Of a DNA stretch of 40,037 nucleotides, positions 1 through 40,037 are shown in pieces. Made by a program: the position numbers and the translations under genes. The stretch covers positions 1 to 40,037 of the forward strand of contig JAJYTC010000022.1 of the NCBI GenBank assembly GCA_021793275.1. The letters are read 5' to 3'. Each line of letters begins with the position of its first letter. Positions within the stretch are counted from its first letter, which is position 1. The notes under the pieces were generated by a model, which had not been told where the DNA came from, did not search any database, and worked only from the letters and a program-made list of their open reading frames with translations. The stretch is from Deltaproteobacteria bacterium (GTDB taxonomy: Bacteria; Desulfobacterota; Syntrophobacteria; Syntrophobacterales; Syntrophobacteraceae).

Positions 1-2491
1 CCGCCGGCGAAAGAGCGCTCAATTCTTCCGAGCCAAAGATGTGGTGGAGGGGAACGAATGACCATTTTCCATCTTCCGGCGGCCGGCGGGCGGGAATGTC
101 TTTGAAATATTGAGCCCTTGCATGCGAGGGAGGCTCGATGAGCCGCACGCCCGGATCTCCACCCCGCAACGGTCCCCCTATTTCCTGCTGAAACCGGTTA
201 AGAGACTGAATGGAATTCCAGCCGGGAGACCAGAACCTTGGGATAAGCGCGGAGGGGGGTTGGCGCCCGTCGCCTTCCATCGAGAATGCCAGGGGCGTAT
301 CCGGATCTTCGGGGGTTTTTTGTTCGTGCACATCGATCTGTGCCCGCATGGCGGTTCGGCCGCTGTACCGGTGGCTCTGCCTCGGGACTTTTCCACCCGT
401 AAGCCGGAAGTCCGCGCCGGGAGCAGCGGAGGGGATGGCGCTCAGGGAAGGCTTTGCCGCAGCCATCGCCGCAATCACATCATCCAGGTGATGCCACCCG
501 GCGGTCTCGGAACGCCCCGCCGACTTCATCATGTCACAAATCCAGCGCCAGCTTTCCCTTACCGGACCTTCGGGCATAAAGACCCGGAAGAGACGCTGCG
601 CGCGCCCTTCACTGTTGACCATAGTGCCCGAAGATTCGGCAAACGTGGCGGCGGGTAAAACGAGATCGGCCCTGGAGGTCGTGGCGTTCAAGAGGTGATC
701 GATTGCGATCGTATGCTTTGCGGCGCCCAAAAGCTCCATTACCGTTCCCGACGGGCAGCGCCGGAACAGATCGTTTTCGAGAACGACAACCGTATCCGCG
801 CGGCCTTCTCGAAGAACGGAGGAGGCGGTTTCAACGCCGCCTGCCGCTCCCAGCATAGCGAGGCCGAGGCTGTTAGCCTCGGGAAGCGCCAGGACGATTT
901 CCGCCGGCCGACCGTTTTCCTTAAGAGCGATACATATATTGGCGGCGGCCTCGATGACACCGCGGCTTCGGCAACCGGCGCCCGATACGATCAGCGGCCG
1001 GGCGGCCGATTTAAGCGCTTGCGCGATTTCATCGGCCAGCCTCCGTTCTTCTTTGGGAATTTTCGTTACTTTCGGAACTTTCTCGGGCGCCAGAATGGAA
1101 GCCACCGCGAAACCAAACCGGGCCAGGTCGTCAGGCGCTCCATGAAAAGTCTTCGAGGCTAAATCGTCGAGCCTGGTCGCGCAGGGTGCGGCAATGTAGA
1201 GCGGACCTTTTTCGAATTCCGCCGCCCTCTGGACGGGAGCATCGTTCCAGGGGGAGATTTTCATATCCTCCATGAGCCTGGCTGCCTTTCGACGCGCCAA
1301 TTGACGCAGGTTCAAGGCCAGCAGGGGCGAGGTGTTGCTGACGTCTTCCCCCAGGACGAAGACGGCGTCGAATTGCGCAGTCTCATTCAAGGGGGGTGTG
1401 CGGGCCGGACCACTGCGCAGAACGTCCCCTACGAGGTTTAGAATTTCGAGGTCTTTATCGGAAACACCCGCATAGAAATTTTCCGGGCCAACCAGGGTCA
1501 GAAGGGCGAAATTGGATTCGAGAGATGCCCTCGGCGAGCCGATGCCGATTACTTTGCGGCCCTCCGAGACCAAGGCGGCTGCGCGCTCCAGCGCCTCTTC
1601 AGGAGAAATTGCGACCGGTTCGGAAGCGTCGGGCGTCCTGGCAAGCGGCGCCCGGATGCGCCGGTTGCTGTTTACGAACTCGTATCCGTAGCGCCCCCGG
1701 TCGCACAAAAAATAGCCGTTTATCTCGTGGTTGTACCTGTTTCGCACCCGCCTCAGTTCTCCATAACGAGACCCGGGGATAATATTGCACCCCAGGCTGC
1801 AGTGAACGCAGACGGAGGGAGCAGTCTGCAGGTCCCACTTGCGGCTGAAATGTTTCCTGAAGGTCTTGTCGGTAAAGACGCCGGTGGGGCAGATTTCCAC
1901 CAGGTTGCCGCTGAACTCGCTTTCGAGCTTACCTTCGCCGCAGCGCCCGAAATAGACGTGATCATGGGATGCAAAAACGTTGAAATCGCCGCCCCCGGCG
2001 TAATCATGGTAGTAGCGCACACATCGGTAGCACTGGATGCAGCGGTTCATCTCGTGATTTATGAAAGGGCCAAGCTCCTGGTTGCGGTGCGTTCGTTTCC
2101 GAAACCTAGTCTCGCGGTAAGCATGCCCCGTCATGACCGTCATGTCCTGAAGGTGGCACTCGCCCCCTTCGTCGCAGACAGGACAGTCATGTGGATGATT
2201 GAGCATGAGCCATTCGATCACACCGGCCCGAAAACTGAGAACTTCCGGATCGTCTATGGAAATCCGGACGCCGTCGTCAGCAGGCGTCATACAGGCCATG
2301 ACGATCTCGCCCCGAGTATCCTTTTCGTTTCTAAAATACTTGACCGCGCATTGGCGGCATGCGCCGACCGAACCGAGCGCGGGGTGCCAGCAAAAATAGG
2401 GCACGTTGAAACCAAGAGAAAGGCAGGCCTGGAGCAGATTCTGCCCGTTTTTGACTTCATAGGGCCTGCCGTCGATATGGATCGTTGCCAT
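1..2491 (-). CDS. nuoG: NADH-quinone oxidoreductase subunit G (3' end cut by window edge)
   Basis: Peripheral-arm subunit of complex I that carries electrons through a chain of Fe-S clusters. About 830 codons are visible in one open frame and the C-terminus lies beyond the left edge. The N-terminus is a plant-type [2Fe-2S] domain with C34, C45, C48 and C67. Next comes the His-Cys3 [4Fe-4S] site (H99, C103, C106, C112 in HPHDCPVCDEGGEC), then C151/C154/C157/C201. C228, C231, C235 and C263 match the extra N7 cluster found in E. coli and Thermus NuoG. The rest is a molybdopterin-oxidoreductase-like fold, ending near HHIFGSEELS. The start ATG lies 3 bp after the nuoF stop, with GGAAG as ribosome site. 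The frame was read by hand and is continuous from 2491 to the edge. A formate-dehydrogenase alpha-type protein is unlikely because nuoF and nuoE are adjacent. Confidence 0.95.
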   Translation of the reverse strand, partial: MATIHIDGRPYEVKNGQNLLQACLSLGFNVPYFCWHPALGSVGACRQCAVKYFRNEKDTRGEIVMACMTPADDGVRISIDDPEVLSFRAGVIEWLMLNHPHDCPVCDEGGECHLQDMTVMTGHAYRETRFRKRTHRNQELGPFINHEMNRCIQCYRCVRYYHDYAGGGDFNVFASHDHVYFGRCGEGKLESEFSGNLVEICPTGVFTDKTFRKHFSRKWDLQTAPSVCVHCSLGCNIIPGSRYGELRRVRNRYNHEINGYFLCDRGRYGYEFVNSNRRIRAPLARTPDASEPVAISPEEALERAAALVSEGRKVIGIGSPRASLESNFALLTLVGPENFYAGVSDKDLEILNLVGDVLRSGPARTPPLNETAQFDAVFVLGEDVSNTSPLLALNLRQLARRKAARLMEDMKISPWNDAPVQRAAEFEKGPLYIAAPCATRLDDLASKTFHGAPDDLARFGFAVASILAPEKVPKVTKIPKEERRLADEIAQALKSAARPLIVSGAGCRSRGVIEAAANICIALKENGRPAEIVLALPEANSLGLAMLGAAGGVETASSVLREGRADTVVVLENDLFRRCPSGTVMELLGAAKHTIAIDHLLNATTSRADLVLPAATFAESSGTMVNSEGRAQRLFRVFMPEGPVRESWRWICDMMKSAGRSETAGWHHLDDVIAAMAAAKPSLSAIPSAAPGADFRLTGGKVPRQSHRYSGRTAMRAQIDVHEQKTPEDPDTPLAFSMEGDGRQPPSALIPRFWSPGWNSIQSLNRFQQEIGGPLRGGDPGVRLIEPPSHARAQYFKDIPARRPPEDGKWSFVPLHHIFGSEELSALSPA

Positions 2492-2494
2492 CGT

Positions 2495-3769
2495 CTACTT
2501 CCTCCACGGGCAGCGCTTCTCGCGAATATGGCGGATAAAATCGTCTTCGAAGAGCGTGAGAGCGCTCTGAAGCGGTTCAACCGCACCGGGGGCCAGGGCG
2601 CAAAAGGTATGTCCCGGCGCGAGAAGCCCGGTATGACGTCGCAGGATTTCCATATCTTCCAACCGGCCTTCGCCGTTTTCGATCGCTTCGAGTGCGCGCG
2701 CGAGCCAGGGCAATCCTTCACGGCAGGGCGTACACCACCCGCAGGACTGCCGGGCGAAGAAGCGCATCAAATTAAGGACCATCCCCACCGGGCAGGTTCG
2801 ATCGTCCAGAATGATCATCGTCCCGGTGCCCAACCGGCTTCCAGCCGCCTGCACAGAGTCGAAGTCCATTTTCACATCCAGTTGATCGGCAGAGAGGAAT
2901 TCTGTCGAGGCGCCTCCGGGGATAATTCCCCTGAGCTGGAAACCATCTCGCATTCCGCCTGCATGTTCTTCCAGTATTTCACGGATCGTGACGCCCATGG
3001 GCAGTTCCCACAATCCCGGCTTTTTAACCCGGCCGCTCGCCCCGTATATCTTGGTGCCGCCGTCACCGCAACGGCTCAGCGCCCGGAACCAGTCGGCCCC
3101 GTGTTCGGCTATATGAGGGACGTTGCAGATGGTCTCGACATTATCGACGATGGTGGGCTTGCCCCACAAACCTACGACCGGCGGAAACGGGGGCTTGGCG
3201 CGAGGAATGGCGCGGCGACCTTCCAGAGCGTTTAGAAGGGCCGTTTCCTCGCCGCAAATGTAGCGTCCGGCGCTGGTGTGCAGATACAGTTCAAGGCTGA
3301 AGCCGCTGCCAAGTATATTGCGGCCCAGATATCCCCGGTCGTAGGCTTCGGCGATTGCGCGCGAGCAGCACCGCTCGGCAACGGTATACTCCTGCCGCAA
3401 AAAGATATAAGCGATATCGGCCTGGATGGCGTATCCGCCGAGGATGATCCCCTCGATCAGTTGATGAGGATTTCCTTCGAGCAGCAGTCTGTCCTTGAAA
3501 GTTCCGGGCTCCATCTCATCGCCGTTGATTATCAGGTAGACGGGGTGGGCGGCCTTTTCGCCCCCGGGTACGAAGCTCCATTTGCGCCCCGTTGGAAATC
3601 CGGCGCCGCCCCGTCCCCGCAGGTGCGAATCTATGACCGTCTGAATCAGGCCCTTGGGGTCTGCATCCTTAAGGACCTTTCGCAAGGCGCGGTACCCCCC
3701 TGCCCTTTCATAGGCGTCGATATCCGGGGGGGCCCCGGGCCGGATATTTTCTGTCAGCGGACGATCCAT
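2495..3769 (-). CDS. nuoF: NADH-quinone oxidoreductase subunit F
   Basis: NADH-oxidising flavoprotein of complex I: binds NADH and FMN and passes electrons to cluster N3. It has 424 residues, the normal family length. The glycine-rich FMN/NADH loop RGRGGAGFPTG is at residues 51-61. The [4Fe-4S] ligands are C343, C346 and C349 (SCGWCTPCREG) plus C390 (HTFCALAPG). The motif ICGEETALLNALEGRR is the conserved flavin-site segment. The gene starts 12 bp after nuoE and is followed 3 bp later by nuoG, so the three NADH-module genes are translated as a block. The ribosome site is weak (CGGA just before ATG), which suggests coupling to nuoE. Nothing is missing. Confidence 0.97.
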   Translation of the reverse strand: MDRPLTENIRPGAPPDIDAYERAGGYRALRKVLKDADPKGLIQTVIDSHLRGRGGAGFPTGRKWSFVPGGEKAAHPVYLIINGDEMEPGTFKDRLLLEGNPHQLIEGIILGGYAIQADIAYIFLRQEYTVAERCCSRAIAEAYDRGYLGRNILGSGFSLELYLHTSAGRYICGEETALLNALEGRRAIPRAKPPFPPVVGLWGKPTIVDNVETICNVPHIAEHGADWFRALSRCGDGGTKIYGASGRVKKPGLWELPMGVTIREILEEHAGGMRDGFQLRGIIPGGASTEFLSADQLDVKMDFDSVQAAGSRLGTGTMIILDDRTCPVGMVLNLMRFFARQSCGWCTPCREGLPWLARALEAIENGEGRLEDMEILRRHTGLLAPGHTFCALAPGAVEPLQSALTLFEDDFIRHIREKRCPWRK

Positions 3770-3781
3770 TCCGATATCTTT

Positions 3782-4246
3782 CTATTCGTATCCGGCCAGT
3801 ATTTCGTCGATCTTTTGCGCATCCAGGTCTCCATGGAGACTGCCGTCAATCATGAGTGCGGGGGCGTGATCGCAGGCCCCGAGGCAGACATTTGGAATCA
3901 GGGTGAACCGGCCGTCTGCGGTCGTTTCGCCCGGCTTTATCCCCAGCTTTTCCTCGATATAATGAAGGACCTCCTCGGAGCCCATCACCCAGCAGCTTAT
4001 GCTGGTGCACATCAGGATGATGTGACGACCCACAGGTTTTCGAAAAATGAGGTTGTAAAACGTCGCAACGCTATCCAGATCATCCGTTGTCATTTCCAGA
4101 AAGTCGGCAAGCTCGGCCAGGCTTTCGTCGGATATCCAGCCGCGATGGCGCTGAACGGTCTTGAGCGCCTCGATGCAGCCTCCCCGTTTCTGCTCGTAAC
4201 GGTTGAGTTCCGCCTGGATTTCGGTCATTTCTTGCTTCGTGAGCAT
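3782..4246 (-). CDS. nuoE: NADH-quinone oxidoreductase subunit E
   Basis: 24-kDa thioredoxin-like [2Fe-2S] subunit of the NADH-dehydrogenase module. It has 154 residues, typical of bacterial NuoE. The four cluster ligands are visible as CTSISC (C-x4-C) in the middle and CLGACDHAP (C-x3-C) further on. The N-terminal half holds the helical bundle with RGWISDESLAELA. The ATG at 4246 has AGGGA upstream and lies 16 bp after the nuoCD stop. HoxE and FDH-gamma proteins share this fold, but the full nuo context settles the assignment. Confidence 0.96.
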   Translation of the reverse strand: MLTKQEMTEIQAELNRYEQKRGGCIEALKTVQRHRGWISDESLAELADFLEMTTDDLDSVATFYNLIFRKPVGRHIILMCTSISCWVMGSEEVLHYIEEKLGIKPGETTADGRFTLIPNVCLGACDHAPALMIDGSLHGDLDAQKIDEILAGYE

Positions 4247-4262
4247 CTCTTGTCCCTAGAGT

Positions 4263-6014
4263 CTAGCGGTCTACATCCGCCATGACGTAATCGATACTTC
4301 CCAGGATCGCGAGCATATCGGCAACCATGTACCCGCGGCTGATGAGCGGGATCATTTGCAAGTGGGCAAAAGACGGAGTGCGGATCCTGGTTCGGTACGC
4401 ATGTATGCCGCCGTCGCTTATCAGGTAGTAGCCGTTGCATCCCTTGGTGGCCTCGATGCCTACAAAAGCTTCTCCGGGAGGTATAACGGGCCCCCAACTG
4501 ACCCCCAGGAAGTGAGTTATGAGCGTCTCGATATCGTGCATCGTGTGTTCCTTGAGGGGCGGCGTGGTCAGGGGATGAAGCGATTTGTAGGGTCCGGAGG
4601 GCATGTTATGCACGCACTGTTCTATAATCCGCAGGCTCTGGCGCATCTCCTCGACCCGCACCACAGACCGGCTGTAACAGTCGCCGTTCTGCGCGGTTGG
4701 AATTTCGAAATCAAAATGATCGTATCCCGAATAAGGGCGCTTCTTTCTAAAGTCCCACTCAAAGCCGCAAGCCCGAAGTCCAGGGCCGGTGACACCCCAC
4801 TCGATCGCTTCTTCGACAGAATAGCTGCCGATGCCCATGGTGCGGGCTTTGAAGATCCTGTTGCGCATTATCATGGAGTCGTATTCTTTAAGGCGGCTAT
4901 GCATGTAAGGCAGGAACTCGCGAACCATCTTGTCCCAGCCCTCCGGCAAATCCTGGGCCACACCGCCGATCCGGAACCACATGGGATGCATACGCCCACC
5001 CATGACGGCCGTTACGACATCGAAGATCCGCTCACGGTCGTTGAAAGTGAAAAAGACCGGCGAGAGCATCCCCAGGTCCTGGGCGAATGTTCCGTACCAG
5101 ACCAGGTGGCTGGCGAGGCGGAAAAATTCGACCATCATGACGCGGATCACCTTGACCCGGTCCGGAACCTCGATCCCGGCAAGCTTTTCCACAGCCAGGA
5201 CATAGGGCAGGTTGTTCATCACTCCGCCAAGATAATCGATGCGGTCCGTATACGGGATGAAGGTGTGCCATGTCTGGCGTTCCGCCATCTTTTCGGCGCC
5301 CCGGTGGTGAAAGCCTATTTCAGGCACGGCCTGGACAATCTCTTCGCCGTCCAGTTGGAGCAATATGCGGAAGACACCGTGGGCGCCGGGATGTTGAGGA
5401 CCGAGATTCAGGAACATCAGGTCCGTATCTTCCCCTCGGCTTGTGAGCCCCCATTCCTCGGGATGGAACCTCAGAGCTTCCTGTGCTTCTTCCTGGCGCT
5501 CGGGGGGCAGGCGGAAAGGCTCCATTTCGGTGGCCCGCGCCGGGTATTCCTTGCGAAGCGGATGACCTTCCCATCCGGGAGGCAGAAGTATACGCCGAAG
5601 CCCCGTTCGCCCTTCGAACCCGATTCCGAACATGTCCCACACTTCACGTTCGTACCAGTCGGCCGAACTCCACAAGCCGGTAATGGTCGCAAGTGAGGGC
5701 TCTTCTCCCTGAAGTGGCGTCTTGACCCTGATATCCGCATTGCGATCGAAAGAGAGCAGGTGGTAGACAACGCTGAAGTCGCCTTCGGGCTGATCCTCGC
5801 GGTGAGATCTCAGCCGCTCGTCAATGGCTGTAAGGTCGTAGAGCATCCTGTAAGGTCCGGTTGTTTCGGACTTGAGGTATTTCAGGACTGAATGCACTTC
5901 CTCGCTCTTGACCCACACGGTGGGGATAACGTCCCGCGTAAGCTGCTCGCCAATAACGGTCGAGCCGAACCGTTCCTCCAGCTCGTCAATGATGCCGCCC
6001 GAATTGTCCATCAT
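4263..6014 (-). CDS. nuoCD: NADH-quinone oxidoreductase fused subunits C and D
   Basis: Fusion of the 30-kDa (NuoC, about residues 1-190) and 49-kDa (NuoD, about residue 200 to the end) subunits of complex I; the length, 583 residues, is close to E. coli NuoCD. NuoC is recognised by the stretch around [20 protein letters not shown]. NuoD begins near [15 protein letters not shown] and contains [10 protein letters not shown] and [10 protein letters not shown], which line the quinone pocket. It ends with the conserved [12 protein letters not shown]. The start codon overlaps the nuoB stop (ATGA), so translation is probably coupled. NuoD descends from the large subunit of NiFe hydrogenases, but the hydrogenase metal-site cysteines are absent here. 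Confidence 0.97.
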
Positions 6015-6667
6015 CTTTTTCCGGTCTCTATCGAAACGCTGTCGGGGTCGGGCAACACCGTTACCTTGCGCCTTTGTTCGCGTTTGAGCTCTTTCATGGA
6101 CGGAAGAGACGGCTTTACGACTCCCTGTGGACCGGCAACCCAGCTAAGAGGCCGCCTTTGCCCTGCGACCACGTTCCGGAGCATCATCAGACCCTCCATG
6201 AAGGCCCCCGGACTCGGCGGGCAGCCTGGAACGTAAACATCCACAGGAAGTATCTTGTCCACCCCCTGCACCACGCTGTAAATGTCGTACATGCCCCCCG
6301 AGTTGGCGCACGAACCCATGGAGATCACCCAGCGCGGTTCCATCATCTGTTCGTAAAGCCTCCTGATGATCGGAGCGCATTTTATGAACGGAGTGCCCGC
6401 AATGACCATGAGATCGGATTCTCGAGGGGTCCCCCGAATGACCTCGGCGCCGAAGCGGGCGATATCGTAGCGGCTCGTGATGCTGCCCGCCATTTCGACA
6501 AAGCAGCACGACAGGCCGAAATTGAACGGCCAGATGGAATTCTTGCGTCCCCAGGCCACCATGTCTTCGAGCCGGCTCAAGAGCAGATTGCTTCCGACAG
6601 CTTCCTCGACGGGACTTGCTCCGTGTTTGCGTGAAGCTTCGCCGGGACGGCTAAACCACCAGCGCAT
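6011..6667 (-). CDS. nuoB: NADH-quinone oxidoreductase subunit B
   Basis: 20-kDa subunit that holds the terminal cluster N2, next to the quinone site. I start it at ATG 6667 ([10 protein letters not shown], 218 residues) because GGGAG stands 8 bp upstream; an open frame extends to 6901 but has no family-like sequence. Ligands are the adjacent cysteines in [11 protein letters not shown], the cysteine in [10 protein letters not shown] and that in [11 protein letters not shown]. The C-terminal tail after about residue 170 is charged and longer than in many homologues. The gene overlaps nuoCD by 4 bp. The CBS-domain gene, not nuoA, lies immediately upstream, 53 bp away. Confidence 0.96.
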
Positions 6668-6720
6668 GATTCGATCTCCCTGATCAACCGAAAAACCGTT
6701 GATTCCGTACAGGTGAGGCT

Positions 6721-7173
6721 CTAGGACCGGTCCCGCCTGCCGTGGTGTCCTTTGATATAGCCTTCCAACTGCTCGATCAGCGATTCGTGGTGGCCGATCA
6801 CTCCTTTTACGGCATCGCCTATCGATATAATGCCGACAACCCGGTCGCCCTCGACTATCGGCAGATGCCGACGGCGCTTTTCGGTAAACAGTTCCATGCA
6901 TTCTTCGAGATCCGTGGAGGGCGTGACCGTGGTAATTTCGATCTCCATGATCTCCTTTACCTTCGTCTGCTTTGAAAACTTGTTTTTCAAAACGACCTTA
7001 CGGGCATAATCGCGCTCTGAAATGATTCCCACCATTCGATCTCCCTCGAAGACCACAAGAGCGCCGACGTTCTTATCCGCCATAAGCTTCAGAGCATCGT
7101 AGACGCTGTCCTCCGGTCCTATGGAATAGACCGTCGAGCCTTTCTCCCTCAAAACATCCCTGACGTTTTTCAC
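6721..7173 (-). CDS. CBS-domain pair protein inside the nuo operon
   Basis: A 150-residue protein made almost entirely of two CBS motifs (about 8-65 and 75-130), a module that binds adenosine nucleotides or S-adenosylmethionine. Typical elements are [46 protein letters not shown] and a short charged tail. There is no enzyme domain. The start is GTG at 7173 with GGGAGG 9 bp upstream. It lies 22 bp after nuoA and 53 bp before nuoB, on the same strand, so it is almost certainly co-transcribed with complex I. A role in sensing energy or redox state for the complex is inferred from position only. Stand-alone CBS pairs of this type are common in bacteria and mostly uncharacterised. Confidence 0.9.
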
Positions 7174-7195
7174 CAGAGGTTTCCTCCCGTCCGAT

Positions 7196-7603
7196 TTAAC
7201 TTCTTACACTCGCCTTCTGCCCGCGCGTCTTCCAGTCGAGCGCTCCAAGCCTCCAGAGGTAGAAAAGCGCAGCGGCGAGAATACCGATGAACACCACGAT
7301 CTCTCCATATCCTGCCCATCCCAGTTTTCGAAACGCTACCGCATACGCATAGATAAAGGCGGCTTCGAGGTCGAAAATGACAAAAAACATGGCCATGAGA
7401 TAGAAACCGGCGTGAAAGCGGAGTCGAGCCGAGCCGGTAGACACTATCCCGGATTCGTAGGGTTCGCCCGCCGCCCTGGTTTCTTTATGGCGCTGGCCAA
7501 GCAGGGCGGAAAGAATCAGCATGAAGGCGACCATGAGGACCACTGCTGCGATGTAGACAACCAGCGGCCATAAAATCGGCGAGGAAACGGTGGAACCCGT
7601 CAT
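7196..7603 (-). CDS. nuoA: NADH-quinone oxidoreductase subunit A
   Basis: Small membrane subunit of complex I with three transmembrane helices: about residues 9-33 (WPLVVYIAAVVLMVAF), 65-90 (FYLMAMFFVIFDLEAAFIY) and 97-120. The conserved YESGI and FDLEAAF motifs identify the family. The loop between helices 1 and 2, which reaches the quinone chamber in known structures, is present. I choose ATG 7603 (MTGSTVSSP) because this gives the usual family N-terminus. The frame stays open upstream to an ATG at 7672 (MATDRW), which would add 23 residues, and neither start has a strong ribosome site. First gene of the operon. Confidence 0.9.
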   Translation of the reverse strand: MTGSTVSSPILWPLVVYIAAVVLMVAFMLILSALLGQRHKETRAAGEPYESGIVSTGSARLRFHAGFYLMAMFFVIFDLEAAFIYAYAVAFRKLGWAGYGEIVVFIGILAAALFYLWRLGALDWKTRGQKASVRS

Positions 7604-7704
7604 AGACAAATCCAACGAGAGAAAACCAACATAGCAACCAGAGTGCAGACTTGACCATCGATCGGTTGCCATCCACGGAGCGGCCTTGTATTGAACGCTC
7701 CCTG

Positions 7705-7733
7705 AACATAAGAAGTCGTTGCACCCCCTGCAA
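7705..7733 (-). promoter_or_regulatory. Candidate promoter of the nuo operon
   Basis: On the minus strand, TTGCAG (7733-7728) and TATGTT (7710-7705) are separated by 17 bp, which would start transcription near 7698, upstream of nuoA. The -35 matches consensus at only three of six positions. This is the best pair seen between nuoA and the HAD remnant, but it is weak. Confidence 0.35.
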
Positions 7734-7927
7734 GGGCAGCGTGCCGCTGCGGTCAGAATGGCCTGGCCGTGAGCGCCGCTACCTGCGGTGGCGGCGGGGA
7801 CATAACGATGGGGTGAATGCTGGACTGAGTCCCGCTAAAAAAAACAATCGTGCCCGGGCATAGATGAAACCTCCTATGGCAAAGCTTCCGGCCTGTTCTT
7901 ATCATCTTTGTTACCAAGGTTACAACC

Positions 7928-8188
7928 ATGACCAAGACCGGGCTGGGATTACCCGGCGGCATCCGCACGTGCCTTTTCGACCTGGATGGAGTGCTCACAG
8001 AGACGGCGAGGCGCCACGCCAAAGCATGGCAGCAGATGTTCGACGAATTCCTGCGGCGCGGAGATTGTCTTAAGCGCTTTGTGATCAGTTCAACCTTGTT
8101 TTTTTACAGGCCCCCGATCCATTATTTTGCAGAACTTCCACTTAATTCGGTATACTTTAGCGATTGTCGAGCGCCTAACCGATCGTAG
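7928..8188 (+). pseudogene. 5' remnant of a beta-phosphoglucomutase-like HAD phosphatase
   Basis: The first 45 or so residues are a clear HAD-superfamily N-terminus. [15 protein letters not shown] carries motif I (DxDG, nucleophile and acid/base aspartates), followed by [16 protein letters not shown], the start of the cap domain typical of beta-phosphoglucomutase-type enzymes. Similarity stops near position 8062. The remaining 40 residues are unrelated and run to a stop at 8188. A complete enzyme needs more than 200 residues including motifs II-IV, so this is a 5' fragment. It keeps a plausible ribosome site (AAGG, 8 bp before ATG). The dprA promoter lies inside its non-homologous tail. Confidence 0.75.
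8127..8156 (+). promoter_or_regulatory. Promoter of dprA
   Basis: TTGCAG (8127-8132) and TATACT (8151-8156) with an 18-bp spacer form a good sigma-70 type promoter. The leader before the dprA GTG would be about 75 nt. Confidence 0.6.
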
Positions 8189-8237
8189 TTTTTGTGACAA
8201 ATGGGAGCTGCTACAAGCTTTACCAGGTTAAACGGAC

Positions 8238-9401
8238 GTGAGCGGACAAATAAAGGATAACAATTCGCATTCGTTTTCCACCAGGCGGGAGACAAACCGG
8301 ATCTCCTGGCTCAGTCTAAAGCTCGTGCCTGGTCTTGGCAATAAGTCCATTCTGCGTCTCCTGGAGGTTTTCGGTTCCCCCGAAAATGTTCTTGCTGCAG
8401 GTTCCAAGGATTTATTAGAAACGGGGATATCTCGAGATAAGCCGCTCCAAATGCTTGCCGCAAGGCAGTTTGTGAGGGACCCGGAAGCCGAGTGGAAATA
8501 TCTCGAAAAAAATGGTTTCCGGATGGTATGCATAGGTGACGAGGACTATCCCGCAAACCTGGTCCAAATTCCCGATCCCCCGGCGGTTTTATTCGTCTCC
8601 GGCACGCTCCTGCCTCGGGACCTGGTCTCGATTGCCGTAGTCGGCTCCAGATACGCCTCCCCGGCGGGCATTTTATTTGCCGAAAAATTGAGTTCCGATC
8701 TTGCGTCATGCGCCGTCACCATTGTCAGCGGTTTCGCCCTTGGCATAGACTCCGCCGCACACCGCGGAGCACTCAAAGCTCAGGGGAGAACTTTGGCCGT
8801 TCTAGGGTGCGGACTTGATGTAAATTATCCATCCATCAACGCAGACCTCAGACAGCAAATAGGTCTTACCGGAGCACTGGTCACAGAATTTATTCCCGGT
8901 GCACCTCCCTCTTCAGGGAACTTCCCGTCGAGAAACCGCATAATCAGTGGCCTGTCGCTCGGCGTTGTAGTGGTGGAAGCCGCTGAAAGAAGCGGTTCGC
9001 TCATAACGGCTCGATTGGCGCTGGAACAGGGGCGCGAGGTTTTCGCCGTCCCCGGGATGGCCCGGAGCGCACGCAGCAAAGGCGCTCATCGGCTTATCAA
9101 GCAAGGCGCCAAGCTGGTTGAAGATGCTGAAGACGTACTGGAAGAAATCAGGCCTCTTGTCCGGCAGTTTCCATCCACACCATCCGCTCTCTCAAAGAAA
9201 ACGATCGATAAGCCTGAGGACCCGGACTGTCCGGAGCAAACAATTCTACTCAGAATCCTGGATAAGGTCCCAAAACATATTGATGAAATAGCTCAGGAAG
9301 CCAATATTCCCATCCAGCGGATAGCAGCCCTGCTGCTCGAAATGGAACTTAAGGGGCTGGTTTCTCAGTTGCCGGGAAAGTATTTTATCGCCCAACTATA
9401 A
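8238..9401 (+). CDS. dprA: DNA-processing protein DprA
   Basis: Loads RecA on incoming single-stranded DNA during transformation, and is widely kept in species not known to be competent. It has 387 residues. An N-terminal SAM-like/helix-hairpin segment (LKLVPGLGNKSILRLLEVFG, about 28-47) is followed by the Rossmann-fold DprA domain with VVGSRYAS, TIVSGFALGIDSAAHRGAL, AVLGCGLDVNYP, FPSRNRIISGLS and EAAERSGSLITARLALEQGREVFAVPG (given in overlapping pieces). A C-terminal winged-helix domain (about 325-385) starts near ILLRILDKVPKHIDEIA. The start is GTG at 8238, with an AGG-containing site about 11 bp upstream. It stands alone, with its own promoter and terminator. Confidence 0.96.
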   Translation: MSGQIKDNNSHSFSTRRETNRISWLSLKLVPGLGNKSILRLLEVFGSPENVLAAGSKDLLETGISRDKPLQMLAARQFVRDPEAEWKYLEKNGFRMVCIGDEDYPANLVQIPDPPAVLFVSGTLLPRDLVSIAVVGSRYASPAGILFAEKLSSDLASCAVTIVSGFALGIDSAAHRGALKAQGRTLAVLGCGLDVNYPSINADLRQQIGLTGALVTEFIPGAPPSSGNFPSRNRIISGLSLGVVVVEAAERSGSLITARLALEQGREVFAVPGMARSARSKGAHRLIKQGAKLVEDAEDVLEEIRPLVRQFPSTPSALSKKTIDKPEDPDCPEQTILLRILDKVPKHIDEIAQEANIPIQRIAALLLEMELKGLVSQLPGKYFIAQL

Positions 9402-9419
9402 ATTAATCGGTACGTTCTT

Positions 9420-9459
9420 GCGGGTTGCGAGAAGTATCGAGAACGCAGCCGCTTTTTTT
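9420..9459 (+). terminator. Rho-independent terminator of dprA
   Basis: GCGG/TGCG (9420-9429, with a small bulge) pairs with CGCAGCCGC (9444-9452) and is followed by seven T residues. It starts 18 bp after the dprA stop. Confidence 0.75.
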
Positions 9460-9485
9460 ACGCGCAGCAACAAAGGAGCACCTCC

Positions 9486-10454
9486 ATGGCCGAACAGCTT
9501 TTGCCCAACCTGTACCGGATAGAGATTCCCCTTCCGGAAAGCCCTTTAGGTTGGGTAAATTCTTATGTAATAAAGGATAAGAGGCGGAACCTCATTATCG
9601 ATACGGGGTTGAATCGAAAAGAATGCCTCGAAGCCATGCTGGCGGGTTTGAACGAAATAGGGGTGGACCTCAAGCAAACCGACTTCTATATAACCCACTT
9701 ACATGCCGACCACTTTGCCCTTGCCCAGTTGCTGTTCGATGAAAACACAAAAGTGTATATGAACGAGCCGGATAAGGAATACATGGAGAACTGGCCGAAC
9801 TGGGGGCCGGTTATCGAGTTCTATGCTGTGAACGGTTTTCCCCGTGATGATATCGACTATGTGATCAGCAACCATCCAGGCCAAAAATACGGATCGGACC
9901 GGATACCTGTGATGACCGCCGTAAGAGACGGTGATATCATCAGCTACGGGGGCTTCAACTTCACGGCTGTTTCGACTCCCGGGCATACGCCGGGTCATAC
10001 ATGCCTCTACGAACCCGGGAAAAAGTTTCTCATCTCCGGAGACCACATACTGATTGACATAACGCCCAACATTGGCTGTTGGATGGAAGGAATTAATCCG
10101 CTCAAGCTCTATATCGAGAGTCTGAAGAAAGTTTATGGCATGCAGGTCGACCTTGTGTTGCCGGGGCATAGACGCATTTTAACTGATTGTAGAGGTAGAA
10201 TAGACGAACTCCGGCAGCACCACAACGAAAGGCTGCTGGAAGTGCTCTCGATTTTGGCGCATGGCCCCCGAAACGCCTATGAGACGGCCTCCGGCATGAC
10301 CTGGGATATCGACTGTAGTTCCTGGGCCGCTTTCCCGGTTTTACAAAAATGGTTTGCTACCTCCGAGGCCATCGCCCATTTGAGGTATCTCGAAGATGAC
10401 GGAAAAATCGTCAGGCAAGAGCAAAACGGCTGCAGGCTGTATTCATTGACATGA
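9486..10454 (+). CDS. Metallo-beta-lactamase-fold hydrolase
   Basis: 322-residue MBL-fold hydrolase. The metal ligands are visible as THLHADHFAL (HxHxDH, about 73-82), GHTPGHTCLY, SGDHILIDI and LPGHRR. The last 80 residues look like the winged-helix tail of LACTB2-type MBL proteins (NERLLEVLSILAHGPRNAYE, then AIAHLRYLEDDGKIVR). The family includes thioesterases, nucleases and lactonases, so the substrate cannot be told from sequence. A strong AGGAG site stands before ATG 9486. It converges with the acyl-CoA synthetase gene, and a link to acyl-thioester hydrolysis is possible but unproven. Confidence 0.88.
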   Translation: MAEQLLPNLYRIEIPLPESPLGWVNSYVIKDKRRNLIIDTGLNRKECLEAMLAGLNEIGVDLKQTDFYITHLHADHFALAQLLFDENTKVYMNEPDKEYMENWPNWGPVIEFYAVNGFPRDDIDYVISNHPGQKYGSDRIPVMTAVRDGDIISYGGFNFTAVSTPGHTPGHTCLYEPGKKFLISGDHILIDITPNIGCWMEGINPLKLYIESLKKVYGMQVDLVLPGHRRILTDCRGRIDELRQHHNERLLEVLSILAHGPRNAYETASGMTWDIDCSSWAAFPVLQKWFATSEAIAHLRYLEDDGKIVRQEQNGCRLYSLT

Positions 10455-10486
10455 CCGATTATGCCGGGCGGTTCTGATTGTTGAAA

Positions 10487-10514
10487 GGAAGGGGATGGGC
10501 TTCAATCCCCTTCC
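10487..10514. terminator. Terminator hairpin between convergent genes
   Basis: GGAAGGGGAT (10487-10496) and ATCCCCTTCC (10505-10514) form a perfect 10-bp stem with an 8-nt loop. It lies between the MBL gene (plus) and the acyl-CoA synthetase gene (minus). Read on the minus strand, the stem is followed by TTTC, so it fits best as the end of the synthetase transcript. Confidence 0.65.
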
Positions 10515-10524
10515 CCAGCACATA

Positions 10525-12171
10525 TCAAGCATCCTTTCGCAGCAGGAAACGCTGGATTTTTCCGCTCGGGGTCTTCGGAAGCTGTTCGACGAATTCAATT
10601 TCCCTGGGGTACTGATGTGCGGCCAGGTGTGTCTTGACAAATGCCTTCAGCTCTTCGGCGAGTTCCTCGCTGGGGGCAGTTCCCGGTTTCAAAGCCACGT
10701 ATGCCTTGACAATCTGGAGACGCAGTTCGTCCGCCTTTCCCACCACGGCAGCTTCCGCCACTGCCGGATGTTTTATCAAAGCGCTCTCCACTTCAAAGGG
10801 GCCAATCCGGTAGCCTGCGCAAAGAATTATGTCATCCGAGCGACCGCTGAAGTAAAAGTAGCCGTCCCCATCCATGCTTACCGTGTCTCCCGCCAGATAG
10901 TATCTACCGCTGCACAGGAATCTTTCCTTTGTCCTGGCCTCATCATTCCAATAGCCGCGAAACCAGAATAGAGGTGAGTTTTCCACATCTGCCGCGAATA
11001 TGCCATCTACCCCGGCCTCCAGCTCCCTGCCCTCTTCGCTAACGACCGTCATTCGGAAGCCCGGCATGGATTGCCCCAGCGACCCCATCTTGAGCGGCCG
11101 CTTGAGATCGGCTCTATGATGATTGTTGGCGACCATGCCCAGTTCGGTCTGTCCATAGTGGTCGTGGATCGGAACTCCCAAAACCTTCCGGCTCCATTCG
11201 ATTACTTCCGGGTTAAGAGGTTCTCCGGCGCTCGAAGCCACGCGAAGGTACAAGGGAAACTGCGCGGCCGCCTTGTCTCCTTCAGCCTTTAAGGCGCGAT
11301 AGGCTGTCGGGGCGGAGGCAAAATTAGTCACCCGGTATTGGCTCAATATGCGAAAAACATCGGTAGCGTTGAAGGGCGCATTGAAAAAGAGGGTGGCTTT
11401 TCCCACAAGGAGCGGCCCCATCGCATTGTAGTACAGCCCGTACGCCCAACCGGGATCGGCCATGTTCCAGAACATATCGTCTTCCCTGATATCAAGGCCG
11501 AATTCCATGTAGGCCTGAAAGGCGGCAAGGGCTTTGACCGGGACCTCGACACCCTTTGGACTTCCGGTCGTGCCCGAGGTGTAAAGCATGATCATCATGT
11601 CATCGCCAGTGACCGGCGTCGGTTTCTCCAGGGGATTTGCCTTTTCCAGCTCGTTCCAGAAGCTGTAGTCACCTTCTTCGATCCCTTTGCCAAGCGCATC
11701 GGCGACGGTGATTACCCGGATATTGCCGCCAACGCAACTGGGCGCATCATTTAACTTCGGCCTATGGGCGGCGTTTGTCACCACAGCCGAGGCCCCGCTG
11801 TCGCCGGCCCGAAGCTCGATGGCATCGGGGCCGAACGCGGTGAAAAGAGGAACGTATACGGCGCCCAACCGCCAAACCGCAAGGGCCGTTATGAGCAACT
11901 CGGGCGTTTTGGGAAGGAGCGCGGCCACCCGATCGCCCTTTTTAATACCGATCGATTGCAGAAATCCCGCCATTTTTGCCGAAAGCTCCCGAAGCTCCCT
12001 GAAGGTGAATTTGAGGGACCGACCCTGCTTGTCTTCGTAGAACAGCGCAATCTTTTCGGGGATAGAGGCATGCCTGTCGCAAAGAAAATAAGCTGCGGAA
12101 ACACCGCTGCCCCCGTATTCCTTCAGCCAGGATTGCACAGCTTCTTCCGGTGCCATTGCTGTCATCGCCAT
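10525..12171 (-). CDS. AMP-forming acyl-CoA synthetase (AcsA-like)
   Basis: ANL-superfamily ligase that activates a carboxylic acid to acyl-AMP and then acyl-CoA; 548 residues, shorter than classical Acs (about 650) and like Bacillus AcsA or medium-chain enzymes. Core motifs are LYTSGTTGSPKGV (ATP loop), HDHYGQTELG, YLAGDTVSMDGDGYFYFSGR (ribose-binding aspartate) and SDDIILCAGYRIGP (hinge). The C-terminus has LPKTPSGKIQR with the catalytic lysine. PKTPSGK fits the PX4GK motif acetylated by Pat enzymes, and a Pat-type gene lies divergently next door. AAGGAG precedes ATG 12171. The acid substrate (acetate, propionate or another) cannot be fixed from sequence. Confidence 0.92.
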   Translation of the reverse strand: MAMTAMAPEEAVQSWLKEYGGSGVSAAYFLCDRHASIPEKIALFYEDKQGRSLKFTFRELRELSAKMAGFLQSIGIKKGDRVAALLPKTPELLITALAVWRLGAVYVPLFTAFGPDAIELRAGDSGASAVVTNAAHRPKLNDAPSCVGGNIRVITVADALGKGIEEGDYSFWNELEKANPLEKPTPVTGDDMMIMLYTSGTTGSPKGVEVPVKALAAFQAYMEFGLDIREDDMFWNMADPGWAYGLYYNAMGPLLVGKATLFFNAPFNATDVFRILSQYRVTNFASAPTAYRALKAEGDKAAAQFPLYLRVASSAGEPLNPEVIEWSRKVLGVPIHDHYGQTELGMVANNHHRADLKRPLKMGSLGQSMPGFRMTVVSEEGRELEAGVDGIFAADVENSPLFWFRGYWNDEARTKERFLCSGRYYLAGDTVSMDGDGYFYFSGRSDDIILCAGYRIGPFEVESALIKHPAVAEAAVVGKADELRLQIVKAYVALKPGTAPSEELAEELKAFVKTHLAAHQYPREIEFVEQLPKTPSGKIQRFLLRKDA

Positions 12172-12504
12172 AATATCGCTCCTTGGTTGATTTATGTGCG
12201 GAACAAAAAAGCGAGGTCCCTTTTCATGCGCCTATTTCAGCCCTATTCAGCCAAACCGTCAAGATTATAGTTATTAACAGCTATGCGTACCCCGCGCAGA
12301 GGACAACAGCTCCCGGCGCTTTTCGTCCTTCGCTCTTTTCCGATATTTTGCGGCCGAGTAACAAACGTTCTTGAACAGGCGATGCAAAATAATTATCACG
12401 AAGAATGCCGGATAGCTCCGCGTCCTGAGTCGGGATTCATCTTTCAGGCGCCGGGCTTTGATTGTGAAGCTTTGACCCGGAACACAGGAAAGGACGACGG
12501 AAAA
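12172..12504. promoter_or_regulatory. Divergent intergenic region, synthetase / Pat-like gene
   Basis: 333 bp with no recognisable gene. On the minus strand, TTGACG (12262-12257), 17 bp, TGAAAT (12239-12234) is a possible promoter for the acyl-CoA synthetase. On the plus strand, TTGAAC (12371-12376), 17 bp, TATCAC (12394-12399) is a possible promoter for the Pat-like gene. An open frame runs from 12283 into the Pat-like gene but has no family-like sequence before 12505. Confidence 0.4.
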
Positions 12505-14952
12505 ATGAGGCGTTTGCATGGGATGTTCGATCCAAAAACGATAGCCCTTATCGGCGCAACTGAGAAAGAAGGCGCCATCGGAAGGAAAATCCTGGAAAAC
12601 CTGCTCCGGTCCCATGACAGGGGAATTTTTCCGGTAAACCCCAATGCGAGCAAAGTATTGGGAATCAAGAGCTATCCAGATATCTCAAGCATTCCTGAAA
12701 AGGTGATGCTGGCGGTGGTCGCCGTTCCCGCCCGGTCGGTGCCGAAGGTGGTTGAACAATGCGGCCGGTCGGGGGTGGACGGGGTGATAATAATCTCTTC
12801 CGGGTTCAAGGAGGCCGGTGAGGAAGGCGCGCAACTGGAACGTGAAGTAGACCTTATCAGGGAAAAGTATGGAATGCGCATCATGGGACCGAACTGCGTC
12901 GGTTTTATGCGGCCCTCCCTGGGCTTGAACACGTCTTTTCTCCTTGCCCGCCCCTCACCGGGAAACATCGCCTTTATCTCTCAGAGCGGCGCGCTCGGCG
13001 GCGCGATACTCGATTGGGCGGTTAGCGCCGGGATTGGCTTCAGCCTGTTTGCATCCCTGGGGTCCATGGTCGATATCGACTTTGGCGATATGATCGATTT
13101 TCTGGGCAACGACCCGGACACCAGGAGCATCCTGATCTATATGGAGGACGTGGGCAACGCTAAAAACTTCATGAGTGCGGCTCGGGAGTTCGCCCGACGC
13201 AAACCTATCATCATTTTGAAGCCGGGACGCTATGAACAGAGTGCAAGGGCGGCCCGCTCCCATACCGGAGCAACGGCAGGCGACGATGCGGTATATGATG
13301 CAGTCTTCAAGAGGGTTGGCGCCTTGAGGGTGGGGGAAATATCGGAACTTTTCGAGGCCGCCGCGGTCCTTGATTCGCAGAGACTGCCCGCCGGCCGAAG
13401 GCTCGCAATAGTAACCTGTGCCGGCGGACCCGGCGTGATTGCCGCCGATGCGCTCATGGACAGGGGGGGCGAACTGGCGCGCCTGTCCGATGAGAGCATG
13501 AAGCAGCTCGACGCCATTTTGCCGCCGTACTGGAGCAGGAATAATCCCGTCGACGTGCACGGAGACGCAACCGTCGACAGATTCATGCAAGCCGTTTCCA
13601 TATGCCTTGCCGACCCCATGGTGGACGCACTGCTGGTTATTTACGTGCCCATGGAATCCGCCCCTTCAACCCGGTTTGCGCGCGCCGTGGCCGAGGTGGC
13701 GAAAAAGTGGTGGAAGCCGGTCGTCGCGGCATGGATGGGGGCAAAGGATGCCGAAGAAGGCAGACGCATTCTTGTCGATCAGGATATACCGGTTTACGAC
13801 ACTCCCGAGCAGGCGGTCAGAAACTATATGAATTTGTACGAGTACAAAAGGAATCTCGACAAGCTCTATCAGACCCCTGAAGCATTGCCCGAGCCCGGGG
13901 CGCCCTTCAAAAACCGTTTGAAAGAGCTTCTCGGGACGGCAGTCGAGCAAGGACGAACGATCCTGAGCGAAGATGAGTCCAGGGATTTTCTCACTAGCTA
14001 CGGCATCCCGGCTGCGACGCAAACAAGTGTCACAGACATTGACTGCGAGCTCACTATCAGGGCCAGAAAGGACATGGACTTCGGTTCGGTCATCCTCTTC
14101 GGCATGGGGGGAAAAAATGCCGGGTTCTTCAAAGATTTTTCCGTGGGTCTGCCGCCGCTCGACCAGACATTGGCCAAGATACTTATCCAGAATACCAAGG
14201 TATACAACCTGCTCCGGAGTTTTAGCGGCAAACAGGCGGCGGATTTCGAAGAACTCGAGCAGATCCTTGTCAATTTTTCCAATCTGGTTGTAGACTTTCC
14301 CCAAATAGCCGAAATCGAAATAAACCCTCTCGCCGTTTCAAACGGCAGACCCCTGGCCCTTGACGCCCGAATCACTATCGACACCAATCTCGATGCCAGC
14401 GCACGATCCCCCTACCCTCATCTGGTCATCACGCCTTATCCAACCAAGTACATTACACACTGGCGGCTCCCCGACGGGACCGACGTGCTCGTGAGGCCCA
14501 TACGCCCCGAAGACGAGCCGGCCGAGCAGGAAATGCTCTCATCGCTATCCATGCGAACTCTTCAAACCCGATTTTTCTCGACGATCAAAAACATAGGCCA
14601 TGAATGGCTTATCCTGCTCTGTAACGTAGATTACGACCGGCACATTGCGATAGTTGCGGAAGTGCGGGAAAATGAGAAGACCAGGATAATCGGCGATGCC
14701 CGACTCATTATGGGCCACGATCCGACTTACGGAGAAGTGGCCGTTTTAGTTCACGATGATTTCCAGGGCAAAGGGCTCGGGACAAAATTTGTAGAGATGC
14801 TCGTCGAAATAGCCCGCGAAAAGGACCTCGACTTCATAAGGGCCGACGTGTTGACCGAGAACACACGAATGCTCCACGTCTTCAAGCGCCTGGGGTTTAC
14901 AACTCAGTGGTTTATCGGCGGTAAAAGCGAAGCCGTACTGAAGTTGAAATAA
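12505..14952 (+). CDS. Pat-type protein: ADP-forming CoA ligase with GNAT domain, ATP-grasp shortened
   Basis: 815 residues from ATG 12505 (MRRLHGMFDP). Order: CoA-binding Rossmann domain (IALIGATEKEGAIG, about 12-25), succinyl-CoA-ligase-like domains with the phospho-histidine motif SHTGATAGDD, a short ATP-grasp remnant, then a GNAT acetyltransferase (about 660-815) with QGKGLG for acetyl-CoA. This is the layout of E. coli/Salmonella Pat, which acetylates acyl-CoA synthetases. Compared by memory with Salmonella Pat, about 75 residues are missing between TSVTD and DCELTIRARKD. These are the ATP-grasp lobe with the VxLKxxSPDxxHKS-type segment, so ADP-forming ligase activity is unlikely. The GNAT domain is complete. 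The gene is divergent from an acyl-CoA synthetase carrying the PX4GK target motif, which supports a regulatory acylation role. Confidence 0.87.
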   Translation: MRRLHGMFDPKTIALIGATEKEGAIGRKILENLLRSHDRGIFPVNPNASKVLGIKSYPDISSIPEKVMLAVVAVPARSVPKVVEQCGRSGVDGVIIISSGFKEAGEEGAQLEREVDLIREKYGMRIMGPNCVGFMRPSLGLNTSFLLARPSPGNIAFISQSGALGGAILDWAVSAGIGFSLFASLGSMVDIDFGDMIDFLGNDPDTRSILIYMEDVGNAKNFMSAAREFARRKPIIILKPGRYEQSARAARSHTGATAGDDAVYDAVFKRVGALRVGEISELFEAAAVLDSQRLPAGRRLAIVTCAGGPGVIAADALMDRGGELARLSDESMKQLDAILPPYWSRNNPVDVHGDATVDRFMQAVSICLADPMVDALLVIYVPMESAPSTRFARAVAEVAKKWWKPVVAAWMGAKDAEEGRRILVDQDIPVYDTPEQAVRNYMNLYEYKRNLDKLYQTPEALPEPGAPFKNRLKELLGTAVEQGRTILSEDESRDFLTSYGIPAATQTSVTDIDCELTIRARKDMDFGSVILFGMGGKNAGFFKDFSVGLPPLDQTLAKILIQNTKVYNLLRSFSGKQAADFEELEQILVNFSNLVVDFPQIAEIEINPLAVSNGRPLALDARITIDTNLDASARSPYPHLVITPYPTKYITHWRLPDGTDVLVRPIRPEDEPAEQEMLSSLSMRTLQTRFFSTIKNIGHEWLILLCNVDYDRHIAIVAEVRENEKTRIIGDARLIMGHDPTYGEVAVLVHDDFQGKGLGTKFVEMLVEIAREKDLDFIRADVLTENTRMLHVFKRLGFTTQWFIGGKSEAVLKLK

Positions 14953-14963
14953 CAGGCTGATTA

Positions 14964-14997
14964 TTGAAAGCCCCGCCTGAAAAGACGGGGTTTTCAA
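14964..14997. terminator. Terminator between convergent genes
   Basis: TTGAAAGCCCCG (14964-14975) pairs with CGGGGTTTTCAA (14986-14997), with one G-T pair and a 10-nt loop. It sits 11 bp after the Pat-like gene and before the convergent FMN-oxidoreductase gene, so it can serve both. Confidence 0.7.
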
Positions 14998-15047
14998 CGG
15001 TCTGCAAGGGCCGGTTTCGGTCTTTTTGTTTCCCCGGCCGATCAGTT

Positions 15048-16055
15048 CTAGTGCAAAAGGTCGGACGGCAGATGCTTGAGCGACCGAGTCCCGGTCATGA
15101 CCATGGCCTGCATAAGTTCTGTGCGCAGGGACTCGATATATACGCCAACGCCTTCGGTCAATCCGCCCATGGCAGCGACGCTGAAAGGGCGTCCGATCAT
15201 GACCGCGTCCGCCCCGAGGCGGAGCATTTTAAGCACGTCGCCCCCGGTGCGGATCCCGCCGTCGACGATGATTTCAATTTTTCCCTTCATCTCCTCCGCG
15301 ATTTTTGGCAGCACGTCCGCGGTGCCGGGGGTGTGATCCAAAACCCGCCCGCCATGGTTCGAAACGACGATGGCGTGCGCCCCCGCCTCGTGGGCAAGCT
15401 TGGCGTCTTCCGTAGTCATGACACCCTTGAGGATAAATTTCGTGCCCGTTCTGGTGATGATTTCGCGAAGCTTTTCGACCGGCTTGGCCGAAACGGGGCG
15501 GCCCATCTTGCGCAGGGTGATGAGCCCGGCCGCGTCGATGTCCATGCCGATGATCGAGGCGCCCGCGCCCCTGGCCTTTTCCAGTTTATCGTAGAGTTCG
15601 GCATCCTCCCATGGCTTGATGAACGGGATACCATGACCGTCCGCTGCGGAAATGGCCGCGAAGGCGGCTTCGTGGATGAACGGCGGGACGCCGTCACCCG
15701 TGCAGCCGATGATGCCTCCACTGCGGCAGCCGTCGATGATGGCGGTGATGTATTCCTGCTCGGTGCGCTTGCCGCCCATGTTGAACGCGACGCCTCCGAT
15801 GGGCGCGGCCAGAACGGGCATGGACATCTTCATACCGAGCAACTCGGCGCCGGTGTCGGGTTCTGTGATGTCGTGCACCAGGCGCATGTTGAAAGTGTGA
15901 CGGGCCAGGGCCTCGACGTTGGCCATGAACGACGCTCCGGTGCCGAGGCCGCCCATGCCGGGCACTTCCCCGGCGCAGGCCTTGCCGTTGCAGACCGGAC
16001 AGACCCGGCAGAAACCGGCCATCAACTCACGTGCGGCTTTGCGTATTTCCTTCAT
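15048..16055 (-). CDS. FMN-dependent alpha-hydroxy-acid oxidoreductase with N-terminal Cys cluster
   Basis: 335-residue TIM-barrel flavoprotein of the glycolate/lactate oxidase family. The substrate-site histidine and arginine are in VVSNHGGRVLDH, and the FMN phosphate loop is DGGIRTGGDVLKMLRLGAD followed by AVMIGRPF. IGMDIDAAGL carries the conserved aspartate. Unlike plant glycolate oxidase, the N-terminus has C16, C19, C22 and C27 (CRVCPVCNGKAC), a possible metal or Fe-S site, which I have the impression is typical of the version in anaerobes. Electron acceptor and substrate are unknown. GGAG stands before ATG 16055. It is convergent with the Pat-like gene and appears monocistronic. Confidence 0.88.
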   Translation of the reverse strand: MKEIRKAARELMAGFCRVCPVCNGKACAGEVPGMGGLGTGASFMANVEALARHTFNMRLVHDITEPDTGAELLGMKMSMPVLAAPIGGVAFNMGGKRTEQEYITAIIDGCRSGGIIGCTGDGVPPFIHEAAFAAISAADGHGIPFIKPWEDAELYDKLEKARGAGASIIGMDIDAAGLITLRKMGRPVSAKPVEKLREIITRTGTKFILKGVMTTEDAKLAHEAGAHAIVVSNHGGRVLDHTPGTADVLPKIAEEMKGKIEIIVDGGIRTGGDVLKMLRLGADAVMIGRPFSVAAMGGLTEGVGVYIESLRTELMQAMVMTGTRSLKHLPSDLLH

Positions 16056-16276
16056 GTAGTCGTTCTCCAGCAGTTGAGGTCAAAACAATCTCACGGACAT
16101 GTTCGAAATGTTCTTTCATGGTTTCCCGTGCGCGTTCCGGCTCATGCGTGCGAGAGCAGAATGCAGAATGCCGGGGAAGAATTCAAGCTGGGATGAGCCT
16201 TAGTCCCCAACTTTTTCCAGGAGTGCGACAGGATAGGTCGCATTCACCCCAGCCCACATCTGCGGCTCCCTAATAC

Positions 16277-16636
16277 TTATCGCATTACCCAAGGGCGAAT
16301 CCGCACCATGCCGGGAGTCACCACAGTGAAAGCGCGGATAAGCCTCTCCCCCTGACTTCTGACAACAGATGATACCAAGGCAGCCTTGGCCGCCGCAGAT
16401 AAACCAGCAAGGCGGATAAGCAAAACCCCGCCGGAGATGCGGTTCAGTCTGTAAACCAATTCACCGAAATCCGAGTCTGCCGTCAGCAGCAGGGCATTTG
16501 CCTCATTGGCGGTGTCCAGAACTCTATCGTCTGGAATGCCGGGATCCATCTCGGCGACATAGTGCACCTCATGCCCATCATTCCGAAGCCGTAGGACCAC
16601 TGGAAAATCAACGCTCTCATCGGCGAGGAAATTCAT
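16277..16636 (-). CDS. DUF5615 PIN-like protein (putative toxin)
   Basis: 119 residues beginning NFLADESVDFPVVLRLRNDG, the hallmark of DUF5615. This family has a PIN-like nuclease fold with acidic residues near the N-terminus (D6, E7) and in TADSDFGELV. It is normally encoded right after a DUF433 gene, as here, with a 4-bp ATGA overlap. Such pairs are regarded as toxin-antitoxin-like, with the PIN-like protein as putative RNase. Activity is inferred from family only. No truncation is seen. Confidence 0.85.
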   Translation of the reverse strand: MNFLADESVDFPVVLRLRNDGHEVHYVAEMDPGIPDDRVLDTANEANALLLTADSDFGELVYRLNRISGGVLLIRLAGLSAAAKAALVSSVVRSQGERLIRAFTVVTPGMVRIRPWVMR

Positions 16637-16869
16637 AAGCCCGCGTCACCGGTAGGATAGATAACATCCGCCTTCAGTGCCGCGGCGGCAAATGCCAGAG
16701 CTGCCCTCACAGCTTCTTCCGTCAACCGCGGGTGGGCTTCGACAATCTGTTGAACGGTTTCTCCCGCGGCAAGTTTCTCAAGTATCAATTCGACCGTGAT
16801 GCGGGTTCCAGTTATAACCGGCTTGCCCATCATCACCGATGGATCGGACGTAATCAGACCGGTATGCAT
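16633..16869 (-). CDS. DUF433 protein (putative antitoxin)
   Basis: 78 residues from ATG 16869, chosen because GGAGG lies 8 bp upstream; an in-frame TTG at 16875 would add two residues. The core GKPVITGTRITVELILEKLAAG, given here as GKPVITGTRITV then ELILEKLAAG, with the later QQIVEAHPRLTEEAV, is the standard DUF433 helix-turn-helix-like domain. The gene overlaps the DUF5615 gene by 4 bp. It probably neutralises the partner and represses the operon, by family analogy. Confidence 0.85.
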   Translation of the reverse strand: MHTGLITSDPSVMMGKPVITGTRITVELILEKLAAGETVQQIVEAHPRLTEEAVRAALAFAAAALKADVIYPTGDAGL

Positions 16870-17331
16870 TTTCAATCCCTCCTACGCTGACTTCCACTTC
16901 CAATTTGACCATAAACTGAAGGTCATCAGTGATGGAACGCCCGTAATATAACACAATTCTCCTCGGCGGCGCGGGCGTCACGCGCAAAGCATGAAAATCG
17001 GGCCTTTTTCACAGTAGCCGGCCTGCGTTTACTCAATATATGGCCCCCCGGGTCGGCTGTCCGGAGGAAATCGAGCATGGTTCCGAACGAATTCTCCATC
17101 AATACTATGTACCATCGGCCCTGTTTTGGGTATTCTTCGGCAGTGAATCGAGGAGGACAGCCTCGGCGCAAAAGCGCCCGTTCGGCGCACCGTCGCGATT
17201 TTGTTCGAACTTGCACTCAAGGGCTTGTTTCTCGACCGGCGGGAAGATATTTTATTTTGGATTATAATTCGCGGAATTGCGGGGCGCCCGCTCTTGATTC
17301 CGATTGCTGATTTTTCAACCGGGGTTTTTAA
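16870..17331. other. Intergenic region before topA
   Basis: 462 bp with no supported gene; the short open frames on both strands have no family-like sequence. A TATAAT hexamer at 17263-17268 is a possible -10 for topA, about 64 bp before its start, but no convincing -35 is seen. On the minus strand TATATT near 16945 could serve the DUF433 pair. Confidence 0.4.
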
Positions 17332-19680
17332 ATGTCAAAATCGCTTCTTATAGTCGAATCACCAACCAAGGCCAGAACTCTCGAACGCTATCTGGGCAAG
17401 GATTTTATCGTCAAAGCCAGTGTAGGCCACATAAAAGACCTTCCCGGCAATAAACTGGGAGTCAATCTGGATCGTGAATTCAAACCGCAGTACCAGGTTA
17501 TGAGGGGAAAGAAAAAAATAATAGACGACCTCAAAAAGGCCGCCTCCAGGGCCGATACGATTTACCTGGGCCCCGACCCCGACAGGGAGGGAGAAGCCAT
17601 TGCCTGGCATATAGCCGAAGAGATCGGCGCCACGGAAAAACCGGTTAAAAGGGTCCTTTTCTATGAACTGACGCGCAAGGCGATCATGGAGGCAATCGCA
17701 AAGCCTAACGAACTCGATGCGAAGCTCTATGAGGCGCAGCAGGCACGGCGGATCCTCGACCGGCTCGTAGGCTACATGATCTCTCCCCTTTTGTGGGAAA
17801 AAGTGAGGGCCGGCCTCAGCGCGGGAAGAGTGCAGTCTGTGGCCTTGAGGTTGATTTGCGAGCGCGAAGATGAAATCTACGCCTTTGAAAAACAGGAATA
17901 CTGGACTATCGACGCCCGGCTTTCGCCTCTTCCCGACGCTCCCGTGACGGGCGGAGTGGACAGCCTTGCAGCGGCCGAGAGGGCGCATGCGCCAGCAGAG
18001 CCGCCCTCCGCTTTCTCCGCCCAGCTTATCCGCTTCAAAAAGAAAAAATGCGAGATCGCTTCGCAGGATGAAGCGGAAAAACACGTCCGGGCGCTCGGCG
18101 CCGCAGCCTTTCGCGTAAGCACGGTCGAAAAAAAGCAGCGGCAAAAAAACCCTTCTCCTCCCTTCATTACCAGCACTCTTCAGCAGGAGGCCGCCCGGAA
18201 GTTTCATTATTCGGCCAAACAGACGATGAGCATTGCACAGAAGCTCTACGAAGGGATCGAAATCGGAGACGAAGGCGCCGTGGGTCTCATAACCTATATG
18301 CGTACCGATTCCACCAGGCTTTCCCAGGATTCGACTCAGGCGGTGAGAGAATTTATCGCGAACCGGTGGGGAGACAAGTACCTGCCTGCAAAACCTGTTG
18401 CCTACAAATCGAAGGAAACGGCCCAGGGGGCTCACGAAGCGATTCGGCCAACCGATGTCGGCCACACTCCGGAAAGCGTGGTGAAGTACCTCAGCCGCGA
18501 GCAGGCGAACCTCTATTCTCTTATCTGGAAAAGATTCGTGGCCTGCCAGATGGCCCCTGCGCTTATCAATCAGACCACCGTGGACATTTCCGCCGCCGAC
18601 TACCTCCTCAGGGCGACCGGCTCGGTAATCGTTTTCCAGGGATTTTTGACCCTCTATGAAGAAGGACATGATGAACCGGAGAATGGAAAATCCGACGAAA
18701 GACTGCCCGATCTATCCGAAGGCCAACCCCTCGACCTTCTGGGAATCGAGCCGAAGCAGCACTTTACGCAGCCTCCGCCACGATATACGGAAGCAACGCT
18801 CATAAAGACCCTCGAAGACCTCGGAATCGGCAGGCCGAGCACATACGCGACGATTATATCCACAATCCTCGAAAGAGAATATGTCTTGCGCCTGAAACAG
18901 CGACTGATGCCTACCGAACTGGGGATGATAATCAATCGCCTGGTTTCGGCTAATTTCCCCGACATAGTGGATACGAAATTTACCGCCAATATGGAAAAGG
19001 ACTTGGACGAAGTAGAGCATGGCGGACGTCGTTTCAATAATCTTTTGAGCGATTTTTACGGGCCCTTTTTGAAAAGTCTGGAATCCGCCCGCACTGGGAT
19101 GGCCAACTTCAAGGGCGCAGGCTGGCCAACGGAGCTCCAATGCCCGCGCTGCTCCAAGCCGCTGACCATCCGCCTTAGCCGCAGCAATGGCGCGTTTCTT
19201 GCCTGCAGCGGTTACCCCGAGTGTTCCTATACTTCCGATTATGAAAGAGATGAGAAGGGACGCATTCAACCCGTCGAGGCCAAAGAGCCGGAAGCAACCG
19301 GAGAGGTCTGTGAGAAATGCGGTAAACCCATGGCGCTAAAACGAGGACGCTTCGGCACGTTTCTGGCCTGCACGGGATATCCGGCGTGCCGGAACACGAG
19401 GGCCCCTTCCACCGGAATACGCTGTCCGCGCGAAGGGTGCGGCGGCGAACTGGTAGTGCGCACCGGCAGGCGCGGCCGCTTCTACGGCTGCAATAAATAT
19501 CCCGAGTGCAAAATGATCTTCCAGGGCGAACCGGTCCACGAAAGCTGTCCGTTGTGCAATGCGCCCGTTCTTTTCCGTAAGGGGTCTAAAACGGGAAGCT
19601 CGACCCTTTTTTGTATCAATCCCTCCTGCAAATTCACGAAAAAGGAGGAACGGGAAGAGGAACAGGCAAAAAACGGATAA
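17332..19680 (+). CDS. topA: DNA topoisomerase I
   Basis: Type IA topoisomerase that relaxes negative supercoils; 782 residues. The Toprim domain opens with LLIVESPTKARTLERYLG and has GPDPDREGEAIAWHI for magnesium binding. GLSAGRVQSVALRLICERE follows, the active-site tyrosine is in GLITYMRTDSTRLS, and LGIGRPSTYA is conserved. The C-terminus carries four C4-type zinc ribbons: CPRC...CSGYPEC, CEKC...CTGYPAC, CPREGC...CNKYPEC, CPLC...CINPSC. dprA and topA are adjacent in many genomes but are separated by 8 kb here. It is the first gene of a plus-strand operon, with pilD starting 4 bp after its stop. Confidence 0.97.
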   Translation: MSKSLLIVESPTKARTLERYLGKDFIVKASVGHIKDLPGNKLGVNLDREFKPQYQVMRGKKKIIDDLKKAASRADTIYLGPDPDREGEAIAWHIAEEIGATEKPVKRVLFYELTRKAIMEAIAKPNELDAKLYEAQQARRILDRLVGYMISPLLWEKVRAGLSAGRVQSVALRLICEREDEIYAFEKQEYWTIDARLSPLPDAPVTGGVDSLAAAERAHAPAEPPSAFSAQLIRFKKKKCEIASQDEAEKHVRALGAAAFRVSTVEKKQRQKNPSPPFITSTLQQEAARKFHYSAKQTMSIAQKLYEGIEIGDEGAVGLITYMRTDSTRLSQDSTQAVREFIANRWGDKYLPAKPVAYKSKETAQGAHEAIRPTDVGHTPESVVKYLSREQANLYSLIWKRFVACQMAPALINQTTVDISAADYLLRATGSVIVFQGFLTLYEEGHDEPENGKSDERLPDLSEGQPLDLLGIEPKQHFTQPPPRYTEATLIKTLEDLGIGRPSTYATIISTILEREYVLRLKQRLMPTELGMIINRLVSANFPDIVDTKFTANMEKDLDEVEHGGRRFNNLLSDFYGPFLKSLESARTGMANFKGAGWPTELQCPRCSKPLTIRLSRSNGAFLACSGYPECSYTSDYERDEKGRIQPVEAKEPEATGEVCEKCGKPMALKRGRFGTFLACTGYPACRNTRAPSTGIRCPREGCGGELVVRTGRRGRFYGCNKYPECKMIFQGEPVHESCPLCNAPVLFRKGSKTGSSTLFCINPSCKFTKKEEREEEQAKNG

Positions 19681-19684
19681 ATGA

Positions 19685-20488
19685 ATGAACGAGACCATTG
19701 TTGCGTCCATCCCGCTTCTAGGAGGCGAGATCGTCGCCTTCATTACAGGCTGCATCCTCGGCAGCTTTTACAATGTGGTCATTCACCGGTTACCATTAGG
19801 TCAGTCGATTGTGCGGCCGGCTTCCAGGTGTCCGGGCTGCGGGAACGGTATCGCAGCCTATGACAACATTCCGCTGGTAAGCTATCTCATTCTCGGGGGG
19901 AAGTGCCGCCACTGCAAGTCGCCGATCTCTCTACGGTATCCGCTTGTCGAGGCCCTTAGCGGCCTTCTGGCCCTCCTCCTTTTCCGGCGCTATGGACTTC
20001 ATCCGCAACTGCCGATTGAATTCATCTTTTGTTCACTCCTGCTCATAATCACCATGATCGATTTCGACACCATGGAAATTCCCGACGTTCTGTCGCTGCC
20101 CGGCATCGTGCTGGGCCTGGGGTTTTCCTTTTTCACCCCGCGCCTTTCCTGGTGGCAGTCCCTGGTGGGAATAGCCATCGGGGGGGGAATCTTTTACCTG
20201 ATTGCGGAGGGATTTTCCCGTGTGCGGCATAAGGACGGGCTTGGCGGGGGAGATATAAAGCTGCTGGCCATGATAGGGGCTTTTTTGGGATGGAAGGGGG
20301 TCGCATTTACGGTCCTGGCGTCCTCTGTTCTGGGCATAATTATTGCAATCCCGGTGATGTTGCGATCTGGAAGAGGCCTCGGCTCCTATTTGCCCTACGG
20401 TCCCTTTCTCGCTATGGGCGCCGTGTCCTATATCTTCTGGGGCGAGCTTTTTTACCGTTGGTACTTTTCCACTTTGCTCGGGATGTAA
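19685..20488 (+). CDS. pilD: Prepilin peptidase / N-methyltransferase
   Basis: Membrane aspartyl protease that cleaves type IV prepilin and pseudopilin leaders and methylates the new N-terminus; 267 residues with about seven hydrophobic segments. The N-terminal domain has GSFYNVVIHRLP and two CxxC pairs (CPGC, CRHC), the zinc site found with the methyltransferase activity. The two catalytic aspartates are in MIDFDTMEIPD and GGGDIKLLAMIGAFLGW. It follows topA by 4 bp and precedes rsmE by 7 bp. No pilin or secretion genes are in the window, so its clients are encoded elsewhere. Confidence 0.94.
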   Translation: MNETIVASIPLLGGEIVAFITGCILGSFYNVVIHRLPLGQSIVRPASRCPGCGNGIAAYDNIPLVSYLILGGKCRHCKSPISLRYPLVEALSGLLALLLFRRYGLHPQLPIEFIFCSLLLIITMIDFDTMEIPDVLSLPGIVLGLGFSFFTPRLSWWQSLVGIAIGGGIFYLIAEGFSRVRHKDGLGGGDIKLLAMIGAFLGWKGVAFTVLASSVLGIIIAIPVMLRSGRGLGSYLPYGPFLAMGAVSYIFWGELFYRWYFSTLLGM

Positions 20489-20495
20489 GAAAAAA

Positions 20496-21281
20496 ATGAC
20501 GCGCAGGCGCTTTTTCGTGGACCAGGTTGTCGCAGACACGGGCAGTTTCGATCTGCCGCCGCGCCTTTCGCGCCAACTGGAATCGGTGCTGCGGGCAAGG
20601 GCGGGAGAATCCATAGAACTTCTCGACGGCCATGGTTCGGCCTGGGAGTGCGTGATCACCGGAATCCGCCGCGGGAGCGTCACGGTTTCCGTCGTGGGGA
20701 AGCTGGACCGACCGGCTTGTGAATCGCCGCTACCCCTTACGCTTGGCGTTGGAATCGCCCGCCCGGACACAATGGACCTTATCGTGAGGCAGGCTACCGA
20801 AATGGGTGTGTCGCGGCTGGCCGTCTTTCGTGCCGTGAGAAGCCAGTACGGTCTTTCGGGCAAACCCGCCGAAAAGAAAAAGGAAAGGTGGTCGAGGATT
20901 GCGAGCGAAGCCGTGTGCCAGTGCGGGCGGAAGGTTCCCCCTGAGATCATCCTCTTCGAAGACTTGGCCCATTTTCTTACTTCCTTCGATGATGACCCGG
21001 CGGGGTACTGTCTAAAGATATTTGCGCTGGAGCGCGAGCCCTGCGCCGGACCGAAAAGCCTGGCCGAACGGACGGCGCGCCCGACCATTTGCCGGATCGC
21101 GGCCGCTCTTGGCCCTGAAGGCGGTTGGGACAACTCGGAAAGCTCGGCGCTGATCACCGCCGGGTTCGAACCCGTCAGCCTGGGACCAAGGACGTTGCGC
21201 ATGGAAACGGCTGCCCTCGCCCTCATTTCCTCCATCCAACTGCTTTGGGGCGATATGGGGGAAGGCCTCTCGCACGGCTGA
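20496..21281 (+). CDS. rsmE: 16S rRNA (uracil1498-N3)-methyltransferase
   Basis: SPOUT-class methyltransferase that modifies U1498 of 16S rRNA; 261 residues. The N-terminal PUA-like domain covers about 1-70. The trefoil-knot SAM site is built from ALGPEGGWDNSE and VSLGPRTLRMETAAL. RPDTMDLIVRQATEMGV is the family motif before the knot. It lies 7 bp after pilD in the same operon. The insert around residues 150-185 is somewhat longer than in E. coli RsmE. Confidence 0.95.
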   Translation: MTRRRFFVDQVVADTGSFDLPPRLSRQLESVLRARAGESIELLDGHGSAWECVITGIRRGSVTVSVVGKLDRPACESPLPLTLGVGIARPDTMDLIVRQATEMGVSRLAVFRAVRSQYGLSGKPAEKKKERWSRIASEAVCQCGRKVPPEIILFEDLAHFLTSFDDDPAGYCLKIFALEREPCAGPKSLAERTARPTICRIAAALGPEGGWDNSESSALITAGFEPVSLGPRTLRMETAALALISSIQLLWGDMGEGLSHG

Positions 21282-21343
21282 TAAGGTCACCGTTTACCGG
21301 CCCGGTCCGTAAACCCGTTTCGATGGAGCAAGGGAGGACACTC

Positions 21344-22129
21344 ATGAAATGCGCTAAGTGCGGCTATATCAGTTTCGATTACCTTTCCGAATGCAAAAAA
21401 TGTCAAACGAGTATGGCTGCCGCAAGAGAGGGTTTCGGGTTTTCCGCTGCAAAATCCTCAGTGCCGTCTCTGCTCGCGTCGCTTCTACGCGACTACCAAC
21501 CTGAGGCTCAGCAGAAAAACCCTGCCTTCGACACCGACACATACGATCCGTTCAACTTGCAGGAAGAAATCGGCATCACCCTGAACGAAGGTTTCAGGAT
21601 CGATCCGCCCGATACAGCCCGGGTAGTCGCCGATACAGGGGAGAGCGAAGAAGACTTCAGCCTGCTCGATCTCTCAGACGAGGAACTCGAACTGCTGATC
21701 GACCGGGACACTTTTGCAAACGGCGAAAAGGGGCAAATCCAGTCGACCCCACTCATGGAAGCCGAGGGGGCTAAAGAGCCTGATGGACCGTTTTTTTCCC
21801 TCCAAAGCGCCTCTGCATCCCCGGAAATTGCCATGATCGAGGAAGCTGCCGCATTCCCGGACGAGGAACTGTCTCTTAGCCTGGAGGATTTTTACGAAAC
21901 GGAAAACGAAGCGCAGGCGCCGCATAGGCTCGATTTGGCGCCCGATTCCGGCGGTGAGCCGGTAAGGCTCGAAAATGCGGCCGGCCCGACCCCTGAATTC
22001 GAAAATGCGGCGGAACAGAGCGCCGTGCGGCCCGACGATCTCACAGACGATTTTGTAATCGATCTTTCCGAAAGCGACCTCGACGCTCTTCTAAAGCGGC
22101 TGGAAGACTCCACCTCAGGGAAAGGTTGA
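21344..22129 (+). CDS. Acidic zinc-ribbon protein of unknown function
   Basis: 261 residues from ATG 21344, chosen because GGGAGG precedes it; an open frame starts earlier at 21125 but overlaps rsmE without similarity. The N-terminus is a small zinc ribbon with C3, C6, C17 and C20 (CAKCGYISFDYLSECKKC). The rest is very acidic, low in hydrophobic core and probably disordered. It has three similar acidic amphipathic motifs: LLDLSDEELELLIDRD, EELSLSLEDFYE and VIDLSESDLDALLKRLED. These could be repeated docking motifs. I do not recognise a function. It is 62 bp after rsmE, last in the topA operon. Confidence 0.75.
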   Translation: MKCAKCGYISFDYLSECKKCQTSMAAAREGFGFSAAKSSVPSLLASLLRDYQPEAQQKNPAFDTDTYDPFNLQEEIGITLNEGFRIDPPDTARVVADTGESEEDFSLLDLSDEELELLIDRDTFANGEKGQIQSTPLMEAEGAKEPDGPFFSLQSASASPEIAMIEEAAAFPDEELSLSLEDFYETENEAQAPHRLDLAPDSGGEPVRLENAAGPTPEFENAAEQSAVRPDDLTDDFVIDLSESDLDALLKRLEDSTSGKG

Positions 22130-22138
22130 AAAACCGGC

Positions 22139-22174
22139 CTGCCGCGCGAAAGACGGGACCGCAGGGCGCGGCAG
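22139..22174 (+). terminator. Hairpin after the topA operon
   Basis: CTGCCGCGC (22139-22147) and GCGCGGCAG (22166-22174) form a perfect 9-bp stem with an 18-nt loop, 9 bp after the zinc-ribbon gene. There is no T tract, so it may be a weak terminator or an RNA-stabilising structure. Confidence 0.4.
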
Positions 22175-22352
22175 AGCTAAACCGAGGGGGCCGTATCTTT
22201 ACGGCGGGAAGCGCGGGGCTTATACCATTTTGGGTTCAGGATGGATCAAACACGACGGGTTTCGCTGCGCACACCCGTCCTTATCCATTGCCGACAAAGC
22301 CGTTTTTACAGTGGTCGCTTTATTTGTCTTTTGCACTACCCTCGAATTTAGA

Positions 22353-22381
22353 TTGACACTGCGTAAGGATTCCGCTAAGAT
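22353..22381 (+). promoter_or_regulatory. Promoter of tRNA-Phe
   Basis: A consensus TTGACA (22353-22358), a 17-bp spacer and TAAGAT (22376-22381) end 11 bp before the tRNA. This is a strong sigma-70 promoter dedicated to the tRNA. Confidence 0.8.
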
Positions 22382-22392
22382 TTCAAACTTGT

Positions 22393-22468
22393 GGCGAGGT
22401 AGCTCAGTCGGTAGAGCAGTGGACTGAAAATCCTCGTGTCGAGAGTTCGATTCTCCCCCTCGCCACCA
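22393..22468 (+). tRNA. tRNA-Phe (anticodon GAA)
   Basis: 76 nt with an encoded CCA. The acceptor stem GGCGAGG/CCTCGCC is perfect. The D-stem is GCTC/GAGC, the anticodon loop CTGAAAA gives GAA, and the T-loop is TTCGATT. Two stems have a mismatch: U28-U42 in the anticodon stem and A50-C64 in the T-stem. It has its own promoter and a strong terminator. Confidence 0.93.
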
Positions 22469-22476
22469 GAAATTCC

Positions 22477-22514
22477 GGGCACTTGGCGAAGACCTCGCCA
22501 AGTGCCCTTTCTTT
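22477..22514 (+). terminator. Terminator of tRNA-Phe
   Basis: GGGCACTTGGCGA (22477-22489) and TCGCCAAGTGCCC (22495-22507) form a perfect 13-bp stem with a 5-nt loop, followed by TTTCTTT. It begins 8 nt after the tRNA CCA end. Confidence 0.9.
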
Positions 22515-22653
22515 CGTCTCCCCCGGATTGGAATCCACAGAGTTCATACCTGCCACGACGGAAACGACTCGTAACGAGAGACCTCCCTGCACCGGACAGC
22601 CCCATTTGGACGGCATTTCTATTGTCCGCATCTTTACGCGGCCCTGAACAAGC

Positions 22654-22785
22654 TCAATCCGAGCGCAATGGGAAAAAAATGAGCTGCCAAATTCCATCGG
22701 AACATCGTAAGCACACATTACCCACGCAAGTTACGCTGTCGTTCTGGAAAACCTCACCATTTAATTCGCAACCAGTCTCTTCCAT
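22654..22785 (-). CDS. Small cysteine-rich protein (43 aa)
   Basis: A 43-residue ORF with a strong ribosome site (GGGGGAGG, 7 bp before ATG 22785). Cysteines are C6, C20, C25 and C28. The pattern CELNG...C-x4-C-x2-C-SDGIW resembles the small VWC-like or metal-binding Cys-rich proteins I associate with Desulfobacterota. No signal peptide; the tail after W33 is hydrophobic. A similarly built ORF starts divergently at 22948, which supports both being real. Function unknown; redox or metal binding is only a guess. It is too short for standard ORF cut-offs. Confidence 0.6.
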   Translation of the reverse strand: MEETGCELNGEVFQNDSVTCVGNVCLRCSDGIWQLIFFPLRSD

Positions 22786-22947
22786 GTTGATTCCTCCCCC
22801 GGACATTTAGCCCACCAAGCTTCATTGCACCCCGAGCCGTGGTTCCACGAATAAAATAAGCATGAACACCCATAAGCGTCCAAGTTTCAAACGCTGTGGA
22901 GAGTGATTACTGAATAAGAAGCCGGATTATCGTAAAAAGGAGAAATT

Positions 22948-23016
22948 ATGGAAACTGTGGGAAAAAACGAGTGTTCGCTCGATGGCAGGAAATACCCGCA
23001 GGGACATGCGCTTTGA
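22948..23016 (+). CDS. Small Cys-rich paralogue, stopped by in-frame TGA
   Basis: ATG 22948 has a good ribosome site (AAGGAG, 6 bp upstream). It gives a 22-residue peptide starting METVGKNEC and continuing SLDGRKYPQGHAL to a TGA at 23014. It aligns with the divergent 43-residue protein (both ME-T..., C-x-L-[ND]-G, aromatic, Q). The TGA falls where the partner has C20. A second in-frame TGA five codons later (23029-23031) falls where the partner has C25. The downstream residues do not resemble the partner's CSDGIW end. It is either a decayed paralogue or, less likely, a selenocysteine-containing protein. Confidence 0.4.
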   Translation: METVGKNECSLDGRKYPQGHAL

Positions 23017-23093
23017 AATAACGAGGGGTGATCAGTTACGAATTCAGCCATCCACCTTCTGAGATATTTTTCCTGTCGGACACCTCAACTCCC

Positions 23094-23306
23094 TCAGTTG
23101 CTTTCCGTGCCACCAAAGATCTCGGGATTATACTCGTTCAGGGTACAGTACACCCTGATAGAGCTGATTTTACCATCTTTCATTTTGTAGAACCCGGCGA
23201 GACCGCTCGTTCTTATGGTTTCTCCCTTCTTTAGAGCGCAAACATAGTGGTGCATTGGCGCCTTAGGCTGAGGAAAATCAGGAAGAAAAAGGTAGCTTAA
23301 TCGCAT
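23094..23306 (-). pseudogene. Possible C-terminal fragment of an NTF2/SnoaL-like protein
   Basis: 70-residue open frame. SGLAGFYKMKDGKISSIRVY resembles the last strands of NTF2-like (SnoaL, ketosteroid-isomerase fold) proteins, where a DGKI turn is common. Full proteins have 110-140 residues, so the N-terminal half is missing. An in-frame TAG lies two codons before its ATG. No clear ribosome site. Family assignment is tentative. Confidence 0.35.
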
Positions 23307-23378
23307 CGACTATAGTAGTAGAATTTTCTGATGCTGGTTCGAGAACTGTTGAGCTTTGCTAACCAAGGAGGAAATATC

Positions 23379-23582
23379 ATGCCCTTCGTAAACATCAAAA
23401 TGGGCAAAGACGGGGCTACTCCCGATCAAAAAGCCCAGCTTGTCAAAGGAGTGACGCAGCTTTTGGTTGACGTCCTGGGAAAGAATCCGCAGACTGTTAT
23501 GGTCCTCATCGAGGAGATTGAAACCGACAACTGGGGCCTTGGAGGAGAAACCGTTACCGCCAGAAGAAGGAAGGCTCCTTGA
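23379..23582 (+). CDS. 4-oxalocrotonate tautomerase family protein
   Basis: 67 residues. I use ATG 23379 because AAGGAGG stands 7 bp upstream and the product then starts Met-Pro, leaving the catalytic Pro1 after Met removal. The sequence PFVNIKMGKDGATPDQK, then LVKGVTQLLVDVLGKNP and VMVLIEEIETDNWGLGG, is a standard 4-OT fold. The family makes keto-enol tautomerases and dehalogenases that act as hexamers, with Pro1 as general base. The specific substrate is unknown and no aromatic-degradation genes are near. It stands alone. Confidence 0.88.
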   Translation: MPFVNIKMGKDGATPDQKAQLVKGVTQLLVDVLGKNPQTVMVLIEEIETDNWGLGGETVTARRRKAP

Positions 23583-23861
23583 GGAGAAGGAAGTAAAAGA
23601 GACCACTTGACTTTTAGACTTCGGACTGTACCGGAATTTAAAAATGAGCCGGGTCGAAGAGATTGTCCTGAATGAGACCGGCTTCGATAGCTGAAAAATG
23701 ACCTCCAATCCCTGGCTGCCTCCCGGAACCGTCTACTCAAAGTAATCCGGCCCTGCGGTCTCATCGCCAAGACCGAAAAATCGAACCTCCTCAAAATAGA
23801 TGTATTTACTACCAGAATACAGTATTCCCCTTATCGCTTTTTTGTCGAAATTATTGGAAAA

Positions 23862-23945
23862 AACTTTCAGAAGAAAGTTCTCCTGCATCACACCAAGAAC
23901 ACCTTATGCCCCGAAAGCCAGCTCCCCAACTGGCTTTCTTTTTTT
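23862..23945 (+). ncRNA. Candidate small RNA ending in a strong terminator
   Basis: A 5' hairpin AACTTTC-AGAA-GAAAGTT (23862-23879) is followed by about 33 nt of unpaired pyrimidine- and A-rich sequence containing CTCCT (anti-Shine-Dalgarno-like). It ends in a perfect terminator (23913-23938) with a T tract. This two-hairpin layout is typical of trans-acting sRNAs. The nearest plus-strand gene ends 280 bp upstream. No clear promoter was found, so the 5' end is approximate. It could instead be the long 3' end of the tautomerase transcript. Confidence 0.4.
23913..23945 (+). terminator. Strong Rho-independent terminator
   Basis: GAAAGCCAG (23913-23921) and CTGGCTTTC (23930-23938), loop CTCCCCAA, followed by seven T residues. 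It is oriented for plus-strand transcription, with no annotated gene immediately upstream. Confidence 0.88.
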
Positions 23946-24173
23946 ATGACACGACCTACTTTCGCGTTGTCTTACCCTTGCGGGTTCGCCATAGCCCGGC
24001 TTCATCCCGATCCAGCCGGTTGGTTATAGGACAAGTAACGCCGGGATCGGTGAGGCGGCTGCCATCGATTGGAACCTTTTGCCAAGAAAGGCCGACCGCC
24101 TTCTCACCTGCAGCATCCAGCGTGAGCACGCTATGGTATTTTTCGCCAATCCCCCGGCGCCTCTCCTTGAGCT

Positions 24174-25145
24174 TCATTTCACTCTTTTCCAGCTCTTGTC
24201 GGGATCGTAAAGCTTCATGGCCTCCGCTCTCGCTTCGGTCTTCGGTCCCAGATTTCTCTCGTAAACGGCGCCTTCGTTATTCACGATAAAAGTCATGATC
24301 CCCGACGCCCCATATTTTACTGGATACGCAACGAGGGCAAACCCTCCGGTCATCCTGCCTCCGGTCACGTAGCTGAAAGCCCCGTCTTGCGCATGCCTGC
24401 CCTGCCCTTTCAATATCCGGTAGTGATATCCCTCGAACACGCCCGGCTTTTCGCCCGAGCCCGGCCCGTACCCGAGTCTTCTGGCATTGGCCATGAAAAT
24501 GCTCATGGGACTGGTTTTTTCGCCTGCTCCCGTTTCCCAGTAGAGCCCGTCTTTTTTCCCCGGGGTACTGATAAATTTTTGCGCGTATTCGAATACGCCT
24601 GCCTTGTCATGTATCTGCGTCGCATAAGCGCGCTGGGCGTCAACGTAGCCCGTGCAGCACCCAATCGCAGCGAGTTCGTCTCTTCCTATGCGCCGGTCCA
24701 GGATTTCCTGCCGGCCCGCTTTTGTATCAAACCGCCATTTTCCGTTTTTCTTTACAATGGGAATGGGAAATGGCCAGTTGTCGCGGCCAACATCGAGAAC
24801 CGCCTTTCGATCGCTGACTTCGACAATCTTGTTCTTTTCTTCGAACGCATTGAGTACAAGCTTGCGGGTCTGCTTGTCGGCGACCTTGTCGCCCGAACGG
24901 ATCAAGTCCTTCGAACCTGGTCCGAAAATAGCCAGAAGCTCCGGGACGTCTTTATTTTTAAGAGCTCCGATAAAGGCAGTTACCGCCTCCCGGGGGGAAC
25001 TGAACACCTTTTGCTTCACTTGTTTCGCCCCTTTCGAGGCGGCCTGGCCAAGGCCGCAAAAACCCGGCGACATCAACAAACCGGCTGCCAGTAATATCGA
25101 TGCGAAATACCGGCCATGCCTCTTTGCTATTATGAAAGAACTCAT
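24174..25145 (-). CDS. Exported DUF2950 protein
   Basis: 323 residues from ATG 25145, chosen because TGGAGG lies 7 bp upstream; the open frame reaches 25172. A Sec signal peptide covers about 1-35 (RYFASILLAAGLLMSPG). The mature part begins VFSSPREAVTAFIGALKNKD and ends with MTFIVNNEGAVYERNLGPKT and the YDPDKSW motif, matching DUF2950. Its function is unknown; it is predicted periplasmic. DUF2950 genes typically sit right after a DUF3300 gene, as here (47 bp gap). It is the last recognisable gene of a three-gene operon. Confidence 0.87.
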   Translation of the reverse strand: MSSFIIAKRHGRYFASILLAAGLLMSPGFCGLGQAASKGAKQVKQKVFSSPREAVTAFIGALKNKDVPELLAIFGPGSKDLIRSGDKVADKQTRKLVLNAFEEKNKIVEVSDRKAVLDVGRDNWPFPIPIVKKNGKWRFDTKAGRQEILDRRIGRDELAAIGCCTGYVDAQRAYATQIHDKAGVFEYAQKFISTPGKKDGLYWETGAGEKTSPMSIFMANARRLGYGPGSGEKPGVFEGYHYRILKGQGRHAQDGAFSYVTGGRMTGGFALVAYPVKYGASGIMTFIVNNEGAVYERNLGPKTEARAEAMKLYDPDKSWKRVK

Positions 25146-25192
25146 GATCGAGCCTCCAGAAAATACATTCATTCTAATGGCGAAAACCGCGC

Positions 25193-26374
25193 CTATCTTC
25201 TGCGAAAACCGCCCCGGCTAAATCCCCCGAAGCTTCCACCGCTTCTCATCGCGGATTGACGGCTCGAAAAGCCGCGAGCCGAGTCTCTTCGAACCTGGTT
25301 GCCGTGTCCCAGCCCCTGAAATGCCAGGGGCATGTTTTGAGCACGCCCCATTGAACCCCTCGATCCGCTGCCGGCGTGAGCGGCGCCGCTCTGCGGTCCG
25401 GCGTTGCGCGAGGTCTGCCGCGACGGTGTCTTTGCGGCGCTCGAGGGGTGAGTGGCTGTTCGGCCCCCGTAACCGTTATGCCCGTTTGCCGCGCCGCTAT
25501 TTTTTCGGGAATAGCCCTGCCTGTTCGCCTGACTACCGTAGGCCGCTCCTTTTCCATGGGCCGCATTATGCTGCCACCTTTCCGTCTGTATATTCGCGCT
25601 ATTAAGATTGTTGACATGGGTGTTGTTGATGTTGATGTTTTTGTTGACATTCACGTTGAGGGTGTTGTTCCCCCAGTTCCAATGTCCCCAGTTGTTGTTC
25701 CACGCCGCTCCGACAGCCACGCCTGCGGCAAAGCCCACAGCCCCGGCGGCGACCACCGCCCCTGCCGGATAATAAGGATAGGGAGGGTAGGCCGGATACG
25801 GCCACGCCCCGTATACAACGACCGGATTATAGGCTGGCACGTAGACAACCTGGGGATCGGCAGGTTCGATCTTTATGACCTTCTGCTCTACGATCACATT
25901 CTGTTGCCTGTTGGATTTCAGGGTGTTCTGAGCTTTGGCCCTGGCGCGCAGTTTTTGCACCGTTTCCATAACCAGGGATTGCCGGGCGATAAAGGCGTCC
26001 CCCAGATTCTCCGTCCAGGCAAGCTGATCGCTCATCATTGAAAGGACCTGCGGGAACGGAACCAGCGCCTTAACGCTCGGCTCCCAGTTCATTTTATCAA
26101 GGGCGCTGTTCAAAGCCTTGCCCTTGAGGTTCCTGTGCTTTTTTACCCAACGGTCCGCTTCGACGACTTGTACCGGGTAAGTCGAGGCCATAAGGACCTG
26201 GGCCAGCAGAGAATCGGGATATAGCGCAATGGGTGCAAGCATCTGCTCCAACTGTGCCTGACTGAGAGCTTTGCCGCCCGCTGCTGCATTCATTGCGAAG
26301 GCCAGGGGAGGCATCGCCATGACCGTAATGATCGGCAACAAGACAAAGTCTTTGATTATCTTACGACAATTCAT
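25193..26374 (-). CDS. Exported DUF3300 protein
   Basis: 393 residues. The signal peptide is about 1-27 (LPIITVMAMPPLAFA). The DUF3300 domain (about 38-190) starts with LSQAQLEQMLAPIALYPDSL and contains STYPVQVVEADRW and VVYVPAYNP. Then comes a Pro/Tyr stretch, a glycine/alanine segment (AGAVVAAGAVGFAAGVAVG) that could span or contact a membrane, and an Asn-, Gly- and Ser-rich low-complexity tail that ends in GGFSRGGFRRR. Such tails suggest a surface or periplasmic scaffold. AAGGAG precedes ATG 26374. It is 18 bp after the DUF3313 lipoprotein gene. Confidence 0.88.
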   Translation of the reverse strand: MNCRKIIKDFVLLPIITVMAMPPLAFAMNAAAGGKALSQAQLEQMLAPIALYPDSLLAQVLMASTYPVQVVEADRWVKKHRNLKGKALNSALDKMNWEPSVKALVPFPQVLSMMSDQLAWTENLGDAFIARQSLVMETVQKLRARAKAQNTLKSNRQQNVIVEQKVIKIEPADPQVVYVPAYNPVVVYGAWPYPAYPPYPYYPAGAVVAAGAVGFAAGVAVGAAWNNNWGHWNWGNNTLNVNVNKNININNTHVNNLNSANIQTERWQHNAAHGKGAAYGSQANRQGYSRKNSGAANGHNGYGGRTATHPSSAAKTPSRQTSRNAGPQSGAAHAGSGSRGSMGRAQNMPLAFQGLGHGNQVRRDSARGFSSRQSAMRSGGSFGGFSRGGFRRR

Positions 26375-26392
26375 AGGATGCTCCTTTGCTGA

Positions 26393-27127
26393 CTAATTCC
26401 CTGTCCTGTCCCTTTCCTGGAGCGCGACGATCCTCTCGGGTATCTTCTTCGCCCAGTAGTCGAGAACATTTTGAGCATCACCCCATTTCCATTGGGCCGC
26501 CGTTTTTATCGACATACCGCCTTCCCGCCTGTCTATTGCTTCGGCCAGTCGCTTGCCCGTAACCGAATCGAGAATCTCCCCTTCAGCCTCGGCTGAGCCT
26601 ACAAATGCATAACTGCCGGTAGCCAGGGATTGAGCCGTGTTGAGTACTCGAGCCTGGGGAACGACGACCGAGACCGACCTCAAAACAGGAGTCGCGGCTG
26701 TGGCGCCGGTAATTGCGACCTTGAGCTCCATTACGCCTGGCCCCGGTTTGTTCACCAACGTGAAATGCTCCTGCAGGTTTTTCCGCAATTCGTCATAAAA
26801 ATAGCTTGTGAGGACCTTCTGGTCTGAAACCGGTACGCTGTTGTTACTGCTCCAGAACTGGACAGGATCGAGGATTACGCTGTGATAAGAACTCCAATTG
26901 GTCTTAGGATTGACATAAACCATCCCTGGCCGGCCTTCTCCACCTGGTTTAAGCTGTGAGTAATCCCCCAGAAACCCTGACTGTGCGAGCGGAGCTTTTT
27001 CTCCGACCAGGCCGGCCTTCGGCGCATTTGTCGTCGCGCCGCAGGCTGAAAGTAAAAAAAGAACCATGGAGCAGGATACGATTGTCCCAACAATACGGCG
27101 CACCGTCGAAAGTTCACCTTTCGTCAT
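26393..27127 (-). CDS. DUF3313-like lipoprotein
   Basis: 244 residues from ATG 27127, chosen because AAGGAG lies 5 bp upstream; the open frame reaches 27190. A lipoprotein signal has the lipobox L26-S27-A28-C29. The mature part (NWSSYHSVILDPVQFW, YFYDELRKNLQEHF, VMELKVAITG, GSAEAEGEILDSVTGKRLAEA) matches DUF3313. It is probably anchored in the outer or inner membrane, facing the periplasm. Function unknown. First gene of the operon with DUF3300 and DUF2950. Confidence 0.83.
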   Translation of the reverse strand: MTKGELSTVRRIVGTIVSCSMVLFLLSACGATTNAPKAGLVGEKAPLAQSGFLGDYSQLKPGGEGRPGMVYVNPKTNWSSYHSVILDPVQFWSSNNSVPVSDQKVLTSYFYDELRKNLQEHFTLVNKPGPGVMELKVAITGATAATPVLRSVSVVVPQARVLNTAQSLATGSYAFVGSAEAEGEILDSVTGKRLAEAIDRREGGMSIKTAAQWKWGDAQNVLDYWAKKIPERIVALQERDRTGN

Positions 27128-27313
27128 GAGTTCTCCTTTCCAAGTTCGAACATCTGCAAGGTTTGGATAAAAGCAAGGTCGAGTCCACACTCGGCCGTGA
27201 GGAAGACAGTCGCGTCGGGCTGCCCGGCTGAGACCGCAGGCGGCTTCGGCCGGCCACGATTTAAGAACAAAGACAGTCGGCAGTGCAATGTCCTTGAGGC
27301 CCAGTCGCGGTCC

Positions 27314-27365
27314 AAAAAAAGTACAGTGTCCTCGCCTGTGCTTTTAAGGGAAAGGACTGCACTTT
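27314..27365 (-). terminator. Terminator after the response-regulator gene
   Basis: On the minus strand AAAGTGCAGT (27365-27356) pairs with ACTGTACTTT (27327-27318), with one G-U pair and a loop of about 28 nt, followed by further T residues to 27314. It begins 18 bp after the regulator stop and separates the two-component genes from the lipoprotein operon. Confidence 0.6.
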
Positions 27366-27382
27366 CTTGTATTTTCTGTTTC

Positions 27383-28012
27383 TTAGACCAGGCCGGAGCG
27401 CCTGGCGTACTCGATGACTTCGGCGCGGTGGTGTATGTGAAGGCGGGCAACGATTTGACCCATGTGGTACTTGATGGTGCGCTCGCTCAAAAAGAGCTTT
27501 TCGCCGACTTCTTTGTAAGTCAGACCTTGTGCGACCAGAGTAAGGACCTGGATTTGCCGTGGGGAAAGCTCCGGATGCGATTGCTTTTCCGATGAGGGCC
27601 ATCGGGCGAACTCGTGAAGAATCCGTGTAGTCAGTCCCGGTCCCAGCACGGCTTCCCCCTGCGTCACGGCTTCGAGCAGGGCGAAAAACTCATCTGTGTC
27701 CTGAGTTTTGAGCAGATAGCCACAGGCCCCGTTCTTTATGGCCCCGAAGAGATCTTCGTCCTCGGCCGACACTGTCAACATTACGATTTTGGTTTCCGGC
27801 AGCTCCATCTTGATCAGGCGTACGGCTGAGAGGCCGTCGAACTGCGGCATCTGGATGTCCATGATGATGAGCTCGGGGTGAAGCGCGCGCGCCTTTTCCA
27901 GCGCTTCGAGTCCGTTCCGGGCCGTCCCAACAACTGTAAAGCCGCGTGAGACCAGAAGATTCCGCAGACCTTCGAGAAAAAGAGGATGATCGTCAGCCAG
28001 CAGCACATTCAT
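27383..28012 (-). CDS. NarL/FixJ-type response regulator
   Basis: 209 residues. The receiver domain (about 1-120) has the acidic pair in LLADDHPLF, the phospho-acceptor aspartate in LIIMDIQMPQFDG and the conserved lysine in GYLLKTQD. A LuxR-type helix-turn-helix follows (ELSPRQIQVLTLVAQGLTYK, then SERTIKYHMGQIVARL). The gene overlaps the kinase by 4 bp (ATGA), with AAGGAG inside the kinase end, so the two are coupled. Targets are not shown by the sequence; the flanking efflux and DUF operons are obvious candidates. Confidence 0.95.
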   Translation of the reverse strand: MNVLLADDHPLFLEGLRNLLVSRGFTVVGTARNGLEALEKARALHPELIIMDIQMPQFDGLSAVRLIKMELPETKIVMLTVSAEDEDLFGAIKNGACGYLLKTQDTDEFFALLEAVTQGEAVLGPGLTTRILHEFARWPSSEKQSHPELSPRQIQVLTLVAQGLTYKEVGEKLFLSERTIKYHMGQIVARLHIHHRAEVIEYARRSGLV

Positions 28013-29676
28013 TGCAACTCCTTTTGCAACGGGACCGAGATAACCACCCTGGAACCTGCCCCGGGCGCGGAATGCACCTGTATGGTCCCACCCACCTCCT
28101 CTACCCGCTCGCGCATGAAATGCAAACCGAACTTCTGGTCCGGGCTTGCCTGCCGCAACGACGGATCGAACCCCGAGCCGTCGTCCTCAATTACCGCCTC
28201 CACGTATCCGTTTCGAACAGCCATGCGGATATCAACGCCGTTTGCCCGCGCGTGTTTCCTCACATTTGTGAGCCCCTCCTGGATGATCCGCAGCAAATGG
28301 GCCCGGACCATCGGCTGGAAGGCCACCTTGCTCAGCTCGGAGGATACGTCCAGTTTCACGGCAAGGCCGCAGCTTTCGCGAAACCTTCGCAGATATTCTT
28401 CCAGTGCCGGTAAAAAACCGCGCTCCGCCGATTTCCCGGCTCTCGCCCCGTTGATATACTCACGCACATCGCAATGGGCATCCTGGGCTACGGCAGCCAG
28501 CCGAGCGAGGCATTCGTCGGCTTCCGGCCCATGCCCACGCCCCAGCAGCCCACGGGCGGCCACGGTCTGCACCTTCACAAACCCCAATGTCTGCGCAAGG
28601 CTGTCGTGGAGTTCGCGGGCCACCCGGTCACGCTCCCGCAGCGTTGCCATCGCACACTGCTGCTCGATGATCCGGGCCTGGGTCTGCCTCTGTTCGGTCA
28701 TATCATACAGGAGGACAAGGGAACCCAGCTCGACGCCTCGGGGGCCGATAAGCGGCGAGGGATGGATCGCATAATGCCTGGTGGCGCACCCGACCGTTAA
28801 ACTTACTTCTGCTTCATTGACGGGGAAGGCCGGAAACACCTCGGCGACAAAAGCCCCGCGCGCTCGCGCCGCAGGGACGCCCAGGATGCGTTCGGCCGAG
28901 GGGTTCAAATCCACAACCCGCTGCCGGCTGTCCAAAACCAGCATCCCATCGAGCATTTGATCGATAACCGTCCTGCGGGCCACCGGAATAAGGTCGAACA
29001 GGCGAAAGCGAAACAACGCCACGGCATACATGACGGTGGCGACGGCGGCGCCGATGACCACCGGATTGACAGGCGCAATCGGGTTTTGGTCCCATTGGCC
29101 GAGCACAACCGCAACCCGCACTATCAACTGCGCGCCCAGGCACAATGCCACGGGCCGGCGGTGCAGGGGCGAGCGCACAAACAACCAGATAAAAATTGCC
29201 GACATCGAGAAAAGCAGCAGCGCACCATAGAAGAATACTATCCGACCGGCAATGCCGTAATGCGCATGGAGACGCCTGCCGAAGGTGAAGCGGACCCATA
29301 TCAGGTGATGGCTGCCATTTGTAAGGACCAACAGGAGGATAGCTAATGGCGGAACGGCCAAAAGCCGGAGTGTGCGGCGATTGAGCCAAGCGCTCAGATT
29401 TGCGTATTCCAGGGCAAAGCAAAATGCTGCCGTGGCCATGGGAATGAGCCATATGTACTCGAATTTGGCCCAAAAAATCTTCGCCCCAACGCCCACTGCC
29501 GCGAGCTCGAACGCGCTGCCTGCCGCCCAGGGCACGGCAAGCCCCCACAGCACGGCAAGCGCAAGGGCCCCCGGCAGGGACCGGCAGCGCCACGCGCAGG
29601 CGGCCAGCGCGCCGATAATTCCTGCCGAAGCGAGTGGAAGCCAAATGTATGGGGTGTATTCAAAATGCATTGCCAT
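28009..29676 (-). CDS. Sensor histidine kinase (7TM, PAS, HisKA_3)
   Basis: About 555 residues from ATG 29676; the frame extends to a TTG at 29709, and an ATG two codons inside is also possible. The N-terminal 220 residues have about seven hydrophobic helices, like the his_kinase_N 7TM module. A PAS domain follows (about 225-330, with MLVLDSRQRVVDLNPSAERI). The dimerisation/phospho-acceptor site is RVARELHDSLAQTLGF, and the ATP-binding domain has EGLTNVRKHARANG and DDGSGFDP. The signal is unknown. It is co-translated with the response regulator and lies about 160 bp after the efflux operon. Confidence 0.92.
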   Translation of the reverse strand: MAMHFEYTPYIWLPLASAGIIGALAACAWRCRSLPGALALAVLWGLAVPWAAGSAFELAAVGVGAKIFWAKFEYIWLIPMATAAFCFALEYANLSAWLNRRTLRLLAVPPLAILLLVLTNGSHHLIWVRFTFGRRLHAHYGIAGRIVFFYGALLLFSMSAIFIWLFVRSPLHRRPVALCLGAQLIVRVAVVLGQWDQNPIAPVNPVVIGAAVATVMYAVALFRFRLFDLIPVARRTVIDQMLDGMLVLDSRQRVVDLNPSAERILGVPAARARGAFVAEVFPAFPVNEAEVSLTVGCATRHYAIHPSPLIGPRGVELGSLVLLYDMTEQRQTQARIIEQQCAMATLRERDRVARELHDSLAQTLGFVKVQTVAARGLLGRGHGPEADECLARLAAVAQDAHCDVREYINGARAGKSAERGFLPALEEYLRRFRESCGLAVKLDVSSELSKVAFQPMVRAHLLRIIQEGLTNVRKHARANGVDIRMAVRNGYVEAVIEDDGSGFDPSLRQASPDQKFGLHFMRERVEEVGGTIQVHSAPGAGSRVVISVPLQKELQ

Positions 29677-29840
29677 ATCCGCTTTCGGCAGTGAGGCGAA
29701 AACCGGCAACGATTGAGTGTATAGATCAATGAATCCGTCATATCTGCCACGATTTTACAAAAGACTTACTTATATCTTAACTCTATGGATGGTCGAGCAC
29801 CAGTTTTTTCTGATCTTGTTCCGACATCTATGGCAAGGGT

Positions 29841-31268
29841 TCAACGAACCGGATGTGCAGGCGGTGCAGTAAGCTTAGCCGCCCTGTTCACCCAACCTCC
29901 TCCCATTGCCTTGTAAATATTGACAATGGAGGTCAACAGGGATGTCCTGAGCTGAACACAGGTGAGTTCGGCCGGAAATAGCTTCTCCTCTGCGTAGAGC
30001 ACCGTGAGATAAGCAGTGTAGCCCCCGTTGTACTGCATCCATGCCAGACGGTCGTAGTCCTTTAACGCCGTAACCAGCCGCTCCTGAGCCTGGAGTTGTT
30101 CGGCGAGCTTCCTGCGGGCATCAAGACTATTTTCCACGTCGCTAAAAGCGCTCAGGATGGCATTTTTGTAACTCTGGAGCGCCGCTTCCCGAGATGCTAC
30201 GGCCTGTTTGACCTGTCCCCATATTGCTCCTGCAGTAAAGATCGGTCCCACAAAATTTCCTGCGTAGCTCCATGTACGGGCTGGCCCTTCGAAAAGATCG
30301 GACAATTCGGGACTCTCGACTCCCAGGGCAGCGGTAAGCGAAATGCTGGGGAAATAAAGGGCCTCGGCTGCGCCGATCTGGGCATTGGCGGCAATCAGAT
30401 TCTGCTCGGCCTGGGCGAGGTCGGGACGGCGTTCGAGCAACTGGGAAGGAAGACCGGCGGGAATAGCGGGAATAGCGATCCGGGAAAGCGGTTTGCCGCG
30501 TTTGACAGGACCCGGATTGCGGCCGAGAAGGACGCAAATTGCATTTTCGGTCTGCACGATCCGGGACTCGATCTGGGGTATCGCGACCGCTGCGGTCTCG
30601 TACTGCGATCGCGCCTGTTCCACGGTCATCATGGAGACCTGGCCGTGTGCAAACTTTAGCTCGAACAGCCGGAGCGATTTCCCGTAGCTTGCGAGGGTGC
30701 GCCGGGCAATTTCGAGCTGTTCGTCGAGCCCCCTCAGTTCGAGATAGCTGCCGGCGACTGAGGACACAAGAGTAAGTATCACACCGCGCCGGGCCTCTTC
30801 TGTTGCGAGCAGGTTCGCCCTGGCCGATTGGCTAAGGCGCCGGATGCGCCCCCACAGATCGATCTCCCAGCTCGCGCCCCCGAACAGGTCGAAAGTATTG
30901 GCAGGGTTTGGAACGAATGGCGCCAGCGTTCCCAGTTCGCTCTCGCTTTGGCGCAACCGTTGCGCATTTCCGTTGTAAGTGATCTGCGGAAAGAGCGGCG
31001 CGCGGGTCTGCAGGAGAAAACCCGCGGCTTGCTCCACGTTGGCTGCGGCGATCTTTATATTTTTGTTGTCAGCCAGCGCTTCGACAATCAGGGAATCGAG
31101 AACGGGGTCATCGAATTGTCGCCACCACTCGGTATTGGCGGTATCGAGCGCGTTCTTTTCTTCGTAACGGTAGGCTTTGGGAATGGTCAATGCCGGACGA
31201 TGATAATTGGGGCCAACCATACAACCGGAGAGCAGGACCGCTAGAAAAACAGGGAGCAACCGGCGCAT
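29841..31268 (-). CDS. Outer-membrane efflux lipoprotein (OprM/NodT type)
   Basis: 475 residues. A lipobox signal (VFLAVLLSGC) is followed by MVGPNYHRP, the signature of OprM-type outer-membrane factors. WWRQFDDPVLDSLI and the two repeated TolC-like helical halves (about 60-255 and 265-455, with LLERRPDLAQAEQNLIAANA) build the trimeric channel-tunnel. It starts 1 bp after the upstream RND pump gene, so it is the last gene of the efflux operon. It should link the RND pump and fusion protein to the outside. Substrates are not predictable. Confidence 0.95.
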   Translation of the reverse strand: MRRLLPVFLAVLLSGCMVGPNYHRPALTIPKAYRYEEKNALDTANTEWWRQFDDPVLDSLIVEALADNKNIKIAAANVEQAAGFLLQTRAPLFPQITYNGNAQRLRQSESELGTLAPFVPNPANTFDLFGGASWEIDLWGRIRRLSQSARANLLATEEARRGVILTLVSSVAGSYLELRGLDEQLEIARRTLASYGKSLRLFELKFAHGQVSMMTVEQARSQYETAAVAIPQIESRIVQTENAICVLLGRNPGPVKRGKPLSRIAIPAIPAGLPSQLLERRPDLAQAEQNLIAANAQIGAAEALYFPSISLTAALGVESPELSDLFEGPARTWSYAGNFVGPIFTAGAIWGQVKQAVASREAALQSYKNAILSAFSDVENSLDARRKLAEQLQAQERLVTALKDYDRLAWMQYNGGYTAYLTVLYAEEKLFPAELTCVQLRTSLLTSIVNIYKAMGGGWVNRAAKLTAPPAHPVR

Positions 31269-31269
31269 A

Positions 31270-34200
31270 TCAGTCTACCTCCGGGCTGGATTGAGAAGAG
31301 GAGCCGGCGGGCAGCTCTTCGTCGGGCGCAATCTTCTTTTTCTTCGAGCGCTCGGCGAGGTTGTCGAAAATATAGAAAAAGAGCGGAACATAAAGCATGG
31401 CCAGAGTGGTCTCGCCGATCATGCCCCCCATGATTCCCGTGCCGATCGAGTGGCGGGCGTTTGCACCCGCCCCGGTGGCTATGGCCAGTGGAAGCACGCC
31501 AAGGATGAAGGCAAGCGATGTCATGATGATCGGTCGCAGCCGCTCCTCACCCGCCTTTATGGTCGCGTCCATAATGGATTGGCCCTGCTTTCGCAAATCG
31601 ACGGCAAAGGTGACCCTGAGTACTGCGTTTTTAGCCCCGAGCCCGATGAGCACCAGGAGACCGATTTGAAAATAGACGTCGTTTTGAAGGCCGCGCATCC
31701 AGTTGAAAGCCAGCGCTCCCAGGATCCCGAAGGGCACCGCCGTCATGACCGATCCCGGCAGGGTCCAGGACTCGAACTGGGCGGCCAGTACGAGAAAAAC
31801 GATGATCAGTCCGAAAGCAAAGGCCGCTACCGAGGTCGCGCCCGCCTTTTTTTCCTCGTAGGCCATCCCCGACCAGGAATAGTCATAGCCGTAGGGAAGC
31901 ACCTCGCGCGCCACTTCCTCCATGGCACTGATCGCGTCCCCCGAGCTGTAGCCCGGGGCCGCCGATCCGGTAATCTGCGCGGCGGGGAAGCCGTTGAAGT
32001 GCGGCACAAGATCGGGGCCGGTAACGTATTTAGCGTCCACAAGAGCTGAGAGAGGCGCCATCCGTCCCTTTTTCGACTCTACGTACAGCCTTTTGATGTC
32101 CGCAGGCCTGCGCCGGTAGGGGGCATCGGACTGAAGGATGACGTCCCACACGCGGCTGTACTGATTGAACTGGCTCACCGTGATCGAGCCGAACTGGGCC
32201 TGGAGCGCGCTGTAGACGTCGGCGATCGGGACCCCGAGAAGCGCGCACTTCGAACGGTCCACATCCACCCGGAGCTGTTGGGACGACGCGCGAAAGGTCG
32301 AATTAAGACCGGTTACTTCAGGCCTCCGGCGTGCCTTTGCCAGAACTTTTTGCGTTATTTCGTAGAGCTGTCCGGGATTTCCTCCATTTTTGTCCTGAAT
32401 CCAGAGTTCGAAGCCTCCGGTCACGCCGATGCCCGGAATTGCCGGCGGCGCAATCGGAATAAACACGCCTGTATTTTTGCTCCTGCGCGCTTGCGCCCAT
32501 GTCTGCAAAAGCACCGCCTTCGCGTTTTCCTTAACAGCGCGTTTTATCGAGGAATAACGCTTCTTGAAGTCCTTTAGCGGTACGAATATGGTCGCAGCGT
32601 TGGTCTTGTACTGATTGTCGATAAGGCTGTATCCGCTTACGACCGCCCGGTCGGCTACCGCAGGATTCTCGGCAAAGAGCTTGTCCACAACCTCCGTGGC
32701 CCTGGTTGTGCGTTTGAGACTGGTCGCGTCGGGCATGAGGACCATTGCCATCAGGTAGCCCTGATCTTCGTTTGGAACGAAGCTCGTCGGGATGGTGTGA
32801 AAAAGGTAGACGAGCCCTCCTATCAGCACGGCAAGCACCGCAAACGCCACTACCATTCGTTCGATCATGAACACCACCAGGTTGCCGAAAACAGCGGTGA
32901 AGCGGTCGAATTGTCGATTGAACCATGCAAACGGGCCGCGTTGAGGCGGGGCCCTGTGTTTGAGCATGAGCCCGCACATCGCCGGAGTAAGGGTGAGGGC
33001 CACAAACCCGGAAAGAGCTACCGAAATGACGATTGTGATTGCAAATTGCTTGTAGAGCTGCCCCGTAGTGCCGGGCAGAAACGCCGCCGGAATGAAAACC
33101 GACGCCATCACCAGCACCACGGCGACAAGCGAGGTAGCGATCTGCTCCATTGCCTGGATCGTGGCCTCTCGGGGCGCAAGGTTGAACTTCACCATGTTGC
33201 GCTCCACATTTTCGACCACCACGATAGCGTCGTCGACCACCATGCCTATGGCCAGCACAATACCGAACAGGGTCAACAGGTTGATCGAAAATCCCATCGC
33301 AAGCATTCCGGGGAATGTGCCGATGAGCGCCACAAAAATCGCTACCGTGCAGATGAGCGTAGCTCGAAGACTTTGCAAAAAGAGATAAACGATCAGCACA
33401 ACCAGCACTATCGCCTCGATCAGAGTGTGAAGGATCTCTTCGATCGAAAGGCGGACAAAATCAGTGGTGTCGAGAACAACCTTGCATTGGATCCCGTCGG
33501 GCAAGGTTCGTTTGAGCTTCGCCAAGGTTTGGCGCACGCCCTTGGAGACATCGAGCCCGTTCGCCCCGGGCTGCTGGTAGACGGCGATAAGGGCAGAGGG
33601 CGCTCCGTTCAAAAGGGTGTCGTCGATATATGCTTTGCGGCCGATTTCGGCGCGGGCGACGTCTTTTAGACGGACAATGGCGCTGCCGTTACGGTTGGCG
33701 CGCAAAATGATGTTGTCATACTGCGAGGGCTCGACGAAAGGGGACTGGGTTACGACCGGCAGGGTGAGCTGCACCTTGCGGGCGTTGGGCTGCTGCCCGA
33801 TCTGGCCGGCGCCGAACAGGGCGTTTTGGCGAGCCACCGCGTTTTGGATGTCGGTCGTCGTTATCCCGAGGGAAGCCATGCGGTCCGGATTCATCCAGAT
33901 GCGCATCGCCTGGTCGGGCACCCCGAAAATCTGCGCCTGCCCCGCCCCATTGACTCGCTTGATTGCGTCGAGCACATAGATATTGGCGTAATTGTCCACA
34001 TATTCCTGACTGTAGCGGCCGTCCTTGTTGGTCACTGCGATGATCATCAACATGCTCGAGGACTTCTTCTGCACCGAGACCCCGTACTGCACCACGGCTT
34101 GAGGGAGCTGAGGCATGGCGAGGTTTACCCGGTTTTGCACCTGCACCTGCGCAATATCCGGGTCGCTGTCCAGTGTGAAATAGACGGTTATGACCAACTT

Positions 34201-34461
34201 GCCGGTGTTGGAGCTGGTCGAGGTCATGTAGAGCATGTTGTCGACCCCGTTGATCTGGGCCTCGATCGGCGCGGCCACCGAATCGGCCACCGTCTTGGCG
34301 TCCGCACCCGGATAGGTGGTGGTGACCTGGATCTGTACGGGTGTGATTGTCGGGTACTGGGAGACCGGAAGCACCTTCATCGAAACCAGGCCGGCTATAA
34401 CGATGATGAGCGAAATGACCGTGGCGAATATGGGCCTTTCGATAAAAAACCTGCAGAACAT
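31270..34461 (-). CDS. RND efflux pump, HAE1 family (copy 2)
   Basis: 1063 residues, the AcrB/MexB size, with 12 transmembrane helices and two periplasmic loops. It opens with MFCRFFIERPIFATVIS. The proton-relay aspartates are in GMVVDDAIVVVENV (TM4) and the lysine in GLGAKNAV (TM10), with RLRPIIMTSLAF and GTGIMGGM after it. TM10 reads AKNAVLRVTF where AcrB has AKNAILIVEF, shared with copy 1. AGGAGG precedes ATG 34461, 28 bp after copy 1. It is closely related to copy 1, and the C-terminal 150 residues are nearly identical. The drug or solvent substrate is unknown. Confidence 0.95.
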   Translation of the reverse strand: MFCRFFIERPIFATVISLIIVIAGLVSMKVLPVSQYPTITPVQIQVTTTYPGADAKTVADSVAAPIEAQINGVDNMLYMTSTSSNTGKLVITVYFTLDSDPDIAQVQVQNRVNLAMPQLPQAVVQYGVSVQKKSSSMLMIIAVTNKDGRYSQEYVDNYANIYVLDAIKRVNGAGQAQIFGVPDQAMRIWMNPDRMASLGITTTDIQNAVARQNALFGAGQIGQQPNARKVQLTLPVVTQSPFVEPSQYDNIILRANRNGSAIVRLKDVARAEIGRKAYIDDTLLNGAPSALIAVYQQPGANGLDVSKGVRQTLAKLKRTLPDGIQCKVVLDTTDFVRLSIEEILHTLIEAIVLVVLIVYLFLQSLRATLICTVAIFVALIGTFPGMLAMGFSINLLTLFGIVLAIGMVVDDAIVVVENVERNMVKFNLAPREATIQAMEQIATSLVAVVLVMASVFIPAAFLPGTTGQLYKQFAITIVISVALSGFVALTLTPAMCGLMLKHRAPPQRGPFAWFNRQFDRFTAVFGNLVVFMIERMVVAFAVLAVLIGGLVYLFHTIPTSFVPNEDQGYLMAMVLMPDATSLKRTTRATEVVDKLFAENPAVADRAVVSGYSLIDNQYKTNAATIFVPLKDFKKRYSSIKRAVKENAKAVLLQTWAQARRSKNTGVFIPIAPPAIPGIGVTGGFELWIQDKNGGNPGQLYEITQKVLAKARRRPEVTGLNSTFRASSQQLRVDVDRSKCALLGVPIADVYSALQAQFGSITVSQFNQYSRVWDVILQSDAPYRRRPADIKRLYVESKKGRMAPLSALVDAKYVTGPDLVPHFNGFPAAQITGSAAPGYSSGDAISAMEEVAREVLPYGYDYSWSGMAYEEKKAGATSVAAFAFGLIIVFLVLAAQFESWTLPGSVMTAVPFGILGALAFNWMRGLQNDVYFQIGLLVLIGLGAKNAVLRVTFAVDLRKQGQSIMDATIKAGEERLRPIIMTSLAFILGVLPLAIATGAGANARHSIGTGIMGGMIGETTLAMLYVPLFFYIFDNLAERSKKKKIAPDEELPAGSSSQSSPEVD
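31345..31808. repeat. Near-identical 3' segment, RND copy 2
   Basis: 464 bp matching 34559-35022 at a constant offset of 3214 bp, with about 17 mismatches counted by eye (about 96% identity). It covers the last TM helices of both pumps. The central parts of the two genes are much more diverged. Confidence 0.85.
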
Positions 34462-34489
34462 GTGATGGCCCCTCCTGTTTGCCTCTCAT

Positions 34490-37400
34490 CTATTCGGTCT
34501 GCTGTGCCTGCTCGTTTGGCTCGAGCCTCGCGCCTTCAGCCTTTTCTTTTCTTCTCCGGGAGCGCTCGGCGAGGTTGTCGAAAATATAGAAAAAGAGCGG
34601 AACATAAAGCATGGCCAGGGTGGTCTCGCCGATCATGCCCCCCATGATTCCCGTGCCGATCGAGTGGCGGGCGTTGGCGCCCGCCCCGGTGGCTATGGCC
34701 AGCGGAAGCACGCCAAGAATGAACGCAAGCGATGTCATGATGATCGGTCGCAGCCGCTCCTCACCCGCCTTTATGGTCGCGTCCAGGATGGAATGGCCCT
34801 GCTTTCGCAAATCGACGGCAAAGGTGACCCGGAGTACTGCGTTTTTAGCCCCGAGCCCGATGAGCACCAGTAGTCCGATCTGAAAATAGACGTCGTTTTG
34901 AAGACCGCGCATCCAGTTGAAAGCCAGCGCTCCCAGGATCCCGAAGGGCACCGCCGTCATGACCGATCCCGGAAGGCTCCAGGACTCGAACTGGGCGGCC
35001 AGGACGAGAAAAACGATGATCAGACTGAAAATGAAGGCCGCAGTTGAGGTCGCACCCGCTTTTTTTTCCTCGAAGGCCATTCCCGACCACGAATAGTCGT
35101 AGCCGTAGGGAAGCACCTCGCGCGCCGTCTCTTCCATGGCCTCGATCGCATCCCCCGAGCTGTAGCCCGGGGCGGCCGAACCGGTGATCTCCGCAGCGGG
35201 AAAACCGTTGAAATGCGGCACCAGGTCCGGGCCTCTGGCGTATTCAATTTTCACCATGGCCGATAGAGGCGCCATCCGCCCCGTTTTCGACCTCACGTAC
35301 AACCTTTTGATGTCCGAGGGCTTGCGCCGGTAGCGGGCATCGGATTGAAGAATGACGTCCCACACTCGGCTGTATTGACTGAACTGGCTCACCGTGATCG
35401 AACCGAACTGGGCCTGCAGCGCGCTGTAGACATCGGCGATGGGGACCCCCTGAAGCACGCACTTCGAACGGTCGACGACAACCTTGAGCTGCTGGGAGAA
35501 GGCATTGAAAGAGGAACTCAAGCCTTTGAGCACGGGCCGCTTGCGCGCCTTGGCGAGAAACTTCCGCGTAATCTCGTAGAGCCGCGCCGGGTCCCCTGCC
35601 CCCGTATCCTGGATCCAGAACTCGAAGCCGTCCGTTGTTCCGATACCGGGAATGGCCGCCGGAAAAAGCGGGACCAGCATGCCCGAATCAATGGAGCGTG
35701 CTTTGGCGGCCGTTTCTTTAAACACCGCCCTTGCGTTTTCCTTTAGCGCCCGTTCGGCCGAGGAATAACGCTCCTTGAAGTCCTTTAGCATGATGAAAAG
35801 GGTCGCTGCGTTGGTCTTGGTCTGAAGGTCGAGCACACTGAAGCCGTTTAGAATTACCCGGTGTTTGACCGCAGGGTTTTCGGCAAACAGCTTGTCCACC
35901 TTTTCAGTGGCCCTGGCTGTGCGGTTGATGCTCGACGCATCGGGCAGAAGGAAAATGGGAAACAGATAGCCCTGGTCTTCGCCTGGCACAAAACTCGTCG
36001 GGATGATGTGAAACAGGTAAACAAGCCCTCCCATCAGCACGGCAAGCAACACAAACGCCACACCCATTCGCGTGATCATGAAGAGCACCGCATCGCCGAA
36101 AGCGCGCGTGAAGCGTTCAAACTGTCGGTTGAACCATGCGAATGGGCCGCGTTGTCGAGGAGTCCTTTGTTTGAGCATGACCCCGCACATCGCCGGGGTA
36201 AGGGTGAGGGCCACAAACCCGGAAAGAGCGACCGAGATGACGATGGTGACTGCGAATTGTTTGTAGAGTTGCCCGGTAGTGCCGGGCAGAAACGCCGCAG
36301 GAATAAAAACCGAGGCCATCACCAGCACCACCGCTACAAGCGACGTGGCGATCTGCTCCATCGCCCGGATCGTGGCCTCTCGTGGAGGAAGGTTGTACTT
36401 GATGATGTTTCGTTCGACATTTTCAACCACTACGATGGCGTCATCGACCACCATTCCGATGGCGAGTATGAGTCCGAACATCGTCAGCAGGTTGATCGAG
36501 AACCCCATCGCGAGCATGCCGGGGAAGGCGCCGATCAGCGCGACGAAGATTGCGACCGTGCAGATGATCGTAGCCCGAAAGCTCTGCAAAAAGAGGTAGA
36601 CGACCAGCACGACAAGCAGTATGGCCTCGATCAGAGTGTGAACGATCTCCTCGATCGAAAGGCGGACAAAATCCGTGGTGTCCAGAGCGATTGTGCACCT
36701 GATGCCGTCGGGCATCGTTCGTTTGAGTTCCCGCAAGGCTTTACGCACGCCTTTACTGACTGCCAGGGCGTTTGCGCCCGGTTGCTGGTAGACGGCGATG
36801 ATCGTTGCCGGGATGGAGTCCAGCCGGGTATCCTGTACGTACTGTTTGCGGCCTGCCTCCACGCGGGCGACGTCTTTTAGCCGGACAATGGAGCTGCCCT
36901 TGCCGGCGGCGCGCAGGATGATGTTTTCATACTTCGAGGCCTGGATGAAGGGAGGCTGGGTCACCACCGGCATTGTGAGTTGGGGGGCGGTGTCGGAGGG
37001 CTCCTGCCCCAGCTGGCCTGCGCCGTGCAGTGAATTTTGGCGGGCCACCGCCTCCTGGATGTCGGTCGTCGTTATCCCGAGGGAAGCCATGCGGTCCGGA
37101 TTCATCCAGATGCGCATCGCCTGGTCGGGCATATCGTAGTAAACTTCAGACTGCCCCGCCCCATTGACCCGCTTGATCGCATCGAGCACGTAGACGTTGG
37201 CGTAATTTGCGACATAGTCCGGGCTGTAGCGGCCGTCTTTGTCGGTAACGGCGATAAGCATGAGCCATGCGGTCGATTTTTTCTGCACCGACACCCCGTA
37301 CTGCACCACGGCTTGCGGAAGTTGGGGCATGGCGAGGTTTACCCGGTTTTGCACCTGCACCTGGGCGATATCGGGGTCGGTGTTGAGACTGAAATAGACG

Positions 37401-37675
37401 GTTATGGTCAACTGGCCGGTATTCGAGCTGGTCGAGGTCATATAGAGCATGTTGTCGACCCCGTTTATCTGGGCCTCGACCGGCGCGGCAACCGAATCGG
37501 CGACGGTTTTGGCGTCCGCGCCGGGGTAGGTGGTGGTGACCTGGATCTGCACGGGGGTGATTGTCGGGTACTGGGAGACCGGCAGGACCTTCATCGCCAC
37601 CAGGCCGGCTATCACGATGATGAGCGAAATGACCGCTGCGAATATGGGCCGCTCGATAAAAAATTTGCAGAACAT
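34490..37675 (-). CDS. RND efflux pump, HAE1 family (copy 1)
   Basis: 1061 residues from ATG 37675 (MFCKFFIERP), chosen because AGGAGG lies 9 bp upstream; the frame reaches 37714. Same architecture and relay residues as copy 2. Differences cluster in the periplasmic substrate region: AGQSEVYYDMPDQAM against AGQAQIFGVPDQAM (one extra residue, Tyr for the AcrB Phe178 position) and LNGFSVLDLQTKTN against VSGYSLIDNQYKTN near the Phe615/617 switch loop. The two proteins could form different homotrimers or a mixed trimer. It starts 75 bp after the fusion-protein gene. Confidence 0.95.
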   Translation of the reverse strand: MFCKFFIERPIFAAVISLIIVIAGLVAMKVLPVSQYPTITPVQIQVTTTYPGADAKTVADSVAAPVEAQINGVDNMLYMTSTSSNTGQLTITVYFSLNTDPDIAQVQVQNRVNLAMPQLPQAVVQYGVSVQKKSTAWLMLIAVTDKDGRYSPDYVANYANVYVLDAIKRVNGAGQSEVYYDMPDQAMRIWMNPDRMASLGITTTDIQEAVARQNSLHGAGQLGQEPSDTAPQLTMPVVTQPPFIQASKYENIILRAAGKGSSIVRLKDVARVEAGRKQYVQDTRLDSIPATIIAVYQQPGANALAVSKGVRKALRELKRTMPDGIRCTIALDTTDFVRLSIEEIVHTLIEAILLVVLVVYLFLQSFRATIICTVAIFVALIGAFPGMLAMGFSINLLTMFGLILAIGMVVDDAIVVVENVERNIIKYNLPPREATIRAMEQIATSLVAVVLVMASVFIPAAFLPGTTGQLYKQFAVTIVISVALSGFVALTLTPAMCGVMLKQRTPRQRGPFAWFNRQFERFTRAFGDAVLFMITRMGVAFVLLAVLMGGLVYLFHIIPTSFVPGEDQGYLFPIFLLPDASSINRTARATEKVDKLFAENPAVKHRVILNGFSVLDLQTKTNAATLFIMLKDFKERYSSAERALKENARAVFKETAAKARSIDSGMLVPLFPAAIPGIGTTDGFEFWIQDTGAGDPARLYEITRKFLAKARKRPVLKGLSSSFNAFSQQLKVVVDRSKCVLQGVPIADVYSALQAQFGSITVSQFSQYSRVWDVILQSDARYRRKPSDIKRLYVRSKTGRMAPLSAMVKIEYARGPDLVPHFNGFPAAEITGSAAPGYSSGDAIEAMEETAREVLPYGYDYSWSGMAFEEKKAGATSTAAFIFSLIIVFLVLAAQFESWSLPGSVMTAVPFGILGALAFNWMRGLQNDVYFQIGLLVLIGLGAKNAVLRVTFAVDLRKQGHSILDATIKAGEERLRPIIMTSLAFILGVLPLAIATGAGANARHSIGTGIMGGMIGETTLAMLYVPLFFYIFDNLAERSRRRKEKAEGARLEPNEQAQQTE
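34559..35022. repeat. Near-identical 3' segment, RND copy 1
   Basis: Partner of 31345-31808. The ends of the two tandem pump genes share far more identity than their middles, which suggests recent gene conversion or strong constraint on the C-terminal membrane half. Confidence 0.85.
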
Positions 37676-37750
37676 GCGGTGGCGCCTCCTGTGCTCGCAA
37701 CTGCGAGACGACAAGCCGAAAGAAATATGAGGCCGCTGCTTTTCCCTCTC

Positions 37751-38995
37751 TTATCGACTTGCGCTCTTGGCTGAATCGCCCGCAGCACCGGCGCCGCCCT
37801 CTGCCTTCTTTTCATCCGATAATGGCGTCGCTTTCACCAATGAGCCCGGACGCAGCCTGAGTACCCCGTCGACCACCACCCGATCGCCCTTTCGAAGCCC
37901 ATCGTTGATGAACCAGTCGTTCCCGTGCCATTCCCCGACCGTTACCGGGCGAGGCTCGGCCCTGCCGTCTTTTTCCACCACCCAGACCACATACCCCTTG
38001 GAGGTCGGCTGGACCGCCCGTTGAGGCACAAGAACCGCCTTTCGCCGCACCGCGCCCTTCAACCGTACATGCACATACTGGTTGGGGCGCAATATCCCCT
38101 GCGGGTTGTCGACCGTGGCCCGGATCAGAAATGTGCCCGTCCGGGAGTCATAGGAAGGATTTGCAAAGGTGACCTTGCCGGTGTAGCGAAAGACCGTTCC
38201 GTCGGAAAGGATTACCTCGGCAATGAAATTCTTGTCCTTTGGCTCGACCAGCAGTCCCTTCGCAATCTCGTCGCGGTACCGCAGCCAGTCGTTTTCCGAG
38301 ACGCTGAAGTTGATATAGACCGGCGAGATGACCGACACGGTGGTCAGCAGGCTGTTGGAGGGATGCAGATAGGTCCCGTCGGCCTGTTGGGCATAGCTTG
38401 AAATGCCCGTTACCGGAGAAGTAATCACTGTGTAGGAAAGATTTAGCGCGGCCTGCTCCACCTTGGCTTTTGCTTCTTCGACCGCTGCCGAAGTCGACTC
38501 GAACCTGCCGATCGCATCGTCGAGGTCCTTTTGGCTAACTGCGCTCGCGGCAGCCAGAGGTCTTACGCGCGCCAGGTTAAGGCGTGCGACCTCAAGGGCT
38601 GCCTTTTGCCTGGCAAGGACGGCCCTGGCTTGGTCAAGCTGTGCCTTGAAAGGCTTCTGGTCCATCAGAAAAAGCTTCTGTCCTTTTTTGACTATGCTGC
38701 CCTCGGTGTAGAGGCGCTTATCGAGGAAGCCGCTCACACGAGCCTCGATGTTTACCTCCTGAGAACTTTCCACCCGTGCGATGAATTTAAAGGAGACAGG
38801 CACGTCAGCCGGCGAAACCGTGATCGTCGAAACCTTCACCGCACCCTGTTCCATATCGGATTGGCGAGCGTCGCGGCTTCCGCACCCGAACCCTCCCGCC
38901 ACCGTAAAGGACACGAGCAAGACGCAGAAAAACAGCCTTCCGCAGGTGATTCCACACCACGCCCGCACAGGTCCTGAAAAAACCGCGCGTCGCAC
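37751..38995 (-). CDS. RND periplasmic membrane-fusion protein (AcrA/MexA type)
   Basis: 414 residues from GTG 38995, with AGGAGG 6 bp upstream. The N-terminus is a signal with a possible lipid-anchored cysteine (TVAGGFGCGS, non-ideal lipobox). Lipoyl/barrel-sandwich halves flank a coiled-coil hairpin (about 130-190, AQLDQARAVLARQKAALEVA). TVITSPVTGISSYAQQADGTY is the returning lipoyl strand, then beta-barrel and membrane-proximal domains (RPNQYVHVRLKG, VPQRAVQPT). It bridges the RND pumps and the OprM-type channel. It is the second gene of the efflux operon, 65 bp after the DUF4410 gene. Confidence 0.95.
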   Translation of the reverse strand: MRRAVFSGPVRAWCGITCGRLFFCVLLVSFTVAGGFGCGSRDARQSDMEQGAVKVSTITVSPADVPVSFKFIARVESSQEVNIEARVSGFLDKRLYTEGSIVKKGQKLFLMDQKPFKAQLDQARAVLARQKAALEVARLNLARVRPLAAASAVSQKDLDDAIGRFESTSAAVEEAKAKVEQAALNLSYTVITSPVTGISSYAQQADGTYLHPSNSLLTTVSVISPVYINFSVSENDWLRYRDEIAKGLLVEPKDKNFIAEVILSDGTVFRYTGKVTFANPSYDSRTGTFLIRATVDNPQGILRPNQYVHVRLKGAVRRKAVLVPQRAVQPTSKGYVVWVVEKDGRAEPRPVTVGEWHGNDWFINDGLRKGDRVVVDGVLRLRPGSLVKATPLSDEKKAEGGAGAAGDSAKSASR

Positions 38996-39060
38996 GATCT
39001 TCCTCCTGTTTGCACTGACACTCTATCAAGAAGGTTAATAGAGCGCATGACAATGCGCCC

Positions 39061-39717
39061 TCAGTGGGCTGAGGATTCCGACACCAGCTTTGCGACCGCA
39101 TCGGCGATCTGCCGGGCCGTCTTTTTCACGTCCCTTTCCGGGGCCATTTTCGACATCACGAACTTGCCTGCGGCTACATAGGGGTTCTTGGTGATCACGG
39201 CCCCCGGCATCATACCGGTCTTCGAATTGGCGCCGAATACGGCAAAAGGCGTTCGGCCGCCACTCCCCAGATCGGTAACCGACACCTGTATCTGCATGTT
39301 GGTCGAGCCGGCCCCGAACCCCACCATCGTACGCGCAACGCGGCTACCCTCATCGGCGTTGACGAACGTCCCCTGCACCAGCCAGCCCTTATGCGGGTAC
39401 GGTTCGCCGGGGGAAAGTCTCACTGCCGGGATGGACTTGCCCCGCAGGTCCCCGGTAAGAGCATTGGACATCGCCGCGACCAGCCTGGCCTCTTTAGCCT
39501 GCGGGTCCTCCTGCATTATCCGAGGCCGGTTCAAAATGCGCGGTCGTCTCGCGGGCGTCTCCAGGGTATGGTTGACGAAATCCGCAACATAGATCACGCC
39601 GGGTCTTGCGGGTTTCAAGGATGGAGCACCGGCTTCCGCCTCATTTCGACCACTCGCCCGCGCAACAAGAAACAATGCAATTGCGGCGACTGAAAGACCG
39701 ATTATGGTTTTTTTCAT
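39061..39717 (-). CDS. Exported DUF4410-like protein
   Basis: 218 residues from ATG 39717, chosen because TTGGAG lies 7 bp upstream; the frame reaches 39873 without family-like sequence. A signal peptide (KKTIIGLSVAAIALFLVA) without a lipobox is followed by VIYVADFVNHTLETP, WLVQGTFVNADEGSRVARTMVGFGAG, given in two parts (WLVQGTFVNADEG and SRVARTMVGFGAG), and MQIQVSVTDL, which match DUF4410. Predicted periplasmic, function unknown. It is the first gene of the efflux operon, so it may be an accessory of the pump. Moderately sure of the family. Confidence 0.75.
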   Translation of the reverse strand: MKKTIIGLSVAAIALFLVARASGRNEAEAGAPSLKPARPGVIYVADFVNHTLETPARRPRILNRPRIMQEDPQAKEARLVAAMSNALTGDLRGKSIPAVRLSPGEPYPHKGWLVQGTFVNADEGSRVARTMVGFGAGSTNMQIQVSVTDLGSGGRTPFAVFGANSKTGMMPGAVITKNPYVAAGKFVMSKMAPERDVKKTARQIADAVAKLVSESSAH

Positions 39718-40037
39718 TCGAGACTCCAAAAAGATGGTTAGAGTTTGATCCACTCCGTTTTCACCGTCGGCCTGGATAGAGCGAAAATTAACGCATCGAG
39801 CCCGTCCCTGTATTCCGGGTAAGTCGTCCCGGTCCCGGGAGCTTAATATTTGAAATTTGACCTCGATGGCCACCCAGACGAATGATGCAGGCTTACGCCG
39901 GAGGCCCTGTTTGAATCCTTACAATTACCCACACGTACCCCCAAGGTCGGTGGTCCGGATGAGATGAAAAATATTTGTGTTAATCGTTGTGGACACACTT
40001 GCCCCCGCCACTTTTTTGTGTCAATATTGAGGTCATG
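39718..40037. other. Region upstream of the efflux operon
   Basis: 320 bp without a supported gene. It holds a CCGGG/CCCGG inverted repeat (39815-39819 and 39828-39832) that could be an operator. It also has two copies of TTTGTGTYAAT (39974-39984 and 40015-40025) near the edge. No convincing sigma-70 promoter was found on the minus strand. Confidence 0.35.

Follow-up and report, generated by a model that had tools for sequence, protein, structure and literature searches.

Protein acetyltransferases such as E. coli PatZ (YfiQ) and Salmonella Pat represent the type I (class I-alpha) lysine acetyltransferases (PDB 9isq, 9it0), recognized by a GNAT P-loop (R/QxxGxG/A) together with the catalytic Glu found in PatZ. 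The N-terminal domain of Salmonella Pat binds acetyl-CoA and is required for activity, and Pat proteins oligomerize (PMC8556138). The acyl-CoA synthetase domain is inactive in the characterized type I and type II Pats, and what exactly this module contributes to Pat-type acetyltransferases is only partly understood (PMC8556138). Acetylation of Acs is a known role of Pat (PMC6456759). The crystal structure of the ADP-forming synthetase (ACD) Nmar_0206 revealed the subdomain order 1-2-5-4-3, in which subdomain 4 is described as comprising the ATP-binding site and subdomain 3, the ATP-grasp lid (residues 503–577), sits inside subdomain 4 (PMC11494057). The lid is catalytically important in phosphate binding and transfer, i.e., H535 accepts phosphate from ATP and hands it over to H256 on the swinging loop (PMC11494057). 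Neither lid-less Pats nor the PatZ structures 9isq, 9it0, and 9isb turned up in a limited literature search.

Domain Organization of the Window Protein

The window, i.e., the whole 40,037-nucleotide stretch of DNA analyzed, encodes a Pat-like protein (Table 1) that shares with E. coli PatZ (YfiQ) and Salmonella Pat the domain order CoA-binding, Succ_CoA_lig, CoA-ligase, ATP-grasp, and C-terminal GNAT. This is the module order of a type I Pat, except that the synthetase module is incomplete owing to a missing lid. The GNAT domain carries both the P-loop (QGKGLG) and the catalytic Glu (Glu744) expected of type I Pat/PatZ. With respect to ACDs, the CoA-binding, Succ_CoA_lig, and CoA-ligase subdomains are present along with the swinging-loop His (His253), whereas a complete ATP-grasp domain with the lid and its phospho-His is absent, 74 residues of lid being missing. 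The ATP-grasp_5 match (residues 513–625) covered only positions 109–221 of the 221-position Pfam profile, and the protein scored 514.7 bits against TIGR02717 (NCBIfam, acetate--CoA ligase alpha subunit), below the curated cut-off of 567.15. The structural model of the window protein had a mean pLDDT of 83.3 and a pTM of 0.81. It could be superimposed on 9isq_A along its entire length (790 residues, VIA Z 33.5, rmsd 4.2, 34% identity) and aligned with 618 of the 625 resolved residues of 8wzu_B. As originally predicted, the length was 815 aa, with the phospho-His loop and the GNAT domain intact and the reading frame open over 815 codons without interruption.

TABLE 1. Features of the window protein and its divergently transcribed neighbor.
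Feature	Coordinates	Strand	Basis or remark
AMP-forming acyl-CoA synthetase, divergent, candidate substrate	10525..12171	-	PF00501, PF13193
Lid-less type I Pat-like protein, 815 aa	12505..14949	+	ATG start; stop codon 14950-14952
Subdomain 1, CoA-binding, residues 7-135	12523..12909	+	PF13380 / PF02629
Subdomain 2, Succ_CoA_lig, residues 152-289	12958..13371	+	PF13607, full profile 1-138
Swinging-loop His253 (RSHTGA), kept	13261..13263	+	Counterpart of Nmar_0206 H256 (PMC11494057)
Subdomain 5, CoA-ligase (Ligase_CoA_2), residues 301-450	13405..13854	+	PF19045
Junction AATQTS, six codons, 74-codon lid (subdomain 3) missing within	14011..14028	+	Ortholog alignment
C-terminal part of subdomain 4 (ATP-grasp remnant), residues 514-625	14044..14379	+	PF13549 (ATP-grasp_5)
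GNAT acetyltransferase domain, residues 645-815	14437..14949	+	PF00583, PF13302
Glu744, aligned to the catalytic Glu of Pat/PatZ, kept; followed by P-loop QGKGLG	14734..14736	+	

The Missing Segment Is the ATP-Grasp Lid

The closest orthologs of the window protein were about 890 aa long and showed 67–71% identity. Alignment with three of them (L009, L010, and L011) showed that the window gene is shorter by 74 codons (222 nt), in agreement with the approximately 75 residues originally predicted to be missing at this junction. The residues YGIP-AATQTS-VTDIDCELTIRARKD at 13999–14072 are read through in frame with no frame break, and the precise point of deletion can be placed anywhere in the six codons AATQTS. 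Profile alignment placed the missing segment on the Nmar_0206 lid (residues 503–577), including H535 and the HKS motif; thus, the conserved lysine and the HKS segment named in the original prediction are indeed gone, and with them the lid Lys and the first phospho-His. Models of the window protein and L009, built from alignments of 20 sequences each and both with a pTM of 0.81, were in accordance with this. The L009 model contained a compact alpha/beta unit at about residues 501–580 (strands 504–507, 524–529, 542–546, and 574–579; helices 510–520 and 549–566) that was absent from the window model, in which the helix 489–498 and the strands 514–534 flanking the lid site remained. The lid of 8wzu itself was not seen in the density (PMC11494057). 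Hence, the lost piece matches one defined structural unit, subdomain 3 with the lid Lys and the first phospho-His. Inserted as it is into subdomain 4, the lid can be taken out without preventing the remaining protein from folding. The claim that the deletion "removed nucleotide binding" is too strong, because the remainder of subdomain 4 is still present and was modeled as folded; only the loss of the lid Lys and the first phospho-His is certain. The missing lobe lies neither elsewhere in the window protein nor in an orphan gene; a search of the whole genome with the intact lobe as query returned only the lobes of four other ACD or Pat proteins (32–37% identity).

Recurrent Loss of the Lid in the Family

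The absence of the segment is not a one-off, since many homologs lack it as well. The spacing of the flanking motifs in 64 homologs was bimodal, being either 40–58 residues (19 proteins) or 113–119 residues (45 proteins). Among 79 sampled homologs, 31 were lid-less and 48 lidded, a lid-less share that is biased upward and uninformative on natural frequency, as the homologs were sampled by similarity to a lid-less query. Trees computed without the lid columns gave seven changes of lid state, at least six of them on well-supported branches; this count takes the lidded state as ancestral, which fits the lidded stand-alone synthetases, and the placements of L036, L076, and L033 in it rest on long branches. 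The count of seven held for a set of 79 proteins and also when all ATP-grasp and swinging-loop columns were dropped to avoid convergent decay. A single ancestral loss, with all lid-less proteins in one clade, was rejected by the AU test, as was a common loss for the window protein and the Syntrophia-type lid-less clade. As read from these trees, the lid was lost at least six times independently, and the loss in the window protein is one of these. The window copy was the only lid-less member sampled in its five-sequence clade, and its loss looks recent, the window protein resembling an early stage. The same genome encodes a second lid-less Pat (L002, G000:C231:53314-55716).

State of the Catalytic Motifs

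Both the swinging-loop His and the lid His were kept in 37 of the 45 lidded proteins, while five lacked the lid His only and three lacked both. Replacement of the histidine of the HKS motif (by FRQ, FRA, VRA, DRI, or LRV) was seen in the lidded proteins L017, L018, L020, L069, L071, L079, and L082, and in L069 and L071 the loop His was lost as well. In the lid-less proteins, the [ST]HT loop motif was kept in only 2 of 31, the window protein among them. Other lid-less clades have also lost ATP-grasp motifs, e.g., EIEIEIVV in place of EIDINPL. In the Syntrophia-type lid-less clade (L064, L065, L077, L078, L132, L135, L137–L143, and L145), Gln replaces the GNAT catalytic Glu and the SHTG loop motif is mostly absent; a lidded paralog is present alongside the Syntrophia-type lid-less Pat in G149, G249, G366, and G455. 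This pattern suggests that the lid may have been lost first and the loop His and ATP-grasp motifs later. In independent pairs, lid loss and loop-motif loss agreed in three to four, disagreed in none, and showed no difference in two to three, numbers too few for significance. At L027:4932-6757, Pat-like matches occur in two overlapping frames over less DNA than expected, and this copy may be broken or misassembled.

Origin of the Gene, Authenticity of the Deletion, and Constraint

In sister species, dprA and topA are adjacent or have a metallo-beta-lactamase-fold gene between them. In the window (9486–16055), dprA and topA are separated by genes for a metallo-beta-lactamase-fold protein, the acyl-CoA synthetase, Pat, and an FMN-dependent dehydrogenase, and the last three were found at this site in no other genome examined. 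Close orthologs of the window Pat were absent from the sampled genomes of the same order but do occur in another class of the phylum. The likely source of the gene is a Syntrophia-type donor, from which it would have entered the dprA–topA interval. Contamination was ruled out, as topA is 86–89% identical to its best same-genus matches and the contig therefore belongs to the genome. Elsewhere in the window (31270–37714), two adjoining RND-type efflux pump genes (1063 and 1074 aa) resemble a tandem duplication.

Of the positions invariant in nine intact orthologs, 10 of 48 were changed in the ATP-grasp remnant of the window protein, including G519R and E540G, as against 14 of 208 elsewhere (Fisher p = 0.005, a test that treats positions as independent and was applied to a domain picked with the deletion in mind). 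The same test on four sisters gave 0–2 changes in the remnant, and the more distant L066 gave 4 of 52. In subdomain 2, 67 of the 70 invariant positions were unchanged, and all three changes lay at residues 243–267, around the swinging loop; the changes at invariant GNAT sites were conservative only. Divergence at codon positions 1 and 2 relative to position 3 was 0.21–0.47 in the window comparisons, with 0.29–0.40 in the remnant vs. 0.11–0.23 among the sisters. Positions 1 and 2 being slower than position 3 in every domain, the window protein is constrained throughout. Thus, constraint is relaxed chiefly in the ATP-grasp remnant, and codon-level constraint persists in every domain.

These observations bear on whether the gene truly lacks the lid. 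The source is a draft genome of 278 contigs and all four sisters carry the lid, as would be expected if a metagenome assembly or strain-mixing error had hidden it. Such an error is nevertheless quite unlikely, as the substitutions specific to the remnant would be unexpected were the lid present, and the piece excised in frame is one structural subdomain that many homologs also lack. Collapse of the assembly at a repeat was likewise rejected: only short direct repeats (9–15 nt), none of them strong, lie near the junction, repeats at both original deletion ends having been compared by eye with diverged orthologs only. The originally predicted clean in-frame deletion, leaving a CoA-binding module and a GNAT domain, is therefore supported over an artifact. 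It is very unlikely that the gene is a functionless, recently acquired copy in which lid loss is one step of decay. The gene does stand outside its normal lineage, on an end branch of 0.28 vs. 0.05–0.13 for the sisters; however, the open frame, the persisting codon-level constraint, and the merely conservative changes at invariant GNAT positions speak against decay, and lid-less homologs are old and widespread.

The conserved SHTGA loop and subdomains 1, 2, and 5 might also be read as a sign that the CoA-side half reaction (acyl-CoA + phosphate to phospho-His) still takes place at His253, which would serve as a phosphate/acyl-CoA switch for the GNAT domain. This appears highly improbable, as the scarcity of the loop motif among lid-less proteins suggests that it drifted once the lid was gone and was not maintained for a function, and the three changes in subdomain 2 cluster around this very loop.

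Association With Acyl-CoA Synthetases

A gene for an AMP-forming acyl-CoA synthetase lies next to that of a lid-less Pat in the window, G000:C231, G002, G004, and G006. These five adjacencies stem from three separate losses in the genus of the window organism; among the genomes examined they are confined to this genus, and other lid-less Pats lack such a neighbor. One lidded Pat (L107/L013) also adjoins an acyl-CoA synthetase. At G000:C231:53314-57378 (L085:8267-12541), the second lid-less Pat of the same genome is encoded directly downstream of an AMP-forming acyl-CoA synthetase and in the same orientation, an arrangement shared with G004 and G006. The adjacency would be in keeping with the acetylation of Acs by Pat. 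The divergent synthetase of the window carries the C-terminal PX4GK motif (LPKTPSGKIQR), which is uninformative as proof of a substrate, since every one of the ten synthetases examined has it and the neighbor does not stand out. A SIR2 deacetylase is encoded in the same genome.

Proposed Function and Comparison With Known Systems

It is rather probable that the window protein is a PatZ-like type I Pat in which the lid has been excised and the ligase cycle is dead, retained as an acyl-CoA sensor and acetyltransferase, and that the loss is recent and recurrent. In a PatZ/YfiQ-like protein, excision of the whole lid, including the Lys and the first phospho-histidine of ACD subdomain 3, would block phosphate transfer from ATP to the swinging-loop His253, and with no such route, the ADP-forming acyl-CoA ligase cycle would be dead. 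Subdomains 1, 2, and 5 may be kept as an oligomerizing scaffold for the C-terminal GNAT domain that senses acyl-CoA in the manner of Salmonella Pat, and the neighboring AMP-forming synthetase is a candidate acetylation target. Such a lid-less enzyme would probably couple acetyl-CoA sensing to an acetyltransferase with no need for ATP. Only tentatively can lid-less Pats be regarded as a recurrent selected class, in which excision of the lid time and again turns an active ADP-forming acyl-CoA ligase/acetyltransferase into a pure acyl-CoA-gated acetyltransferase; the window protein, its His253 kept, would then stand at the first step, with the loop His perhaps still in use as a phosphate-dependent switch.

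Oligomerization of Pat proteins (PMC8556138) also raises the question of whether a lid could be supplied in trans, with a mixed oligomer of the window protein and a lidded paralog still running the ligase cycle. Two lidded Pats with both histidines (G000:C46 and G000:C224) are encoded in the same genome, and lidded and lid-less paralogs occur together in several Syntrophia-type genomes. Yet these lidded paralogs are only about 45% identical to the window protein, conserved residues are being lost from its ATP-grasp remnant, and the swinging-loop motif is also gone from other lid-less clades, making this arrangement most improbable. Many lidded ACD–GNAT fusions, including G000:C46 and G000:C224, keep both histidines and may be bifunctional, unlike E. 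coli PatZ.

Under the preferred reading, an excised lid with the CoA scaffold retained, the repeated clean loss of one ATP-handling subdomain is natural evidence that ATP handling is dispensable and the CoA-binding scaffold is not. The same lid having been lost at least six times, evolution appears to keep turning the enzyme into a probably ATP-independent acetyl-CoA sensor and acetyltransferase. The "natural separation of the two activities" originally proposed already exists in the characterized type I and type II Pats with their inactive synthetase domain; here, the break lies at a different step.

Overall, the window protein is a type I Pat variant whose lid has genuinely been excised, in one of several events that occurred independently. 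E. coli PatZ took a different route, keeping the lid and HKS and lacking the swinging-loop His, whereas the reverse holds for the window protein. Similar to the ACDs Nmar_0206 (8wzu) and Ca. Korarchaeum ACD1 (4xyl), the window protein conserves the swinging-loop His, and its subdomains 1-2-5-4 follow the Nmar_0206 order; it differs from them in the added GNAT domain and in the absence of subdomain 3, and hence of the first phospho-His. Its direct sisters in the tree are lidded ACD–GNAT fusions (L009, L010, L062, and L063 of Syntrophus/Smithellaceae, together with L011) that keep the lid with both catalytic histidines, the 74 residues absent from the window protein. As both histidines are kept, these sisters may be complete ligases and acetyltransferases, i.e., candidates for truly bifunctional enzymes, and with the window protein they form a matched pair (67–71% identical) for separating the two activities. 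Other lid-less clades (e.g., L002, L033, L064, L070, L072, L076, and L025) lack the same segment, from the YGIP region to the ELxxG...DFG region, through independent and apparently older losses, and unlike the window protein, most of them are without the swinging-loop and ATP-grasp motifs.

Follow-up and report, generated by a model that had tools for sequence, protein, structure and literature searches.

The window analyzed here, a stretch of 40,037 nucleotides from a Syntrophobacteraceae genome assembly, holds a divergent pair of very small open reading frames (ORFs), in which we probably see an intact cysteine form of a protein on the minus strand and a decayed member of a selenocysteine (Sec) branch of the same family on the plus strand, the intact relatives of this branch in other genomes being predicted users of Sec. 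As judged from sequence comparison, both ORFs belong to one undescribed, lineage-restricted, multi-copy family of tiny cysteine-rich proteins of the Desulfobacterota.

The pair was picked out in an earlier sequence-only reading, which described matching cysteine and TGA positions in the two ORFs, and the description was confirmed by translation. The minus-strand ORF (MEETGCELNGEVFQNDSVTCVGNVCLRCSDGIWQLIFFPLRSD) has cysteines at positions 6, 20, 25 and 28, and the plus-strand ORF has C9 followed by in-frame TGA at codons 23 and 28 (METVGKNECSLDGRKYPQGHALU(23)NNEGU(28)SVTNSAIHLL...). The offsets between these positions are 14 and 5 in both ORFs, with 13 and 4 residues between, and the ribosome sites claimed for both are borne out by Shine-Dalgarno-like motifs (Table 1). 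The likeness of the two N-terminal halves is also beyond chance: the family profile described below matches the minus ORF with an E-value of 3.2e-13 and codons 1-21 of the plus ORF with 1.5e-5, values that are inflated because both window sequences were built into the profile. Independently of the profile, the plus-strand peptide with TGA read as cysteine matches the relatives L011, L013 and L017 with per-genome E-values of 5.1e-4, 0.0070 and 0.034, respectively. The nearest homologue of the minus ORF is L041, with 66% identity across 35 aa, and this ORF looks intact as a cysteine paralogue within the family of the plus ORF.

Table 1. Features of the divergent ORF pair, in window coordinates.
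Feature	Position	Strand	Basis
Most likely relic of the Sec branch, ATG to second in-frame TGA, 28 codons	22948..23031	+	translation, profile match, weak tree
In-frame TGA 23, at C2 position; TGA there also in three relatives	23014..23016	+	sequence
In-frame TGA 28, at C3 position; read as part of the decayed frame	23029..23031	+	sequence
Shine-Dalgarno-like AAGGAG of plus ORF	22937..22942	+	sequence
Apparently intact four-cysteine paralogue, 43 aa	22654..22785	-	translation, profile, homologue L041
Shine-Dalgarno-like GGGAGG of minus ORF	22793..22798	-	sequence

The family first surfaced when 147 related genomes were searched with each window peptide, which returned many similar short ORFs; a profile was then built from 17 such ORFs, with those of the window among them. 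At E<=0.1 this profile matches 19 of the 26 genomes of the window's GTDB family, with 0 to 18 matches per genome (18 in G003, 16 in G008 and 2 in the window's genome). Matched loci were rescored in all frames with TGA read through, and membership was set at a domain E<=0.02 and a span of >26 profile positions, weaker and partial matches being dropped. This gave 80 distinct members, all from loci of one GTDB family, with a length of 39-70 aa when the read-through of the window's plus-strand copy is left out, a Shine-Dalgarno-like 4-mer upstream in 76/80, and the pattern C1-x13-C2-x4-C3-x2-C4-x-D-G-x-W, with variants. A second profile matched 4 of 395 genomes in a phylum-wide sample, all of the window's GTDB family, and the family therefore looks lineage-restricted. 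Scanning the window peptides and 16 members against Pfam and NCBIfam returned no model for the family. The C-terminal tails end in -GP in 12/80 members and in -VL in 10/80, suggesting subfamilies with conserved tails. The members L099, L102, L104 and L109 are clustered close to each other in G003 and G008. One match to the family pattern in genome contigs, L149 (Minwuiaceae), was rejected as chance, its translation being without the family N-terminus, and a scan of viral contigs gave 0 matches.

An in-frame TGA is present in five of the 80 members, and no member has an internal TAA or TAG in the matched span. In four of the five, namely three relatives and the window's plus-strand copy, the TGA is at C2. 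The three relatives are intact: L142/L146 from Desulfarculales bacterium UBA702, L143/L148 from UBA696, and L144/L147 from Desulfobacteraceae bacterium bin.361, which is of a different genus from UBA702. In each of them the TGA is codon 23, the same position as the first TGA of the window copy, in a column occupied by cysteine in homologues, and C3, C4 and DGxW continue in frame after it; homologues with cysteine at the TGA positions, on which the sequence-only reading had made its case depend, are thus present. The codons CTT TGA at 22-23 are common to all four members with TGA at C2. Comparison of L142 with L143, which come from sister species, over codons 24-47 (n=24) gives 16 same, 7 synonymous and 1 non-synonymous; past the final stop, 4 of 12 codons are unchanged and 8 differ, with 0 synonymous changes. 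Coding constraint appears to persist after the UGA in all three relatives, and this intact branch with TGA at C2 is a new predicted selenoprotein family. The set is small, consisting of three intact sequences from metagenome assemblies; two of them are 94% identical in protein, and so represent about two independent lineages together with the third. As the contigs are assemblies, they may contain sequencing error.

The bSECIS model, as given in the available text of a 2026 review, has a stem of 4-16 bp, a loop of 3-9 nt with G in the first two loop positions, a distance of 16-37 nt after the UGA and an MFE <= -7.5 (PMC13188914). All three intact TGA members fit this model, the stem being 8-9 bp, the loop GGU and the distance from the TGA 17 nt. 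Folded with flanks, the hairpins have an MFE of -8.0, -8.0 and -12.7; the stem-only energies are -6.7, -6.7 and -8.6, so that two of the three miss the -7.5 cut-off. Strict contiguous stems pass -7.5 at 25/376 background stop-TGAs and in 3/76 non-TGA members, and a bulge-tolerant scan was dropped as a test, since 73.6% of 250 background stop-TGAs pass it. Folding energy alone is not discriminating, and we place the weight of the Sec case on conservation. Between the genera of L142 and L144, the hairpin codons 27-33 (CAA TGC AAG GTT TGC ATT GAC) are 7/7 identical, compared to 6/15 of the same-residue codons elsewhere (Fisher 0.010); among the first 22 codons, by comparison, the two agree in only 5.

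We propose that SelB and tRNA-Sec decode UGA23 in the intact relatives as selenocysteine, and that insertion would be directed by this hairpin, with its loop 17 nt after the UGA and a stem formed by the two following cysteine codons (CAATGCAA-GGT-TTGCATTG). With a stem made from cysteine codons, the same bases would both encode CxxC and form the SECIS. Actual Sec insertion is what we infer here, while the family, the TGA position, the conservation of frame and hairpin, and the machinery are taken from the sequences. Among four-cysteine members with C-x4-C, 26/55 have, 16-17 nt after C2, a small hairpin with a G loop and >=4 bp, formed mostly by the TGC codons of CxxC; since these hairpins lie at SECIS distance, the SECIS may have had its origin in the CxxC codons.

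An alternative is that all of the TGA members, the relatives included, are plain nonsense-mutated pseudogenes, their cysteine codons having mutated easily to TGA. TGC or TGT reaches TGA in one step, genomes range from 0 to 18 in their number of copies, and the fifth TGA member, L145 (G016:C45, about 199548-199652), has its TGA in a column of Gly type. Neither an adjacent in-frame ATG nor a strong hairpin was found for L145; it is probably a decayed copy, and its TGA at a non-cysteine column implies that simple decay via TGA occurs in the family. Applied to the three relatives, however, this explanation has to account for a TGA that two genera share in position while C3, C4 and DGxW are preserved past it, for 7 synonymous against 1 non-synonymous change after the TGA, for hairpin codons unchanged between genera, and for a membership collected without internal TAA or TAG. 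We therefore regard it as unlikely, and retain the interpretation of the relatives as predicted selenoproteins.

The machinery for Sec insertion was looked up in the window's genome, as the sequence-only reading had proposed for selA, selB and selC. It contains selA, a tRNA-Sec with anticodon TCA, and selD and fdhA genes, each with an in-frame TGA. SelB is present as pieces only, on several contigs, some at contig ends, with none over the cut-off; we take the split SelB to be the result of assembly breakage. The lack of selB and selC that would have spoken against a Sec reading is thus not what the genome presents, with tRNA-Sec and SelB pieces both found. SelB-like matches are on contigs C166, C235, C226 and C90, and there may be more than one copy. 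In G003, G008 and G011 both selB and tRNA-Sec family matches are over the cut-off.

The sequence-only reading had offered two descriptions of the plus-strand ORF, a selenocysteine micro-protein or a decaying paralogue; the first appears to hold for the relatives and the second for the window copy itself. Its remark that the C-SDG-W end is missing after the second TGA was correct, as the frame past TGA28 is without C4 and DGxW, the C-terminal third of the family sequence, and the suspicion of a simply truncated copy is largely supported by this loss after codon 28. The reported lack of a clear SECIS was likewise verified, with no strict hairpin after TGA23 or TGA28. Most likely the window copy has decayed, and we read it as a relic of the Sec branch; with its hairpin, C3, C4 and end lost, translation most likely stops at codon 23. 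When 11 genomes of the genus were searched at the DNA level, no other convincing plus-ORF copy came up, the matches in that stretch being of 21-25 bases only, with E above 0.2.

We have also considered that the window copy is an active selenoprotein, with UGA23 and perhaps UGA28 read as Sec through an unconventional SECIS to give a product of at least 27 residues. Each TGA coincides exactly with a cysteine column, the two columns behaving as a pair, the ribosome site is good, the same genome has Sec machinery as well as FdhA and SelD genes with TGA, and some genuine bacterial SECIS elements depart from the consensus, according to the available text of PMC13188914. Against this, neither TGA has a strict hairpin, the energies with bulges allowed are -8.2 for TGA23 and -0.7 for TGA28 against a background median of -10.15, and the family C-terminus is absent past codon 28, which together make an active copy improbable. 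The more elaborate version, a double-Sec microprotein in which both window UGAs are read to give U-x4-U in place of the C2-C3 pair, with an undescribed SECIS class and a new C-terminus, is more improbable still, and we consider it a very slim chance.

The origin of TGA23 in the window copy bears on whether decay took place within the Sec branch. In a weak tree the window copy groups with the Sec trio at a support of 0.15, which becomes 0.77 with L125 added, in which C2 and C3 are replaced by Arg and Val. N-terminal scoring against the window copy puts L128 and L125 above the Sec members, whose ranks are 3rd, 4th and 8th of 79. With these support values and ranks, it is likely, and no more than likely, that TGA23 was inherited from a Sec ancestor. 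The competing possibility, that a decaying cysteine copy acquired TGA23 on its own, apart from the Sec branch, draws on L128, a copy without C2 and C3, being what the N-terminus of the window copy matches best, and on the support of 0.15; the grouping of the window copy with L125 and the Sec members at 0.77 and the CTT TGA at codons 22-23, shared by all four members with TGA at C2, run counter to it, and we hold an independent origin to be possible but doubtful. Descent of the window copy from the Sec branch remains our preferred reading.

Around the pair, an Rfam search of the window returned tRNA only. In the DNA search of the 11 genomes, the stretch following the tRNA (query positions 1-45) and a tautomerase region match, and the minus ORF matches weakly in G007. 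The tautomerase gene (PF01361, E 5.9e-22; window 23380-23583) adjoins the ORF pair, and its region has 80% identical DNA elsewhere in the same genome, at G000:C78:2409-2729. Between them, a minus-strand ORF of 70 aa at 23094-23306 presumably resembles the end of a SnoaL-like protein; Pfam gave no match for it, and it is perhaps another gene fragment beside the relic.

Consideration of the cysteines across the family, with the window copy left out, gives some insight into what the protein may do. C1 and C4 are kept in 79/79 members; 64/79 have both C2 and C3 and 12/79 have neither, kinship between members being ignored, and single losses are rare (C2 only in 2/79, C3 only in 1/79). The two-cysteine form, with C1 and C4 kept, comprises L113, L117, L121, L125, L127, L128, L130-L133, L135 and L136. 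As C2 and C3 are mostly kept or lost jointly, C2 (or U) and C3 would act as a unit. A four-cysteine zinc site is disfavoured, with 12/79 members lacking C2 and C3 yet retaining C1 and C4. An AlphaFold model from four sequences is a five-strand mini-fold with a mean pLDDT of 78, and we expect the protein to adopt a small all-beta fold. No signal peptide was seen by eye. We propose a small cytosolic beta-protein in which U/C-x4-C is a putative selenol/thiol redox or metal(loid)-binding pair; in the cysteine pairing and redox role that we envisage, C1 with C4 would be the constant part.

The top Foldseek matches of the model are consistent with each other, namely VWF, MUC2, CCN3 and the collagen 2A VWC, with a TMq of about 0.6-0.7 and rmsd of about 1-2 to VWC, von Willebrand E and fibronectin type I-like folds; the best E is 0.026, with none <0.001, for a model from four sequences. 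These are extracellular animal domains, unlike the bacterial family described here. A PDB sequence search gave three non-significant matches only, mucin-2 and factor H among them, and DUF1496 (PF07383) matched 2/16 members weakly, with a best E of 0.05 that is far below significance.

The available text of the 2026 review lists 119 families or subfamilies of bacterial selenoproteins with Sec/Cys pairs (PMC13188914). The relatives resemble these in having an in-frame UGA at a position that is cysteine in homologues, a hairpin immediately after it whose small apical loop contains GG, and Sec machinery in the genome, and differ from them in the U-x4-C spacing within a protein of ~47 aa. No family in Table 1 of the review, as available to us, matches by name, and a literature search found no paper on such a family. 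Small hypothetical Sec families without conserved domains, DG, DW and DF, are described from Desulfobacterota in the available part of PMC12013277. These (OS_HP3/DW, NF041197; DG, NF049953; DF, NF049942) contain Sec, as predicted for the intact relatives, and 0/16 members match any of the three in an NCBIfam scan, assuming the presence of each accession in the library. None of the NCBIfam Sec models of the 2026 review was over its curated cut-off for the window peptides or the 16 members.

Taken together, these data would extend the catalogue of 119 by one candidate selenoprotein family, with proteins about 47 residues long. In proteins so short, a UGA would cause gene finders to miss them. 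The cysteine members with a CxxC hairpin are already half-way to a SECIS, which suggests a route by which Sec could be acquired. Furthermore, the family evolves by birth and death, and the coexistence of Cys, Sec, pair-lost and broken copies in it would make it well suited to watching the gain and loss of Sec.
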